NCBI RefSeq assembly: GCF_007859765.1
Contig: NZ_SIHJ01000001.1
Coordinates: 3,141,156 to 3,205,155, forward strand
Source: Posidoniimonas corsicana
Lineage (GTDB): Bacteria; Planctomycetota; Planctomycetia; Pirellulales; Lacipirellulaceae
Direction of reading: 5' to 3'
Length of the DNA stretch: 64,000 nt
The position numbers and the translations under genes were made by a program. This document shows positions 1 to 64,000 of the stretch, piece after piece. The notes beneath the pieces are model-generated. The model saw nothing but the letters and a program-made list of their open reading frames with translations. It made no database searches and was not told where the DNA came from. Each line of letters starts with the position of its first letter. The first letter of the stretch is position 1.

Positions 1-133
1 CCCGCGGGAACGCGCCCGGATGCTCGACGTACAGCTTCTCGCCGCAGGCCGGGCAGGCCGGCATGCCGGGCTCGACAGCGACTCTGCATGCGGGGCAGCG
101 TGGCGGTTCGGTGTCGGTGGGCTGGCTCGCCAT
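1..133 (-). CDS. Zinc-ribbon protein, N-terminal fragment
   Basis: This reading frame starts at an ATG (complement of 131-133) and runs off the left edge, so only about 44 residues are visible. Two CPAC motifs about a dozen residues apart form a zinc-ribbon-like pair near the N terminus. No function can be assigned from the fragment. The gene is divergent from hemG across a 150-bp gap and may share a control region with it. Confidence 0.5.
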   Translation of the reverse strand, partial: MASQPTDTEPPRCPACRVAVEPGMPACPACGEKLYVEHPGAFPR

Positions 134-283
134 GTGGCGCCTCGCACAGGCTGAGTAGGAACGATCGGCTAACATCCAGATACTAGCGCCCTCCGCACGA
201 CCGACAAGCCGCCGCCGCTTCTGACTCCAGCGGCCCGAGGGTATGCTGGAGGCCTCTAGCACACGCCCGCCGCCACGTGAGTA

Positions 284-1708
284 ATGCCGCCCCCCTCCCC
301 CACCCCGATACGAGTCGCGATTGTTGGCGGCGGAATCGCCGGCCTCTCCGCGGCGGTCAGGCTGGGCGAGCTTTCGCCCGCTTCGGAGGTGACGGTCTTC
401 GAGGCCCAGCCGCAGCCCGGCGGCGTGCTTCGCACCCTGCGCGACAACGGCTGGCTAATCGAGCAGTCGGCTGACAACTTCCTCACCAAGCTCCCCTACG
501 CCACTCAGCTCTGCGAGACGCTCGGCGTAGCGGACCAGCTGCTCGAGACCGACCCCGCCCGCCGCAGGGCGCTGGTGGTCAACCTCGGCCGCGTGACGCC
601 TACGCCGGAAGGGTTCCTGCTGATGTCCGCGCGGACGATCGTGCCGATCCTGCGGACGCCGCTGCTGAGCTGGCGGGGCCGACTGCGGCTGCTCTGCGAG
701 CCGTTTGTTCCCCGCAAACGGGACGACTCGGACGAGAGCGTCGCGTCGTTCGCTCGTCGACGCGTCGGGGAGGAAGCATTCCAGAGGCTGGTGCAGCCGC
801 TCCTGGCCGGCATCTACACGGCCGACCCCGAGAAGCTCAGCATGCAGGCCACCATGCCGCAGTTCGTCGAGCAGGAACGCGAGCACGGCAGCCTGTTCCT
901 GGCCGCGCGGCGGCAAGAGAACAGAGTGCGCGGCGAGAGCGGCGCACGGTACTCGCAGTTCGTCGCGCCGCGTGAGGGCATGCAATCGATTGTCGACGCC
1001 GCCGTGCGGCGTCTGCCCGCCGGCGCCGTGAGGGTGGCGGCGGAGGTCCGCGCCATCCAGAAGACCGCCCGCGGTTGGCGGGTCGAGGCGCCCGACGCCG
1101 ATCCCCATGAGTTTGATGGCGTGATTGTCGCCACCCCGTCGTACGCGGCGGCGGCGCTGCTCACCGGGGTCGACCCCGACTTGAGCAGCCTCTTGGACCA
1201 GATCCCCTACGCCGGCTCGTCGATCGTCTGCTTGGGCGTCAGGGAAGACCAGCTGCCGAGCCTGCCCACCGGGTTCGGATTTGTGGTCCCAGCCGCCGAG
1301 GGCCGGAGGATCATCGCCGCCAGTTTCTCGAGTCTGAAGTTCCCCGACCGCACCCCCAGCGGGCGGCTGCTGATCCGAGTGTTCGTGGGCGGCGCGCTGC
1401 AGCCGGAACTCGCCGAGTTGCCCGATGCCGATCTCGAGCGATTAGCTCTCGAGGAACTCCGTGAGCTGTGTGGCCTGACCGGTGAACCCGAGCGGGTCGT
1501 CATCGCCCGCTGGCCGCGTCGGATGCCGCAGTACCACCTGGGTCACAACGCCCTGGTCGACGAGATCTTTGCGCTCGCCGACCGTCACCCAGGCTTGGGG
1601 CTGGCCGGGGCGGCGTACCGCGGCGTTGGCGTGCCGCAGTGCGTTCACAGCGGTCAGCAAGCGGCCGATCGGGTCCACGCGCGGCTGACCGGCGAAGCCG
1701 GCACATGA
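284..1708 (+). CDS. hemG: Protoporphyrinogen/coproporphyrinogen oxidase (HemG/HemY type)
   Basis: An FAD-dependent oxidase of heme biosynthesis, 474 residues, the usual size for the HemY-type family. The N terminus has the Rossmann dinucleotide fold: a hydrophobic strand and GGGIAG at about residues 15-20, followed by the acidic end of strand 2 (TVFEA) and the GG motif (QPGGVLRT) typical of amine-oxidase-like flavoproteins. The C terminus has a second FAD-contacting segment (LAGAAYRGVGVPQC). The family oxidises a porphyrinogen to porphyrin using oxygen. Whether this member prefers protoporphyrinogen IX or coproporphyrinogen III cannot be told from sequence alone. The ATG at 284 puts the FAD motif close to the N terminus as expected. 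The gene stands alone and ends in a terminator hairpin shared with the convergent gene. Confidence 0.87.
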   Translation: MPPPSPTPIRVAIVGGGIAGLSAAVRLGELSPASEVTVFEAQPQPGGVLRTLRDNGWLIEQSADNFLTKLPYATQLCETLGVADQLLETDPARRRALVVNLGRVTPTPEGFLLMSARTIVPILRTPLLSWRGRLRLLCEPFVPRKRDDSDESVASFARRRVGEEAFQRLVQPLLAGIYTADPEKLSMQATMPQFVEQEREHGSLFLAARRQENRVRGESGARYSQFVAPREGMQSIVDAAVRRLPAGAVRVAAEVRAIQKTARGWRVEAPDADPHEFDGVIVATPSYAAAALLTGVDPDLSSLLDQIPYAGSSIVCLGVREDQLPSLPTGFGFVVPAAEGRRIIAASFSSLKFPDRTPSGRLLIRVFVGGALQPELAELPDADLERLALEELRELCGLTGEPERVVIARWPRRMPQYHLGHNALVDEIFALADRHPGLGLAGAAYRGVGVPQCVHSGQQAADRVHARLTGEAGT

Positions 1709-1710
1709 AA

Positions 1711-1742
1711 AAAGCCGCCGGGGGGCGTACCCCCGACGGCTT
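1711..1742. terminator. Bidirectional intrinsic terminator
   Basis: An inverted repeat lies directly after the hemG stop codon. Arm AAGCCG pairs with CGGCTT, and after one mismatch CGGGGG pairs with CCCCCG across a 5-nt loop. An A-run lies on the left and TT on the right, so it can act in both directions between two convergent genes. Confidence 0.75.
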
Positions 1743-1772
1743 GGATTCAATTGGTGCATCTGCGGTGAGCGA

Positions 1773-3290
1773 CTACCGCTGAGCGGTCCGCATCACGGCC
1801 AAGCTCTGCTGAGCCGAGGCCTGCAGGTTCACAAAGCTCAGGTCGTTGGTGCTCAGGCGGGAGAACGGCACGGTGCTGGTGCGGCCGTTCGACTTGAGCA
1901 GCTTAACCGCGCCGTCAGCGACGCTCACCAGGCGACCGCGGGTGCGGTACAGGCCGGTGTTGTCGACCCACGTCCGCATCTCGGGGCTGTTGAGTCCGCC
2001 AGGCTGACGGAGGATCGGCTCGGCCTTGCTGAACAGGTCATCGCCGAACAGGTCATCGAGGCCGCCCGAGTCGTCGTCCGCAGGCGTCTCCTCGTCGGCG
2101 GGGGCTTCCTCATCGCCGAACAGGCCGCCAATGTCCTCGTCGGCCGGTTCTTCCATGGCGGGCTCTTCGCCGAATAGGTCGTCGGCGGGCGCCTCTTCGG
2201 CCATCGGCTCTTCGTCGGCCGGGGCGGAGAAGAAGTCGTCCAGCGAGCCTTCCTCCTCGACGGCCGGCTCCTCTTCCATAGCGGGCTCATCGCCGAACAG
2301 ATCGTCGGCGGGCGCCTCTTCGGCCATCGGCTCTTCGTCGGCCGGGGCGGAGAAGAAGTCGTCCAGCGAGCCTTCCTCTTCGACGGCCGGCTCTTCTTCC
2401 ATAGCGGGCTCATCGCCGAACAGATCGTCGGCGGGCGCCTCTTCGGCCATTGGCTCTTCCTCGGCCGGGGCGGAGAAGAAGTCGTCCAGCGAGCCCTCCT
2501 CCTCGACGGCCGGCTCTTCTTCCATGGCGGGCTCATCGCCGAACAGGTCGTCGGCGGGGGCCTCTTCAACCATCGGCTCTTCCTCAACGGCCGGTTCGTC
2601 ACCGAACAGGTCATCGGCGGCGGCTTCGTCAGCAGGCGCCGGGTCGCCGAACAGGTCGTCGGTCGGGATCGCCTCTTCGGCAGCGGGCTCGCCGAACAAG
2701 TCATCGGCCGGCGGCTCATCGGTCATGGGCTCTTCTTCCATGGAAGGCTCGTCGCCGAACAGGTCGTCCATCGGCTCTTCCACGACCTCGGGCATCGGCT
2801 CCTCAACCGGCTCGTCGTCGATGACGGGCAGCGGCGGGACGTCGTCCTCGGCCTCGATGGCCGGGGGCGGCGTGACCGGCGCGGGCTGCGGAACGATCTC
2901 GACCGCGGTAGCCGCGGGCTCCGGGTCGGCGGGGTTGGGCGCCGGCGCGTCGGCCGGGCTCGGCTCGACCTCGGCGGACGACCAGTCCTGCTCGGGCTTG
3001 AAGGTCGCGGCCGGCGTGGGCTCGGGGGCGGTCGGCTCAGCGGCCGGCTCACTCACCACCACCTCTTCAGACGCCACCGAAGCGCACCCGCAGTCGGACT
3101 CAACCGGCGCGCTCTCGACCACGACTTCGCAGCACGATGGCGCGACCACCTCGCAGCACTCCACCGTTGCGGGCTCGCAGCAGGGAGCCGGCGTGCGACA
3201 ACCACGCAGCAACCATCCGGCTGTGGCATAGTCAATCGAGAGGCTGATGGTCAGCACAAAGACCAGCAGCACATTCAAGCACTTACGCAT
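1773..3290 (-). CDS. Secreted acidic tandem-repeat protein with C-terminal SHD1-like domain
   Basis: A 505-residue protein. It begins with a signal peptide (MRKCLNVLLVFVLTISLSI, then AGW) and a Cys-rich segment of repeated CCE motifs. Residues from about 90 to 410 are Pro/Glu/Asp-rich low-complexity sequence with many copies of DDLFGDE. At about residues 210-390 there are three complete and one partial copies of a 41-residue unit (123 bp) that also contains GSLDDFFSAPA. The last 75 residues resemble the SHD1 (SLA1 homology 1) domain: a conserved WVDNTG start, then a beta-rich stretch and the VPFSRLS motif. SHD1 domains are common in planctomycete exported proteins, but their role there is unclear. 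Function is unknown; an extracytoplasmic scaffold or binding protein is a guess. Confidence 0.75.
   Translation of the reverse strand: MRKCLNVLLVFVLTISLSIDYATAGWLLRGCRTPAPCCEPATVECCEVVAPSCCEVVVESAPVESDCGCASVASEEVVVSEPAAEPTAPEPTPAATFKPEQDWSSAEVEPSPADAPAPNPADPEPAATAVEIVPQPAPVTPPPAIEAEDDVPPLPVIDDEPVEEPMPEVVEEPMDDLFGDEPSMEEEPMTDEPPADDLFGEPAAEEAIPTDDLFGDPAPADEAAADDLFGDEPAVEEEPMVEEAPADDLFGDEPAMEEEPAVEEEGSLDDFFSAPAEEEPMAEEAPADDLFGDEPAMEEEPAVEEEGSLDDFFSAPADEEPMAEEAPADDLFGDEPAMEEEPAVEEEGSLDDFFSAPADEEPMAEEAPADDLFGEEPAMEEPADEDIGGLFGDEEAPADEETPADDDSGGLDDLFGDDLFSKAEPILRQPGGLNSPEMRTWVDNTGLYRTRGRLVSVADGAVKLLKSNGRTSTVPFSRLSTNDLSFVNLQASAQQSLAVMRTAQR
2160..2580 (-). repeat. Three and a half tandem copies of a 123-bp coding repeat
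   Basis: The same 123-bp unit recurs at 2187, 2310 and 2433 with few base changes, including at third codon positions, and tails off at both ends. Each unit encodes 41 residues containing DDLFGDEPAMEEE and GSLDDFFSAPA. Near-identity at the DNA level indicates recent duplication or ongoing homogenisation. Confidence 0.85.
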
Positions 3291-3362
3291 GGGAAGGGAA
3301 TCTCCGGATGGCGGTTCAAGCGAGGCGTTCGAGGGGCGGATACGGTTTATCCGATTCCCCTC

Positions 3363-3391
3363 ATCCTAGTCGCCGCAGTTGGCCTAGGCAA
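3363..3391 (-). promoter_or_regulatory. Possible sigma-70 promoter for the SHD1-like gene
   Basis: Reading leftwards, TTGCCT (3391-3386) and TAGGAT (3368-3363) are separated by 17 bp. Each box matches the consensus at four of six bases. It lies about 70 bp upstream of the start codon at 3290. Confidence 0.35.
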
Positions 3392-3500
3392 CGAACTCCG
3401 CACCCCCGCCAGCGGCCATCAGGCCTGCCGCGGCCCCTTTTCCATCACGACCGCTGGCCTCCGGACAACCAGCGCAACCGCTCCCCCCGCGCGTGCCGGG

Positions 3501-4328
3501 CTAGATGCTCAGCACGGGGAACTGAACGGCGTATCGCCGCATCAGGATCTCCTCGGTGCGACCGGTCAGCTCGCGGACGAGCTCGGCCTCGCGGGCGTGC
3601 TGGGTGCGTGCGCTCTCCAGCGACCGCTGGGCCTCCTCGCCGGCGCCGCCGGCGCCGCCGGCCACCCGGCCCTCCCAGACTTCCGAGGCCTGACGGTACA
3701 GTTCGCCGCCCGATCGGTACCACTTGGCGATGCGGTGACCTGCATCAACGGCCTGCTGATCCACCTCGCTGTCGTCCACCGCTTCGATCGCCCTGGCGCC
3801 GTAGTCGAAGGCCCGTTGGCGGATGCTGAACACGGCCGAGGCCGTGGCGGCCTCGAGACCGGGCTCCACGCCGTCGTGCAGCTCGGTCACCTCGGTGGCG
3901 ATCTGCCGCAGCCGCGTCCAGTACGCCAGGGTCGCCTCGCGGACCGAGGGGGCGCCATCCTCGCCCTCGATGGCCGGCTGCTGGTCGTCCGCCGCCGGGC
4001 CGTTCACGCCTTGCTGGATCACGGAAACCTCGGACCGCAGCACCTCCAGTTCGGACTGGAGCTCAGCGGCGCGCTGCTCGGCGACGAAGCCGGCCTCGCC
4101 TTCCGCCTCCTCGGCCTGGGGCGCGTCGGGCCGCCAGTCCTCGGGGATGTGCTCGATGAGCTTGGTCTCGTCGAGCGCGGTGTACGCGATGTGCTCGACG
4201 TCCACGCCGACGTAGCGGGCGCCCAGCCAGGCGCCGAGGCCGGCGACTAGCACAAAGGCGATGAGTTGAAACGCGGCGCCACCGGTCCGCCGCTGACGGC
4301 GCCCGGTGCGGCTAGCTTGCCCGAACAT
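3501..4328 (-). CDS. Membrane-anchored coiled-coil protein, unknown function
   Basis: A 275-residue protein with a basic N terminus (Arg-rich to about residue 15), one hydrophobic segment at about residues 19-40 that should act as a membrane anchor, and a long, mostly helical remainder rich in Ala, Glu and Gln. I see no catalytic motif or metal site. It lies between typA and the SHD1-like gene on the same strand, 210 bp from the latter, so co-transcription is possible but not shown. The C terminus ends in a conserved-looking MRRYAVQFPVLSI. No family recognised. Confidence 0.65.
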   Translation of the reverse strand: MFGQASRTGRRQRRTGGAAFQLIAFVLVAGLGAWLGARYVGVDVEHIAYTALDETKLIEHIPEDWRPDAPQAEEAEGEAGFVAEQRAAELQSELEVLRSEVSVIQQGVNGPAADDQQPAIEGEDGAPSVREATLAYWTRLRQIATEVTELHDGVEPGLEAATASAVFSIRQRAFDYGARAIEAVDDSEVDQQAVDAGHRIAKWYRSGGELYRQASEVWEGRVAGGAGGAGEEAQRSLESARTQHAREAELVRELTGRTEEILMRRYAVQFPVLSI

Positions 4329-4479
4329 ATTGGTGTCCCCTAGCGAGCCCGGTGCCTAAAAACCCTCAAACCTCGGTGGGCTCTATCGGGAGTCTAGCTC
4401 GCGCACGACGCGAGACCGCAACCCGCGGCGCCAGATTTCCGGTCGTGCGGGTCACGCGGGATCGACCCCGCCCCGGCCG

Positions 4480-6348
4480 CTACACCTGCGCCAGGCGTCG
4501 CGACTCGCGCCGCCGGTCGGACTCCTTCAGCATCATCTTGCGGAGCCGCACGCTGGACGGGGTCACCTCGACCAGCTCGTCCTCGTCGATGTACTCCAGG
4601 CACTCCTCGAGCGACATCCGGCGGGCCGGGCGGACCTGCGAGTTGTCGTCCTTGCCGGCGGCTCGGACGTTGGTCAGCTTCTTGCCCCGCACCACGTTGA
4701 CGACCAGATCGCCCGCCTTGCAGTTCTCGCCGACCACCTGGCCCTCGTAGACCACGTCGCCCGGCTCGACGAAGAACACGCCGCGGTCGTACAACGCGTC
4801 CAGCGAGTAAGCGGTGACGGGCCCCGCCTCGCTGGCGATCAGCACGCCGTTGGCGCGGTCCGGCAGCTCGCCACGCGACGGCTCGAACCCGATGACCGTG
4901 TGGTGCATGATCGCGTTGCCCGCGGTCGCGGTGAGCACGCGGCTCCGCAGCCCGATCAGCGACCGGGCGGGGATGGAGAACTCCATGTGGGTGAAACCGG
5001 ACGCGCCCGACTTGCGGCCCATCTTCAGCATCTGGGCGCGGCGGTCGCCCAGCAGCGCCATGACCGCGTTGGAGTGGTCGTCGGGCACGTCGATCACGAG
5101 CTGCTCGATGGGTTCGAGCCGCTCGCCGTCTTCCTCTTTGAGCACCACCTGCGGCTTGCCGACGCAGAGCTCGAACCCCTCGCGACGCAGGTTCTCGATC
5201 AGGATGCCCAGGTGCATCAGGCCGCGGCCCGACACCCGGAATTGCTCCATCGTGTCGCCGGTCTCGACCCGCAGTGCGACGTTCGACCGCAGCTCCTTCT
5301 CCAGGCGTTCCTTGAGCTGGCGGCTGGTGAGGTACTTGCCCTCGCGGCCCGAGAGCGGGCCGTCGTTCACACGGAAGGTCATGTGCAGGGTGGGCACGTC
5401 GATCTCAACGCCGGGCAGCGCCTCGGGGTTGTCGAGGTCGCAGACGGTGTCGCCGATGTTGACCGGGTCCAGTCCGACCACGGCGCACAGGTCGCCCGCC
5501 CCAACGGCCTGGGTCTCCTTGCGGTCGAGGCCGTCGAACGTAAACAACTGCCCGATCTGCTGCCTGGTCACCTCGCCGTCCCGCTCGACAACGCTCACCT
5601 TCTGCCGGTTGCCGAGCGTGCCGCGGCTCACCCGGCCGATCCCGATCCGGCCAACGAACTCGGAGAAGTCGATCGTGGTGACCAGCATCTGAGCCGGCCC
5701 CTCCTGGTCGACCTCCGGCGGGGGGACGCGGTGGACGATGGTCTCGAGCAGCGGCCGCATGTCGCCGGTCCGGTCGTCCAGGTCGAGCGACGCCCAGCCC
5801 TGCCGCGCCGACGCGTACACCGTGGCGAAGTCCAGCGCGTCGTCGTCGGCGCCCAGGTCGACCAGCAGGTCGAACACCTCGCTCACGACCTCGTCCGGGC
5901 GGGAGTCCGGGCGGTCCACCTTGTTGACCACCACGATCGGACGGAGCCCCAGGCCGAGCGCCTTCTGCAGCACGAACCGCGTCTGCGGCATCGGCCCCTC
6001 GAACGCGTCCACCACCAGCAGCACCCCGTCGGCCATGGTGAGCACCCGCTCGACCTCGCCGCCGAAGTCGGCGTGGCCCGGGGTGTCGATGAGGTTGAAC
6101 CGGTACCGGTCGCCCTTGAGGTCCTGGTACTCGACTGCGCAGTTCTTGCTGAAGATGGTGATGCCGCGTTCGCGCTCCAGGTCGTTGGAGTCGAACACCA
6201 GCCCGTGCTGGCCGCCGGCCAGCTTGTCCAGCTGCTCCTGGCGGTAGCGGCCGGATTGGTAGAGCAGCTTGTCGACGAGCGAGGTCTTGCCGTGGTCAAC
6301 GTGGGCGATAATCGCGACGTTCCGCAACGAGGCGGGCTGGGAGTCCAT
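4480..6348 (-). CDS. typA: Translational GTPase TypA/BipA
   Basis: A 622-residue ribosome-associated GTPase of the elongation-factor superfamily. The G1 loop is AHVDHGKT at residues 15-22, G2 is the switch I region ending RGITI, G3 is DTPGHADFG and G4 is NKVDR. An EF-Tu-like domain II, an EF-G-like domain III ([11 protein letters not shown]), domain V and the TypA-specific C-terminal region ([16 protein letters not shown], ending in a basic tail) follow in the normal order. The length is close to the family norm of just over 600. The family acts in 50S subunit maturation and stress or cold adaptation. It is divergent from the PAS/GAF signalling gene. Confidence 0.96.
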
Positions 6349-6534
6349 TCGGGAGGGCTTCTGGGGATCGGGTGGGGGTGGTCTAGCGGCGGGGACGCTC
6401 TGTAGGGTTGGGGGCGTTCGCAGCGGCCGGCGGGGGGAGAAATTCCAGGCCGCTGTTGCCCCCCGGGTGGATCGTGTCGGCGGCGGGGCCGATGAATCTT
6501 AGGGAAGAAGGATGGCCTGCGTGGGCCGTTCTTC

Positions 6535-6563
6535 TTGTGAGCCCTAGCAGGGACCCCTATAAT
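6535..6563 (+). promoter_or_regulatory. Strong sigma-70 promoter
   Basis: TTGTGA (6535-6540) and a perfect TATAAT (6558-6563) are separated by exactly 17 bp. Transcription would start near 6570, which places the upstream in-frame ATG codons at 6408 and 6492 outside the transcript and supports the GTG at 6684 as start. The rest of 6349-6683 between typA and this gene holds nothing else I recognise. Confidence 0.7.
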
Positions 6564-6683
6564 TCAGACGCGGGGCGGATCGCACGGTCCGTCGAGATTG
6601 TACCCCTCAGACCACGCGGCGCCAGTTCCGCTGTTGCGGCGCCGCTGCCCACAGGCCCTTCCCCCCTCCCACAGGTCGCGGCG

Positions 6684-8426
6684 GTGACGGATCCCAACGG
6701 GTCAGACAGTCCTCAGCCCTCCCACCCCCGCGTGCTCTGCTTGGGGGCTACCGAACGCTCCGCCGCCGACCTCCGCGAGGCGCTATCGTCGCCGGGCCTG
6801 GAGATTGTGAACGTCTCGACCCCGGTCCGCGCGCTAGCCCAGCTGGCCACCGGGGGCTTCACGGCCGTCTACGCGGACACCCAGCAGTTTGCCCGGGCCC
6901 TCGACCCGGGGCGGCTGCTACAGAACGAGCGGATCCTGCAGGGCATGCCCGACGGGGTCGTGCTGCTGAACGCCAAGAACGTGGTGATCTGGGGCAACGG
7001 CAAGCTCCGCGAGTGGACCGGTCAGGAGACCGTGCTCGGCCAGAACTTCTACTCGCTGCTGGGCAACCCGGAGATCCTGGGCCCCGACTTCTGCCCCTTC
7101 CACACCGCGTTCGCCTCGGGCAAGGCGAGCGCGTCGACGCTGCAACGCGACGACAACGTCTACTTCCGGGTGCACGCGGCGCCGGTCATCGACCCCGCGA
7201 CCGGCCGCACCGAGCACCTGGTGGTCACCATCCGCGACATCTCCGACGAGATGCTCCAGCAGCAGAAGATCGCCGCCATCCACCAGGCGGGCGTCGAGCT
7301 GGCGGACCTGACGACCGACGAGGTCGCGGAGATGGACGTCGACGAGCGGATCGACCTGCTCAAGCAAAACATCCTGCACTGCACCCAGGCGGTGCTGAAC
7401 TTCGACGTGGTTGAGATCCGCATGCTCAACCAAGAGACCGGCCGGCTGCAGCCCCTGCTGGCGGTCGGCATGAAGCCGGAGGCCGAGGCCCGCGAGCTGC
7501 GCGCCGACACCAACGCCAACGGCGTGACCGGCTTCGTCGCCGCCACCGGCAAGAGCTACCTCTGCGAGGACATCCGCGAGGACCCGCTGTACATCGAGGG
7601 CGCCCAGGACGCCCGCAGCTCGCTGACCGTGCCGCTGATGCTGCACGAGCAGGTGATCGGCACGTTCAACGTGGAGAGCCCGGAAACCGCCGCGTTCTCC
7701 GAGAGCGACCGCCAGTTCCTCGAGATCTTCGCACGCGACCTGGCTGTGGCGCTCAACACGCTAGAGCTGCTGGCGGCCGAGAAGGCCACCACCGCCGCCG
7801 CCAGCGTCGAGGCCATCCACAGCGCCGTGGCTATCCCGGTCGATGAGATCCTCAACGACGCCGTGAACGTGATGGAGCGGTACATCGGGCACGAGCCGGC
7901 CGTGGCCGAGCGGCTGCACCGCATCCTCCGCAACGCCCGCGACATCAAGCAGGTGATCCAGAAGGTGGGCCAGTCGCTCGCGCCCATCGAGGCCCGCGCC
8001 GCCGGCTCGCGCACCGAGCCCCACCCGGTGCTCAGCGGCAAGCGGGTGCTGGTGGTCGACGAGGACGAGGCCGTGCGGAGCGCCGCGCACGACCTGCTCG
8101 AACGCTACCTGTGCGTGGTCGAGACCGCGCACGACGGCAACGAGGCGCTCTACATGGTCCGCAACCTCGGCGCCGGGCACGAGTACGACGCCATCCTGGC
8201 CGACATCCGCCTGCCCGACATGAGCGGCTTCGAGCTGCTCACCAAGCTGCAGGAGCACATTGACGTCGGGACCATGATCCTGATGACCGGCTTCGGCTAC
8301 GACCCGGGCCACTCGATCGTCAACGCCCGCAAGGCCGGGCTGAAGGAAGTGCTCTACAAGCCCTTCCGGCTTGACCAGCTGCTGCAGACCGTTGAGCGGG
8401 TGCTGTCCGGCGAGCCCATCAGCTGA
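6684..8426 (+). CDS. PAS-GAF-receiver signalling protein lacking a kinase ATPase domain
   Basis: With the GTG start at 6684 the product has 580 residues. Domain order: a receiver-like fold without clear phosphorylation residues (about 15-75), a PAS domain (80-190), a GAF domain (215-360), a helical HisKA-like segment (370-430), and a canonical receiver domain (453-575) with acidic residues DED at 459-461, phosphoacceptor Asp507 in LADIRLPD, and Lys559 in YKPF. No HATPase_c domain (N, G1 or G2 boxes) is present. The HisKA-like helix contains His379 but not the normal H-E/D-x-x-T-P context. The protein therefore looks like a sensor-output hub phosphorylated by another kinase. Longer starts (ATG 6408, 6492) are open, but a consensus promoter between them and 6684 argues against their use. 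Confidence 0.8.
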   Translation: MTDPNGSDSPQPSHPRVLCLGATERSAADLREALSSPGLEIVNVSTPVRALAQLATGGFTAVYADTQQFARALDPGRLLQNERILQGMPDGVVLLNAKNVVIWGNGKLREWTGQETVLGQNFYSLLGNPEILGPDFCPFHTAFASGKASASTLQRDDNVYFRVHAAPVIDPATGRTEHLVVTIRDISDEMLQQQKIAAIHQAGVELADLTTDEVAEMDVDERIDLLKQNILHCTQAVLNFDVVEIRMLNQETGRLQPLLAVGMKPEAEARELRADTNANGVTGFVAATGKSYLCEDIREDPLYIEGAQDARSSLTVPLMLHEQVIGTFNVESPETAAFSESDRQFLEIFARDLAVALNTLELLAAEKATTAAASVEAIHSAVAIPVDEILNDAVNVMERYIGHEPAVAERLHRILRNARDIKQVIQKVGQSLAPIEARAAGSRTEPHPVLSGKRVLVVDEDEAVRSAAHDLLERYLCVVETAHDGNEALYMVRNLGAGHEYDAILADIRLPDMSGFELLTKLQEHIDVGTMILMTGFGYDPGHSIVNARKAGLKEVLYKPFRLDQLLQTVERVLSGEPIS

Positions 8427-8461
8427 TCGCCGATCGGCCCCGCCCTCCCCCGCCCCGGTTT

Positions 8462-9619
8462 ATGCCCCCGATTCCGCTGCTCGTGTTCGTCCTGCTGGCC
8501 CTCGTCGGCCACGTGGTGTTCTGGGTCGGCTTCGTGAACCGCACGCACGCCTGCGGCTGGAACCACCGCGTGGTGGACGCGCTGACGATGATCAGCGCCG
8601 TGGCGCTGGCCGGCGTGCCGCTGTGGGCGGCGTGGCTGTGGGCGGCCGGCGGCTGGCCCGCCGTGCGGCAGTCGACCGCGCTAGCGGCCTACGCGTGGGT
8701 GATGGCGCCGCTCACGGTGCTGTCGATCGTGCACCAGGTCTGGCTCCGCCTGCACCCCGAGCGGCGGACGGTATCCAAGTCGGTCACCGCCGAGCGGATC
8801 GACTTCCGTCCCGAGCTCGGCCTCGGGATCGCCAACCCCGTGCCCCGCGCGTTCTGCCGCCTGCCGGGTAACCAGGTGCTCACGCTCTCGGTCGAGCGGC
8901 TCACGCTCGGCCTGCCGCGGCTCCCGGGCGAGCTGGCCGGGCTGAAGATCGCCCTCCTGGCCGACCTGCACATGTCGGGCAGGTTCGGCATCGAGCTCTA
9001 CCAGAAGATCATCGAGCAGGCCAACGCCTGGCGCCCCGACCTGGTCATCCTGGCGGGCGACCTCGTCGAGAAGGACCACTGCACCCCGTGGGTCGCCGAC
9101 ACCTACGGCCGCCTGACGGCGCCGCTGGGCGTGCACTACGTGCTGGGCAACCACGACAAAAAGTGTGACCACGCCGCGGTACGCCGCGCGCTGGACGCCG
9201 TGGGCGCGGTCGACGTGAGCCGCCAGGCGGCGCAAGTCGAGCACAACAACCACGTGATCCAGATCGCCGGCAACGAGCTCCCCTGGTTCGGGCCGCCCGC
9301 CGAATTCACCGACCCAGGCGCCAACGCCGACCCCGACCTGCGGCTGGTGGTCGCCCACAACCCCGACCAGTTCGGCTGGGCCGTCGAGCGCGGCGCCGAC
9401 CTGATGCTCGCCGGGCACAACCACGGCGGGCAGGTCCAGTTCCCGCCGCTCGGCCCGGTGCTCACCCCCAGCCTGCACGGCACGCGGTACGCGTGCGGCA
9501 CGTTCCGCCGCGGCGACACCATCATGCACGTCACACGCGGCACCGGCTCACTGGCGCCGTTCCGCTACTTCTGCCCACCCGAGCTCACGCTGATCACGCT
9601 CGAGCAGCCTAGTTCTTAG
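8462..9619 (+). CDS. Membrane-anchored calcineurin-like metallophosphoesterase
   Basis: A 385-residue protein. The N-terminal 90 residues hold about three hydrophobic segments, so it is membrane-attached. The catalytic domain begins at about residue 155 and has the metal-binding motif series in order: ADLHMS (D-x-H), AGDLVEK (GD), LGNHDKK (GNHD), VAHNPDQ and AGHNHGGQ (GHxH). This is the arrangement of the YkuE/YaeI-like subfamily, some of whose members act on lipid A precursors or phospholipids; the substrate here is unknown. It follows the signalling gene by 35 bp on the same strand and is probably co-transcribed. The stop codon overlaps the first base of the first 106-bp palindromic repeat. 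Confidence 0.87.
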   Translation: MPPIPLLVFVLLALVGHVVFWVGFVNRTHACGWNHRVVDALTMISAVALAGVPLWAAWLWAAGGWPAVRQSTALAAYAWVMAPLTVLSIVHQVWLRLHPERRTVSKSVTAERIDFRPELGLGIANPVPRAFCRLPGNQVLTLSVERLTLGLPRLPGELAGLKIALLADLHMSGRFGIELYQKIIEQANAWRPDLVILAGDLVEKDHCTPWVADTYGRLTAPLGVHYVLGNHDKKCDHAAVRRALDAVGAVDVSRQAAQVEHNNHVIQIAGNELPWFGPPAEFTDPGANADPDLRLVVAHNPDQFGWAVERGADLMLAGHNHGGQVQFPPLGPVLTPSLHGTRYACGTFRRGDTIMHVTRGTGSLAPFRYFCPPELTLITLEQPSS

Positions 9620-9724
9620 CCGGGTGCCGGGGGCGCTCCCGCTAGGGAAGCCCCCGATGGCCAGCAAGACACGGCGAGTACCTCTCGGGGGCTTCCGCTG
9701 TCGCGGAGCGCCCCCGGCGCCCGC
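9619..9724. repeat. 106-bp palindromic repeat, copy 1
   Basis: Nearly identical (five base differences in 106) and in the same orientation as the copy at 11253-11358. The ends form an outer inverted repeat (GGGTGCCGGGGGCGCTCC with its complement at the right end). Inside, GGAAGCCCCCGA pairs with TCGGGGGCTTCC. The two halves can also fold as two separate hairpins. It begins at the last base of the phosphoesterase stop codon. Confidence 0.9.
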
Positions 9725-9878
9725 GCTCATCGCATAAACGGCCTACGCGGGTGGCAGCGACTTTCGCCCGCGGCAAAGCTCGCCAGCCAACAAACATCAG
9801 CCGGGTGAACGTCGGTGTCGCTTCTGACAAGCGGCGTTCCACCCGCCGGTTGATGGGACATCCTCAACGATTCCTACT

Positions 9879-11147
9879 CTAAGTTTGCTGGTAAACGGTA
9901 GCTGTTGCCAAGCAATCAAGGCAAACAAAAGCGAAGAACATTCCTTCGGAATATTGCTCGATGTCCTGGCGGTCAACCTGCGCAAGAAACATCATCGTTT
10001 GGCTGCATTCCAAGCACTTCGGGTATGCTGAATCCTGAACCCAAGTGGGGTACCCACCAATCTGGGAGAACCTTGTCGGAAGGAATTGGTCTGCTGAATG
10101 CAATGCTGAGCGACCTTTGCCAACACGCAAACTGCCTTGAGGCAGTCTACCCCACGCGTCTGAATCATCGGGCAGGTATTCTGGCCGCACGTTTCTTGGC
10201 GACCAAACTGTGCTGCCATTGCGGTCAATGCTGCTGAAGACGGTTCCAAATGCCGTACAGACTTCGCAGGTGAGAACCTCAACTTGGTCTCGGCAAGCGT
10301 CGGTGTGGGGGAGACCAAACGCCGCCAACTCTACTTGGAAGAGATTCGTAAGTTTAGACGAGCACCAAGGACAATGGTCGCCGCGCTCGCTGATAGCCCG
10401 GAACGGCTCCGCTGTGTTTGATGCTCCACTTTCAAGAGCATGGCATTGAGGAAAGACAAGATCACGCCTATTGCCTTCAGGCGTTAGCTCCCAACCTGCC
10501 TCACGCGAGTAGTCTTCCGGAGGAATGAACAGCGAATCACCCCAAGCGGGTTTCTCGCTTCGCCACTTGCGAAAATGCTCCACTACCGTCGAATCACCAA
10601 TCCATGCCAGCGCTAGAAGCGCGGGGCCGCGGCTACATGCATCGCATTCAACTCTCTCAACTAACTCATCACGTACATCAACGGGGGCGTTACGGAACGC
10701 AAGACTTGGCAGAATCCGACCGTACGAAACGAGCCGTCTCAAACACGCATCTAGTGGTGTGCTGGTGAAAGCTGACAAGCAAAGGCATATTTCTTCCGCC
10801 TCTTGGTTGCGTTCAGTTCCAACGAGGCCCTTCGCGTATTCAGTCAGCCGACTCTGCTCAGACTCACTTAGACCGAGATATAGCTCATCGGTTGGCGTCG
10901 GATGGGGAATCCAGTTGATGAGCGGGTCGTACTTGCGTGGCTTGTGAATAACCTTAAGAGCCTCAACAACATCGGTGACACCTTCAAACTCGTTGAAGTC
11001 TCGACGGTTCTTGCGGATGTACTCGTCACGCTCCTTTTTGGCCGCCGCCTGGACACAAGGCATACAGCGCCCACCAGTACGGGCCGCGGTAGTTTCCTGA
11101 ATCAGGTTGGAACAACCGGATGCCTTGCAAACAACTTTATCGACCAT
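9879..11147 (-). CDS. Zinc-finger/DUF1963-like accessory protein between direct repeats
   Basis: A 422-residue protein whose DNA is visibly richer in A+T than all neighbours and whose codons do not favour G/C at third positions. It has several Cys pairs that could bind zinc: an N-terminal set (CKASGC, CMPC), a central set (CPWC, CEVC) and a C-terminal pair (CLEC, CLDC). The segment from about residue 345 (TRFSQIGGYPTWVQ, CLEC, FLAQVD) resembles the end of DUF1963/YwqG-type proteins, where a GGxPxWVQ motif precedes a zinc pair. Residues 120-200 are helical and repeat-like. DUF1963-type proteins are often found near polymorphic-toxin immunity genes, but no toxin is visible here. The gene lies between the two 106-bp repeats, suggesting acquired DNA. 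Function unknown. Confidence 0.75.
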   Translation of the reverse strand: MVDKVVCKASGCSNLIQETTAARTGGRCMPCVQAAAKKERDEYIRKNRRDFNEFEGVTDVVEALKVIHKPRKYDPLINWIPHPTPTDELYLGLSESEQSRLTEYAKGLVGTERNQEAEEICLCLSAFTSTPLDACLRRLVSYGRILPSLAFRNAPVDVRDELVERVECDACSRGPALLALAWIGDSTVVEHFRKWRSEKPAWGDSLFIPPEDYSREAGWELTPEGNRRDLVFPQCHALESGASNTAEPFRAISERGDHCPWCSSKLTNLFQVELAAFGLPHTDACRDQVEVLTCEVCTAFGTVFSSIDRNGSTVWSPRNVRPEYLPDDSDAWGRLPQGSLRVGKGRSALHSADQFLPTRFSQIGGYPTWVQDSAYPKCLECSQTMMFLAQVDRQDIEQYSEGMFFAFVCLDCLATATVYQQT

Positions 11148-11232
11148 GGCGAGCTTCCACCCATTTGCAAGCGAAGGTTTTGCTTCCCACTTATCCGTTT
11201 CGAGCGGGTGCAGCGGCTTGGCATATTTTGCT

Positions 11233-11252
11233 AGCCGGGCGCCTTCCTACCC
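11233..11252. repeat. Fragment related to the 14959-15063 repeat
   Basis: AGCCGGGCGCC followed by a CCTACCC core closely matches the left end of the 105-bp element at 14959, but is cut off where the second 106-bp repeat starts. It looks like a remnant abutting or interrupted by the other element. Confidence 0.5.
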
Positions 11253-11358
11253 GCCGGGTGCCGGGGGCGCTCCCGCTAGGGAAGCCCCCGACGGCCAGCA
11301 ATACGCGGCGAGTACCTCTCGGGGGCTTCCGCTGTCGCGGAGCGCCCCTGGCACCCGC
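11253..11358. repeat. 106-bp palindromic repeat, copy 2
   Basis: Direct repeat of 9619-9724 with five substitutions and no indels. The outer arms are an 18-bp inverted repeat with one G-T wobble; the inner arms are a 12-bp inverted repeat. It sits 105 bp upstream of the DUF1963-like start codon and 17 bp from the stop codon of the FAH-family gene. Confidence 0.9.
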
Positions 11359-11375
11359 ATTAAGTTCCTAACTTC

Positions 11376-12182
11376 TCAAACCTCTTCTTCCACCACAGGG
11401 TTCGTCAGCTCCCCAATCCCCTCGATCTCGACCGTGACCGTGTCGCCCGGCTGCAGCCAGACCGGCGGCTGGCGGGCGAAGCCCACGCCGTGCGGCGTGC
11501 CGGTGAACAGCGCCGTTCCCGCCCGCAGCGTGGTGCTGCCGCTGAGGAACGCGATCAGCTTCCTCACGCTGAAGATCATGTCGGCGGTGGTCCAGTCCTG
11601 CATCACCTGGCCGTTGAGCGTGGTCTTGATGGCCAGGTTGTTGGGCTCGGGCAGCTCGTCGGGCGTGACCAGGCAGGGGCCCAGCGGCGCGAAGGTGTCG
11701 AACGTCTTGCCGCGGCAGAACTGGCCCCCGCCCCACTGCGACTGCCAGTCGCGGGCGCTGATGTCGTTGCCGCAGGTGTAGCCCGCCACGTAGCTCAGCG
11801 CGTCCTCCTCGGTGGCGTTCTTGCAGTCGCCGCCGATCACCACCACCAGCTCGCACTCGTAGTCCACCTTGTCGCTCCGCAGGGCGCGGGGCAGCACCAC
11901 CGGGTCGCCCGGGTTCTGCACGGCGGAGGTGGTCTTCATGAAAAGCACGGGGTGCTCCGGGCAGGGCTTGCCCCCTTCCTCGGCGTGCTTGGCGTAGTTG
12001 AGCCCGATGCAGAGGATGTCGACCGGCTCGATCGGCGCCAGCAGCTTGGCGACCTGCGCCGGCTTGCCGGTGTCGATCGGCGAGTGCAGCGGGTCGCCGT
12101 CCAGCAGCGTGATGCCGCCGTCCGGCTGCAGGCAGCCATAGTGAACCAGGCCGAGCGGGTCCTCAAAACGCGTGATCTTCAT
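11376..12182 (-). CDS. Fumarylacetoacetate hydrolase (FAH) family protein
   Basis: A 268-residue enzyme with the typical FAH layout: a short N-terminal domain, then a catalytic domain opening at ILCIGLNYAKHAEE. The metal-binding acidic residues are visible in VDYECELVVVIG (E-x-E) and the downstream GNDISARDWQ (Asp). The substrate-loop motifs KTFDTFAPLGPCLVT and FTGTPHGVGF are also conserved. The family cleaves C-C bonds or hydrates or decarboxylates 2-oxo acids. Members of this length include acylpyruvases, oxaloacetate decarboxylases and 2,4-diketo-3-deoxy-rhamnonate/fuconate hydrolases; the substrate cannot be decided here. It is divergent from the M20 peptidase gene. Confidence 0.88.
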   Translation of the reverse strand: MKITRFEDPLGLVHYGCLQPDGGITLLDGDPLHSPIDTGKPAQVAKLLAPIEPVDILCIGLNYAKHAEEGGKPCPEHPVLFMKTTSAVQNPGDPVVLPRALRSDKVDYECELVVVIGGDCKNATEEDALSYVAGYTCGNDISARDWQSQWGGGQFCRGKTFDTFAPLGPCLVTPDELPEPNNLAIKTTLNGQVMQDWTTADMIFSVRKLIAFLSGSTTLRAGTALFTGTPHGVGFARQPPVWLQPGDTVTVEIEGIGELTNPVVEEEV

Positions 12183-12195
12183 CCGGGCTGCCTTC

Positions 12196-12204
12196 TGCTA
12201 GAAT
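12196..12204 (+). promoter_or_regulatory. Possible extended -10 promoter
   Basis: TG-C-TAGAAT forms an extended -10 element (TGnTAnAAT) in the 85-bp gap between divergent genes, pointing towards the M20 peptidase start at 12268. No clear -35 is visible, which extended -10 promoters can lack. Confidence 0.35.
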
Positions 12205-12267
12205 ACGCCTTCGTGTCCGCCCGAGAGCTTACCGCCAGGGCCCCGCCCCGTACACTGCCCCGCCGCT

Positions 12268-13440
12268 ATGCCCCCCGCCCCACCAACCAGCTGCCTGGAA
12301 CTGCTGCAGGCGATGGTGCGCTTCGACTCCGTGACCCCCCGCACCTCCGGCCGCCCCGACGCCGAGCAGCCGCTGGGCGCATACGTCGCGGGGCTGGCCA
12401 GCGGCTGGGGCCTGGCGGTTACCGAGCTGCACGTGCCCGGCGGCGCGCCCAACGTGCTGGTCACCGGCCCCCGCCAGCCCGATGCGCCGTGGTGGCTGTT
12501 CGACAGCCACCTCGACACGGTCGGCATCGAGGGGATGACTATCGACCCGCTCGGCGCCCACATCGAAGGCGGCCGCCTGTACGGCCGCGGCGCGTGCGAC
12601 ACCAAGGGCACCGGCGCCGCCATGCTGTGGGCGCTCCGCGAGGCGGCCGCCGCCGGCACGGCGCCCGCCAACCTGGCCCTGCTGTTCACCGTCGGCGAGG
12701 AGGCCCGCCAGGTCGGCGCCCGCGCCTTCCTGGAACGCGACCTCGCGAAGCTCGGCTGGTCGCCCGCGGCCGTGGTGGTCGGCGAGCCCACGCAGATGAA
12801 CGTGGTGCGGGCCGCCAACGGCTACGTCCGCATCCGGCTGGCCACCCACGGCCGCGCCGCGCACTCCAGCTCGCCGGAGCAGGGCCTCAACGCGATCAGC
12901 ACCATGGCCCGCGCGGTCACCGCGATCGAGGACCAGTACATCGCCGGCCTCGACGCCACGCACCCGCTCACCGGCCGCTCCACCTGCAGCATCAACGTGA
13001 TCCGCGGCGGGTCGGAGCACAACGTGGTGCCGCCCCGCTGCGAGGTGACCATCGACCACCGCCTGACCCCCGGGCAGGACGGCGAGCTGGCGCTGGCCGG
13101 CATCCGCGCCGCGCTCGACGCGCTCGCCGCCCGCGACAACCGGCTGGAGTACTCCTTCGACGATGTCGAGACCGCCCCGCCTATGGGCCCCGAGCTCAAC
13201 GGCCCGCTCAGCGAGCACGTCGCGTCGGTGCTCAACGCCGCCGGCATCGCGTCCACCGTGCACGGCGCCCCCTACACCACCAACGCCAACCACTACGGCG
13301 GCGCCGGCCTGAAGTGCGTGGTGCTCGGACCCGGCGACATCGCCCAGGCCCACACCAAGGACGAGTGGATCTCCCTCGAGCAACTCCAGCTAGGCGTGCA
13401 AGGCTACCGCGCCCTGATGGAAAGCCTGCCCCAGGCTTAG
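12268..13440 (+). CDS. M20-family metallopeptidase/deacylase (ArgE/DapE-like)
   Basis: A 390-residue co-catalytic zinc hydrolase. The metal ligands appear in order: His in DSHLDT (about residue 77), the bridging Asp in GACDTKG, the catalytic Glu and ligand Glu in VGEEARQVG, Asp/Glu in VVGEPT, and a C-terminal His in TTNANHYGG. The dimerisation domain starts at TNAINVI-type sequence (STCSINVIRGG) and the whole matches ArgE/DapE/acetylornithine-deacetylase-like enzymes in length. No arg or dap genes are adjacent, so the natural amide substrate is uncertain. Confidence 0.85.
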   Translation: MPPAPPTSCLELLQAMVRFDSVTPRTSGRPDAEQPLGAYVAGLASGWGLAVTELHVPGGAPNVLVTGPRQPDAPWWLFDSHLDTVGIEGMTIDPLGAHIEGGRLYGRGACDTKGTGAAMLWALREAAAAGTAPANLALLFTVGEEARQVGARAFLERDLAKLGWSPAAVVVGEPTQMNVVRAANGYVRIRLATHGRAAHSSSPEQGLNAISTMARAVTAIEDQYIAGLDATHPLTGRSTCSINVIRGGSEHNVVPPRCEVTIDHRLTPGQDGELALAGIRAALDALAARDNRLEYSFDDVETAPPMGPELNGPLSEHVASVLNAAGIASTVHGAPYTTNANHYGGAGLKCVVLGPGDIAQAHTKDEWISLEQLQLGVQGYRALMESLPQA

Positions 13441-13496
13441 CCCCTCCCAATCAGCCGCAGGGCGCTAGCCCCCGGTTCTGCCCCGTTGTCCGAATC

Positions 13497-13623
13497 GTTT
13501 TGTCCAAAAACACGAGCGAAGCGGACAAAACCCCCAGCACACCTCGCCCCCAGTTCGCGTTTCCCCCTTCTATTGCAGCGTCTGCCGTTAGCCCGGCGGG
13601 ATGGGGCCCAGGGTTTTGTCCGA
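13497..13623. repeat. GTTTTGTCC inverted and direct repeats
   Basis: GTTTTGTCC occurs at 13497-13505, its complement GGACAAAAC at 13523-13531 (9-bp stem, 17-nt loop), and GTTTTGTCCGA again at 13613-13623. The A+T content of the motif stands out from the surroundings. Confidence 0.6.
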
Positions 13624-13916
13624 TTTGGGCCACATGAGGGGACACTATCGGACCCCCACCCACGCGACGCGTGCTCCTCCAAGGCCGCAGGCCGAACGAC
13701 CCAACCGCGCAGCAGACACCCCAGGGCGGCCGCAGCCAAGGCCGCCCGTCCCGGGAAAGTGCACGCTAGTCACTAACGATTGGACCACGCCGGGTGGCCG
13801 GTTTCTACAACGAACTGGCGAAGGCCTGGCGTTGATTGGCGGCTTGGATGAGGCGTGCAGCCTCCGCAAAGCTGGCTTGTAGGAGTGTTGGCGTTCTACT
13901 TCTGTGCATGATGGCC

Positions 13917-14000
13917 GCTGGGCGCCACTGCTGGCTTGTCCAGCAGTGCGATCCAGGTACCCGCTTCACACTGCCAGACGAGCTGGCAGTGGCGCCCGGC
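13917..14000. repeat. Nested double-hairpin repeat (84 bp)
   Basis: The outer arms 13917-13931 and 13986-14000 pair over 15 bp with one wobble. Between them are two small hairpins, CACTGCTGG/CCAGCAGTG and CACTGCCAG/CTGGCAGTG, each with a 5-nt loop. The result is a cruciform or three-way-junction fold. The outer end GGGCGCC/GGCGCCC is shared with the element at 14959. Confidence 0.8.
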
Positions 14001-14071
14001 GCTTTGGCGTGGCGTCACGGCCGCTAACTTGCTATCTCGTCGCGGGAGAACCGCAACCCAGGACAACCGTG

Positions 14072-14938
14072 ATGACGCTCCGTATCCTCACTCGCCTGAT
14101 GCTAGCAGTGGTGGTGCTCGTCGCCGGCCAACGCCTCGCGGCGGTACAAGCCTACGACGCCCTCCCCCTCGATGCGGGCCACGCAGCGCCCGAGCCGCCG
14201 GCTGCTCCCGCGGCGCTCACCGACCCCAGCGTGCAGCCCGCCTCCGCGGTCGCGATGCCGGGCGCCATCGGGCACGACCCGTGGTACGGAGGCGTGGAGT
14301 TCGGCATCACCCGGTTCGTGCACGCCAACGGCATCTTCGCGCTCACGGACGACGAGGTCGGCGCGTCGTTCCGCCCGTTCTTGGGCTACGAGAACCCCCG
14401 CGGGCTGGGCATGCGGGGCGACCTCTACTTCGCCGGCGCCGAGTCGGTCGCCACGCTCGCTGCGGACGCCAGCCGATTCGGCCTGGACCCCGACGCCTTC
14501 AGCCTGAACATCGACCTCTACCGGCGGCTGCGGCTTGACGACTTCGACCTCTTGCTGGGCGCTGGCTCGCGAATCGCCGCGTTCGGCTTCGACTACGGCG
14601 ATGGTAGAGAGGACCGCTGGTCCGGCGCCGGGCCTTCTCTGTTCGCCGAAGGCCGCCAGCTGTACTACGCGACCCCTTGCAGCGAGTGGAGCGTCATCGG
14701 CGGCGGCCGACTGGCCTACCTGGTGGGCGAGGCGGACTACGTGGGCATCGACGGCTACGACGATGTCGGCACGACGATGACCACCGGCATGGCGTACCTC
14801 GGGTTCGAGTACCGACGCGAGTGGTCGCGTGGCGACTTCCTGTTCCAGTTCAAGGGAGAGACCCAGGTGTGGCGCGTCGAGGGCAGCCTGAAACTCGGCC
14901 TCGACACGACCGGGTTCCTCGTCGGCGCCAACTGGTAG
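14072..14938 (+). CDS. Exported outer-membrane-type protein, unknown function
   Basis: 288 residues from the ATG at 14072; an adjacent GTG at 14069 is equally possible. It has a signal peptide (LTRLMLAVVVLVAGQRLAAVQA), a Pro/Ala-rich linker, and a C-terminal domain of alternating aromatic/hydrophobic and polar residues (WYGGVEFGITRF, LRGDLYFAG-like, FLFQFKGETQVW) ending in a hydrophobic residue plus Trp, as in beta-barrel outer-membrane proteins. It probably forms a small barrel comparable to the BBP7-type families of planctomycetes, but the family is not certain. It lies between two nested double-hairpin repeats. Confidence 0.7.
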   Translation: MTLRILTRLMLAVVVLVAGQRLAAVQAYDALPLDAGHAAPEPPAAPAALTDPSVQPASAVAMPGAIGHDPWYGGVEFGITRFVHANGIFALTDDEVGASFRPFLGYENPRGLGMRGDLYFAGAESVATLAADASRFGLDPDAFSLNIDLYRRLRLDDFDLLLGAGSRIAAFGFDYGDGREDRWSGAGPSLFAEGRQLYYATPCSEWSVIGGGRLAYLVGEADYVGIDGYDDVGTTMTTGMAYLGFEYRREWSRGDFLFQFKGETQVWRVEGSLKLGLDTTGFLVGANW

Positions 14939-14958
14939 CCACCGGCGAGACGTGTTTC

Positions 14959-15063
14959 AGCCGGGCGCCATGCCTACCCCCGCGACAGTGGGTAGGCATG
15001 CCTAACGGCAATTCAACCAGCAGTATGCTCACCCGCTACCGGGTGTGAGCATGGCGCCCGGCT
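14959..15063. repeat. Nested double-hairpin repeat (105 bp)
   Basis: AGCCGGGCGCCATGC (14959-14973) and its exact complement (15049-15063) form a 15-bp outer stem. Inside are GCATGCCTACCC/GGGTAGGCATGC-type and ATGCTCACCCG/CGGGTGTGAGCAT hairpins. The left arm of the first hairpin overlaps the outer arm, so alternative folds compete. It lies just after the outer-membrane-type gene. Confidence 0.85.
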
Positions 15064-15165
15064 CCCCAATTGTTGGTGCTTGAGCACAGATCGATTAGAC
15101 TCAGGCGCGCCGAGCATGTACACGTTCGCAACGTCCTGTAGTGCCCCAGATCATCCGAGGTTCGA

Positions 15166-15477
15166 ATGGCTAGAGCTTCCACACGACACGTTACGATAGG
15201 GCTCATGGCCGTAGTCGTCTGCGTATTTGCGTTCGCTGTCGTTGGCAACACTACAGCCCAGCAAGGAGGCAACGGAGACGAGAGCAATCAACCCGACTTA
15301 AGGTGGTCCAGGTTGTCCTCGAACCGAGACCTTATAGTCTCGCGGACAAAGGTCCCAGGCGGTTGGTTTGTATGTGTGCGGGACAGACTAACGTCGAACC
15401 GGCAAAACCCCCCTCCGAGTTCGTTCTTTTACCCAGATCCAGAGCACGAATGGGATGGCACAGGGCAATATCGGTAG
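15166..15477 (+). CDS. Small exported protein, unknown function
   Basis: A 103-residue reading frame with a good signal peptide (about residues 9-32: GLMAVVVCVFAFAVVG, then NTTAQQ) and a short polar mature part. A weak promoter-like pair (TTGGTG at 15073, TAGACT at 15096, 17-bp spacing) lies about 65 bp upstream. Composition is less GC-biased than in neighbouring genes. No family recognised; it could be lineage-specific. The following 15478-15641 interval shows nothing recognisable. Confidence 0.45.
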   Translation: MARASTRHVTIGLMAVVVCVFAFAVVGNTTAQQGGNGDESNQPDLRWSRLSSNRDLIVSRTKVPGGWFVCVRDRLTSNRQNPPPSSFFYPDPEHEWDGTGQYR

Positions 15478-15641
15478 TCCCACACGCTGAAGGCGAGAGT
15501 CTACAACATGCGCCGGCTTCACCGTCCGACGGCCCCACGTAAGCCGAACAACACCGGCTCTGCCAGTGTGAAATGAGGGACGTGCCCAGAACTCGAGAGC
15601 CACTGGCGGCGGAAGAGCGGGCTTCTCCGGCGCGACGAGCG

Positions 15642-15983
15642 TCAGCCTTTCGCCCAGAAGAACCCCACCACCACGCCGCCCGCGAGCAGCAGCAGGTGGA
15701 TGAAGTTGACCTCGTGCAGGTGGGCCAAAAAGTATGGCAGGCTGCCGTCGGCCAAGAAGGGGAAGCAGTGCCACTCCGCCAGGACCGAGGACACGAGACC
15801 CGCGATCAACGCGATCACGCCGGTCGCCAGGTTCCGGTCGCGCACCGCCAGCTGCACGCCCCAACCCGCGCCGGCGCCCATCAGCATGCCGGCGTGCAGG
15901 CCTATCCGCGCGAGCAGGACGAACACCACCGCGCCGACAACTGCGCCGCCGATCGCGCCGGCCGCTGCTTTGGCTAGGTCCAT
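15642..15983 (-). CDS. Small polytopic membrane protein
   Basis: A 113-residue protein starting at the ATG complementary to 15981-15983, 2 bp from the end of the helicase gene, so it is very likely translated from the same transcript. It has three or four hydrophobic segments (GAIGGAVVGAVVFVLLARIG, VIALIAGLVSSVLA, FIHLLLLAGGVVVGFFW). Glycine-zipper-like spacing is seen in the first. No functional motif. A much longer overlapping frame reads through the helicase gene out of phase and is not real. Confidence 0.65.
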   Translation of the reverse strand: MDLAKAAAGAIGGAVVGAVVFVLLARIGLHAGMLMGAGAGWGVQLAVRDRNLATGVIALIAGLVSSVLAEWHCFPFLADGSLPYFLAHLHEVNFIHLLLLAGGVVVGFFWAKG

Positions 15984-15985
15984 GG

Positions 15986-17995
15986 CTACCTCTTCCGTCC
16001 GTTGGCGTGCTGGTTGCGTGGGTGGCGGTGCGGCGCCCGCTCCGCCTGCCCGGTCATCTCGTACAGGAACCGGCTGGGCATGCTGTCGCGAGGCTTGCCC
16101 CACTTGCGGCGGGTGAGCGCCAGCGAGAGCGTGAGGCGGTCCTGGGCGCGGGTCACCCCCACGTAGGCCAGCCGGCGTTCCTCGTCGATCGAGCCGTCGT
16201 CGGCCTCGATCGAGCGGCGGTGCGGCAGGATACCCTCCTCCATGCCGACCAGGTACACGTGCGGGAACTCCAGCCCCTTGGCCGCGTGCAGCGTCAGCAG
16301 GCCGACCGCGTTCTGGTCGAGCTGCGACTCCTTGTCGTTGCCGTCGGCCGGGCCGCCCAGGGCGATCTCTTCGAGGAAGCCCTCCAGCGGCGTCTGCTTG
16401 TCGTCGGGGTCGCGCTCCTTGTCGTCGAACTGCGAGGCGGCGTTGACCACCTCGCCCAGCGCCGCGACGCGGGCGTCGCGTTCGTTGGGGTCGGGGTACA
16501 GGCGGTCCAGCTCCTGGCGGTAGCGGGCCTCGTCGATGACGCGGTCGATCAGCCGCGTGACCGGCCCCTGGTCCGCCTTCCAGCCCTCGACCATGCGGAC
16601 CAGCGACGCGCAGCCCTGCTTGGCCGCGGCGGTCAGGCCGGGCACGTTGGCCGCGTCGGTGACCACGCGCCACAGCGGCACGCCCCGCGAGACCGCCTGC
16701 TCCATCATCTTCTTGCGGGCTCCGTCGCCGATGCCGCGGGGGGGCGTGTTGAGGATCCGCAGCAGCGAGGGCTCGTCGTCCGGGTTGGCGGTGAGCTTGA
16801 GGTACGCCAGCACGTCGCGGATCTCGCGGCGGTCGTAGAAGCTCATGCCGCCGATCAGCACGTAGGGGATGTTCTGCGAGCGGAGCTCGGCCTCGAACGC
16901 GCGGGGCTGCTCGTTGGTGCGGAACAGGATGGCCACGTCGCGGTAGCGGAGCTTGGTGGTCTCGACCTTGCGGCCGATGTCCCACACCACCTCCTTGGCC
17001 TCGGTGGCCTCGTCCTTGTACTGCATGATGCGGGGGGGCTCGCCGCCGCCCTTGGCGGGGCGGAGCACCTTGTCGTGCCGGTGCGCGTTGTGCACGATCA
17101 GCGTGTTGGCGTAGTCGATGATCGGCTTGCGGCTGCGGTAGTTGCTCTCCAGCCGCACCTCCTTGGCGTCGGGCCAGTCCTGCTTGAACTGCAGGATATG
17201 CGTCACCTCGGCGCCGCGCCACGAGTAGATGGACTGGTCGTCGTCGCCCACCACGCACAGGTTGCGGTGGCCCATCGCCAGGCCGCGGACAATCTCGTAC
17301 TGGCTGTGGTTGGTGTCCTGGTACTCGTCGACCATCACGTGGTCGAACCGCCCGGCCTCCTCGCGGCGGACGCTGGGGAACTTGCGGAACAACTCCTCGG
17401 TCAGGTACAGCAGGTCGTCGAAGTCGACCGAGCCGCTGTTCTTCAGGTGGTTCTGGTACCGCCGGTAGGCGACCGCCGCCAGGTGCTCGCGGTCGGTCTC
17501 CGCGACGCCGCCCGCCTGGGACGGCGTGATCGACCGCATCTTCCACTGGCTGATGATCGCCAGCAGGTCGCCCGGCTTGAGCGCGTCGTTCGGGGCGCGG
17601 ATCTCCCGCAGCGCGGTGCGGGCGTGGCTCTCCTGGTCGCCGCGGTCGGCGATGGTGAACTTCTCCGGGTAGCCCAGCCGCGTGGCGTGCCGCCGCAGCA
17701 CCCGCACACAGAGCGAGTGGAACGTGGAGATTTCCGGCTTGGGGGCCCCCCGCTTGCGGCGTTTCCGCTTGCCGCCGTTGAGCAGCTCGGCCGCCCGCTC
17801 CTGCATCTCGCCGGCCGCCTTGCGGGTGAAGGTCACGGCCAGGATGCGGTCGGCGGGCACGCCGCTCTTGATCAGCTGGGCGATCCGGAAGGTCACCACG
17901 CGGGTTTTCCCGGTGCCGGCGCCCGCCAGCACCAGCAGGGGGCCGCGGAGGGTCATCACGGCGTCGTGCTGGGCGGGATTCAGGCCGGAGGGCAT
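15986..17995 (-). CDS. UvrD/PcrA-family superfamily 1 DNA helicase
   Basis: 669 residues from the ATG at 17995, which puts the Q-motif region (LNPAQHDAV) at residue 5 as in UvrD/PcrA/Rep. Motif I is AGAGTGKT (24-31), motif II is VDEYQDTN, motif III is DDDQSIYSWRGA, motif IV is LESNYRS and motif VI is VGVTRAQDRL. The spacing of domains 1A, 1B, 2A and 2B is standard, although at 669 residues it is closer in length to Rep than to E. coli UvrD. The family unwinds DNA 3' to 5' in repair and fork restart. An alternative in-frame start at 18079 would add 28 residues with no family similarity. It is divergent from the YfgM-like gene. Confidence 0.93.
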   Translation of the reverse strand: MPSGLNPAQHDAVMTLRGPLLVLAGAGTGKTRVVTFRIAQLIKSGVPADRILAVTFTRKAAGEMQERAAELLNGGKRKRRKRGAPKPEISTFHSLCVRVLRRHATRLGYPEKFTIADRGDQESHARTALREIRAPNDALKPGDLLAIISQWKMRSITPSQAGGVAETDREHLAAVAYRRYQNHLKNSGSVDFDDLLYLTEELFRKFPSVRREEAGRFDHVMVDEYQDTNHSQYEIVRGLAMGHRNLCVVGDDDQSIYSWRGAEVTHILQFKQDWPDAKEVRLESNYRSRKPIIDYANTLIVHNAHRHDKVLRPAKGGGEPPRIMQYKDEATEAKEVVWDIGRKVETTKLRYRDVAILFRTNEQPRAFEAELRSQNIPYVLIGGMSFYDRREIRDVLAYLKLTANPDDEPSLLRILNTPPRGIGDGARKKMMEQAVSRGVPLWRVVTDAANVPGLTAAAKQGCASLVRMVEGWKADQGPVTRLIDRVIDEARYRQELDRLYPDPNERDARVAALGEVVNAASQFDDKERDPDDKQTPLEGFLEEIALGGPADGNDKESQLDQNAVGLLTLHAAKGLEFPHVYLVGMEEGILPHRRSIEADDGSIDEERRLAYVGVTRAQDRLTLSLALTRRKWGKPRDSMPSRFLYEMTGQAERAPHRHPRNQHANGRKR

Positions 17996-18094
17996 AGGGA
18001 TTGGGGAAATCGGGGTTTGCCCGTACCATAGAGTGCTTCGGGCGGCAGCGAGGCCGCCATGATAGATTGCCAACCGCAAACATTAAATCGCCCT

Positions 18095-19081
18095 ATGGAC
18101 TCCCAACACCGTCACGAACTGGCCGAGAACGAGCTGGCCCACTGGCTGGAAGACTTTATCGAGCAGGTAAAGCCGTTCGCCTCGCTGATCGTGATCGGCG
18201 TGGTGGGCGTGATCGCCCTGTTCACCGCGTGGGGCTTCTACCAGAAGTCCAATAAGGCGAACCAGGCCGCGGAGTGGTCGCTCTACACCACCACCACGCT
18301 TGAGGGCGTGCCCAACATGAACGCCCTGGAGACCGCCGCGGCCGACCTCGAGGGGTCCGGCGCGCCAGCCGACTACGCCAGCGTCACGTGGGCCGAGGGC
18401 AAGCTGTACGAGGCGTCCGAGACCGTGCTCACCGACCGCGACAAGGCCCTCGAGGCCACCGACGCCGCGCGGCAGGAGTTCGAGCGTCTGCTGCTCGCCA
18501 AGGGCGTCCAGCCCGCCATCCGCAACCGCGCCCAGTTCGGCCTGGCCCGCAGCTACGAGCTCGACGGCGACTGGGAAAAGGCGGTCGAGGCCTACAAGGA
18601 AACCAAGGGCGCCTTCGCCGAGATGGCCGCCGACCGCGCCGAGGCGCTCGCCAGCGAGGACGCGAAGGAAGACCTGCAGTGGCTCGCCACCGCCAAGGCG
18701 CCCGCGTTTAGCATGCCCCGCGGCCCCGGCATCCCCGGCCAGCAGCCCGACTTCGCCCCGGACGACTTCGACATGGGGGCCGCCGACGCCGAGCCCGAGG
18801 CCGACGTCACACTCGAGGACCTGCTCGAGAGCTACCAGGACGAGGCCGGCGAGGAAGGCGAGATGACCAGCGAGGGCGCCGAGATCGACGCCGAGATCGA
18901 AGAGATGCCCGCCGACGTTGAAGCCGAGGCCGACGCCCCCGCCGAATCGACGGAGCCGGCCGAGCCCGCCGCGGAAGAGCCCGCCAACGCCGACACCGAA
19001 TCGGCCGACGCCGGCGAGCAGCCCTCCGCCGACGAAGCGACCGAAGACGAGCCCGCCGGCGAAAAGCCCTCCGACGAGTAG
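18095..19081 (+). CDS. YfgM/TPR-like membrane-anchored protein with acidic tail
   Basis: 328 residues from the ATG at 18095. A polar N terminus (ELAHWLEDFIEQVKPF) is followed by one membrane span at about residues 28-48 (LIVIGVVGVIALFTAWGFY) and then a periplasmic helical domain of TPR character (NRAQFGLARSYELDGDWEKAVEAY). This is the layout of YfgM-family proteins, which assist the Sec translocon or periplasmic chaperones. The final 110 residues are a low-complexity Glu/Ala/Pro tail that the family normally lacks. It is followed after 24 bp by the pseudouridine synthase gene on the same strand. Confidence 0.72.
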   Translation: MDSQHRHELAENELAHWLEDFIEQVKPFASLIVIGVVGVIALFTAWGFYQKSNKANQAAEWSLYTTTTLEGVPNMNALETAAADLEGSGAPADYASVTWAEGKLYEASETVLTDRDKALEATDAARQEFERLLLAKGVQPAIRNRAQFGLARSYELDGDWEKAVEAYKETKGAFAEMAADRAEALASEDAKEDLQWLATAKAPAFSMPRGPGIPGQQPDFAPDDFDMGAADAEPEADVTLEDLLESYQDEAGEEGEMTSEGAEIDAEIEEMPADVEAEADAPAESTEPAEPAAEEPANADTESADAGEQPSADEATEDEPAGEKPSDE

Positions 19082-19105
19082 CCCCCGCGCGGCGAGTCCC
19101 GCTCT

Positions 19106-20086
19106 ATGCCCGCTCCCCCGCCGCCGGAACTGCCAACCGACCTGATCGTCGACGAGGCGGCGCACGGCGCTCGGCTGGACGCGTACCTGGCCGCCCAGCT
19201 GCCGGGCCTCAGCCGCAGCCTGCTCCGCAAGGCGATCGACTCCGGCGCGGTCACCGTCGACGGGCAGCGGCGCAAGCCCTCTTTCCGCGTGGAGCACGGC
19301 CAGTCCGTGCACGTCGACGCGTTCGAGCTGCCCCACGAGGGCCCGGCCCCGCAGGCGATCGACCTCGACATCCTGCACGAGGACGACGACCTCATCGCCG
19401 TCAACAAGCCGGCCGGCATGGTGGTGCACCCGGCTAAGGGGCACTGGGAGGGCACGCTGGCCAGCGCGCTGGCGTTCCACTTCGGGCAGCTCAGCGACAT
19501 CGGCGGCGCGGCCCGGCCCGGTATCGTGCACCGGCTCGACCGGGACACCTCCGGTGTGATCGTGGTCGCCAAGCACAACCGCGCCCACGAGCACCTGGCC
19601 GCCCAATTCCACGACCGGACCACCGAGAAACGCTACCTGGCAATCACCCAGGGCGTGCCGGACCGGGACGAGGACGTGGTGGACCGGCCGATCGGCGACC
19701 ACCCCCACAGCCGCGAGAAGAAGGCGATCCGCGCCGATCACCCCTCCAGCCGCGAGGCGCTGACCCGGTTCAACGTGCTCGAACGGCTTGGCGGCTTCGC
19801 CCTGGTCGAGTGCCTGCCCAAGACCGGCCGCACCCACCAGATCCGCCTGCACCTGGCCCACCTCCACTGCCCGGTGCTGTGCGACAAGCTGTACGGCGGC
19901 CGCAGCCAGGTCACCGCGGGCGAGCTCGAATCGGGCGCCGCGGGCGGCGGCGTGGTGCTCGCCCGCCAGGCGCTGCACGCCGCGGATTTGAGCATTTTCC
20001 AGCCAACCAGCGACCACAGGCTTACTTTCCGGGCGGCGATCCCCCAAGATATGCAGGCCGCGCTCGACTGCCTCAAGCGCGGCTAG
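19106..20086 (+). CDS. rluD: Large-subunit rRNA pseudouridine synthase, RluD type
   Basis: A 326-residue enzyme with an N-terminal S4 RNA-binding domain (GARLDAYLAAQLPGLSRSLL, residues 21-40) and a RluA-superfamily catalytic domain. The catalytic Asp145 lies in HRLDRDTSG (142-150). The RTHQIRLHLAH and LYGG motifs complete the active site. RluD-type enzymes modify helix 69 of 23S rRNA; the S4 domain and length fit that type, but RluC-like specificity cannot be excluded. It is probably co-transcribed with the YfgM-like gene. Confidence 0.88.
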   Translation: MPAPPPPELPTDLIVDEAAHGARLDAYLAAQLPGLSRSLLRKAIDSGAVTVDGQRRKPSFRVEHGQSVHVDAFELPHEGPAPQAIDLDILHEDDDLIAVNKPAGMVVHPAKGHWEGTLASALAFHFGQLSDIGGAARPGIVHRLDRDTSGVIVVAKHNRAHEHLAAQFHDRTTEKRYLAITQGVPDRDEDVVDRPIGDHPHSREKKAIRADHPSSREALTRFNVLERLGGFALVECLPKTGRTHQIRLHLAHLHCPVLCDKLYGGRSQVTAGELESGAAGGGVVLARQALHAADLSIFQPTSDHRLTFRAAIPQDMQAALDCLKRG

Positions 20087-20110
20087 TCTCCCCGCACAAG
20101 GAGGACCGGC

Positions 20111-20518
20111 ATGGGTTTGGTGAGCGAGTTCAAGAAGTTCGCCCTGCGGGGCAACGTGATCGACCTGGCGGTCGGCATCGTAATCGGCGCCGCGTTCAAG
20201 GACATCGTCACGGCGCTGGTCGACAAGATCATCATGCCGGTGATCGGCGCCATCACGGGCGGGATCAACTACGGCGAGCGGTCGGTCAAGCTGCCGGTGC
20301 CGGGCCTCGACGCCGCCGACCAGCCCGAGATTGGCTACGGCGCGTTGCTGCAGGCGTCGATCAACTTCCTGATCATCGCCTTCGCGCTGTTCCTGGTGAT
20401 CAAGGCGGTCAACAAGGTCGAGGAGCAGTTCGCCGACGACTCAGAACCCGACCCCGCGCCGCCCCCCGAGGATATCAAGCTGCTGCGGGAGATCCGTGAC
20501 GCGCTGGTGAAGGAATAG
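20111..20518 (+). CDS. mscL: Large-conductance mechanosensitive channel MscL
   Basis: A 135-residue homopentameric inner-membrane channel that opens under hypo-osmotic stress. The signature N terminus (FKKFALRGNVIDLAVGIVIGAAF) begins TM1, a periplasmic loop follows, then TM2 (INFLIIAFALFLVIKAVN) and a cytoplasmic helix. Length is typical. AAGGAGG at 20098-20104 lies 6 nt before the ATG, an unusually clear Shine-Dalgarno site for this genome. Confidence 0.96.
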   Translation: MGLVSEFKKFALRGNVIDLAVGIVIGAAFKDIVTALVDKIIMPVIGAITGGINYGERSVKLPVPGLDAADQPEIGYGALLQASINFLIIAFALFLVIKAVNKVEEQFADDSEPDPAPPPEDIKLLREIRDALVKE

Positions 20519-20534
20519 CCGGCTGACCACTGAG

Positions 20535-20919
20535 CCGGACGGCGTTGTGGGCGCGCTCTTCGAACATGGTATCGCTGTGGACGCGCAGTTGGAGACTGCC
20601 CTACACGCCATCCCACAAGCTCAGCCTGAGCTTCCGACATTCCACAACCACTACTCTCGTACGACTTGTCTCTTGTGACGGCGGTGTACAAGACTTGATC
20701 GATACGACAGATCGGGTCTGGCCCCAAGTCGAGTGTCGGCCGGACCTCAGAGAGATTCGTGACGGCGCCAAATCGGAGAATGGCCTGATCCGGCAGCCTC
20801 GGATCCGACATCCGCGCCGAGCCCAGGTCGAGGAACAAGTGAATCTCCTGACGCGGTCCGAACGAGACCCGCTCGACACAGGCATCGTGCAGCGAATGGT
20901 CCAGGGGCTCTAGGTTCAC
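20535..20919 (-). pseudogene. Possible decayed small gene next to purN
   Basis: From a GTG at 20919, immediately beyond the purN stop codon, about 100 codons look protein-like (LDHSLHDACVERVSFGP, LRFGAVTNLSEV), but the frame then runs on, antisense, into mscL without a plausible end. A frameshift near 20590 after an originally shorter gene would explain this. The opposite-strand frame is composed of Ser/Arg-rich shadow sequence. Product unknown. The 20519-20920 interval contains nothing else recognisable. Confidence 0.35.
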
Positions 20920-20920
20920 T

Positions 20921-21556
20921 TCACCGTCTTCCGCCGATGGTGACCTTCCGCCCCTCGACCTGGACGCGGCGATTAGCGATCAGCTTCAGCACGTGCGGGT
21001 AGGCCTCCTTCTCGGCTTCGAACACGCGGGCGGCCAGGGTGTGGGCGTCGTCGTCGTCGAACACGGGCACGGGCTGCTGCCAGATGATGGGGCCGTTGTC
21101 GTACTCGTTGTCGACAAAGTGCACCGTGACGCCGGTCACCTTGGCGCCGTAGTCCAGCACCGCCTGATGCACGCGGTCGCCGTACATACCGTGCCCGCAG
21201 AACGACGGGATCAGCGACGGGTGGATGTTGACCACCCGGCCCATGTAGTCGTCCGGCACCGGGGCCAGCTTCAGGAAGCCGGCCATCACGACCAGCTCTG
21301 CCCCGGCCGCGCGGCAGGGGTTGAACACCGCCTCGCCGTAGGCTTCGTGCGAGGCGAAGCCCCGCCGCTCGACCACCTCGGTGGGGACGCCGGCCTCTTC
21401 GGCAAACTTCAGACCGCCCGCGGCGGCGTTGCTGGAGATCACCAGCGCAACCTCCACCGGCAGCGAGCCCTCCCGCGCGAGGTCGATAAAGTTCTTCAGC
21501 GTCCGGCCGGAGCCGGAGATCAGAACGGCGATGCGGGGCTTGGTCGAATCAGGCAT
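20921..21556 (-). CDS. purN: Phosphoribosylglycinamide formyltransferase
   Basis: A 211-residue enzyme of purine biosynthesis that uses 10-formyltetrahydrofolate to formylate GAR. The GAR-binding loop LISGSGRTLKNF lies at 12-23. The catalytic triad is visible as Asn110 and His112 in VNIHPSLIPSF and Asp153 in YDNGP. Length matches the bacterial PurN family. A GNAT gene upstream on the same strand overlaps by 8 bp, so the two share a transcript. Confidence 0.94.
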   Translation of the reverse strand: MPDSTKPRIAVLISGSGRTLKNFIDLAREGSLPVEVALVISSNAAAGGLKFAEEAGVPTEVVERRGFASHEAYGEAVFNPCRAAGAELVVMAGFLKLAPVPDDYMGRVVNIHPSLIPSFCGHGMYGDRVHQAVLDYGAKVTGVTVHFVDNEYDNGPIIWQQPVPVFDDDDAHTLAARVFEAEKEAYPHVLKLIANRRVQVEGRKVTIGGRR

Positions 21557-22052
21557 GCTCGGTCGCGTTGGATAGGGTCTTCTGCCAGTAGCCGACGTCC
21601 AGCCACCGGTCGAACTTGCGGCCCACCTCGCGGAAGTGGGCGGATTTTACGTAGCCGAGCTTCTCGTGCAACGCGACGCTCGCCTCGTTGGGGAGCGTGA
21701 CGCCGGCGATCAGCACGTGCGGCGCGATCGGCGCCAGCCGCCGGAACAGCTCGCCGTACAGCCGCGTGCCGTGGCCCTGGCCCCGGGCGTCGGGGGCAAG
21801 ATAGACGCTGGTCTCGAGCGTGTGCCGGTACGCGGCCCGCTCGTGCCACGGGCGGGCGTACGCGTAACCCTGGACCCCGTGGTCGGTCTGCAGCACGATC
21901 CACGGGTGCCCGGCCGCCACGCCCTCGACCCGCCGGCCCATCTCATCGGGCGAGATCGGCGTGACCTCGAACGTAACCACGGTCTCGACGATGTAGTGGT
22001 TGTACACCTCGGCGAGCGACGCGTAATCGGCCGGCGTTGCGTCGCGGATCAT
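21549..22052 (-). CDS. GNAT-family N-acetyltransferase (phosphinothricin-acetyltransferase-like)
   Basis: 167 residues from the ATG at 22052 (MIRDATPADY, the usual GNAT start); an ATG 24 bp upstream is possible but adds sequence atypical of the family. Features are the N-terminal strand-helix (IRDATPADYASLAEVYNHY), the VTFEVTPIS region seen in PAT/YncA-like enzymes, and the acetyl-CoA pyrophosphate loop DARGQGHGTRLY. Likely acetylates a small amine such as an amino acid analogue; substrate unknown. It overlaps purN by 8 bp. Confidence 0.85.
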   Translation of the reverse strand: MIRDATPADYASLAEVYNHYIVETVVTFEVTPISPDEMGRRVEGVAAGHPWIVLQTDHGVQGYAYARPWHERAAYRHTLETSVYLAPDARGQGHGTRLYGELFRRLAPIAPHVLIAGVTLPNEASVALHEKLGYVKSAHFREVGRKFDRWLDVGYWQKTLSNATEHA

Positions 22053-22126
22053 CACAGCACCTTTGAGCGTCCGCATCGTGGAATGGGGTGAAGACTGAGA
22101 AGCGAGCGCTGAGTCTTAATGAATTG

Positions 22127-22196
22127 AACCACCAAGGGCACAAAGCTTCCTTTCATTGACCACACGCTGCTTCGTGCTCTTCGTGTCCTTCGTGGT
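22127..22196. repeat. TTCGTG 9-bp tandem repeat with inverted partner
   Basis: TTCGTG recurs with 9-bp period (TTCGTGCTC, TTCGTGTCC, TTCGTGGTA) at 22171-22197. An imperfect inverted copy (ACCACCAAGGGCACAAAG) lies at 22128-22145. The two can fold into a long imperfect stem downstream of ileS. Motifs of the CTTCGTGTCCTTCGTGG kind are familiar as dispersed intergenic repeats in planctomycete genomes. Confidence 0.6.
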
Positions 22197-22204
22197 AGAA
22201 CTCA

Positions 22205-25200
22205 CTACGGCAAGCGTTTCACGTACAGCTTGGCTGCGTGATCGCCCAACGCGAGCTCGATTGGCTCGACGCCGCTCAGCTCTTTGAACGCGACTTTGTC
22301 GGATAGGGTCTCGCCGGCCAGGTAGTCTTGGTGCTGATCGACCGCTTGCCGCACCGGCTCGGCGTCGCTCTCGACGCCGATCTCGATCCGGTCGGTGAAC
22401 TCGCAGCCAATCTCCTTGCGGCGGTCCTGGATGGCCCGCTTGAGGTCCTGGGCCAGGCCCTCGGCGATCAGCTCGTCGGTCAGCTCGGTCGCCAGCACCA
22501 CCACCACGCCACGGTCGTTGGCGGCGGCCCAGCCCTCCTTGGCGGTGATGCGGACCTCGACCTCCTCGGGCGAGAGCTCGACCTGTTGGCCGTCGACCTC
22601 CAGGTTGATCTTGCCGTTGTCGCGCAGGTTGGCCAGCAGCTCGCTGCCGCTGGCCTGATTGAGCGCGAACTTGACCTTCGGCATCAGCTTGCCGAGCTTC
22701 TTGCCCAGCAGCTTGAAGTTGGGCAGCACCTCGTGGTCGACGTACTTCTCCGGCGAGTCGCTGTACTCCACCGCCTTGACATTCAGCTCGTCCTGGATGA
22801 CCGACGCGTGCTGCTCGAGCCACGCCTGGTGCGTGTTGTCGGCCAGGATCACCTCCACGCGGGAGAGCGGCTGCCGCACCTTCAGGCCGGCGCCCTCGCG
22901 GGCGCGGCGGCCGAGCGAGCTGATCAGCCGCACCTGGTCCATCCGCTCGGAGAGGTCCAGGTCGACGACCGACGGGTCCGCCTCCGGGTAGTCGCACAGG
23001 TGCACGCTCTGGAGCGACCCGTCGAACACGCCGGCCAGGTTCTGCCAGAAGGTCTCGGCGAGGAACGGCGTGAACGGCGCGATCAGCTTGCTGGTCGTGA
23101 CCAGGCACTCGTACAGCGTCCAGTACGCGTCGAGCTTCTCGGGCGAGCGTTTGTCCTTGGCCCAGAAGCGGTCGCGGCTGCGGCGGACCCACCAGTTGGA
23201 GAGCCCGTCGACGAAGGTGGTGACCGCCTCGCAGGCGCCGTAGTTGTCGTACGCGTCCATCCGCTCGGTGACCAGCGCCGCGGTGCGGTGTAGCTCGCTG
23301 ATGACCCAGCGGTCCAGATCCGCGCGGTCGGCCAGCGGGCGGTAGCTGTCGGCGCTGGCCAGGTCGGCGGGGTGCAGCTGGACATCCTCCCCCTTCACCG
23401 CTCCGCACTCCGCCTTCGGATCAAACCCGTCGATGTTGGCGTAGATCACGAAGAAGCTGTAGCAGTTCCATAGCCGCAGCAGGAACTCGGGGATGCTGTC
23501 CTTGATCGCCTGCTCGCTGTAGCGGATCGACGTCCACGGCGGCTGGTTGGCGAACAGGTACCAGCGCAGCGCGTCGGCGCCGTACTTGTCGAAGATCTCG
23601 TTCGGCTCGCGGTAGTTCCGCTTGCTCTTGGACATCTTCTGCCCGTCCTCGCCCAACATCAGGCCGAGCACGATGCAGTTCTTGAACGGGTGCGGGTAGG
23701 CGGTCGGCTGTCGGCCGTTGGCGGTCGGCTCATCGCCGCCCCACAGCATGGTTGAGATCGCGAGCTGGCTGTAGAACCAACCGCGGGTCTGGTCGATGGC
23801 TTCGCTGATGAAGTCGGCCGGGAACTGGCTCGCGAAGCGAGCCGCCGCTGACTCCCTCCCCCCTTGGGGGAGGGGTGAGGTGGGGGCGCCCTGGGTACCG
23901 GGATGGTCTTGGGCGAAATCGGAACTCGACTCACCCCCACCCCGGCCCTCCCCCGGAGGAGGAGGAAGTGTCTCGCCCCGATACCCCCACTGGGCGAAGG
24001 GCATGGCGCCGCTGTCGTACCAGCAGTCGATCACCTCGGTGACGCGTCGCATGCGCGCGCCGTTGGCGTACGGGCTGTCGTACGTGACCTCGTCGATGTA
24101 CGGCTTGTGGACCTTGAGGTCCTCGGGCAGGGCGGGGTTGGCGGCCTTGGCTTCTTCCCAGGCCTCGGTCCCCGCGACGCCGGGCTTGGCCAGCAGCTCG
24201 TCGTAGCCGCCGATGGCCTCCTGCTTGCCGGTCTGCTCGCACTGCCAGACCGGCAGCGGCGTGCCCCAATAGCGTTCGCGGCTGAGCGCCCAGTCGACGT
24301 TCGACTCCAGGAACTTGCCCATGCGGCCGCCCTTGATGTGCTCGGGCAGCCAGTTGACCCGCTGGTTGTTATCGAGCATCGCGTCCTTGAACGCGGTGGT
24401 CTTGATAAACCAGCTCTCGCGGGGGTACTGGATGAGCGGGTCTTCCTCCGCCCGCCAGCAGAACGGGTAGTCGTGCAGGTACTGTTCCTGGTGGAACAGC
24501 AGGCCGCGTTCCTTGAGGTCGCGGGTGATGTCCTTGTCGCAGTCCTTGACCCAGCGGCCGCGGACGAACTCGGGCGCCTCGTCGGTGAACTTGCCGTCGG
24601 GGCCGACGCAGTTGATCAGCGTGGGGCCCTGGCCCGCCTCGAAGCGCGCCTGCTCAGACACCAGCACCTCGTAGTCGACCTCGCCAAACGCCGGCGCCTG
24701 GTGCACCACGCCCGACCCGCTGTCGGTGGTGACGAAGTCGGCCGACACGACCCGCCAGGCGAGGTACTCCTCGCCGCCCGACGCGAGGTTTCCGCGTTGG
24801 GCGCCGCCGAGCTTGAACGGGACATCGCCGGCGGCGTCGCCCGCCTGCTCGCGCAGCTTCTGCCGGTGCTGGGCGCCGGCAAGCGTGTAGTAGCATTCGA
24901 ACGGCGGAAGGTACCGCCGGCCGATGAGGTCGGTGCCCTGGCAGGTCTCGACGACCTTAAGCTCTCGCTTGAGCTTCGCGGAGATCGGCTCGACGAGGTC
25001 GCTGGCGAGGATCAGTCCCTCGCCGGTCTCGCTGTCCTCGACGGTGGCGTACTCGATCTCGGGGTGCACCGCGGCGAACTGGTTGCTGGGCAGCGTCCAC
25101 GGCGTGGTGGTCCAGACCAGCAGGCTGGTCTTGGTGACCTGGCCGTCGTCCAGCAGCGGGAACTTGACGAACACCGACGGGTCGGCGACCTGGCGGTAGC

Positions 25201-25789
25201 CCTGCCCCACCTCGCCGCTGGAGAGCGCGGTGCCGCCCTGCGCCCACCACCACACGATCTTGTGGCCCTGGTACAACAGGTCGCGGTCGAACAGCTGCTT
25301 GAGGCTCCACCAGACGCTCTCCACGTAGCTCTGGTGGTAGGTGACGTACGCCTGGTCGAGGTCGACCCAGAAGCCGAGCCGCTCGGTCAGGCGTTCCCAC
25401 TCCTGCATATAGCGCCAGACGCTCTGCTGGCACTTCTGGATGAACGGCTCGACGCCGTGCTGCTCGATCTCCTCCTTGGAGTGGATGCCGAGCTCCTTGC
25501 AGACCTCCACCTCGACCGGCAGGCCGTGGGTGTCCCAGCCCGCCTTGCGCTCGCAGCGGTAGCCGCGCATCGTCTTGTAGCGGGGGAAGACGTCCTTGAT
25601 CGCGCGGGTCAGGCAGTGGCCCGGGTGGGGCATGCCGTTGGCCGTGGGAGGCCCCTCGTAGAATACGAACGGCTCGGCGCCCGCGCGACGCTCCAGCGAC
25701 TTGTGGTAGATCTCATTCTGCTTCCAGAACTTGAGGACGTCCTCTTCGAGCTGCGGGAAGCGGGGCGATCCGTCGGCGGGTTGGAACAT
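22205..25789 (-). CDS. ileS: Isoleucyl-tRNA synthetase with in-frame repeat insertions
   Basis: A 1194-residue class I synthetase charging tRNA-Ile. The HIGH-type motif is HPGH (in GMPHPGHCL) and the second signature is KMSKS. The CP1 editing domain lies between them. The sequence resembles the eukaryote-like clade of IleRS ([23 protein letters not shown]) rather than the E. coli type. Between MPFAQW and FPADFI there are 54 residues, whereas this clade usually has about 14; the extra part is Pro/Gly/Ser low-complexity and its DNA is a palindromic repeat (23850-23975). A second unusual stretch ([11 protein letters not shown]) before HPFKN is coded by heptamer repeats. Both preserve the frame, so the protein is presumably functional. 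It is far longer than bacterial-type enzymes, partly for this reason. Confidence 0.95.
23701..23735. repeat. Heptamer tandem repeat inside ileS
   Basis: Five consecutive 7-bp units of CNGTYGG type (CGGTCGG, CTGTCGG, CCGTTGG, CGGTCGG, CTCATCG) lie within the coding sequence. They encode the Thr/Pro/Gln/Arg-rich stretch before HPFKN that other IleRS proteins lack. Confidence 0.65.
23850..23975. repeat. Palindromic repeat element inserted in frame in ileS
   Basis: Hairpin A is CCCTCCCCC/GGGGGAGGG (23854-23874). A central stem pairs GGTGGGGG (23879-23886) with CCCCCACC (23934-23941). Hairpin B is CCTCC/GGAGG (23947-23959). This is the layout of the dispersed CCCTCCCCC...CACCCCCACCCC intergenic repeat seen in many GC-rich genomes. 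It codes for about 45 low-complexity residues and does not break the frame. Confidence 0.75.
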
Positions 25790-25802
25790 AGAGGTTGGGG
25801 TT

Positions 25803-25938
25803 CCGGGATCCGGGTCTCGGGTTCCGTCCAGTCGTGGTGAATCCCCTCTGGCGCGACTGGCCGATGCGAAGGCGGCAAGAGCCTAGGCGGCGACAAACAT
25901 AGTTCCGGCCCCCGAATCCCGAGACCCGGAACCCGACT
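25803..25938. repeat. Inverted pair of CGGGNNN heptamer repeats upstream of ileS
   Basis: CGGGATC-CGGGTCT-CGGGTTC at about 25804-25824 and the opposite-strand version CCCGAAT-CCCGAGA-CCCGGAA-CCCGACT at 25911-25938 both have a 7-bp period. They face each other around an 86-bp spacer in the ileS leader, and the right array ends at the stop codon of the acidic protein gene. Confidence 0.7.
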
Positions 25939-26297
25939 CACTCGTCGTCGAAGTCCGGGTCGTCGTTGAACTCGGAGTCGTCGTCGCCGTCGTCCTCGTC
26001 CCCGTCTTCCTCGTCCGGCGGGAACTCGTCGGCGTACTCGCTGTCGCCGAGGTCGTCGTCCCACTCCTCCTCGAAGTCGTCGTCAAACTCGTCGTCGAAG
26101 TCGTCGTCCTCGAAGTCGTCGAACGGGTCGCTGGAACAGACCTCGGCGGCGGCGGGCGTCCGCCAGCGGTCCCCGCTGGGGAGGGCCGCATCGCCAATCG
26201 GGACAGCATCGGTCGCCGTAGGGTTCATCTCGGGCGCCACGCCGCCCAGCGGGGCGGCCTCTAACGGGTTCCAAGATTCGGACGCCTGGGTGACCAT
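25938..26297 (-). CDS. Highly acidic small protein
   Basis: A 119-residue protein starting at the ATG complementary to 26295-26297. The first half is ordinary (Pro/Ala-rich, one Cys), the second half from about residue 58 is almost entirely Asp, Glu and Phe/Tyr. No domain recognised. It lies upstream of ileS on the same strand. The reading frame is supported by a sharp, one-sided acidic bias; frames on the other strand are Ser-only shadows. Confidence 0.55.
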   Translation of the reverse strand: MVTQASESWNPLEAAPLGGVAPEMNPTATDAVPIGDAALPSGDRWRTPAAAEVCSSDPFDDFEDDDFDDEFDDDFEEEWDDDLGDSEYADEFPPDEEDGDEDDGDDDSEFNDDPDFDDE

Positions 26298-26474
26298 CAC
26301 GCGATGCCTTGTTATTTTGGGTTGCAGTTTTGCGGGGCCGAGGGCCGGCGGGCCGCCGGCCGTTTGATAGAATCGCTATTTTGCCCTCTGAACGCCTCTG
26401 GGGCTATGGCCGATTGGGCCATCTGACGGCAAATTTGCCCGGCCCCAAGCATCCCGGCCCCCAGCACCGCCAGC

Positions 26475-27236
26475 ATGCCCTCAATCGACACCCCCGACCT
26501 GCCGGATCCGCTCGACGTGATCGCCGTGGGAGCGCACCCCGACGACGTCGAGATCGGCTGCGGCGGCGCCCTGGCGAAGCTGGTCGAGCAGGGCCACCGG
26601 GTCGGCATCGTCGACCTGACCGACGGCGAACCGACCCCCGCCTCGCCCGGCCCGGAGGCGCGCCTGGCCGAGGCGGCCGAGGCCGCCCGGCGGCTGGGCG
26701 TGCACGAACGCATAACGCTCGACCTGCCCAACCGGCGGCTGATGGACGACTTCGACGCGCGGGTCGCGCTGGCCAAGGTGTTCCGGCGGTTCCGGCCCCG
26801 CCTGGTGATCGGCATCAGCGACCGCACGCCGCTCGCCTCGCCAGACCACTGGCAGGCCCGGCAGATCACCGATGCGGGCGTGTTCTACTCGCGGCTCACC
26901 AAGTGGGACGACCGCTTTGACGGGCTGCCGCCGCACCGGATTTCCGCACAGCTGTACTACCCGCTGTCGTTCTACTCGCTCGAGGCGCCGCTCGACGGCA
27001 ATTACTTTGTCGTCGACATCGGTTCGACACTCGAGAAAAAAATGGCCAGCATCCGGGCCTACGCCACCCAGTTCCCGCCCGAGAAGCAAGAGATCTTCGC
27101 CAAGGTCACGGCCATGGCGCAGCGGTTCGGGTTCGCCGCCGGCTACGAGGCCGGCGAGGTGCTCAGCAGCCCGCGGGCCCTCGGCGTGACCGACCTGATG
27201 GGGCTGGTGTTCGGCGCCGGACCACGCCCTTCCTGA
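26475..27236 (+). CDS. bshB1: PIG-L family deacetylase, BshB1-like
   Basis: A 253-residue zinc-dependent N-deacetylase. The metal motif AHPDD lies at residues 20-24 (His21, Asp24) and the third ligand is probably His125 in SPDHWQA. The sequence pattern ([26 protein letters not shown], and a C-terminal YEAGEVL) matches the BshB1 branch that removes acetyl from GlcNAc-malate in bacillithiol synthesis. No bshA or bshC is in the window, so the pathway assignment rests on similarity only. It is followed at 73 bp by the aldolase gene. Confidence 0.8.
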
Positions 27237-27309
27237 TGCGCTCGCCCCTTCCTCCCCACTTAACCAACCGTGGCCGCCCGCTGTGCGGCCGGACAAGAAC
27301 GCAATTGCC

Positions 27310-28122
27310 ATGAGCGACCTGAACGCGACTAAAGAAGAGATGTGCGAGATCGGCCGGCGGATGTACGCCCGGCAGTTTGTCGCGGCGAACGAGGGCAACA
27401 TCTCGGTCCGCGTGGACGACGACGCCGTGCTCTGCACGCCCACGTTCTTCTGCAAGGGCACGATGACGCCGGACGACATCTGCACCGTGAACATGCGGGG
27501 CGAGCAGCTGGACGGCAAGCGGAAGCGCACCAGCGAGGTGCTGCTGCACCTGGAGATCATGAAGGAGCGGCCGGAGATCCGCGGCGTGGTCCACGGCCAC
27601 CCGCCCCACGCCACGGCGTTCGCGGTGGCGCGCGAGCCGATCCCGGTGGGCGTCCACCCCGAGGCCGACGTGTTCCTCGGCGAGGTGCCGATCGCCGACT
27701 ACGCCACCCCGGGCGACGACCGCCTGGCCGAGACCATCCTGCCGTTCGTGCACAAGTGCAACACCATCGTGCTGGCCAACCACGGCACGGTCAGCTTCGA
27801 CGTGTCGCTGGAGCAGGCGTACTGGTGGACCGAGATCCTCGACTCGTACTGCCGGATGCTGATCCTCGCCAAGCAGATCGGCCGCGTCCAGCAGCTCACC
27901 GACGCCGACTGCCGGGGGCTGATCGAGCTCAAGAAGCGGTTCGGGTTGACCGACCCTAGAATGGGGGACGACTTCGCCGACGCCGACCTGACCACCAACC
28001 CGCTGTTCCGCGACACCTGGGCCCAGGCGGGCGCCGCCGCCAGGGCGTTCAGCCAGGCGGACATTGAGGACCAACTGGTCGACAAGATCGCCCGCCGCGT
28101 TGCGGAGCTGATCAAGCAGTAA
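27310..28122 (+). CDS. Class II aldolase/adducin-family protein (fuculose-1-phosphate aldolase-like)
   Basis: 270 residues from the ATG at 27310. It has the zinc-aldolase hallmarks: the phosphate-binding NEGNISVR near residue 30, Zn ligands in VHGHPPHA and NHGTVSF, and the Glu-containing middle region. The family cleaves sugar phosphates to dihydroxyacetone phosphate and an aldehyde. Related planctomycete enzymes occur in fucose/rhamnose microcompartment loci, but no shell protein gene is nearby, so this is a free-standing copy. The C-terminal 60 residues are longer than in E. coli FucA. Confidence 0.82.
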   Translation: MSDLNATKEEMCEIGRRMYARQFVAANEGNISVRVDDDAVLCTPTFFCKGTMTPDDICTVNMRGEQLDGKRKRTSEVLLHLEIMKERPEIRGVVHGHPPHATAFAVAREPIPVGVHPEADVFLGEVPIADYATPGDDRLAETILPFVHKCNTIVLANHGTVSFDVSLEQAYWWTEILDSYCRMLILAKQIGRVQQLTDADCRGLIELKKRFGLTDPRMGDDFADADLTTNPLFRDTWAQAGAAARAFSQADIEDQLVDKIARRVAELIKQ

Positions 28123-28151
28123 ACGAGCTGCGCCCGGCGTTGAGTCTCCGT

Positions 28152-28157
28152 TATAAT
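28152..28157 (+). promoter_or_regulatory. Possible -10 element upstream of the Usp gene
   Basis: A perfect TATAAT lies 59 bp before the start codon, but no convincing -35 is found at 16-18 bp, so another factor may be needed. The leader hairpin at 28163-28185 begins about where transcription would start. Confidence 0.35.
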
Positions 28158-28162
28158 AGCAG

Positions 28163-28185
28163 TAGGGGCGGACGAACCGCCCCTA
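28163..28185 (+). promoter_or_regulatory. Leader hairpin of the Usp gene
   Basis: TAGGGGCGG and CCGCCCCTA form a perfect 9-bp stem with a 5-nt loop, at or near the predicted 5' end of the mRNA. It could stabilise the transcript; it is not followed by a T-run, so it is unlikely to be a terminator. Confidence 0.45.
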
Positions 28186-28215
28186 GGCTCCTGCACCCGC
28201 CCGGAGGCACGCGTC

Positions 28216-29055
28216 ATGCTGGGTCGTATCCTTGTTGCGTTAGGCGGCACCGACTATACGCTGGTGTCCATCGAAACGGCCGTCGCGCTCGCCAAGAAGC
28301 ACAACGCCGAGCTCACCGGCGTGACCGTCTTCAACGTTGAGCGGCTCCGCCGCATCGGCCCGGTGCCGATGGGCGCCGGCGACATCGCCCAGCAGCTGCG
28401 GGACGAGCGGGTGGCGCTCAGCCGCGAGGCGGCGGAGATCGTGATCGCCCGCTTCGAGGAGGCCTGCACCGAGGCCGGCGTCAAGCACAACGTGCTGCGC
28501 GAGGAGCACGACGAGCCCGGCAACTTCCTCATCCAGCTCTCCCGCTACCACGACCTGGCGGTCATGGGGCTGCGGGCGGCGTTCGACTACGGCGTCGAGG
28601 CCGCTTCGCTCGACGCGGTCAAGCTGGTCGACCGGCTGATCACCGGCGGCGTCCGGCCGATCGTCGCGGTGCCGAGCGAGCCGTTCACGGTCAAACGCGC
28701 GCTGGTGGCGTACTCGGGCAGCATGGAGTCGGCCCGCACGCTCCGCCACTTCCTCAACCTCGACCTGTGGCCCGACGTCGAGACCCGGCTGGTTACCTTC
28801 GGCCGCGACAACGACGAGCACCGCCAGCTGCTGACCGACGCGGCCGGCTTCTGCGAGTCGCACGGCCGCGCCGTCGAAACCGAGCTGATCGACGCTTCGC
28901 CCAACAAGGGCCTGCTCGAGGAGGCCGAGCAATGGGGAGCCGACGTGATCGTGATGGGCAACAGCCACAAGGGCCTAATCCTCCGCCGCGTCCTCGGCGA
29001 AACCGTGCTGCACATCATCAAGAACTCGCAGAAGGCGTTGTTCCTGGGGCAGTAG
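28216..29055 (+). CDS. Tandem universal stress protein (UspA family)
   Basis: A 279-residue protein with two Usp-like halves. The first (1-150) opens with ILVALGGTDYT and the second opens with KRALVAYSGSMES and ends with the ATP-site pattern MGNSHKGLILRRVLGETV. In the second half a G-x-x-G-x9-G-S/T arrangement is partly recognisable, so ATP binding is plausible there and less so in the first half. Role in stress survival is inferred from the family. GGAGG at 28203-28207 is 8 nt before the ATG. A short leader hairpin lies upstream. Confidence 0.85.
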   Translation: MLGRILVALGGTDYTLVSIETAVALAKKHNAELTGVTVFNVERLRRIGPVPMGAGDIAQQLRDERVALSREAAEIVIARFEEACTEAGVKHNVLREEHDEPGNFLIQLSRYHDLAVMGLRAAFDYGVEAASLDAVKLVDRLITGGVRPIVAVPSEPFTVKRALVAYSGSMESARTLRHFLNLDLWPDVETRLVTFGRDNDEHRQLLTDAAGFCESHGRAVETELIDASPNKGLLEEAEQWGADVIVMGNSHKGLILRRVLGETVLHIIKNSQKALFLGQ

Positions 29056-29065
29056 CCGCGGCGAC

Positions 29066-30169
29066 TCAACCGAACATCGACTCCAGCTCCCGCAGGTAGT
29101 CGATCGCCTCGTCCAGCTCAGGCGCCTCGGCGCCCGGCTGCCGCCCGGCGCGGTCACACTCGCCCAGCAGCACCAGGTCGTGGTAGTGCTCGCTGTCGCG
29201 GAGCCGCCGCTTCGCCCGGGCGCCCAGCGTGCCGTCGACCAGCTTGTGGCACAGCATGTGGTGCTCGATCAGCCACGCGGTACGCTCGGTGATGAAGCCG
29301 TCGAGCGCCTCGAGCCCGGCGCCCACGTGGTCGTACGGGTCGATCGCCTTGCCGACGTCGTGCAGCAGCGCGGCCGCCAGGAACTCCTCGTCGTAGGCGT
29401 GCTCGTCCCGCGCGTGGTCGAACACCTGCAGGCTGTGGTAGAGCGCGTCGCCCTCCGGGTGGTAGCGGGGGTCCTGCTTGACGTTCTCCAGCGGCAGCAG
29501 CAGCGACTCGTACAGCTGGTAGGGGTCGACCTGGTGCTCGGCGGCGGCGAGCGCCGCGTCGATGTCCAGGCCGGGGTACTCGCAGTGGAGGAACTGCTCT
29601 AGCTGGTTGATGCTGGCCCGCTCGATCGCCTTGCCGGTGATCGAGCTCTTGAACACGTAGTGCGCCTTGTCCGTGGCGTAGATCGTCAGCTCGAAGTCGA
29701 ACCCGCTGCGGACGTGCACGTGCGTGAACACCCGCTCCTCGCCCTGCTTGCGGACCAGCTTCTTCTCGACCGTGTAGGCCAGCCCCTCCTGCTCCAGCAG
29801 GTGGGCGACCGACTCGACGTTGTCCGCGAACACGTGCAGGTCGATGTCCGACCCCTCGCGGGTATGGCCGGTCAAAACGCTGCCGATCAGCCGCGGCCGC
29901 CACGGCGCCAGCAGCCGCATCATCCGCAGCGCCGCCAGCCGCATCGCCTGCAGGTTCTGGCTGCGCGACTCGCCCTCGAGCATCCGGGCGAACGACTGGA
30001 TCTGGTCGCGGATCTCGGCGTTGCTGGGCAGGTCGGCCGGTTTCACCCACCCGCGGCAGAGTTGGCGGGCGGCCTTCATCTTGGCCCGGTAGTACTCCGA
30101 CTCCTGCCGGTCGTACATCAGCCGCGCGGCTTCCCAGGCGATCTGGCGCCGCAGTTTCGAATTACGCAT
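29066..30169 (-). CDS. Nucleotidyltransferase-HD domain protein
   Basis: A 367-residue protein. Residues 1-90 are helical. A nucleotidyltransferase fold follows, with motif GSVLTGHTREGSDIDLHVF (about 97-115), matching the GS-x(n)-D-x-D signature of the Pol-beta superfamily. From about residue 250 there is an HD phosphohydrolase domain (YHSLQVFDHARD, AALLHDVGKA, a later HHMLCH). The pairing suggests a protein that adds and removes a nucleotide or processes RNA 3' ends, but it does not match CCA-adding enzymes closely enough to assign. It is convergent with the Usp gene, 10 bp away. Confidence 0.75.
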   Translation of the reverse strand: MRNSKLRRQIAWEAARLMYDRQESEYYRAKMKAARQLCRGWVKPADLPSNAEIRDQIQSFARMLEGESRSQNLQAMRLAALRMMRLLAPWRPRLIGSVLTGHTREGSDIDLHVFADNVESVAHLLEQEGLAYTVEKKLVRKQGEERVFTHVHVRSGFDFELTIYATDKAHYVFKSSITGKAIERASINQLEQFLHCEYPGLDIDAALAAAEHQVDPYQLYESLLLPLENVKQDPRYHPEGDALYHSLQVFDHARDEHAYDEEFLAAALLHDVGKAIDPYDHVGAGLEALDGFITERTAWLIEHHMLCHKLVDGTLGARAKRRLRDSEHYHDLVLLGECDRAGRQPGAEAPELDEAIDYLRELESMFG

Positions 30170-30318
30170 TCAGGCGTGCGTCGTTAGCCCAAGAACCGAC
30201 GCGGGGGCGTAGCAGAGCAGTAAGACAGCCGGCGGGGGTCCGCGGCGGGCGCCGCGGGGCCAGTTGTATGAGTTTAGCAGGCCGCGCGGGCCGGTCGAGC
30301 GGCGGGCCGGCAGGCGGG

Positions 30319-30361
30319 CGGAAAAAATGTCGGCGCCCCACTTGCCGAACCCGCCGACATT
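30319..30361 (-). terminator. Minus-strand intrinsic terminator upstream of tRNA-Leu
   Basis: AAATGTCGGCG (30324-30334) and CGCCGACATTT (30351-30361) form a perfect 11-bp stem. Read leftwards, the stem is followed by a run of six T, the classic terminator form. It would stop minus-strand transcripts before the NT-HD gene. Confidence 0.6.
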
Positions 30362-30398
30362 TGCGAAGGTCTAAGGCTCAGCAGCAATGCTTCCCCAC

Positions 30399-30482
30399 GC
30401 CGCCGTGGCGGAATTGGCAGACGCGCATGGTTCAGGTCCATGTCCTCGCAAGAGGGTGGAGGTTCGACTCCTCTCGGCGGTA
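30399..30482 (+). tRNA. tRNA-Leu (CAG)
   Basis: An 84-nt cloverleaf with a long variable arm. The 7-bp acceptor stem GCCGCCG/CGGCGGT (one G-T pair) has discriminator A at 30482. The D-arm contains GGCGGAATTGGCAGACGC, the anticodon loop is TTCAGGT with anticodon CAG, the variable arm is TGTCCTCGCAAGAGGGT-like, and the T-arm is GGAGGTTCGACTCCTC. The CCA end is not encoded. A T-run follows at 30487. Confidence 0.93.
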
Positions 30483-30491
30483 CTGGTTTTT

Positions 30492-30609
30492 AGCGGTCTC
30501 GAGTTGGCTTCGCCAACATCTCGCCACGCGAGCCGCTTCTCGGCAGCGCGGTACTAAGCGGTCTCGGCTTGGTTTCGCCCAGATGTCGCCAAGCTAGGCG
30601 ATTGTCGGC
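30492..30609. repeat. Two diverged 53-bp direct repeats
   Basis: Copies at 30492-30544 and 30557-30609 both begin AGCGGTCTCG, contain TTGG-TTCGCC-CA-AT-TCGCCA, and end TCGGC, without indels but with about a dozen substitutions. They lie just downstream of the tRNA gene. Confidence 0.6.
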
Positions 30610-30826
30610 GGCCCATGCTCAGCTTAGCTATGACTTCGCCGCGCGAGGCTGGTGTACTAACCGCTCAGGCAATCGAGTGGTTGCTTACTCCGCCGATGCA
30701 TCGCCTCGCTAGGCATTCTAGCAGCCACCGCTTGAATCCCTAGCGACGTAGCGCTGCGGCCCTCACCTGCGATCGTATTGCGTTCGCCCTCATGCCGGCT
30801 CGCGGGGCGGTTGGCGTCGCTCAACG

Positions 30827-30878
30827 AAAAAAAGCGTCGCGGCGCCGCCGCTGCTATGTGCGGCGTCGCCACGACGCT
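30827..30878 (-). terminator. Intrinsic terminator of the DUF1571 gene
   Basis: AGCGTCG/CGACGCT, GGCG/CGCC and CGCCGC/GCGGCG stack into a 17-pair stem with two mismatches and an 8-nt loop. An A-run on the left becomes a T-run after the hairpin on the minus strand. Confidence 0.75.
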
Positions 30879-30908
30879 CCGTGTGCTCGGTTTAGATTTC
30901 CGGCGTGG

Positions 30909-31865
30909 TTACTGGAACAGCGCCGGGTTGTTCTCGTCGAAGTCGGCGTCGGTCAGGCCAGGGTTCAGCACCACGTTGGTGTGGAAGTAGCTCTCCTCGA
31001 GCTGCGGGCCGTCGCCCGGCTTGAGCGGCCAGCTGTAGGCGTCGTAGCCGGTGGGGATGCGGAGCTCGTGGTCGACGAAGATCCGCGCGATGTAGAACCG
31101 GAAGTTCCGCCGCGGGACCGGGTGCTCGACGCGGATCATCGTGCAGGGCCGGCCGTCGACCGGCACGACCGCGTACTTGGTCTCGCACTCGCCGTACTTG
31201 ACGTCCTCGCGGGCGATCCGCAGCAGCTCCTCGGTCAGGTACTTCATGCCGGTCATCGTGATCGGGTACCGCTGGCCGTCCATCGCCAGGCGGCCGTCGA
31301 CCGGCAGGTGCACCTTGCCGATCTTCCGCTTCCAGCCGCTCCCCTCCAGCGCGATCAGCTTGTTCTTGTTGGCGGCCGAGTTGTACAGAACCTCCCGCCC
31401 GGCGAACGGCTGCACGAACTTCACGTAGACCGAGAACGGTTCGTGACGCACCTTCAACGCGACCTGCTGCGCCGGGGTCACCTTGCCGTCGATCCGCTCC
31501 TTCTTGGTCAGCGTCGCGGAGTAGCCGCGGACGTTGGCGTTGATCTCACTCAGCCCCTGCTCGGCCAGCCGGATGCACGGCATCAGCGGGTGCTCGCCCG
31601 GCAGCTCGTAGATGTCGAACGGCGACTCTTCCAGCCCCTCGGGCCGCGTTGCGCCGGCCGGCATCGAGACCGGCGTGACCCGCGGGTCCACCATCGGCGT
31701 GGAGGCCGCGGCGGCGGGCGCCGGGGCCTGGGCCAGCTGCACCGGCGCGGCGGCCTGCTGGTCGGGCACGCGGTACACGGGCTGGGTGAGCTGCTGGGCG
31801 GTGGCGGGCGCCAGCGGCAACGCGGCGAGCGTCACGGCCAGCGCCAATCGGGCGGCGGGGGTCAT
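30909..31865 (-). CDS. Exported DUF1571-family protein
   Basis: 318 residues from the ATG at 31865, which starts a signal peptide (LALAVTLAALPLAPATA, then QQ). A start 15 codons upstream is open but would put charged and Pro-rich sequence before the signal. After an Ala/Pro/Gln-rich linker the mature domain (from about residue 85) has the DUF1571 pattern: a conserved helix with YSATLTKKERIDGK, then VYVKFVQPFAGREVLY and strands up to PTGYDAYSWP. The family is widespread in planctomycetes and fold-related to lipoprotein carriers of the LolA type. Function unknown. Confidence 0.8.
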   Translation of the reverse strand: MTPAARLALAVTLAALPLAPATAQQLTQPVYRVPDQQAAAPVQLAQAPAPAAAASTPMVDPRVTPVSMPAGATRPEGLEESPFDIYELPGEHPLMPCIRLAEQGLSEINANVRGYSATLTKKERIDGKVTPAQQVALKVRHEPFSVYVKFVQPFAGREVLYNSAANKNKLIALEGSGWKRKIGKVHLPVDGRLAMDGQRYPITMTGMKYLTEELLRIAREDVKYGECETKYAVVPVDGRPCTMIRVEHPVPRRNFRFYIARIFVDHELRIPTGYDAYSWPLKPGDGPQLEESYFHTNVVLNPGLTDADFDENNPALFQ

Positions 31866-32081
31866 GGGGAGTCTCCGTACGGAAGCAGGCGGGCCGGCGG
31901 GACCAGCCACTGGTTCTTTGTCTCACGCCTCGGCTTGGGGCGTCCGTCCCTGTACGCACCCTATGGCTGGTCAGGTTCAGCAACTATCGTAGACGGAACC
32001 GGAGAATCCTAGAAAGAGCGAAAAACGCCCTCCCCCCCGGCCGGCGGAACCGGGCCCAACCCCGCGGGACGCCTCAGAATC

Positions 32082-32753
32082 ATGGATAGCAGCCCGATCC
32101 GAATCGAGGCGGTGGTCTCGGAGTTCTTTGCCGAGAACGCCTATATCCTCTGGCTGCAGGGGGACACTCGGTGCGTGGTGGTCGACCCGGGGTTCAGCCC
32201 GGAGCTGATCCTGGGGCTGCTCGAGCGGGAAGGCCTCACGCCCGACGCCGTGCTGTTGACCCACGGCCACTCCGACCACATCGCCGGCAACCAAGCCGTC
32301 AAGGACCGCTGGCCCGACTGCCCGCTGATCATCGGGCACGGCGACGCGTACAAGCTGACCGATCCGCAGGGCAACCTCTCGGCCAACTACGGCATCGCGC
32401 TGATCAGCCCGCCGGCGGACCAGACTGTGCGCGAGGGTGATAGCATCGAGTTTGCGGGGATCCGGTTCAGCGTGCTCGAAACCCCCGGCCACTCGGCGGG
32501 GCACGTCGTCTTCGTGTACGAGGCCGACGGCGGCCCCCAGGTCCTGGGCGGCGATGTGTTGTTCCAGGGCAGCATCGGCCGGACCGACTTCCCCGACGGG
32601 AGCTTCGACGCGCTCCGCGACTCGATCCACCAAAAACTGTTCCCCCTGCCCGACAGCACGGTGGTCTACCCCGGCCACGGCCCGGTCACCACGATCGGCG
32701 AAGAAAAGCAGTCGAACCCCTTCGTCGGCCGCGCGGCCGGCTTTGACCTCTAG
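32082..32753 (+). CDS. MBL-fold metallo-hydrolase, glyoxalase II-like
   Basis: A 223-residue metallo-beta-lactamase-fold enzyme. The metal motif is THGHSDH (about residues 60-66), followed by TPGHSAGH (His), GGDVLF (Asp) and YPGHGP (His). This is the arrangement of short glyoxalase II-like and YcbL-type hydrolases. It lacks the C-terminal helical domain of classical glyoxalase II, so glutathione thioester specificity is doubtful. An 18-bp gap separates it from the next gene, suggesting co-transcription. Confidence 0.87.
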   Translation: MDSSPIRIEAVVSEFFAENAYILWLQGDTRCVVVDPGFSPELILGLLEREGLTPDAVLLTHGHSDHIAGNQAVKDRWPDCPLIIGHGDAYKLTDPQGNLSANYGIALISPPADQTVREGDSIEFAGIRFSVLETPGHSAGHVVFVYEADGGPQVLGGDVLFQGSIGRTDFPDGSFDALRDSIHQKLFPLPDSTVVYPGHGPVTTIGEEKQSNPFVGRAAGFDL

Positions 32754-32771
32754 GCCACGACACCGCCGCCG

Positions 32772-33128
32772 ATGCACGTTCTGCTGATCACCACCGACCT
32801 GATGATCTCGTCCACGCTAGAGGGCGCCGCGCGGCAGGCCGCCGCGGAGCTGTCGGTCGCCGGCCCCGCCAACGCCGCCGCCAGAGCAGCGGACGCGGCC
32901 CCGAGTCTGGCGATCATCGACCTGGCAGGCGCCAGCGATGTGCCCGCGTTGGTCGCCGAGCTGCGTGCTGCGGCGCCCGACGCCAAGCTGCTGGCCTTCG
33001 GCCCCCACGTGCACAAGGCGAAGCTGGAGCAGGCCCAGCAGGCGGGCTGCGATTTCGTGATGAGCCGGGGGCAACTGCACCACTCCGCCGCGGCGATCCT
33101 GGCCGAGTTGGCGTCTGCGGAGGGCTAG
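32772..33128 (+). CDS. Receiver-like protein with incomplete active site
   Basis: A 118-residue protein with the alternating strand-helix pattern of a response-regulator receiver: VLLITTDLMIS at the N terminus, LAIIDLA with Asp50 at the phosphoacceptor position, and LLAFGPHVHKAKLEQAQQAGCDFVMSRG for strands 4-5. The acidic pair after strand 1 is reduced to one Asp, and the conserved Lys after strand 5 is replaced by Ser-Arg. It has no output domain. It is likely a non-canonical or pseudo-receiver adaptor. Confidence 0.6.
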   Translation: MHVLLITTDLMISSTLEGAARQAAAELSVAGPANAAARAADAAPSLAIIDLAGASDVPALVAELRAAAPDAKLLAFGPHVHKAKLEQAQQAGCDFVMSRGQLHHSAAAILAELASAEG

Positions 33129-33138
33129 ACGTCCGCTC

Positions 33139-34140
33139 TTACGCTCGCGACGCGGTTTCAAGCTCGTCGACCTGCACGCCGTCGATGTCGCGGCGCAGCA
33201 GCAGGTAGATCGCCACCGCAGCGCACCACGCGTAGGCGGCGTAGAACACGGCCGGCAACTGCATCGCCACGGTGCGGAGCCAGAACGCGGCCACGGAGTC
33301 GGCAATACCGGGCTCTTCCGATGGCGTCGGGAGGAGCAGGCCCGTGAACCGCTCAAGCAGCAGCGTCGCGGCGGCGACCACCAGACCAACTGGCGCCGCC
33401 ACCAAGACCGCCGTAACCAAGTAGGCGACCAATCGAATCGGCCGCTGCGTGACGTAGGCGAACGCCCGGCTGGCGGCGTCAAACGAGTCGGTCCGCTCGA
33501 CCGCGGGGCACGCAATTAGCAGCGGCCAGTTGAGCGTCAGCAGCACCAGGATCACTGCCGCCACCGCCGCCAGGATTAGCGGTATCGGCAGCAGCAACGC
33601 CGACACGAAGTCGAGCAATGGCAGGTGCATCAGCCAGCCGTGCAGCCACAGCGGCAGCAGCAGCGCTGCGGCCGCCAGCCCCACGCCAACCACCGGCAGA
33701 CAGCGCACGCCCAGCAGCCGAGCCGACCCGGCCATCGCGGCGAACATTGCTGGCGGCGCGCGGAACGTTAGCTGCGCCGCGGCGATACGGGCGATGGCCC
33801 CGCCCACCAGCGACCACCAGACGAGCATCCCCACCGCGGCTGCGGCAGCGGGCCATCGGGCTGCGCCACCCAGTAGGAATGGATGGACAACGGTTCCAAC
33901 CACGGCCCGCCAGTGGTTGATGGGCCCCGGCAGCGCCGTGGCTAGGTCCAGCGAGGCTTCGAGTCGCGACGCCTCAACCGGGGCTTGCGGCGGCAGGAGC
34001 AGCGTCCCGACCGACGTCCCAACCAGGGCCAACGCCAGCACCCGCACCCGCACCGTGCAGGCCAGCGCCCGCACGAAGAACCGCCAGGGAAACAGGCCCT
34101 CCGAGTCCGGCCGGTCGGGGCTGGGTGGCGTCACGTCCAC
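33139..34140 (-). CDS. Polytopic membrane protein, unknown function
   Basis: A 333-residue protein with about six hydrophobic segments, including VLALALVGTSVGTLLL, a long stretch around 155-210 (LLGVRCLPVVGVGLAAAALLL and IPLILAAVAAVILVLLTL), and a C-terminal pair before a short cytoplasmic tail. No transport or catalytic motif is evident. It lies directly downstream of yacG on the same strand, so it may belong to the end of the chaperone operon. Confidence 0.65.
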   Translation of the reverse strand: MDVTPPSPDRPDSEGLFPWRFFVRALACTVRVRVLALALVGTSVGTLLLPPQAPVEASRLEASLDLATALPGPINHWRAVVGTVVHPFLLGGAARWPAAAAAVGMLVWWSLVGGAIARIAAAQLTFRAPPAMFAAMAGSARLLGVRCLPVVGVGLAAAALLLPLWLHGWLMHLPLLDFVSALLLPIPLILAAVAAVILVLLTLNWPLLIACPAVERTDSFDAASRAFAYVTQRPIRLVAYLVTAVLVAAPVGLVVAAATLLLERFTGLLLPTPSEEPGIADSVAAFWLRTVAMQLPAVFYAAYAWCAAVAIYLLLRRDIDGVQVDELETASRA

Positions 34141-34147
34141 GGCGTCC

Positions 34148-34321
34148 TTAGTTGTTCCACTCGGGCGGCTGCTCGTCGTCTTCCGGGTCGGGGATCGACG
34201 GCAGCGAGTACTCCTCGCCCAGCCACCGCCCGAGGTCGATCAGCTTGCACCGCTCGCTGCAGAAGGGCAGCGCCGGCGACTCGTCGGGCTTGAACTCGTT
34301 CTGGCAGATGGGGCACTTCAT
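34148..34321 (-). CDS. yacG: YacG-type zinc-finger protein (DNA gyrase inhibitor family)
   Basis: A 57-residue protein starting at the ATG complementary to 34319-34321. It opens MKCPIC and contains a second pair in [17 protein letters not shown], the C-x2-C-x(n)-C-x3-C zinc motif and following DLGRWL helix that define YacG. The C-terminal third is acidic. In E. coli, YacG binds GyrB and inhibits gyrase. Here it is the distal small gene of the chaperone cluster, 16 bp after the fmdB-type gene. Confidence 0.85.
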
Positions 34322-34337
34322 AACCGGACGCGGCGCG

Positions 34338-34649
34338 TTAGTCCTTCGACGCCTTCTTGGCCTTGTCGCCGGTCGACTTCTTCGCCTTCTCGCCCTTGGC
34401 CTTCCCGCCGTCGCTCTTGGAGGACTCGCCCTTCTTGTCCTTCTCGGCGGCCTTCTTGTAAGAGTCGCTGCGGTAGTCGGTCTCGTAGAATCCGGAGCCC
34501 TTGAACACCACCGCGGCGCCGGTGCCGAACAGCCGCCGCAGCTTCAGCTTGCCGCACTCGGGGCACTTCTTCTTGACCGGGTCGTTGATCCCCTGGAACA
34601 GCTCGAACTCGTGGTCGCACGCGTCGCACTGGTAATCGTACGTGGGCAT
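34338..34649 (-). CDS. FmdB-family zinc-ribbon protein
   Basis: A 103-residue protein with the FmdB regulatory-protein signature at the very N terminus: [16 protein letters not shown], then [14 protein letters not shown], and the conserved [12 protein letters not shown]. This is a single zinc ribbon. The C-terminal 40 residues are Lys/Ser/Gly low complexity. FmdB was named as a putative regulator of amidase genes, but most members have no known role. It lies 42 bp after grpE in the same operon. Confidence 0.88.
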
Positions 34650-34691
34650 GGGCGTGAACTCAGTAACTCTTGGTTGGGAATAGCCGGCGAC

Positions 34692-35237
34692 CTACGCGTC
34701 GGCGGAGGCGGGGCCAGACGACACAATCACCTGGCTCGCCCGCACGACGCGGTCGTGCATCTTGTAGCCAGTCTGCACGTCCTGGACGACCGAGCCGGCC
34801 GGCGCGTCGTCCGAGGGCTGCTGCAGGATCGCCTCGTGGAAGTCGGGGTTGAACGGCTGGCCGGCCGCCTCGATCGGCTCGCACTTGTGCTGCGTGAGCG
34901 TGGTGACCAGCTGCTGGCGGACCAGCTTGATCCCCTCTAGCAGACCACCGGTCTGGCCCTCCTTCTCGGCCGACTCGATCGCGCGGTCCACGTTGTCCAG
35001 CACCGGCAGCAGGTCGCGGGCCAGCGGCAGCGCGGCGTACTTGCGTTCTTCTTGCAGCTGGCGGGCGCCGCGGGAAATCTGGTTCTGCACCTCGGCCTGC
35101 AGACGCAGGATGCGGTCGTTGGCCGCCGCCAGCTGGTCCTCCGGCGTGGGCTCAGCGGGCTGCCCGGCGTCATCCAGCTGGATGTCCTCCACCGTCACGT
35201 CCAGGCCCTCTTCGTTGGGTTGCTCTTTCTCTGCCAT
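34692..35237 (-). CDS. grpE: Nucleotide exchange factor GrpE
   Basis: A 181-residue DnaK co-chaperone. An acidic disordered N terminus is followed by the long dimerisation helix (RILRLQAEVQNQ, with coiled-coil pattern), the four-helix region (LARDLLPVLDNVDRAIE) and the C-terminal beta-wing (NPDFHEAILQQP, VVQDVQTGYKMHDRVVRASQVIVS). Family-standard length. It starts 1 bp after the dnaJ stop codon. No dnaK gene is in the window. Confidence 0.95.
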   Translation of the reverse strand: MAEKEQPNEEGLDVTVEDIQLDDAGQPAEPTPEDQLAAANDRILRLQAEVQNQISRGARQLQEERKYAALPLARDLLPVLDNVDRAIESAEKEGQTGGLLEGIKLVRQQLVTTLTQHKCEPIEAAGQPFNPDFHEAILQQPSDDAPAGSVVQDVQTGYKMHDRVVRASQVIVSSGPASADA

Positions 35238-35238
35238 C

Positions 35239-36387
35239 TCAGTCCTCCACCTCGGCGGGCTCCTGCTCGTGCGTGAAGTATTCCTTCAGCTGACCGAAGA
35301 AGGTCTTACGCTCGGGCGCCACGTTCTTGTGTTCCAGCTGCGCGAGCTCGCGGAGCTTCTGCTTCTCTTCCTTCGACAGCTTCTTGGGGACCTCGATCGT
35401 AACCTGCACGAGCAGGTCCCCCAAGCCTCGCCGCCGGGGATCGGGCATGCCCTCGCCCGCCATCCGGAACACCTCGCCGGACTGGGTGCCGGCGGGCACC
35501 TCGAACTCGGTCTTGCCGTGCAGGGTCGGGATCTCGATCGTGCTGCCCAGCGCGGCCTGCGTGTAGCTGATCGGCACGCGGCAGACCAGGTGCTGCCCCT
35601 CCCGCTCGAAGAGCGGGTGCTGCAGCACCGAGACGAAGCAGTAGCAGTCGCCGCGGGGGCCGCCGCCGGGGCTCGGCTCGCCCTCGCCCGAGATCCGCAC
35701 CCGCATGCCGTCGTCGACGCCGGCGGGGATCTTCACCTTGGTCACGACCCGGCGGAGCTTCTGGCCGGCGCCGCGGCAGTCGGTGCACGGGCGGCCGACC
35801 GTCGAGCCCTCGCCGTGGCAGGCGGGGCAGGTGGTCTGCATGCGGATGATGCCGGCCGACTGGATCACCCTGCCGGCGCCGCCGCAGTAGCCGCACTGCT
35901 CGCGTGAGCTGCCCGGCGCGGCGCCGGAGCCGCTGCAGTTCTCGCACGCCTCGTGGCGTTGGAACTCGACCTCCTTCTCGCACCCCTCGGCGGCCTCGTG
36001 CAGCGTGAGCGTAACGTCGCACCGCACGTCGCGGCCCGGCCGGGCGCGGCCACGGCCGCCACGCTGCCCGCCAAACATGTCGCCGAAGATGTCGCCGAAG
36101 GCCGAGAAGATGTCCTCGACGTCGTGGAAGTGGCCCCCGCCGCCGCCCCCCGCGCCGTTCACCCCGGCGTGGCCGAAGCGGTCGTAGCGGGAACGCTTGT
36201 CGGCGTCCGACAGCACCTCGAACGCCTCGGCCGCCTCCTTGAACTGGGCGACCGCCTCATCGTCGCCCGGGTTCTTGTCCGGGTGGTACTTGATGGCGAG
36301 CTTGCGGTAGGCGCTGGAGATCACCTCGCCGGACGCGGTGCGTTCGACGCCAAGCACTTCGTAGTAGCAGCGTTGGGTGGCCATCAT
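35239..36387 (-). CDS. dnaJ: Chaperone protein DnaJ
   Basis: A 382-residue DnaK co-chaperone with complete class I architecture: J domain (residues 7-72, HPD motif in [10 protein letters not shown]), Gly/Phe linker, four CxxCxGxG-type zinc repeats ([32 protein letters not shown]), then the substrate-binding C-terminal domains. Two adjacent ATG codons allow a start at 36387 or 36384. It overlaps nothing and is followed by grpE after 1 bp, clearly one transcript. Confidence 0.96.
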
Positions 36388-36470
36388 ATCTCGCGTCTGT
36401 TAGCAGCCGTGCTAAGCGTTTGTCGGGGCGCCGGCCGCGTTGGCGGGCGGCCCCATTGGATCCTGAGCCT

Positions 36471-36504
36471 AAAAACCGGGCCACCCCAATCGGAGTGGCC
36501 CGGT
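36471..36504 (-). terminator. Intrinsic terminator after the second groEL
   Basis: ACCGGGCCAC and GTGGCCCGGT form a perfect 10-bp stem with a 10-nt loop, preceded by AAAAA (TTTTT in the direction of transcription). It lies 27 bp after the groEL stop and would attenuate or end transcription before dnaJ. Confidence 0.75.
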
Positions 36505-36531
36505 CGTCGGTACAACTCGGATCGGCCGGGC

Positions 36532-38151
<1,620 letters not shown>

Positions 38152-38253
38152 GGGTGGCTCCTGTGGTAGTTGTGCGTTGTGAGTTGCCCGTCGTCCGGTG
38201 CGTGTCGCGTCGCCGGCGGCCTGCTTCGGCCCCCCGGCGACGGACCACGGACA

Positions 38254-38556
38254 CTAGACAGCGACCTTCGCCAGGATGTCGCTCTCGCGGAGGATCTTGT
38301 ACTCCACGCCATCGACCTCCACCTCGGAGCCGCCGTACTTGCCGTAGATGACCTCGTCGCCGATCTTGACGGACAGCTCGCCGCGGGCGCCGCTGTCCAG
38401 CAGCTTGCCGACGCCGACCGCCACGACCTTGCCGCGTTGGGGCTTCTCGCGGGCCGCGTCCGGCAGCACGATGCCGCCGGCGGTCATCTCTTCGGCGTCG
38501 ACGGGGTGAACAACAACGCGGTCATCGAGCGGACGCAGGTTAAGGGACTTCGCCAT
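38254..38556 (-). CDS. groS: Co-chaperonin GroES
   Basis: A 100-residue heptameric lid of GroEL. The N-terminal [29 protein letters not shown] contains the mobile loop with its hydrophobic IVL tripeptide, and the C-terminal [24 protein letters not shown] is conserved. It lies between two groEL genes, and the single GroES presumably serves both. Confidence 0.96.
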
Positions 38557-38642
38557 GGGTAGGTTTCCTTACGTGTATGTGGTTGTGTCTGTTGGATGAA
38601 GACTCGTCCTGACGGACGACGCTACTCGGGTGTGTGCGCGGC

Positions 38643-40346
<1,704 letters not shown>

Positions 40347-40491
40347 TGTTTGACCTCCTGAGGGTGATTCTTGACCCATGCGGGCCGGGAGTCTTCTTCG
40401 CGTTCCCGCCGGCGGGGCCGACGGGTCGGGGTGTGCGTTGAATGGGGCTGCGGTCCGTTATTGGCAGGCGCAGCCTGTCCGCCCCTGCTGA

Positions 40492-40509
40492 ATGCAATCA
40501 CCGTGCCAG
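40492..40509 (-). promoter_or_regulatory. Sigma-54 (-24/-12) promoter for the chaperone operon
   Basis: On the minus strand CTGGCACGGTGATTGCAT matches the RpoN consensus (YTGGCACG, 4 nt, TTGCW) at every defined position, with the GG and GC dinucleotides correctly spaced. It predicts a transcript start near 40480 and a leader of about 135 nt before the groEL GTG. Confidence 0.65.
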
Positions 40510-40752
40510 CAACCCGAACAACGCCCTAAGTCGCTATTTGAGAATGCCTTACAGAGCTCGGCTCGCTTCCGCCGAACAAGGCCGGCCGGCAAGGGCTGCC
40601 AAACTGGCAGCGGGAGAGGATTGGCTCGCGGTGCGGCCAAACCGGAATGCCCCCCTCGGGGCTGGCGGCTCGCTCAGCGGGGATTTTCCTACCGAATCGC
40701 CGGATGGCGCGTAAATGCTGTCGCAATACCCCTTGGCGGGGCGATGTCGCAC

Positions 40753-40782
40753 TTAAGCTGTGGGTCGCAAACCCCCTATACT
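40753..40782 (+). promoter_or_regulatory. Possible sigma-70 promoter for the EIIA-SLC4 gene
   Basis: TTAAGC (40753-40758) and TATACT (40777-40782) are 18 bp apart. The -10 box matches at five of six positions. It lies 54 bp before the GTG start. Confidence 0.4.
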
Positions 40783-40835
40783 CTCAGCACCCCGCGGGCG
40801 CCCGGCCCGTCGTCATGAGATCCACGAGGTGATTT

Positions 40836-42884
40836 GTGCAGGTATTGCGAGACTGCTTCAGCCCCGACAACACCCTGCTGGACGTTCCGGCCCACGACCT
40901 GCCCACGGCGTTCCGGGTGGCGGTAGAACACCTGGTGGACACGGGACGCGTAGACGCCGAACGGGCGGCGGATGTCCAGACGGCGCTGCTGCGCCGCGAG
41001 GCCGAGGCCTCGACCGCGATCGGCCACGCCGTGGCGGTTCCGCACGTCTACCTGGACGCGATCAAGGAGCCGGTCGTGCTGTTCGTCCGGCTCGAGCACC
41101 CGATCAACCTGGGCGCTCCCGACGGCGTACCGACGCAACACCTGTTCTTCCTGCTGGGACCGCCCAACGCCACGTCCGCGCACCTGGACACACTGGCCAG
41201 CGTCGCGCGGCTCATGGCCGACGACGAGTTCCGGTACGAGGTGGGCAAGGCCCGCACGCCCGACGACCTGGCGGCCTCGCTAGAAAGCTACATCGACCGC
41301 AACACGGCCGCCCCGGAAGAAACGCCGGTCGCCGACGTCGGCCTCGAATGGACCGGGCGATTCGCCGGCGGCTTGCGGCAGGACGTCGCCCGCAAGCGGC
41401 CGTGGTACGTCAAGGACTTCGTTGACGGGCTGCACGCCAAGTGCGTTGGGTCGGCGGTGTTCCTGTTCTTCGCGTGCCTTGCCCCGGCGCTGACCTTCGG
41501 CGGCCTGCTGGCGGCGGGCACCGGCAACGAGATCGGCACGGTCGAGATCATTGTCGGCACCGCGCTGAGCGGGGTGCTGTACGCGCTGCTGGGCGGGCAG
41601 CCGCTGATCATCCTCGGCTTCACCGGCCCGGTGCTGGTGCTGACCGTCAAGCTCTACGAGCTGTGCCAAGCGTGGGACGCGCCGTTCCTGCCGACCTACG
41701 GCTGGGTCGGCCTGTGGGCGGCAGGGTTCCTGCTGCTGATGTCTGTGCTGGACGCCAGCTTCCTGATGAAGTACTTCACGCGGTTCACCGACGAGATCTT
41801 CAGCGCGTTGATGTCGCTGATCTTCATCCACTACGCGATCGTCAAGCTCGCCGACGAGTTCCAGGGCCTGGAGGCGGACCAGCACCACGACACGGCCCTC
41901 CTGACGCTGCTGCTGGCGCTCGGCACGTTCTACATCGCGATGAGCCTCTCGGGCCTCCGCCGCAGCAGCTACCTGCTGCCCTGGATGCGCGAGTTCCTGG
42001 CCGACTTCGGGCCGATGATTGCGTTGGGCGCTATGAGCATCGTCGCGTTCAACCTGGACGAGGTGTTCCTCGACACGCTGCAGGCGCCCGACCAGTTCGG
42101 CACCACCTCGGGAAGGCCTTGGCTGGTCGACCTGTGGGCGGCGCCCCCGTGGCTCCGCCTGGCGGCGGCCGCGCCCGGCCTGCTGATCGCCGTGCTGATC
42201 TACCTGGTGCAGAACATCACCGCCCGGCTGGTGAACAGCCCCGACCACAAGCTGCGGCACGGGCACGGCTACCACCTCGACCTGGCCGTGCTGGCGGGGC
42301 TGACCGGGCTCTGCTCGCTGTTCGGCCTGCCCTGGTTTGCGGCCGCCACGGTCCGCTCGCTGAACCACGTCCGCAGCCTGGCGACCTTCGAAGAGGTGGC
42401 CCGGCCCGGCAGCTCGCCCCACGAGCGCATCATCCACGTCCGCGAGAACCGGCTGACCGGCATCGCCATCCACGGCCTGATCGCGTGCGCCCTGCTGCTG
42501 CTGCCCTACCTGCGGTACGTGCCGCTGGCGGTGCTGTACGGCGTGTTTCTGTTCATGGGCGTGGTGTCGATGGCCGGCAACCAGTTCTTCGAGCGGCTCA
42601 GCCTGTGGGTCAAGGACCCGGACCTGTACCCGATGACCCACTACATCCGCCGGGCGCCGATCTGGGTGATCCACTCGTTCACCGGCGTGCAGTTCGTCTG
42701 CCTGGCCGTGCTGTGGGTGGTGAACCTCAACAAGAACCCGGCGATCAGCATCCTGTTCCCCATGTTCGTCGCGTTGCTGGTGCCGGTGCGGTTCGCGCTG
42801 AACCGGTTCTACAAGCGGCCGCACCTCGAGGCGCTCGACGCCGCCGAGGAGCCGGAGGACGAGGCCACCCACTGGGCCGCGTAG
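40836..42884 (+). CDS. PTS EIIA-like domain fused to SLC4-type anion (bicarbonate) transporter
   Basis: 682 residues from a GTG start with GAGGTG a few bases upstream. Residues 1-155 resemble PTS EIIA type 2 domains, with TAIGHAVAVPH (His64, His70) at the place of the phosphorylated active-site His and VVLFVRL after it. Residues 190-660 form a polytopic SLC4/HCO3-transporter domain: the opening LHAKCVGSAVFLFFACLAPALTFGGLL and GGQPLIILGFTGPVLVL are the band-3-family signatures of TM1 and TM3. About 12-14 spans are expected, ending in an acidic cytoplasmic tail. It probably moves bicarbonate or another anion across the inner membrane. The EIIA domain may regulate it. Confidence 0.87.
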   Translation: MQVLRDCFSPDNTLLDVPAHDLPTAFRVAVEHLVDTGRVDAERAADVQTALLRREAEASTAIGHAVAVPHVYLDAIKEPVVLFVRLEHPINLGAPDGVPTQHLFFLLGPPNATSAHLDTLASVARLMADDEFRYEVGKARTPDDLAASLESYIDRNTAAPEETPVADVGLEWTGRFAGGLRQDVARKRPWYVKDFVDGLHAKCVGSAVFLFFACLAPALTFGGLLAAGTGNEIGTVEIIVGTALSGVLYALLGGQPLIILGFTGPVLVLTVKLYELCQAWDAPFLPTYGWVGLWAAGFLLLMSVLDASFLMKYFTRFTDEIFSALMSLIFIHYAIVKLADEFQGLEADQHHDTALLTLLLALGTFYIAMSLSGLRRSSYLLPWMREFLADFGPMIALGAMSIVAFNLDEVFLDTLQAPDQFGTTSGRPWLVDLWAAPPWLRLAAAAPGLLIAVLIYLVQNITARLVNSPDHKLRHGHGYHLDLAVLAGLTGLCSLFGLPWFAAATVRSLNHVRSLATFEEVARPGSSPHERIIHVRENRLTGIAIHGLIACALLLLPYLRYVPLAVLYGVFLFMGVVSMAGNQFFERLSLWVKDPDLYPMTHYIRRAPIWVIHSFTGVQFVCLAVLWVVNLNKNPAISILFPMFVALLVPVRFALNRFYKRPHLEALDAAEEPEDEATHWAA

Positions 42885-43004
42885 CCGCCGTGCAAGTCGC
42901 TGGGCAGGCTTGGCGGAGCGGTGAATGCTAAGCACGCAACGCTGTGGGCCCGGAAACCAGCGTCGCGAGGCTGAGCAGGCGCCCCCACAGCGCAAACTAG
43001 CAAG

Positions 43005-43036
43005 AAAAAGCCGCGTGGGAGTACCCACGCGGCTTT
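43005..43036. terminator. Bidirectional intrinsic terminator
   Basis: AAAGCCGCGTGGG (43007-43019) and CCCACGCGGCTTT (43024-43036) form a perfect 13-bp stem with a 4-nt loop. It serves the convergent transporter and protease genes. Confidence 0.85.
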
Positions 43037-43070
43037 GTGATGGCTGCGGATTCGACGGGGGCCCGCTCGC

Positions 43071-46000
43071 CTAGGCGTTCAGGTCGTCGTCGGCAAGCGC
43101 CAAGGCCAGGGCCTCGACTTCCTCGACCTCTTCGTCCGGGGCAAAGCTCACGAACTCGAGCGAATCCTCCTCGTCCGCGATGTCGATCTCGGCAAAGTAC
43201 AGGTCGAGGTCGCTGGCGCGGCCGGCGGCCGCGACAAGCTCCGCCTCGCCGCTGTCGAGGCTGACCGACGGCAGGCTGCGGGTCGGGCGGGCCGAGGTGT
43301 CGACGACCCAGGTCGCGGTCGCCTGATCGGAGGCGCCCACGGCAAAGGGATCGGCCTCCGCCTGTTCGCCGCTCTTGGCTACGGCGTCGGACAGCGACTG
43401 ATCGCCGTCGACCGGCGCGGCGGCGACGGATTCTTCTACTGCGTTGCCCGTGTTAATCAGGCGGTAGACCGGCACGTACCGGGCGTTTTCGCCGTGGCCA
43501 ACCTTCTGCACGAGCACCTCAACGCCCATCGCGGCGAGTTGCTCAGGAGTGTAGGGCACCTGATGATAAGGCGCAGCGATCAAACTAGTGCTCGAAGCCG
43601 CCTCCGCTACCGCCTCGCCGGCTCCCAAGTTGTCACGCCAGACACTGTAATCGGCGGCATCGACGCGGCCGTCGCCGTTGCCGTCGGCCGCCAGGTCGGG
43701 ACCGGTCTGGCCGTAGCTCGACCGCCAAATCAGGTAGTCGTCGTCGTCGACGACGCTGTTGCCGTCGTAGTCGCCGGCGGGCAGGAACACCGCGTTGAGC
43801 GAAGCCTGGTACACGTAGTCCTCGACCTCGCCGATGGTCGCCCCGCCGCTGTAGCCCAGGCCACCTACGCCCCAGCGGAAGCGGGCGGCGAGGGCCGCGC
43901 CCTCGGACACGTCAGGAGCGGTGATCGTCGGCAGCGCGATCTTGCCGTCCGACCCGGTCGTGACGCCGGCCACCCAGGTGCCCGGGTTGAGGTCGATGTC
44001 GTTGTACACGTGCTCGCCGGCGTCGTCCCAGTCGCCGTCGCCGTTGAAGTCGATCCAGGCGTTCAGGAAGTAGCCGGTGCCGGCGGTGGTGACCGTGAAG
44101 CCGAACTCTTCGCCGTCGCTGATGACGCCGTCGGCGCCAAACCGCGGGACGACGCCGTCTTCGTCGTCGATGTCACCGTCCAGGTCGTCGCCGTCGGCCG
44201 CGCTGGACGGCTGGCCGTCCACTTCACCGTCGATGGCCGCGCCCAGTCGAACGCCGGCGATGATCTGGTGCCACGCGCCGCCTTCAGAGGCCAGCGTCGG
44301 GAAGTCGGCCAGGTCGCCCCAGTCGCGGCCCGCCAGGCTGACCACGCCGAACGACACGCCCGAGCTGACCACACCGCTCTGCGCGTTGATGGTCCGCGAG
44401 CCTTCGCCCGGGTCGAGGATGCCGTTGCCGTTCTGGTCGTTGAACGGAGTGGTCTGAACCAGCGGAGACTCGACACTCACGGCGATGTCGATCGAGCCGG
44501 TGGTGAGCAGCGACAGCTCGTAGACGCCGCCGTCGTTGGTGGTGGTGCGGCGTTCGCCTTCATCCAGCAGGCCGTTGCCGTTGGAGTCGGCGAACACCGT
44601 CACGCCCGAGACGCCAAACTCGTTGAAGTTCTTGACGCCGTCCAGGTTGGTGTCGTGGAACACCTGCCCGGTCACCGACGCCGCGCCGCCTCCGCTGCCA
44701 CCGCCGTTGCCACCGATCTCGTACACAAAATCAAACGACTCGCCCGCCAGGTTCGTCGGCGACACATACTCAAGGTAGGACCCGCTGCTCGGCGAAACCA
44801 GCGTGAAGCCCGACAGGTCTTCGACGCGGAACTCAACGAACCGCGGCCTGTCCAGCCCGCTCATGTCGATCGAGTACAGGCCGTTCGTGTCCGAGACCGC
44901 GAACGGCTCGGTGCTGAGCTGGAACGCGCCGTCCTCGTTGAGGTCGGCGTAGACCAGCACGCCGCTCTTGGCCACGTCGCCCGACGTCGGGTTGTAGGCC
45001 CGGTCGCCGTTGGCGTCGGTGTAGATCCGGCCCTGGAACTCAGGCGCGGCGCCAGAGCTTAGTAGGAAGTTGATGCCGCGGACGTCGTCCCGAGTGGTAA
45101 AGCCGGTGCCGGCGTCCATAAAGGGGATGGGGGCGCCGTTCTCGTCGGCTAATACGTCGTAGACGGTGGCCGGATTGTAGATCGAGAGCGAGGTGTCTCC
45201 CTCTAGGCCGTAGGTGTCGACGAGGGGGGTGAATAAAAGGTCCGTGCGGATGTTGCTGACGCTGACAAAATAGTAGTTGCCCGCCAGGTCCTGCTCGACC
45301 GTGACTAGCTGGCCGGCTTGATCATAGATCTCCAGCAGGGCGTCGACCTCCTCCACCTCCGGGTCCCCGTCGGCGGGGAGCGTCGTGACAACGTGCGACC
45401 AGTTGCCGTTGATCACGATCTCGACCGGGTCGGCGTCCGGATCCGTGGGCATGCCCATGATTAGGCCGGTTTCGCCATCGAGCGTGTACTCAAACGTGTC
45501 GTCCGGGTCGGTGACCGTTAGGCCGCCGTTGGGGTCCGTCGGATCAACCGCCAAAGCGAGGTACTGCTGAGCGTTAAACCCGGTCGGCGTGGGATCCCAG
45601 TCGAGGATGACGACCGGCGCTCCAGACGCGTCGGTGAACAGCGGCGCGCCGTTCTCATCATAGGGCTCAACCTCATCCCCCATTTCGTTTACAAACCGCA
45701 CCGACTGAGACGGACGGAAGTTGTGGCCCTCGCCAACCGGCCCTTGCCCAGACCCAAGGTTGGTGACCATCGCGGTCACCGCCAGCCCGTCGGCGTCGAA
45801 CGCCCCCGGCTGGCCCGAGAAATCTACAATCGGGACGACATACTCGAGCTCGCCCGTGTCGATGTTCTCTTGCGTAACGAACTCGGGCCTCCGCCCGTAG
45901 TGGTCCCAGGCGAAGAAGTAGTCGTCGGTGACGCGCCACTCGCCCTGGTACTTCGGCAGGAAGTTCATGGCGTCGGGGTCGTCGGGGTCCGCGACGGGTG

Positions 46001-49000
46001 CGTTGGCGTCGGTCGCAACCACCTCCCGGCCCTCGCCGTCAACCACACGCACCATGTAGGCGATCACGTCGCCTACGATCGCGTCGGCCTCGTCGACCGG
46101 CGGCACCACATCAAAGTAGTAGTTGCCGTCGTCGCCGGTGATGAACGACTTGTACGGAGTCGCCTCGACCGAAGAGCCACCCAGCCCGTCGGCGAGTTCC
46201 CGGAACAGCTGCACCGTGACGTTCTCGGCAAACTGCTCCTGCGTGGTGTCGAGCAGTCGCTCGACCTCGCCTAACCGGTTGAACTCAATCTCGCCGTTGG
46301 CCAGCGACTCCGACGCGATTACCGTTGTCTCAAAGTACCCGCCCTCGGGCAGCAGATCATCCTCAACCCACTGCACAGCCGTGGTGCTGTTGTTGGCGTT
46401 GATCCCGAACATGTTCAGTCGCGAGAATGTCGCGAAGTCGAGCATGTCGCCGTCGGTTGGCTCGATCGTCGTGGAATTGTAGATGTCCTGCTGGTACTGA
46501 ATCCAACGGTCGAAGTTAAACACACCGTCCTGCAGCACCTCATCAAAGTCGCCGTCGCCGTCGATGTCGTACTGGTCGGCGCGGTACTCGTCGACGCCCA
46601 CAAACCCCTGGATGCGTTGGGTCTCGGGGTTGAGAGGCGACCCGTGGAAGATCACCTCGTAGTCAATGATATTGTCGGTGCCGCCAAAACTCTCAAAGTG
46701 GATCTGCCACGACCGCTCGGGAGCGCTGTACGACACCTCCCCCGTCACGGGGTCGATCCCAGAGAGCGTGAAGGGGTACGGTTCGCCGGTCGACGGGTCG
46801 ATTGCAATGGTGTTGTCGCTCCGCTCGCCCCAGTGACGGTTGGTAGAGAACGTCCACTCAGGGTTAACGGCCGCGCCCCCACCGGTTGGGACGCCCACTA
46901 GGTCCGCAGCCCAAGTCGTTTGATAAAGGCGGTTTCCTTCGTCCAGGTCGTAGTAGTTGGTCAGCTCCGAGTGCGTGCCATCCGGTGAAACCAGCGTAAT
47001 GCGGCCGTCATCGTAGTTGCCGGCCGCCAGGCTGAGACGAACCTCTACCCACTCGACCACCATGTTGCTGTTAAACCCCTCCGCCGGGTTCGTTGTCAGC
47101 GTCTCAGGCACCACGATCGGGAAGAAGTCCTGACCAAAGCTCAGCGTCTCCGGCTCCGGAAACGCAGGAGCTTCTGAGTAGATCGGGTCAATGGCGCTGG
47201 CCTGATTGAATGACTCTAACCGTCCGGGAACGACCAGGTTGTTCGCACCGCCGGCTATCTCTTCACCGCCAACCGGAAATGCCGCGGGTTGCTGCTTGGC
47301 GGTGGTCCAGGTGAGCTCGTCGGGCAGGTACTCGGTGTATTGGGCCGCCAGCTTGACTGCAAGCTCCGCGTCGATGACGCCGTGCGCGTACCCCACGCCG
47401 GTTCCAAACTCGCCGCGCCCCATGCTGACCGTGAAACCCGCACCGGTGGTGAACATGTTCGGGTCGATCATGCTCGTCATGATGACATTGTCGTTCTCGG
47501 GGAACGGGTCGGTGGGAGACCCGAGGTTGAACGACTGCGGCGTCAGGTTCGGGTAGAGCGTCATCGTGTCAGCACTTCCGACCGCCGAGTCGATAAAGTC
47601 GCGGCCGGTATCGGTGCCGTTGTCGTCGAACAGCTCCATGAGATCGACCGCATTACCCGGACTGTAGAGAAGGCCCGTCGTCGAGTCGGGATTGTGGAAA
47701 AACTCGTTGCGGTTAGTGATCCAGGTGTTGTTGATCGTATTCCCGTAGGTGCCCTGCGACAGGCCGTCGCCCAGGTCCTCGAACTGGGCGTTCTGCCGCG
47801 CCGAACGGATGAGGATGTTCTGGATATCGCGGTACGACAGGTTGGGGTTGGCCTCGAGCATCAGCGCGATAACACCCGACGCGATTGGCGCGGACGCGCT
47901 GGTTCCGTTAAAGCGAGACGTGTACGAGCTGTCCTCGAACCGGTCGAAAATCCCGTCGTACGGCTCGGTCAGGTCAACCGTGGGTCCGTTGTAGCCCTCT
48001 TGCACGAGCAGCGGGTTGTACAGCGGCGAAGAGGGGTTCGTCACCGGCAGGGTTGGGTCGAGCAGCGGATTGTAGAAGTCCGTGGTCCACAGGCCGCTGC
48101 CGGCGATCGCCGAGTTGCCGATCTCTGCTACGTTGGACCCAGTAGGCGCCGCGACCAGCACCGAGGCCGACACTTCCGGGTAGTTCGTGTAGGTGCCGTC
48201 GACGTTGTTGTACTGGCCATCGTGGTCGACGCCGGTGACGCCAATCGTGTGCCGCGAGTTGACGTACCCGTCGTAGCCCGCGTAGTCCCACGAGCCAACC
48301 GTCAGGAACAGCGGGCTCGCATAGGTCTGCCCCGCACCGTTGCCTGCCGCCCAGACATGGATGTTGCCGAGGCCGTTGCGTCCTTCGGTCGCGGAGATCC
48401 GGAGAGTGGCCAGGATCTGATCGAGGGGACCGTTGGGGCCGCTTGGCGTCCGATCAAAATCGGAAGGGCCCCAGCTGTGGTTGTAGATGTCGATCTCGTC
48501 ATTGTGGAACCCGAGCGCGCGGACCACCGCCGCGTCCGTGAGCCCCGTGTCGATCAGACGCACCGGCACAATGGTCGCGTTGTACGCCACGCCGGCGCCG
48601 CCGATCCCGTTGTTGCCCACCGCCGCAATGAGGCCCGCAACGGCGGTGCCGTGGGCGTTGTCCGGGATGCGTTGGTCGGCCTCGCCCGGATCGAGCCCCA
48701 AACCGAAGGGTGGAACGTCGCCAATCTCGTAGTCGTTGATTGCGTCGTAGCCGAGCGTGGTCGAGATGTTCGCCGCCAGGTCCGGGTGGTCGAGCTGCAC
48801 GCCAGAGTCGACCACCGCCACCACGACGCCGGCGCCGGTGTAGCCCAGTCCCCATGCGCCGGCGACGTTGATGTCCTCGCCGGGCACGCCGTGGATGTCC
48901 TGCTCGATCGGGTCGCCAACAATCTGCCCCGTGTTGATCAGGTGCCACTGGAAGCCGATGTAGGGGTCGTTCGGCAGCACGCCGCTGGCGGACGTGGCGG

Positions 49001-49190
49001 ACACGGCCGAGGCCACCAGGCCGTCCATGTCGTCCTGCGAGAGCGCGTCGTACGGGTCGGCGACCGGGTTGCCGGTCATCAGGTGCCGGGCCTCGAGCTG
49101 CTCGAAGTTCCAGTTCTTCTTGCGCTGCTTGGAGGGGCCGCTGATGAGCTTCGAAGAGGACTGGATGCCGGTTCGTCGGTTGATCGTCAC
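43071..49190 (-). CDS. Giant secreted S8 (subtilisin/kexin-like) protease with GEVED and dockerin modules
   Basis: A 2039-residue modular exported protein. The N terminus has a planctomycete LEPR-like export motif (FEQLEARHLM, about 29-38). The peptidase domain has the triad Asp128 (VAVVDSGVQ), His180 (NAHGTAVAG) and Ser431 (NGTSASAP) with oxyanion Asn284. A proprotein-convertase P-like domain follows around 700-860. Then come long beta-rich regions, SdrD/Cna-B-like repeats (about 1390-1600: VTGQVFHDTNLDG, DSNGNGLLDEGE), a GEVED domain (about 1600-1760: DWGDLADFP, IGEVEDYVYQ) and a type I dockerin-like pair of calcium loops (DYDGNSVVDDDDY, DGNGDGRVDAADY). The last 200 residues are acidic. No PEP-CTERM tail. 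Likely a surface or secreted protease; the substrate is unknown. Confidence 0.9.
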   Translation of the reverse strand: MTINRRTGIQSSSKLISGPSKQRKKNWNFEQLEARHLMTGNPVADPYDALSQDDMDGLVASAVSATSASGVLPNDPYIGFQWHLINTGQIVGDPIEQDIHGVPGEDINVAGAWGLGYTGAGVVVAVVDSGVQLDHPDLAANISTTLGYDAINDYEIGDVPPFGLGLDPGEADQRIPDNAHGTAVAGLIAAVGNNGIGGAGVAYNATIVPVRLIDTGLTDAAVVRALGFHNDEIDIYNHSWGPSDFDRTPSGPNGPLDQILATLRISATEGRNGLGNIHVWAAGNGAGQTYASPLFLTVGSWDYAGYDGYVNSRHTIGVTGVDHDGQYNNVDGTYTNYPEVSASVLVAAPTGSNVAEIGNSAIAGSGLWTTDFYNPLLDPTLPVTNPSSPLYNPLLVQEGYNGPTVDLTEPYDGIFDRFEDSSYTSRFNGTSASAPIASGVIALMLEANPNLSYRDIQNILIRSARQNAQFEDLGDGLSQGTYGNTINNTWITNRNEFFHNPDSTTGLLYSPGNAVDLMELFDDNGTDTGRDFIDSAVGSADTMTLYPNLTPQSFNLGSPTDPFPENDNVIMTSMIDPNMFTTGAGFTVSMGRGEFGTGVGYAHGVIDAELAVKLAAQYTEYLPDELTWTTAKQQPAAFPVGGEEIAGGANNLVVPGRLESFNQASAIDPIYSEAPAFPEPETLSFGQDFFPIVVPETLTTNPAEGFNSNMVVEWVEVRLSLAAGNYDDGRITLVSPDGTHSELTNYYDLDEGNRLYQTTWAADLVGVPTGGGAAVNPEWTFSTNRHWGERSDNTIAIDPSTGEPYPFTLSGIDPVTGEVSYSAPERSWQIHFESFGGTDNIIDYEVIFHGSPLNPETQRIQGFVGVDEYRADQYDIDGDGDFDEVLQDGVFNFDRWIQYQQDIYNSTTIEPTDGDMLDFATFSRLNMFGINANNSTTAVQWVEDDLLPEGGYFETTVIASESLANGEIEFNRLGEVERLLDTTQEQFAENVTVQLFRELADGLGGSSVEATPYKSFITGDDGNYYFDVVPPVDEADAIVGDVIAYMVRVVDGEGREVVATDANAPVADPDDPDAMNFLPKYQGEWRVTDDYFFAWDHYGRRPEFVTQENIDTGELEYVVPIVDFSGQPGAFDADGLAVTAMVTNLGSGQGPVGEGHNFRPSQSVRFVNEMGDEVEPYDENGAPLFTDASGAPVVILDWDPTPTGFNAQQYLALAVDPTDPNGGLTVTDPDDTFEYTLDGETGLIMGMPTDPDADPVEIVINGNWSHVVTTLPADGDPEVEEVDALLEIYDQAGQLVTVEQDLAGNYYFVSVSNIRTDLLFTPLVDTYGLEGDTSLSIYNPATVYDVLADENGAPIPFMDAGTGFTTRDDVRGINFLLSSGAAPEFQGRIYTDANGDRAYNPTSGDVAKSGVLVYADLNEDGAFQLSTEPFAVSDTNGLYSIDMSGLDRPRFVEFRVEDLSGFTLVSPSSGSYLEYVSPTNLAGESFDFVYEIGGNGGGSGGGAASVTGQVFHDTNLDGVKNFNEFGVSGVTVFADSNGNGLLDEGERRTTTNDGGVYELSLLTTGSIDIAVSVESPLVQTTPFNDQNGNGILDPGEGSRTINAQSGVVSSGVSFGVVSLAGRDWGDLADFPTLASEGGAWHQIIAGVRLGAAIDGEVDGQPSSAADGDDLDGDIDDEDGVVPRFGADGVISDGEEFGFTVTTAGTGYFLNAWIDFNGDGDWDDAGEHVYNDIDLNPGTWVAGVTTGSDGKIALPTITAPDVSEGAALAARFRWGVGGLGYSGGATIGEVEDYVYQASLNAVFLPAGDYDGNSVVDDDDYLIWRSSYGQTGPDLAADGNGDGRVDAADYSVWRDNLGAGEAVAEAASSTSLIAAPYHQVPYTPEQLAAMGVEVLVQKVGHGENARYVPVYRLINTGNAVEESVAAAPVDGDQSLSDAVAKSGEQAEADPFAVGASDQATATWVVDTSARPTRSLPSVSLDSGEAELVAAAGRASDLDLYFAEIDIADEEDSLEFVSFAPDEEVEEVEALALALADDDLNA

Positions 49191-49753
49191 GTTTCGTTCC
49201 CTGTCCGCGTTACCGTACGCGTTCTACGTATCTGGACGACGCCCGGCCCCGGGCCGTGGCGTCGATGTCAGCTGTTCCGGGTCTGTTGTTGCCGAGTGGG
49301 GGCGGCCCTGCCCAATAGGATCTAGTTGGGACGACTTGTCACTCAGAAGAGTTTCAAGCAAATAGGCGGGACACACTGTTTAGGCCGTTTTGACCGGCAG
49401 TGCGCAACCCCTGCATCCTAATTGCCCCTGAAATAAGCGTCAAACATATTGCACACCAAGGGTTTAGCCCTATTTGGCGGCGTCCCGCCGGCGGACGCGG
49501 GGACGCTCTAGAGTCAACTCCGCTTCCGCTCAGCGAGGCTGGGAAAAATCTGCCGGATGTTCCGGAACGACTGGTTCGTCCGGTATTTCAGGTCCGATAG
49601 TCTCTTCCGAGCGCCCGATCTAGCCGGTTGGGCGCAGGGACCCCCGCGGCGACTGTTCGCTTGGCGGCCAGTCATCTTGGCGGCGGTTCCCACTGCAAGG
49701 CTTATGCAAACCCGCCAGCCAAGCGGCGGGACACGACTTTGGGGGGGAGATCC
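49191..49753. other. Intergenic region between protease and BBP7-type genes
   Basis: A 563-bp divergent control region. No convincing gene is present. A small hairpin CCCGCC/GGCGGG (49711-49730) lies in the presumed leader of the BBP7-type gene, and GCGGGACAC occurs twice (near 49358 and 49726). I could not pick a promoter with confidence. Confidence 0.5.
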
Positions 49754-51001
49754 ATGAGGATTCGCGTCACTGCTGCGTCCATCGCTACGGCGATCGTGAC
49801 CGCCGTGCTGGCTTGCCAGCCAACCCACGCCCAGGTCCCCTACGGCGGGCCACAGGGCGGCTTCACCCAGGCGATGTTCTACTCTGGCGCCGGCCAGATG
49901 ATGGACGCCCACGGCGACCCCGCCGTGTCGCCGGCCAACTACTGCCCCGGCGGGTGCCCGCCGGGCTACGGGGGCGGCTACGGCTGCGACCCGTACGCGA
50001 GCAACGCGGTGTGCCCCTGCACAGAGCAGTGCGGCCCGCACTACTTCGACGCCAGCCTGGAGTACGTCAGCTACCAGCGCGACGACTACGGCTCGTTCTC
50101 GCATTCGCTCGCGACGCTCAACGTGCTGCCCGGCGGGACCGAGGTGCTCAACACCAACGACCTCGCCACCGATTACGAGGCCGGCTTCCGCCTGACCGGT
50201 CGCTACGACATCTGCCCTCTGGCGGTGCTCGAGTTCGGCTACACCGGCTTCTTCGACATGGGGGGCGGCGCCTCGTTCATCGACCCCAACCCGGTCAGCC
50301 CCACCGAGGGCAACCTCTACTCGCCGTTCTCCGACTTCGGACAGAACCCGGTTGGCGCCATCGGCGTGAACGCCAGCAGCTTCGCCGAGACCGACCGCGC
50401 CGTCTCCGCGGCGACCACCATCGAGACCACCCTGCAGAGCGCCGAGATCAGCTACCGCCGCTACTGGGTGGGCCACAGCCCGCGGGTGTCGGGGACGTGG
50501 CTGGCCGGCTTCCGCTACACCCGCCTGAAGGACGAGTTCAACTACTACACGCAGGCCAATGGCACGTACAACAACTACATCGAGGCCGAGAACGACCTGG
50601 CCGGCTTTCAGCTCGGCGCCGACGCCTGGATGACCGTCATCCAGGGCCTGCGGTTTGGCCTCGAGGGCAAGGCGGGCGTGTACGGCAACACGATCGACAT
50701 CGTCAACAACGCCCAGACCAGCCCCGCCGCAACGGTCGACATCAACGAGTCCTTCTCGGATGAGCAGGTCGCGTTCATCGGCGAGGCCCGGCTGATGGCC
50801 GTGGCGGACATCACGCCGTGCATCTCGCTCAAGGCGGGCTACGAGGTGCTGTTCCTCAGCTCGATCGTGACCGCGGTCGACAACTTCAACGCGGCGTCGC
50901 CGTACGTGGAAGGCCAGGGCGTGCCGCGGGAGACGGTGTTCTGGACGCAGTCCGACGCGTTGTTCCACGGCTTCCACGCGGGCGTCGAGTACGTCTGGTA
51001 G
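49754..51001 (+). CDS. BBP7-type outer-membrane beta-barrel protein
   Basis: 415 residues from the ATG at 49754, which is preceded by a purine-rich ribosome site (GGGGGGGAGA) and begins a signal peptide (RIRVTAASIATAIVTAVLACQPTHA). After a Gly/Tyr/Pro-rich region with many Cys (CPGGCPPGYGGGYGCD, CPCTEQCGPHYF), alternating amphipathic strands form a barrel. The ending (FHGFHAGVEYVW) has the C-terminal aromatic typical of outer-membrane barrels. The family name BBP7 is given from overall resemblance to planctomycete surface barrels. Longer starts at 49628 would bury the signal peptide. Confidence 0.78.
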   Translation: MRIRVTAASIATAIVTAVLACQPTHAQVPYGGPQGGFTQAMFYSGAGQMMDAHGDPAVSPANYCPGGCPPGYGGGYGCDPYASNAVCPCTEQCGPHYFDASLEYVSYQRDDYGSFSHSLATLNVLPGGTEVLNTNDLATDYEAGFRLTGRYDICPLAVLEFGYTGFFDMGGGASFIDPNPVSPTEGNLYSPFSDFGQNPVGAIGVNASSFAETDRAVSAATTIETTLQSAEISYRRYWVGHSPRVSGTWLAGFRYTRLKDEFNYYTQANGTYNNYIEAENDLAGFQLGADAWMTVIQGLRFGLEGKAGVYGNTIDIVNNAQTSPAATVDINESFSDEQVAFIGEARLMAVADITPCISLKAGYEVLFLSSIVTAVDNFNAASPYVEGQGVPRETVFWTQSDALFHGFHAGVEYVW

Positions 51002-51012
51002 GCGCCAGCACG

Positions 51013-51050
51013 GCTGGACGCGAACCCGGCCCCGCCGGGTCGTGTCCAGC
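51013..51050 (+). terminator. Probable terminator hairpin after the BBP7-type gene
   Basis: GCTGGAC/GTCCAGC and CCCGGC/GCCGGG pair in one interrupted stem starting 11 bp after the stop codon. No T-run follows, so termination efficiency is uncertain. Confidence 0.45.
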
Positions 51051-51226
51051 GGGGAGGAAAGGCCGCAACGGGCGGCCAGGGCGGCGGATCCCGGCAAAAC
51101 AAGGGCCCGGGGCCGCCCCCCGGCGTTGGCGACGAATCTAGGCAGGCCGCGGCCGCGGTTTATACTGGAAGTAATCGGAACGCGGAGTTCACCCCCTTAT
51201 CACCCCGCCAGGCAACAGCCCACCTC

Positions 51227-52573
51227 GTGAAGGATCTCGATCGCCAACAGGGCGTCTCTAGTGAACAGGTCGTGCTGGTAGGCGTGCAGCTCGCAGGCCA
51301 GCCCCACGAAGAAGAGCCACTCGAAGAACTTGCAGGCCTGGCGGAGTCCGCCGGCGCAGACGTTGTGGGTCTGATGACCCAGCGTCGCGAGAAGCCCGAC
51401 CCGCACAGCTACCTGGGTCGGGGCAAGCTGGAGCAGCTCACCCACATGGTCTCGGGCACTGAGGCCGACGTGGTGATCTTCGACAACGACCTCTCCCCGG
51501 CCCAGACGCGCAACCTGGAGCAGGCGACCGGCGTCAAGGTGCTGGACCGCACCGAGCTGATCCTCGACATCTTCGCCAGCCGCGCCCAGACCCACGAGTC
51601 GCGTCTGGCGGTCGAGCTGGCCCAGCTCGAGTACTCGCTCCCGCGGCTCAAGCGGATGTGGACCCACCTGTCCCGCATCAAGGCGGGCGTCGGCATGCGT
51701 GGCCCGGGCGAGAAGCAGCTCGAGACCGACCGCCGGCTGGTTGAGAAACGCATCAACGACCTCCGCACCGAGCTCGACAAGATCCACCAACGCCGCGAGC
51801 GCGAGGTGGCCGCCCGGAACGACCGCATGACGGTCTCGCTGGTGGGCTACACCAACGCCGGCAAGAGCACGCTGCTCAACGCGTTGACCGAGTCGACCGT
51901 GATGGCGAAGGACCAGCTGTTCGCCACCCTCGACACCCGCACCCGCCGCTGGCAGCTGCCCGGCTGGGGCCCGGTGCTGCTGAGCGACACCGTCGGCTTC
52001 ATCCGGAACCTGCCGCACAAGCTGATCGCCAGCTTCAAGGCGACGCTCGAAGAGGCCCGCCAGGCGAACCTGCTGCTGCACGTCGCCGACGCCAGCAACC
52101 CCGCCGTGCTCGAGCAGATCAGCGCCGTGTACGACGTGCTGGAGGAGCTGGGAATCGAGCAGAAGAACTCGCTCCTGGTGCTCAACAAAGCCGACATGGT
52201 CCAGGACGCGCACCAGCTGCACGTGCTGGAGGAACGGTATCCTGGCGCGGTGAAGATCAGCGCTAAGACCGGCGACGGCCTCGACCGCCTGGCCGACGCG
52301 GTCAGCGAAACCCTCAGCGAGCACTTCCTGGACGTCGAGGTGGAGTTCGACGTGGCCGACGGCGGCACCCTGGCCTACCTGTCCCGCCACGCGGAGGTGC
52401 TGAGCCGCGCCTACTCCAACGAGCGGGCCACCGTGCACTGCCGCATCCCCAAGGCCAAGCTCCGGCCGCTGGAGCGTGAGGGCGTGCTGGTCCGCGAGCA
52501 CGAGGACGACGGCGCCGAGCCCGATGTCCGGCCGCTGCAGCAGCGCGACGAATCGATCGACGACGTCGCATGA
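51227..52573 (+). CDS. hflX: GTPase HflX
   Basis: A 448-residue ribosome-associated GTPase starting at GTG 51227. The N-terminal HflX domain includes GLMTQRREKPDPHSYLGRGK and the ATP-binding glycine-rich segment GVGMRGPGEKQLETDRR. The G domain starts near residue 203 with G1 VGYTNAGKST, then G3 DTVGFI and G4 LNKADM. HflX splits stalled ribosomes in heat or antibiotic stress. The 3' end overlaps the SDR start by 4 bp (ATGA), indicating translational coupling. Confidence 0.95.
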   Translation: MKDLDRQQGVSSEQVVLVGVQLAGQPHEEEPLEELAGLAESAGADVVGLMTQRREKPDPHSYLGRGKLEQLTHMVSGTEADVVIFDNDLSPAQTRNLEQATGVKVLDRTELILDIFASRAQTHESRLAVELAQLEYSLPRLKRMWTHLSRIKAGVGMRGPGEKQLETDRRLVEKRINDLRTELDKIHQRREREVAARNDRMTVSLVGYTNAGKSTLLNALTESTVMAKDQLFATLDTRTRRWQLPGWGPVLLSDTVGFIRNLPHKLIASFKATLEEARQANLLLHVADASNPAVLEQISAVYDVLEELGIEQKNSLLVLNKADMVQDAHQLHVLEERYPGAVKISAKTGDGLDRLADAVSETLSEHFLDVEVEFDVADGGTLAYLSRHAEVLSRAYSNERATVHCRIPKAKLRPLEREGVLVREHEDDGAEPDVRPLQQRDESIDDVA

Positions 52574-53364
52574 GCTGGCGCCGACTCGAGGGCGCCCTGG
52601 CGGTCGTGACCGGCGCCTCGGGGGGCATCGGCCGCGCCATTGCGCTGGAGCTGGCCAACCGCCGCGCCCAACTGGTGCTCACCGCCCGCCGGCATGATCA
52701 GCTGCAGGCGGTCGCCGCCGAGGCCGTGAAACGGGGCGCCCCGCAGCCGACCGTGGTGGTCGGCGATATCGCCGACCCGGCGCTCCGCGAGCGGCTGGTC
52801 GCCGCGGCCCGCCTGACCGACCGACCGCTCGACCTGCTGGTCAACAACGCCGGCGTAAGCGCGCACGGCCTGTTCGCCGACGCCGGCGCCGAGCGGCTGG
52901 AGCAGATCCTGCGCGTCAACTTCCTCGCCGCCGCGGAGCTGACGCGGCTGGCCATCCCGCTGATGCGGGGCGCGGACGACCCGGCAATCCTCAATGTCGG
53001 CTCGATCCTCGCGCACCGGGGCATCCCCCACAACAGCGAGTACTGCGCTAGCAAGGCGGCCTTCCGCGCCTGGAGCGAGGCGATCCGCGCCGAACTGGCC
53101 GGCCGCGGGATCGACGTGGTGCTGCTCACGCCCGGCACCACCGACACCGAGTTCTTCAGCCACCTGATCGACAAGCAGCGGGAGCAGCTCCCGTGGGGCA
53201 GCCCCCAGGGCATGCCGCCCGAGGCGGTCGCCCGGGCCGCGGTCCGCGGGCTGGAGCGTCGCCGCCGCGAGATCGTCCCCGGGTGGAAGGCCAAGGCGTT
53301 TGTGCTGGGCGCCCGGCTGGCGCCGGGGCTGATGGACCGCGCGATGCGTCGCTATGGTGGTTAG
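52570..53364 (+). CDS. Short-chain dehydrogenase/reductase (SDR)
   Basis: A 264-residue classical SDR. The NAD(P)-binding motif TGASGGIGRAIA lies near residue 15, NNAG marks strand 4, the catalytic Tyr and Lys lie in YCASKAAF, and the catalytic Ser is in VGSILAHRG. A basic residue (Arg) after strand 2 suggests NADP preference. No specific substrate can be inferred. Its start overlaps the hflX stop. A pseudouridine synthase follows 33 bp later. Confidence 0.9.
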   Translation: MSWRRLEGALAVVTGASGGIGRAIALELANRRAQLVLTARRHDQLQAVAAEAVKRGAPQPTVVVGDIADPALRERLVAAARLTDRPLDLLVNNAGVSAHGLFADAGAERLEQILRVNFLAAAELTRLAIPLMRGADDPAILNVGSILAHRGIPHNSEYCASKAAFRAWSEAIRAELAGRGIDVVLLTPGTTDTEFFSHLIDKQREQLPWGSPQGMPPEAVARAAVRGLERRRREIVPGWKAKAFVLGARLAPGLMDRAMRRYGG

Positions 53365-53397
53365 CTCCACCCCACGACTATCCCGCCGCCGCGCCCT

Positions 53398-54111
53398 ATG
53401 CCCGACCTCAAAGTTCTCTACGACGATGGCCCCTGCCTGGTGGTCAACAAGCCGTCGGGCCTGCTGACCCAGGCGCCCCGCGGCATCGACAGCCTGGAGA
53501 TCTGGGTCCGCGAGTTCTGGAAGTGTCGCGAGGAGAAGTCCGACGACGAGAAGATCTACGTCGGCATTATCCACCGGCTCGACCGGCCGGTGTCGGGCGC
53601 CACGTTGTTTGCGCGGCACGTGCGGGCGGCCCAACGGCTGTCGGCTCAGTTCCAGCAGCGCACCGTCAGCAAGACCTACTGGGCCGTGGTCGAGGGCGCC
53701 CCGCCCACGAACGAGGGGACCTGGACCGACCACCTGCACAAGCGGCACGGCATGGCCCAGACGATCGTCGTGCCGGAGGACGACCCGCGGGGAAAGCTGG
53801 CCGTGCTGCACTACCGGGTGCTGCAGCGGTGGGGCGACCAGACGCTGCTGGAGATCCAGCTCGAGACCGGCCGCACCCACCAAATCCGCGTGCAGGCGTC
53901 TTCTCGGGGGCTGCCCGTCCTGGGGGACGAGCAGTACGGCGCGACCCGTCTGTTCGGGCACGAGACCGACGAGGCCCGCGACCGGGCGATCGCGCTGCAC
54001 GCGCGGGAGCTCGGGTTCCGGCACCCGATGCGCGACGAGCAGGTGCAGATCACCGCGCCGCTGCCGCCCGCTTGGGACGCGCTCGGCGTGGAGCCTGGGC
54101 TGCTCGCGTAG
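53398..54111 (+). CDS. RluA-family pseudouridine synthase without S4 domain
   Basis: A 237-residue enzyme. The catalytic Asp62 lies in HRLDRPVSG (59-67), with YDDGPCLVVNKPSGLL before and RTHQIRVQAS and LGDEQYGA after. There is no N-terminal S4 domain, unlike the RluD-type gene at 19106, so it is closer to RluA/TruC-like members that act on tRNA or small rRNA targets. Target nucleotide unknown. Confidence 0.88.
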   Translation: MPDLKVLYDDGPCLVVNKPSGLLTQAPRGIDSLEIWVREFWKCREEKSDDEKIYVGIIHRLDRPVSGATLFARHVRAAQRLSAQFQQRTVSKTYWAVVEGAPPTNEGTWTDHLHKRHGMAQTIVVPEDDPRGKLAVLHYRVLQRWGDQTLLEIQLETGRTHQIRVQASSRGLPVLGDEQYGATRLFGHETDEARDRAIALHARELGFRHPMRDEQVQITAPLPPAWDALGVEPGLLA

Positions 54112-54119
54112 CCGGTCGG

Positions 54120-55580
54120 CTACATGTCGTCGATCACCTCGCTGTACGCGCGGCCGCTGCGACGCAGCGCGGCGCGGTACTTGTTGCGCGCGTCGATGTA
54201 GTTCATGCCGAGGTAGAAGTTCCACGCGATCGAGCCAATAGCGGCCACCGCCACCACGGCGTACCAGCTCGACTTGCCGCTGCTGGGCGGCGGGTCGGCG
54301 CCTGCCGACTGCTGGTCGTTCTGCTGGCCACCAACGCTGGCCTGGCCGTCGATCGAGTTGGGGTTCCACGAGGCGGGGTCGGGCGCCTGGCCGCCGGCGG
54401 AAGGCCCGTACGACGCCGTCGTCGGACGGGGCGGGTAGCCTCCGTTGGCGCCGCCGGCGTACTGCCCGTGGTTGTAGGGGGGTGCCGACTGGTTGGAATC
54501 AGGCCAGGGCGGCCAAGGATCGTCGTTCGCCGCGGGGGGCTGGCTCTGCTGCCCCCCCGGCGGGTACTGGTTGTTCGGCGCGTACTGGCCCTGCGCAGGC
54601 GGCTGGTGCGACTGGACCTGGTTGGTTCGATAGCTGTTTGAGTTGTCGGAACGCGAGTCACGGATCGGCGCGAAGGTCTCCTCCTCCTGCTCACTAAAAC
54701 TCACGAACGCCTGCCCGCCACGCGGGGCGGTCTGGCCGGAGTACTGCGACGGGTCGACCGATGGGTTCCCGCCGCTGGCGGACGGCAGGCCGCTGGGTGG
54801 GAGCGGCGGCGGGCTCTGCCCAGGCGGCGGAGACTGAGCGCCGGTCGGCGTGGTGAGCACCGGCGGCCCCGACGATCCAGGATAGCCCTGCGGCGACGCG
54901 GCCGTGGGCGTTAGCGACGGGATCGGCGGGTACGCGGCGGTCGGCGTCTGCTGGTTGTAGGCGTAGGGTTGATAGGCGCCTGGCGCTTGGGGCGTCGCCA
55001 CGGCGGCGGTCGTTGTGGTGGTCGTGGCGGTGGGGTTCACCATGTGGCGGAAGCCATCACGGATGTTCAGCGCGGTGCCTTCGATCGCCTCACCGGTGTC
55101 CTTGATCACCCGGCCGGTGCCGTCGATAACCTTCTCCGTGCCCTTGGCGAGTTGCGAGCCGATGCTCTTGCGGGGCTCGGCGGCCGGGGTGTTGTATTCG
55201 CTAAACCCCTGCTCCATCGCGGTTGGGACCGGCGGGTAGCCCTGCGGTGGGTACCCCTGCGGCGGGTAGGTCTGCTGGTAGACCGTGTGGCGGATCGGGG
55301 CGAACTGCTCGTCATCGATCGCCTCGGCGTCGACGGGGGGCTTCAGCACGCCGTGCCGCTGCGGGCCGTCGCCGAGCTTCACCACCACACTGCGGATCCG
55401 CTTCACGTCCTGGGGCACATCGCTGCGGAATGTCGACGGGCCTCCCTCCTCGGCCGCTTGGAGGAGCTCCTGCTCGACGGTCACGACATACTCGTGCCCA
55501 CCTTGGGCGTCGTCGACGGGCCGCCATTCGTAGGTGACCGCGGTCGCGGCCAGCGCGGCAAACAAGAAGGCGGTGGGCAT
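54120..55580 (-). CDS. Exported Pro/Gln-rich protein with C-terminal membrane anchor
   Basis: 486 residues from the ATG at 55580 (MPTAFLFAALAATAVTYEW), which directly starts a hydrophobic signal segment; a longer frame to 55658 adds charged sequence and is less likely. The middle is low complexity, rich in Pro, Gln, Tyr and Gly with YPPQGYPP repeats. Near the C terminus is a hydrophobic segment (SSWYAVVAVAAIGSIAWNFYLG) and a short basic tail. The N-terminal 130 residues contain a compact region (YVVTVEQELLQ, SVVVKLGDGP). Function unknown. Confidence 0.7.
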   Translation of the reverse strand: MPTAFLFAALAATAVTYEWRPVDDAQGGHEYVVTVEQELLQAAEEGGPSTFRSDVPQDVKRIRSVVVKLGDGPQRHGVLKPPVDAEAIDDEQFAPIRHTVYQQTYPPQGYPPQGYPPVPTAMEQGFSEYNTPAAEPRKSIGSQLAKGTEKVIDGTGRVIKDTGEAIEGTALNIRDGFRHMVNPTATTTTTTAAVATPQAPGAYQPYAYNQQTPTAAYPPIPSLTPTAASPQGYPGSSGPPVLTTPTGAQSPPPGQSPPPLPPSGLPSASGGNPSVDPSQYSGQTAPRGGQAFVSFSEQEEETFAPIRDSRSDNSNSYRTNQVQSHQPPAQGQYAPNNQYPPGGQQSQPPAANDDPWPPWPDSNQSAPPYNHGQYAGGANGGYPPRPTTASYGPSAGGQAPDPASWNPNSIDGQASVGGQQNDQQSAGADPPPSSGKSSWYAVVAVAAIGSIAWNFYLGMNYIDARNKYRAALRRSGRAYSEVIDDM

Positions 55581-55741
55581 GCGATTTCTTCCGTTGATGC
55601 AGCCAATTGGGGAGTGATCCCAGGCACGATTCCTTCGGCCTTCGGGCCAGCTTAACACACTCCGGCCCGGCCGCTAACACCGATTGCGGCCGCCCCAGAC
55701 GCCGGGAGTTGCTAGCGGGCCCGCTTGCTCCGCGGGTGCTA

Positions 55742-57049
55742 TCACTCTCCGCCGCCCGCCGGGTCCTCTGCGGGAGGGGCTTCCTCGGCGGATGGCGGGG
55801 CCGGCTCGGCGGCCGCGGGAGAGGTGACCACGCGGGCGGCGCCCAAAGCTAAACCGCCTTCTTCCTCTAGGTTCTCCAGCTCCTTGCGGAGCATGGTCAA
55901 CAGCGCCTGCAGGAACGCCACCAGCATTGGGCCAACCAGGATCCCGATCGGCCCCAGCGCCGTGACGCCGCCCAGCACGCTGAGCAACGCGAGCAGCGGG
56001 TGCAGCTTGGACTGGCCGTGCAGCACAATAGGCTTGATGACGTTGTCCGCCGTTGAAACGATCGCTGCGCCGTAGATCGCCAGCCCGACCGCCGCGAAGG
56101 TCTGGCCCTGGACGAACAGCACGATCGCCACAAAGCCCCACACGGCCATCGCGCCGACAAACGGCACCATCGCCAGCAGCATGGTCATCACGGTGAGCAA
56201 GAAGATGGGGCCATTGTCCATTGCGAAGTAGTAGCCGATGCCGGCGAGCAGGCCCTGCACCACCGCCGACAGCAGCGTCGCGACCACTACGGCCCGGCTC
56301 ACCTGGGCGAAGCGTTCGAGCAGCTCCTCCTCGTACGCGTCGTCCAGCGGCGATAGGTGCATCATGGTCTGGATCATCGCCGGCCCGTCGACAAAGAAGT
56401 AGAACACGGCGACCGTCATCACCAGGAGCCCCAGCCCGATCGAGCCCACCGCCTTCAGCCCCACCAGCAGCGAGTGCGGCCCCTCCTCACCGGCGACCGA
56501 GAGCACCTGCCGCTTCAGCACGTCAAACTCGTCGTTCGTGAGCGGGCGGCCGACGAGCTGCTGGTACGCGAGCGCGACCCGCCGCAGCCGCGAAGGCATT
56601 TCGTCTTCCTTGAGCGGCTGGGCCTGCCACTCGGCCTGCAGCTTGTCGAAGTCGACGTTCCACAGCCGCACCAGCGCGTTGCCGGACTGATCCTCGCCGG
56701 CGGCGTTGGTCGTCACGTTGGCGATTGCCGACAGCTCTTCAAACGCTTGCCACCCCAGCAGCACGCATGGGAGCAGCACGGCCAGCAGGATCACAGCGGT
56801 CGTGCAGAGCGCCGGCAGCGACTTCTTGCCGGGCAGCTTGGCCACAAACCACTTGAACACCGGCTCGAAGATCACCACCAGCACGCCCGCCAAGAACAAC
56901 GGCACCACGAACAGGGCCATCACCTTGAAGAAGAACAGGCCGGTGAGCACGAGCACGGCGACCAGCGCGATCAGCGACACCACGCGCGGGATCGCGCGGG
57001 GGTGGTCGGCGGCGTCGGCCAAGAGGTTGGGCGAGGAGTCGGTCGGCAT
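55742..57049 (-). CDS. AI-2E family permease (TqsA/PerM-like)
   Basis: A 435-residue polytopic protein with seven to eight spans. Two hydrophobic segments open the N terminus, a large soluble section follows, and the C-terminal half holds the family motifs: GLLAGIGYYFAMDNGPIFLL, VPFVGAMAVWG and GPIGILVGPMLVAFLQALL. The AI-2E group includes the E. coli TqsA autoinducer exporter and the Na/H antiporter-like PerM relatives, so the transported species is not determined. The C-terminal tail is Glu/Pro/Ala-rich. Confidence 0.88.
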   Translation of the reverse strand: MPTDSSPNLLADAADHPRAIPRVVSLIALVAVLVLTGLFFFKVMALFVVPLFLAGVLVVIFEPVFKWFVAKLPGKKSLPALCTTAVILLAVLLPCVLLGWQAFEELSAIANVTTNAAGEDQSGNALVRLWNVDFDKLQAEWQAQPLKEDEMPSRLRRVALAYQQLVGRPLTNDEFDVLKRQVLSVAGEEGPHSLLVGLKAVGSIGLGLLVMTVAVFYFFVDGPAMIQTMMHLSPLDDAYEEELLERFAQVSRAVVVATLLSAVVQGLLAGIGYYFAMDNGPIFLLTVMTMLLAMVPFVGAMAVWGFVAIVLFVQGQTFAAVGLAIYGAAIVSTADNVIKPIVLHGQSKLHPLLALLSVLGGVTALGPIGILVGPMLVAFLQALLTMLRKELENLEEEGGLALGAARVVTSPAAAEPAPPSAEEAPPAEDPAGGGE

Positions 57050-57185
57050 GCGGGCGGGGTTCCTTCTCGGCGTTCTCTTGCGCCGGCTGCGCGGTTAAGC
57101 TGGAGCCGATACTTTGCCACGGCCCGGGCCGGTTGCAAAGTGCAACTCGCCCTCCCCCGCCTTCGCTCCCCACCCGCGGATCTTG

Positions 57186-58151
57186 ATGGCCGCCGCCGAA
57201 CCCTCGCCCCGCCGACGTCTGCCACGGTGGGCGCTGCCGCTGCTGAAGGTCCTGGTGGCGGCGGTGGTGCTGCTGGCGGTGGGACGCACCCTAACCGCCG
57301 CAGCGCGGGGCCTGCAGGACGCGCCGGTCCGCCCGGCGGCCGGCCTGGCGGTCGCTTCCGGGGCGGTCTACGCGTTGGCCTTCCTGCCGATGGGCCTGTA
57401 CTGGCGGCGGGTGCTGCAGGCGTGGGGCCAGCCCTCGGGGTTGGGACCGGTGGTGCAGGCGTACTACCTGGGGCACCTCGGCAAGTACGTGCCGGGCAAG
57501 GCGTTGGTGGTGGTGCTGCGGACCGGCTCGCTCCGCGCCGCGGGCGGCCAAACCGCGGCGATCGCGGCTAGCGTGTTCGTCGAGACCCTCACGCTGATGG
57601 CGCTCGGCGGCGTGCTGTCGGGGGTGCTGCTGACGATCCCGCGGTTTGCGGCGGGCCAGCCCGCGTGGCTGGTGGTGGTGGCGTTCGGGCTGGCGGCCGG
57701 ATCGCTGCTGCCGATCTGCCCGCCGGTGATGAACCGGCTGATCGCGTTCTACGAGGCCCGTCGGCAGGACGCGCCGGCGGCCGAGCCGCACCGGCTGAGC
57801 TGGGGTCTGTTCGCGGCGGGCTGGCTCGCGGCGGCGGTCACGTGGTGCGGGCTGGGCGCGAGCCTGTGGCTGGCGGTCCGGTCGTGCCTACCCGGTTTCG
57901 AGCTGAGCATTAACCACTGGCTGGCGTGCCTGCTGGCGGCGGCGTTGCCGGTCGTAGCGGGGTTCCTGTCGCTCATCCCCGGCGGACTACTGGTCCGCGA
58001 CGGGCTGATGGTCGCGCTGCTTACCCCAACCGCAGGACCCGAAGTCGCCCTGGCCGCAACGGTGCTGGTCCGGCTGGCGTGGATTGGCTCCGAGGCGGTG
58101 GTTTGTGGTATCCTAGTGGCTGCCGCACGAGTCGTGCGTCTTGGCGGTTAG
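57186..58151 (+). CDS. Lysylphosphatidylglycerol-synthase-like (UPF0104) flippase-type membrane protein
   Basis: 321 residues from the ATG at 57186. It has about eight hydrophobic segments and the UPF0104/AglD-like pattern: WRRVLQAWG, YYLGHLGKYVPGKA (the conserved G-K-x-x-P motif) and SLIPGGLLVRDGLM (P-G-G motif). Such proteins resemble the flippase domain of MprF and often sit beside glycosyltransferases that make lipid-linked sugars. It starts a three-gene cluster with the GT2 gene 66 bp downstream. Confidence 0.75.
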   Translation: MAAAEPSPRRRLPRWALPLLKVLVAAVVLLAVGRTLTAAARGLQDAPVRPAAGLAVASGAVYALAFLPMGLYWRRVLQAWGQPSGLGPVVQAYYLGHLGKYVPGKALVVVLRTGSLRAAGGQTAAIAASVFVETLTLMALGGVLSGVLLTIPRFAAGQPAWLVVVAFGLAAGSLLPICPPVMNRLIAFYEARRQDAPAAEPHRLSWGLFAAGWLAAAVTWCGLGASLWLAVRSCLPGFELSINHWLACLLAAALPVVAGFLSLIPGGLLVRDGLMVALLTPTAGPEVALAATVLVRLAWIGSEAVVCGILVAAARVVRLGG

Positions 58152-58217
58152 CCCCGACCAGGCGACCGACCCGCGGCCTTCCTCCCCCCTGCACTCCCTC
58201 CCCTTGTGGTCGTGTCT

Positions 58218-59231
58218 ATGACCAGCGTCAGCATCGTCGTTCCTGTCTACAACGAAGCCGAGAGCCTGCGCGAGCTGGTCCGGCAGATCGACGAGGTAGC
58301 CTCCGCCAAGGACTACCAGGTCCAGGTGGTGTTCGCCGACGACGGCTCGTCCGACGGCTCCTGGGAGGTGATCGAGGAGCTCGCCCGGGAAGACAGCCGC
58401 GTGCTGGGCGTGCGGCTGCGGCGCAACTTTGGCAAGGCGGCGGCGCTCAGCGCCGGGTTCGAGGCGGCCGTGCACCCGTTTGTCGTCACGATGGACGGCG
58501 ACCTGCAGGACGACCCGGCCGAGATCCCCCGCCTGCTCAAGCAGATCGACCGCACGCAGGGCGGCGCGTTCGACGTGGTGAGCGGCTGGAAGCAGGTCCG
58601 CCACGACCCGCTGCACAAGACCGCTCCCTCGAAGGTGTTTAACTGGCTGGTCAGCAAGTCGACCGGCGTCCAGCTGCACGACCACAACTGCGGCCTCAAG
58701 GCGTACCGCCGCGAGGTGCTCAACGAGGTCTGCCTGTACGGCGAGCTGCACCGGTTCGTGCCGGTGCTGGCCGCCGCCCGCGGGTTCAAGGTGACGGAGA
58801 TCGTCGTGAACCACCGGGCCCGCCAGTTCGGCGCGTCGAAGTACGGCGCGTCGCGGCTGCTGAAGGGGCTGCTCGACATCCTCACGGTGCACTTCATCAC
58901 CGGCTACGCGCAGCGTCCGCAGCACCTGCTGGGCGGGCTGGGCATGGGCTCATTCCTGCTGGGGCTGGCCGGCATGTTCTACCTGGCCTGCCGCTGGGTG
59001 CTGAGCCGGGTGGTTGACGGCTGGACGCCGATCGACCTGCACGAGACCGCCGCCCTGTACTACAGCCTCGGCTTCCTGATGATCGGCACGCAGTTCCTGG
59101 CGATCGGCCTGCTGGGCGAGATGATCACCGCCCGGCTGAGCCGCAGCGAGGACACCTACTCGATCGCCGAGTACACCGACCCGAAAGCCAGCGCCGCGGC
59201 CAGCGACGCCCCCACCCACCACGAGGCGTGA
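58218..59231 (+). CDS. GT2 glycosyltransferase, DPM1/GtrB-like
   Basis: 337 residues from the ATG at 58218; GTG codons at 58206 and 58212 are alternatives. The GT2 fold opens with SIVVPVYNEAESL, has the VVFADDGSSDGS nucleotide-binding loop, the DGDLQDDPAE metal motif and the CGLKAYRRE region near the acceptor site. Two C-terminal spans (MGSFLLGLAGMFYLACRW and LGFLMIGTQFLAIGLLGEM) are the membrane anchor seen in GtrB-type polyisoprenyl-phosphate glycosyltransferases. It likely makes an undecaprenyl-phosphate sugar. The stop codon overlaps the next start by 1 bp. Confidence 0.88.
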   Translation: MTSVSIVVPVYNEAESLRELVRQIDEVASAKDYQVQVVFADDGSSDGSWEVIEELAREDSRVLGVRLRRNFGKAAALSAGFEAAVHPFVVTMDGDLQDDPAEIPRLLKQIDRTQGGAFDVVSGWKQVRHDPLHKTAPSKVFNWLVSKSTGVQLHDHNCGLKAYRREVLNEVCLYGELHRFVPVLAAARGFKVTEIVVNHRARQFGASKYGASRLLKGLLDILTVHFITGYAQRPQHLLGGLGMGSFLLGLAGMFYLACRWVLSRVVDGWTPIDLHETAALYYSLGFLMIGTQFLAIGLLGEMITARLSRSEDTYSIAEYTDPKASAAASDAPTHHEA

Positions 59232-60754
59232 TGAACGAGTCCCCAGGCGGACCCCAGGCCGACGCCGCGATGTCCGACGCGCGGCTGCGTTGGTCGGTCT
59301 ACGCGATCCTGATCGCCGTCGCTGTCGGGCAGTGGTCCGGCCGCATCCTGGCGGTCAACTCGGTCGACGTCGTGCGGCTCGAGTCCTACCGCATCGACCA
59401 GCGGCTGCGCGACTTCCGCGCCGAACAGGCCGAGGGCGGGCTCGCCGGCGACCAGCTCGACGCCAAGGTCGAACGGAAGCGGGCCGACCTCGAGGAGAAG
59501 CTGCGGCTGCAGCGGCCGTTCCTCAGCAGCAACGACCGCAGCCGCTGGGTGGCCATCCGCGCGTTGGTCGAGGGGGGCACGTTCGCCATCGACGACTACG
59601 TGAGCCAGCCGGGCTGGGACACCATCGACAAGGTCCGCCACAAGGACGCAAACGGCGAGCTGCACTACTACAGCAGCAAGCCCCCGCTGCTGTACATCCT
59701 GCTGGCCGGCGAGTACTGGCTGGTCAACAAGGCCACCGGCTGGACGCTGGGCGACGAGCCCTACGCGGTTGGCCGGCTGATGCTGCTGACCTTCAGCGTG
59801 CTGCCGTTCGCCCTGATGTTGACGCTCGTGGCGGCGCTCGCCGAGCGGTTCTGCGTCTCGACCTGGGCACGCGTCTACGTGGTGGCTTGCGCCTCGTTCG
59901 GCACGATGTTGTCGGCGTTCGCGGTGGTGCTGAACAACCACCTGTTCGCGGCGGTCGCAACCGCCGTGACGCTGTACTGCTGGGTGCGGATCCGCGAGAC
60001 CAAGGACTTCCAGTTCCGCTGGTTCGCCCTCGCCGGGCTGGCGGCGGCGTTCACGGCCGCCAACGAGCTGCCGGCGTTGGCGATGCTGGTCGGCGTCGGC
60101 CTGTCCCTCCTGGCGTACGACGCCCGCGGGACCCTGCTGGGCTACGCGCCCGCGGCGCTGCTGGTCGCGGTCGCGTTCTTCGGCACCAACTACTACGCCC
60201 ACAACTCGCTGCGCCCGCCCTACATGCACCGCGACAAGGAGAACGTCGAGGACAACTGGTACCACTACCCGAACAGCCACTGGGACAACCCCAAAGGGAT
60301 GGACCAGGGCGAGGAGTGCCAGGGCGTGTACGCGTTGCACGCGCTAGTGGGGCACCACGGGCTGTTCTCGCTGACGCCCATCTGGCTGCTGTCGGTCGCC
60401 GGGTCGATCGCCTGGCTGTTCCGCGGGTCGGGCCTGCGTCGCGAGCTCGCGTTCGGCGTGCTGGGCCTCACGCTGGTGGTGCTGGTGTTCTACCTCGGCC
60501 TGCGCCCGCAGGCCGACCGCAACTACGGCGGCATGACCAACGGGCTGCGGTGGGTGTTCTGGTTCGCGCCGCTGTGGCTCGCCACGATGAGCCCCGCGGT
60601 CGACTGGGCGGCCCGCACCGCGGGCGGTAGGGCGTTGGCGATGACGCTGCTCGCGTTCTCGGCGTTGTCCGCCGCGTTCCCAACCTGGAACCCCTGGTCG
60701 CAGCCCTGGGTCTACCACTGGATGCAGTGGTGCGGCTTCGATCTGCTGGGCTAG
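59231..60754 (+). CDS. Polytopic membrane protein, possible GT-C glycosyltransferase-like
   Basis: 507 residues from the ATG at 59231, overlapping the GT2 stop codon (TGATG), so the two are translationally coupled. The first span (residues 20-40) is followed by a soluble, charged stretch (DVVRLESYRIDQRLRDF) and then about nine spans. The overall shape recalls GT-C enzymes that use polyprenyl-phosphate sugars, and coupling to a GtrB-like gene supports this, but I do not see a sure catalytic Asp/Glu pair in the first loop. The role is therefore inferred. Confidence 0.62.
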   Translation: MNESPGGPQADAAMSDARLRWSVYAILIAVAVGQWSGRILAVNSVDVVRLESYRIDQRLRDFRAEQAEGGLAGDQLDAKVERKRADLEEKLRLQRPFLSSNDRSRWVAIRALVEGGTFAIDDYVSQPGWDTIDKVRHKDANGELHYYSSKPPLLYILLAGEYWLVNKATGWTLGDEPYAVGRLMLLTFSVLPFALMLTLVAALAERFCVSTWARVYVVACASFGTMLSAFAVVLNNHLFAAVATAVTLYCWVRIRETKDFQFRWFALAGLAAAFTAANELPALAMLVGVGLSLLAYDARGTLLGYAPAALLVAVAFFGTNYYAHNSLRPPYMHRDKENVEDNWYHYPNSHWDNPKGMDQGEECQGVYALHALVGHHGLFSLTPIWLLSVAGSIAWLFRGSGLRRELAFGVLGLTLVVLVFYLGLRPQADRNYGGMTNGLRWVFWFAPLWLATMSPAVDWAARTAGGRALAMTLLAFSALSAAFPTWNPWSQPWVYHWMQWCGFDLLG

Positions 60755-60768
60755 ACCGGGTCCGCTCC

Positions 60769-60918
60769 TCAGCTTTCCGCGTCCGCCTCGTTGTCCGGGA
60801 TGAGGAGCATCTCGTCGAGCTCTTGCTCGCTAAGCGGCGGCAGATTGTCGGCGCCGCCGGCCGGCTCGTTCTCGGCGGGCGAGGGGTCCGCTGACGATCC
60901 GTTGGTGGGGTTGGTCAT
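60769..60918 (-). CDS. Possible small acidic protein downstream of the ATPase gene
   Basis: A 49-residue frame from the ATG complementary to 60916-60918, on the strand of the SMC-like ATPase gene and 200 bp after its end. It has the polar, Pro/Glu-rich opening and LSEQELDEMLLIPDN ending of a natural small protein. A much longer open frame in this phase runs antisense-like through the ATPase gene and is not real. The 60919-61118 gap holds nothing else. Confidence 0.35.
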   Translation of the reverse strand: MTNPTNGSSADPSPAENEPAGGADNLPPLSEQELDEMLLIPDNEADAES

Positions 60919-61118
60919 AGGGGTGCATCGGGCGTGGCGTTGGCGAGCGCGTGGACGGCCGGGCGGGTGACGCCCTGCAGTGCCGGCCACGGTGTGGCGA
61001 TCCACACCTGGAAAGAATAGGCGCCGGCGCGTGGTGGCTTGCCACAAATCGACGCAGAGGCGGTTATCCCCCGCCCGCACAACCGTTGCAGAAGGCGCCG
61101 CCGGCTCGTCGGCTCGCG

Positions 61119-64000
61119 CTACCGCCGCACCACGGCGTAGACGTCGACGTCGCGCTGCGAGAGCGGAGAGTCGTCGTAGTCGTAGCGGTTGCTCTCGCCC
61201 CGCTCGTCCCAGCGGTACTCGATCTCCTCCGGCTCGGCGGCCGGCTCGGCCCGAGGGAACTCGTAGTCGACTTCCGACTCGACCACCACCCGCTCGGCCC
61301 GCGGCGCCAGCTCCTCGTACACCGCCTCGAGGTACTCGTGCCGCTCCACCCGCTCTTCGGGCTGCAGGTCGAGGTAGTGGGCCTCGACCGCAGCGGGCTC
61401 CGCCTCGACGACCTCGACCGGGGCCGGGGCCGGCTCCACAACCGGTTCGGGCTCCAGCGTTTCTTCGATGATCTCTTCGACCTCTTCTTCCACCTGCTCG
61501 ACCACGCCGTCCTCGCGGCTCGGCAGGCGGCGGACGTCGGCGTTCAGGTTCTTGAAGATCTCCCACACGTGCTCGTGGCAGGTGAACACAAACAGCTGGT
61601 GCCCCGCCTTGGCGAAGTTGATCATCACCTTGGCCGCGGTCCGCGAGCGGCCCGCGTCGAAGTTCACCAGGATGTCGTCCAGCACCATCGGCAGCTGGAT
61701 GCCGCGGCGGGCGTACATCGCGACCAGCGCCAGGCGGACGCTCAGGAACAGCTGCTCGCGGGTGCCGCGGCTCAGCGCCTCGACCGCGATCGACTGGCCG
61801 TCGCGGTTGTCGACCAGCAGGATGTCGTTGGCCAGCGGCGTCCAGACGCGCGTGTAGCGGCCGTCGGTCAGCTGCTCCATGTAGCGGGAGGCCTCGACCA
61901 GGGTCTCCGGCTGGCGGTTCGCTTCGTAGTCGCTGCGGATCAGCTCCAGCATCTGGCCGATGGCGGCCCGTTCGCGCCACCGCTCGCCCGCCTGGGCGAG
62001 CTGGGCCTCGACCTCGCCGAGCTCCATCCGCTTGTCGGCGATGGTCACGTCCTGGCCGAGCGACTTCTGCTGCTCGGTCAGCGCGCCCTGCTGGGACTGC
62101 AGGCCGCGGAGCTCCGCCTCGATCTCCTCGTGGCGCTCGATGAGCGTCTGCCACTGCGCGTCGAGCTGGCCGATCTGGTCCTCGGCGAGCAGCGGCGCGA
62201 AGTCGTCCTCGGTCCCCAGCCGGCCGATCGCGGCGGCGATTTCGGCGGTGACGCGCTGGCGGCGTTCGCGGAGCTCCTCCGCCTCGGCCAGCTTGTCCGC
62301 CAGCCGGCGGTAGGCGTCCTCGTCCTCGCAGCGGGCGGTACGGAACAGCGAGTCGCGGTGGGCCTCCAGGCTGTCGATCTCGGCCGAGTGGCGGGCCTGC
62401 TTCTCCTTGAGCGCCTTGCCGCGCTCCATCAGCTTCTTGCGGTGGTCGATGCGGCCCTGCTGCAGCCGCCGCTCGGAGAGCAACGCCTCGAGCTGCTCGA
62501 GGGGCGTGGCCTCGTCGACGACCAGGTCGGCCTCCTCGGCCAGCGCGGCGATGCGTTGCGTCACGCGCTCGTACTCGCGGGCCCGGCGGTCGACCTCGTC
62601 CTGCCGGTTCTCGGCCTTCAGCTGCCACTCGGCGAGCTGCTCGTACTGGCCGGCCATGGCCGCCAGGTCCTTGGGCGTGATCGAGTCGGGCAGGCCGAGG
62701 CTGGCCAGCGCGGCGGTCCAACGCTGCAGCGTGTCGGCCAGCCGCTGCTTGGCGGCGTCGTACTCGGCTTCGGCGGCGGCGACCTCCTCGCTCGCCTGGC
62801 GGCGCTGGGTCTCGACCGGCAGGGTCTGCTCCAGCTCGGCCAGGTGCCGCTCGGCGTGCTGCAGCTGCAGCGACGCCGAGCCGTCGGTGATGTTCAGTTC
62901 GGCGCTGAGCGCCTTGAGGTCCCGCTGGGCCTCCTTGATCTGCTTCGCCGCGACCTCCATCTGCCGCTCGCAGCCGTCCAGCTCCTCGGCGGCGTTGTCC
63001 TCGCGGTAGTACTTGTACATCCACACGCCGATCGACAGCGCGAGCCCCGCCAGCGCGAACCAGCCGCCGCCCAGGTTGACGAACGCGGTCTCTTGGTTGA
63101 GCAGCCACCAGCCGCAGACCAGCACGCCCACCATGAACAGGCCGCCCATGAAGAAGAAGCCCTCCAGCGGGATGACCTGGCGGTCCTCCAGCTCGAAGTT
63201 CTGCTCCTCCAACTCGCGGGCGTGGCGTTCGGCCAGCTCGAGCTTGTGCTCGGCCTGCTGGCGGCGGCGGAGCCGGGCCACCAACTCGCCCGCCTCGTTG
63301 ATGTCGGTCGGCAGGCCCATCTTGCCGCCGGCCGCCATCGCGGTTTCGATCTTGGACTGGTAGCTCCGTTCGCTATTGCGTTTGCGGTCGAGCTGCTCGC
63401 GGGCCTCGGCGGCGGCGCTCTCGGCGGCGGCGATCGCCCTGCCCTGCGGCTCCAGCTCGTCGACCATCTCGCGGGTCAGCTCGGGCGCCTCGTCGGGGTC
63501 GTGCGACCACATGGCGGCCAGCCGGGCGGTCTCGCTGTCGATGCGGGCGACCAGCTTGTTGAGCTCGGCGTCGCCGTCCTCGGCCTCGCGTTCGAGGGCC
63601 TCGATCCACTCGGCCTGCTCGCCCAGCGCGTCCAGGCGGCAGCAGCTCCGCATCAACACCTCGTTGACGCCCAGCTCGTCGGCCTCCTGGCGGACCTGCT
63701 TCCGCTGGCCGCGGAGCATGTCGCGCTGCCGGGCGTGCTCCTCGATCTTCTCGTTGAGTTCGTCGAGCTCCTCGATCGCGCCCTCGCCCAGCACGTGCAG
63801 CCCGGCGTAGCCGAGCAGCCGCTCGTCGATCTTCGCCCGCTCGGTCCACTGCGGCTTGAGGTTGATCGCGATCTCGAGTCGGCGGGCGGCGCGTTCGGCG
63901 TCCTTCAGGCGGGCGTGGGCGTCGTCGACACTTACGCCGAGCTCGTCGATCTCCACGGCGATCTTCGCCCACCGCCGCCCCTGGGCGGAGAGGTCGCTGA
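61119..64000 (-). CDS. SMC/YhaN-like AAA ATPase with internal membrane segments (N terminus outside window)
   Basis: The frame is open to the right edge (SDLSAQGRRWAKIAV precedes the first candidate start), so the N-terminal Walker A part lies outside. Visible are about 960 residues: long coiled coils, two transmembrane segments in mid-protein (EGFFFMGGLFMVGVLVCGWW and GGGWFALAGLALSIGVWMY), more coiled coil, then the C-terminal ATPase half with the ABC-like signature ALSRGTREQLFLSVRLAL and Walker B QLPMVLDDILVNFD. A Glu-rich tail follows. This fits the YhaN-type relatives of Rad50/SbcC that pair with an SbcD-like nuclease; the partner gene would lie just outside the window. Confidence 0.85.
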   Translation of the reverse strand, partial: SDLSAQGRRWAKIAVEIDELGVSVDDAHARLKDAERAARRLEIAINLKPQWTERAKIDERLLGYAGLHVLGEGAIEELDELNEKIEEHARQRDMLRGQRKQVRQEADELGVNEVLMRSCCRLDALGEQAEWIEALEREAEDGDAELNKLVARIDSETARLAAMWSHDPDEAPELTREMVDELEPQGRAIAAAESAAAEAREQLDRKRNSERSYQSKIETAMAAGGKMGLPTDINEAGELVARLRRRQQAEHKLELAERHARELEEQNFELEDRQVIPLEGFFFMGGLFMVGVLVCGWWLLNQETAFVNLGGGWFALAGLALSIGVWMYKYYREDNAAEELDGCERQMEVAAKQIKEAQRDLKALSAELNITDGSASLQLQHAERHLAELEQTLPVETQRRQASEEVAAAEAEYDAAKQRLADTLQRWTAALASLGLPDSITPKDLAAMAGQYEQLAEWQLKAENRQDEVDRRAREYERVTQRIAALAEEADLVVDEATPLEQLEALLSERRLQQGRIDHRKKLMERGKALKEKQARHSAEIDSLEAHRDSLFRTARCEDEDAYRRLADKLAEAEELRERRQRVTAEIAAAIGRLGTEDDFAPLLAEDQIGQLDAQWQTLIERHEEIEAELRGLQSQQGALTEQQKSLGQDVTIADKRMELGEVEAQLAQAGERWRERAAIGQMLELIRSDYEANRQPETLVEASRYMEQLTDGRYTRVWTPLANDILLVDNRDGQSIAVEALSRGTREQLFLSVRLALVAMYARRGIQLPMVLDDILVNFDAGRSRTAAKVMINFAKAGHQLFVFTCHEHVWEIFKNLNADVRRLPSREDGVVEQVEEEVEEIIEETLEPEPVVEPAPAPVEVVEAEPAAVEAHYLDLQPEERVERHEYLEAVYEELAPRAERVVVESEVDYEFPRAEPAAEPEEIEYRWDERGESNRYDYDDSPLSQRDVDVYAVVRR

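Follow-up and report, generated by a model that had tools for sequence, protein, structure and literature searches.

The main chaperone operon in the window analysed here (the whole 64,000-nucleotide stretch from Posidoniimonas corsicana) very probably belongs to a chaperone regulon governed by sigma-54 and an upstream palindrome (UAS). The promoter and the enhancer are both strongly supported by comparison of sequences across genomes; the identity of the activator, the binding of the palindrome by an enhancer-binding protein (EBP) and the inducing signal are what we infer from them. An initial annotation of this DNA had described the promoter and proposed control by RpoN and an EBP; its observation and its inference hold but understate the case, as the palindrome, the regulon (dnaK, hsp20, clpB, and a second groESL) and the phylum-wide reach of the system lie beyond it.

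The groEL1 promoter and its upstream palindrome

The operon lies on the minus strand and comprises groEL1 (38643-40346, the first gene, with a GTG start), groES (38254-38556), groEL2 (36532-38151), dnaJ (35239-36387), and grpE (34692-35237); the Pfam domains agree with the order groEL-groES-groEL-dnaJ-grpE given in the initial annotation. The possible last gene of the predicted transcript, on the same strand, encodes a zinc-ribbon protein (Zn_ribbon_8 by Pfam; 34338-34649). A regulatory region of 489 bp separates groEL1 from a divergent transporter gene on the plus strand (40836-42884), toward which no high-scoring sigma-54-like site was found (L093, plus strand); this gene is probably outside the regulon. 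Pfam assigns its product a PTS EIIA domain at the N terminus and, fused to it, an HCO3- transporter domain of the band-3 type, an uncommon pairing.

The predicted sigma-54 promoter, CTGGCACGGTGATTGCAT (40492-40509, minus strand), is an exact match to the consensus TGGCAC-N5-TTGCW, with the -24 GG dinucleotide at 40507-40506 and the -12 GC dinucleotide at 40495-40494; its core, TGGCACGGTGATTGCA, occupies 40493-40508. The fit to the -24/-12 consensus had been reported with the exact sequence, strand, and coordinates, together with a distance of 146 bp to the groEL start, and the GTG at 40346, which stands behind AGGAGG, gives the same spacing. Judging from the consensus spacing, transcription would start near 40482. 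The exact pattern TGGCACNNNNNTTGCW has 9 matches in the 6.77-Mb genome versus 3 for the reversed control, and with one mismatch allowed the 64-kb window holds 1 match versus 1.6 expected, which is not significant alone; because a pattern test on a single window is uninformative, the significance of the site must come from comparison. No sigma-70-like site was found in the region upstream of groEL1; GroEL is required at all times, so an additional basal promoter probably exists, although none was found in this region.

Within the zone in which the initial annotation had suggested looking for an enhancer (40590-40710) lies a perfect palindrome, CTGCCA-GTT-TGGCAG (40596-40610, no strand assigned), which is also conserved ahead of chaperone genes across the phylum and which, with 7-bp arms, reads GCTGCCA-GTT-TGGCAGC (40595-40611). 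The 15-base core, CTGCCA-N3-TGGCAG, is a putative docking site for an EBP; 87 bp separate its end from the -24 element downstream. Taken singly, the UAS shows no enrichment in the P. corsicana genome (25 matches versus 42 for the control), and therefore only the pair of UAS and promoter, hereafter the composite, is informative. A second copy of the UAS lies no more than 80 bp away at 38 of 116 composite loci, versus 5 of 116 in a control stretch. In the window, a possible degenerate second copy, ATTCCGGTTTGGCCG (40634-40648, no strand assigned), is found 38 bp upstream of the first; it is weak, and with 4 mismatches it was rejected as too degenerate to be a dependable site.

Near full-length GroEL1 orthologues (80-100% identity) are present in 33 of 43 family genomes, beside other GroEL paralogues, and 30 family loci, including that of P. 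corsicana, were examined for both elements. In all 30 loci, which share descent and hence are not independent but nonetheless differ in their spacings, the best sigma-54 match lies 124-231 bp before the groEL1 start and scores 0.92-1.00; the score is at least 0.95 in 28 of them. That value is not attained in any of 119 control windows taken from these loci, and this conservation (30/30 orthologous loci, 0/119 control windows) marks the predicted promoter as more than a chance match. A palindrome with at most two mismatches is found upstream of the sigma-54 site in 30/30 loci, and with at most one mismatch in 28/30, versus 0.47% and 0.05%, respectively, of shuffled sequences. The gap between the palindrome and the -24 element is 73-102 bp in these loci, with one case of 132 bp. 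Conservation in relatives, which the initial annotation had proposed to check, thus holds throughout the family and, as described below, beyond it.

Heat-shock regulators and the reach of the composite

The rpoN gene, whose absence the initial annotation had named as a point that would count against its proposal, is present in P. corsicana (PF04552 at G000:C1:2940549, E = 6.5e-61) and in 18 of 19 relatives, the sole gap being a 66%-complete genome. HrcA was found in 0 of 19 relatives, P. corsicana included, and 7 control genomes score. No CIRCE element (TTAGCACTC-N9-GAGTGCTAA) occurs in the window with up to 3 mismatches or in the intergenic region with up to 6, in agreement with the earlier remark that none is visible. 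A search for RpoH (TIGR02392) gave no protein above the cut-off in any of the 19 relatives (best score 162 bits versus a cut-off of 323 bits) and turned up generic sigma-70 family proteins only; a sigma-32-type motif was likewise not found in the intergenic region. The presence of rpoN, the conservation, the palindrome, and the absence of HrcA support the earlier inference of control by RpoN and an EBP instead of sigma-32 or HrcA.

The initial annotation had also drawn an analogy to Bradyrhizobium, in which groESL is controlled by NifA and sigma-54, one groESL copy belonging to the nitrogen-fixation regulon, and in which NifA sites have the form TGT-N10-ACA. The analogy stands as regards promoter class, as both operons combine a -24/-12 promoter with an enhancer-binding activator (predicted in the present case), but it does not extend to the NifA site: no TGT-N10-ACA was found in 40347-40835 on the operon strand. 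The system described here further differs in covering the whole chaperone set.

The P. corsicana genome contains 8 perfect TGCCA-N3-TGGCA sites, 4 of which are followed by a sigma-54-like site and then a chaperone gene, these targets being groEL1, dnaK, hsp20, and groES-groEL3. Two UAS copies lie 50 bp apart before groES-groEL3 and 54 bp apart before dnaK. Compared with groEL1, either the spacing (66-164 bp) or the match to the promoter (0.87-0.96) is looser at dnaK, hsp20, and groES, and the window site is the only match to the strict pair pattern in this genome. Across 292 Planctomycetota genomes, 46 composite matches were found in 38 genomes, versus 1 for the reversed control; the genes directly 3' of these composites include groEL, groES, dnaK, hsp20, clpB, and secA (the last two identified by their sequences).

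About 85,000 species genomes in a named collection were searched with a stricter composite, which is present in at least 119 stretches in named genomes, and 93 among the matches listed directly precede chaperone genes (35 dnaK, 35 groEL, 14 hsp20, 5 clpB, and 4 groES); also among the matches listed, it stands before a gene for an M48 (HtpX-type) protease. The matches listed come mostly from Phycisphaerales, Pirellulales, Planctomycetaceae, Sedimentisphaerales, and Thermoguttaceae. Outside the planctomycetes, composites precede chaperone genes in Gemmatimonadota (L115, L125, L131, and L165), Calditrichota (L134), and Bacteroidales (L143); the named-genome matches are largely metagenome-assembled and single non-planctomycete cases could be mis-binned, which is less likely for the four from Gemmatimonadota.

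Several other loci deserve mention. A record titled Alphaproteobacteria (L164) holds a groEL1-groES-groEL2 locus like those of Phycisphaerae and is probably mislabelled or mis-binned. Genes that do not encode chaperones follow some of the strict composites from Proteobacteria and Actinobacteria, and these cases were discounted as chance matches or separate systems. At three proteobacterial loci (L102, L112, and L117; possibly also L151 and L113), the strict composite precedes a gene for a small exported protein with the conserved pattern IAGxxPxxRPxGAP...WYTPFxRPGxxGPYDIR; L113 also encodes, close by, an EBP whose HTH helix reads SERSIYR, and these loci look like a separate sigma-54 system on the same operator. 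At L162, the composite lies before a gene for a small degenerate receiver-like protein (~140 aa), followed by an apparent ispG.

A candidate activator

P. corsicana has about 16 true EBPs. The search for an activator used composite-bearing genomes with very few EBPs, from which the EBPs were collected and a tree was built. One clade (L047) recurs, in G349 (2 EBPs), three Thermoguttaceae (2-3 EBPs), G341, G342, G350, G353, G361, G362, and P. corsicana itself. Its P. corsicana member, P0003 (G000:C2:309326; locus L288, 4380-5849, minus strand), has a receiver domain (REC, PF00072), a sigma-54 AAA+ domain (PF00158), and a Fis-type HTH domain (HTH_8, PF02954), and its HTH signature is GNRxxAAxxLGI[GS]ERTLYRK. 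Co-occurrence and gene context make it reasonably probable that an EBP of the P0003 type is the activator.

Regarding co-occurrence, all 38 composite-bearing genomes of the 292 have a best HTH-profile E value of 1e-17 or better and none of the ~57 genomes with a worse value has a composite, a tally that was counted by eye and is uncorrected for phylogeny. Many of the ~57 genomes with neither a composite nor a close HTH match belong to families f14, f23, f28, f30, f35, f46, and f62. The composite-bearing genomes of Gemmatimonadota and Bacteroidales each encode one EBP that has this HTH signature or one close to it, yet falls outside the L047 clade, and at two proteobacterial composite loci (L113 and L147) the nearby EBP carries a [GS]ER[TS][LI]YR recognition helix. 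As for gene context, locus L133 shows in a row a histidine kinase gene, an L047-like response-regulator EBP gene, two UAS copies, the promoter, and dnaK; in a Longimicrobiales genome, the genes near that of the signature-bearing EBP include lon and hslVU (named from their sequences). The P. corsicana candidate has no adjoining kinase gene, and no convincing UAS was seen near the candidate EBP genes that would indicate autoregulation, except at the dnaK junction of L133.

In the loop that contacts sigma-54, P0003 has GAFTDA where the usual motif is GAFTGA, a change shared by its Thermoguttaceae relatives and the candidate from G336; the motif is GAYTDA in the Bacteroidales candidate and GAFTGA in the Phycisphaerae members. 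The GAFTDA variant is not diagnostic, because another P. corsicana EBP (L048) has it too. In D. vulgaris, GAFTDA and GAYTDA are among the variants regarded as competent (PMC4641369), and a NorR protein with the same change (G266D) is active and escapes repression (PMC2941729).

Proposed circuit, known systems, and rival explanations

In the circuit we propose, sigma-54 RNA polymerase would transcribe the chaperone operon from the promoter at 40492-40509, and an NtrC-type EBP would dock on CTGCCA-N3-TGGCAG, some 90 bp upstream, reach the polymerase by DNA looping, and, when protein folding is under stress, open the promoter at the expense of ATP; the candidate EBP, P0003, is presumably phosphorylated by a histidine kinase. 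The same element would drive dnaK, hsp20, and the second groES-groEL here and clpB, the HtpX-type protease, and secA in relatives. Taken whole, a sigma-54 heat-shock regulon that is activated by one NtrC-type EBP and replaces control by RpoH and HrcA appears likely. A more tentative extension, slightly more apt to be wrong than right, is that one dedicated EBP with sigma-54 and CTGCCA-N3-TGGCAG replaces RpoH and HrcA across Planctomycetota, and that the same switch, with the same UAS and EBP recognition helix, also serves Gemmatimonadota, Calditrichota, and some Bacteroidota, being either ancient or spread as a unit.

Heating of R. baltica induces ClpB, the operon GroELs, Cpn10s, DnaJ, GrpE, Hsp20s, DnaK, and SecA and leaves the rpoH, rpoE, and rpoN transcripts unchanged (PMC2754498). 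This is what would be expected if the switch were the activity of the activator and not sigma factor abundance, which is the reading we prefer. That study left the cascade unexplained (PMC2754498); with the enhancer defined and a two-component candidate for the activator, the question becomes directly testable. If the circuit is correct, much of the phylum would switch on essential chaperones by ATP-driven activation and not by a heat-shock sigma factor or derepression, suggesting for many planctomycetes a control circuit unlike those of E. coli or Bacillus.

The RpoH (sigma-32) and HrcA/CIRCE systems share the target genes groESL, dnaK, grpE, dnaJ, clpB, and hsp20; unlike in those systems, activation at sigma-54 promoters is proposed here, with HrcA and CIRCE absent and RpoH below the cut-off. 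In Myxococcus xanthus, the HsfB-HsfA two-component system controls the heat-shock gene lonD. Like our proposal, it pairs a histidine kinase with an NtrC-like response regulator in the control of a heat-shock gene; it has been described for lonD, and we know of no shared UAS or chaperone-wide regulon in that system. The HsfBA phosphorelay is also found in PMC9109919. A 2025 survey in PLoS One reported an enrichment of predicted sigma-54 promoters among the GroEL, GroES, IbpA, GrpE, DnaJ, and DnaK COGs of Planctomycetota, and among chaperone COGs of Bacteroidota as well (PMC12316311). It draws the same inference for the same gene class but scores promoters by COG only, its main text mentioning no UAS or palindrome; what is new relative to it is the enhancer and the way it is paired with the promoter, the gene-by-gene regulon, and the candidate activator. 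Our literature search, outside which most subscription papers lay, found no report of the element or the activator. The parts (a sigma-54 promoter, a UAS, and an NtrC-type EBP) are classical; what is new, as far as we have found, is that they would together provide the general control of heat shock in a phylum.

The promoter and UAS could be correctly identified and yet be served by an EBP of another clade, such as L046 (HTH GIERSTLDRKIKRYG), or lineages could differ in the EBP used on the same site. An L046-type EBP adjoins groEL, divergently, in L160, and another is present in G363, which has the composite and is missing the L047 clade; however, none of the 4 EBPs of G361 or the 2 of G349, both composite-bearing genomes, belongs to the L046 clade, and the L047-type HTH signature recurs in composite-bearing Gemmatimonadota and Bacteroidales genomes. 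We regard activation by such other EBPs as unlikely, though by no means far-fetched. It is quite improbable that heat control is exerted by another sigma factor, the sigma-54 site being minor or non-thermal (e.g., for starvation or the cell cycle). Generic sigma-70-family proteins were found, and rpoH is stated to be present in the R. baltica genome (PMC2754498), but the two elements are jointly conserved in 30/30 loci and recur before dnaK, hsp20, and clpB, no RpoH exceeds the cut-off, the region has no sigma-70-like or sigma-32-like site, and the target genes coincide with those that are heat-induced in R. baltica.

Even less probable, in our view, is that the palindrome serves a repressor or some unrelated architectural protein, with an EBP bound elsewhere acting on the sigma-54 promoter. 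Dimeric repressors, too, typically recognise short perfect palindromes, but the variable spacing (67-102 bp upstream of the -24 element, in one case 132 bp) and the frequent tandem copies fit an enhancer and not an operator layout, and the palindrome co-occurs with sigma-54 sites. As to a functionless chance match to the consensus, lone degenerate matches are no rarity in 64 kb of sequence, but all the comparative data refute this reading as far as sequence comparison can, leaving its probability negligible.
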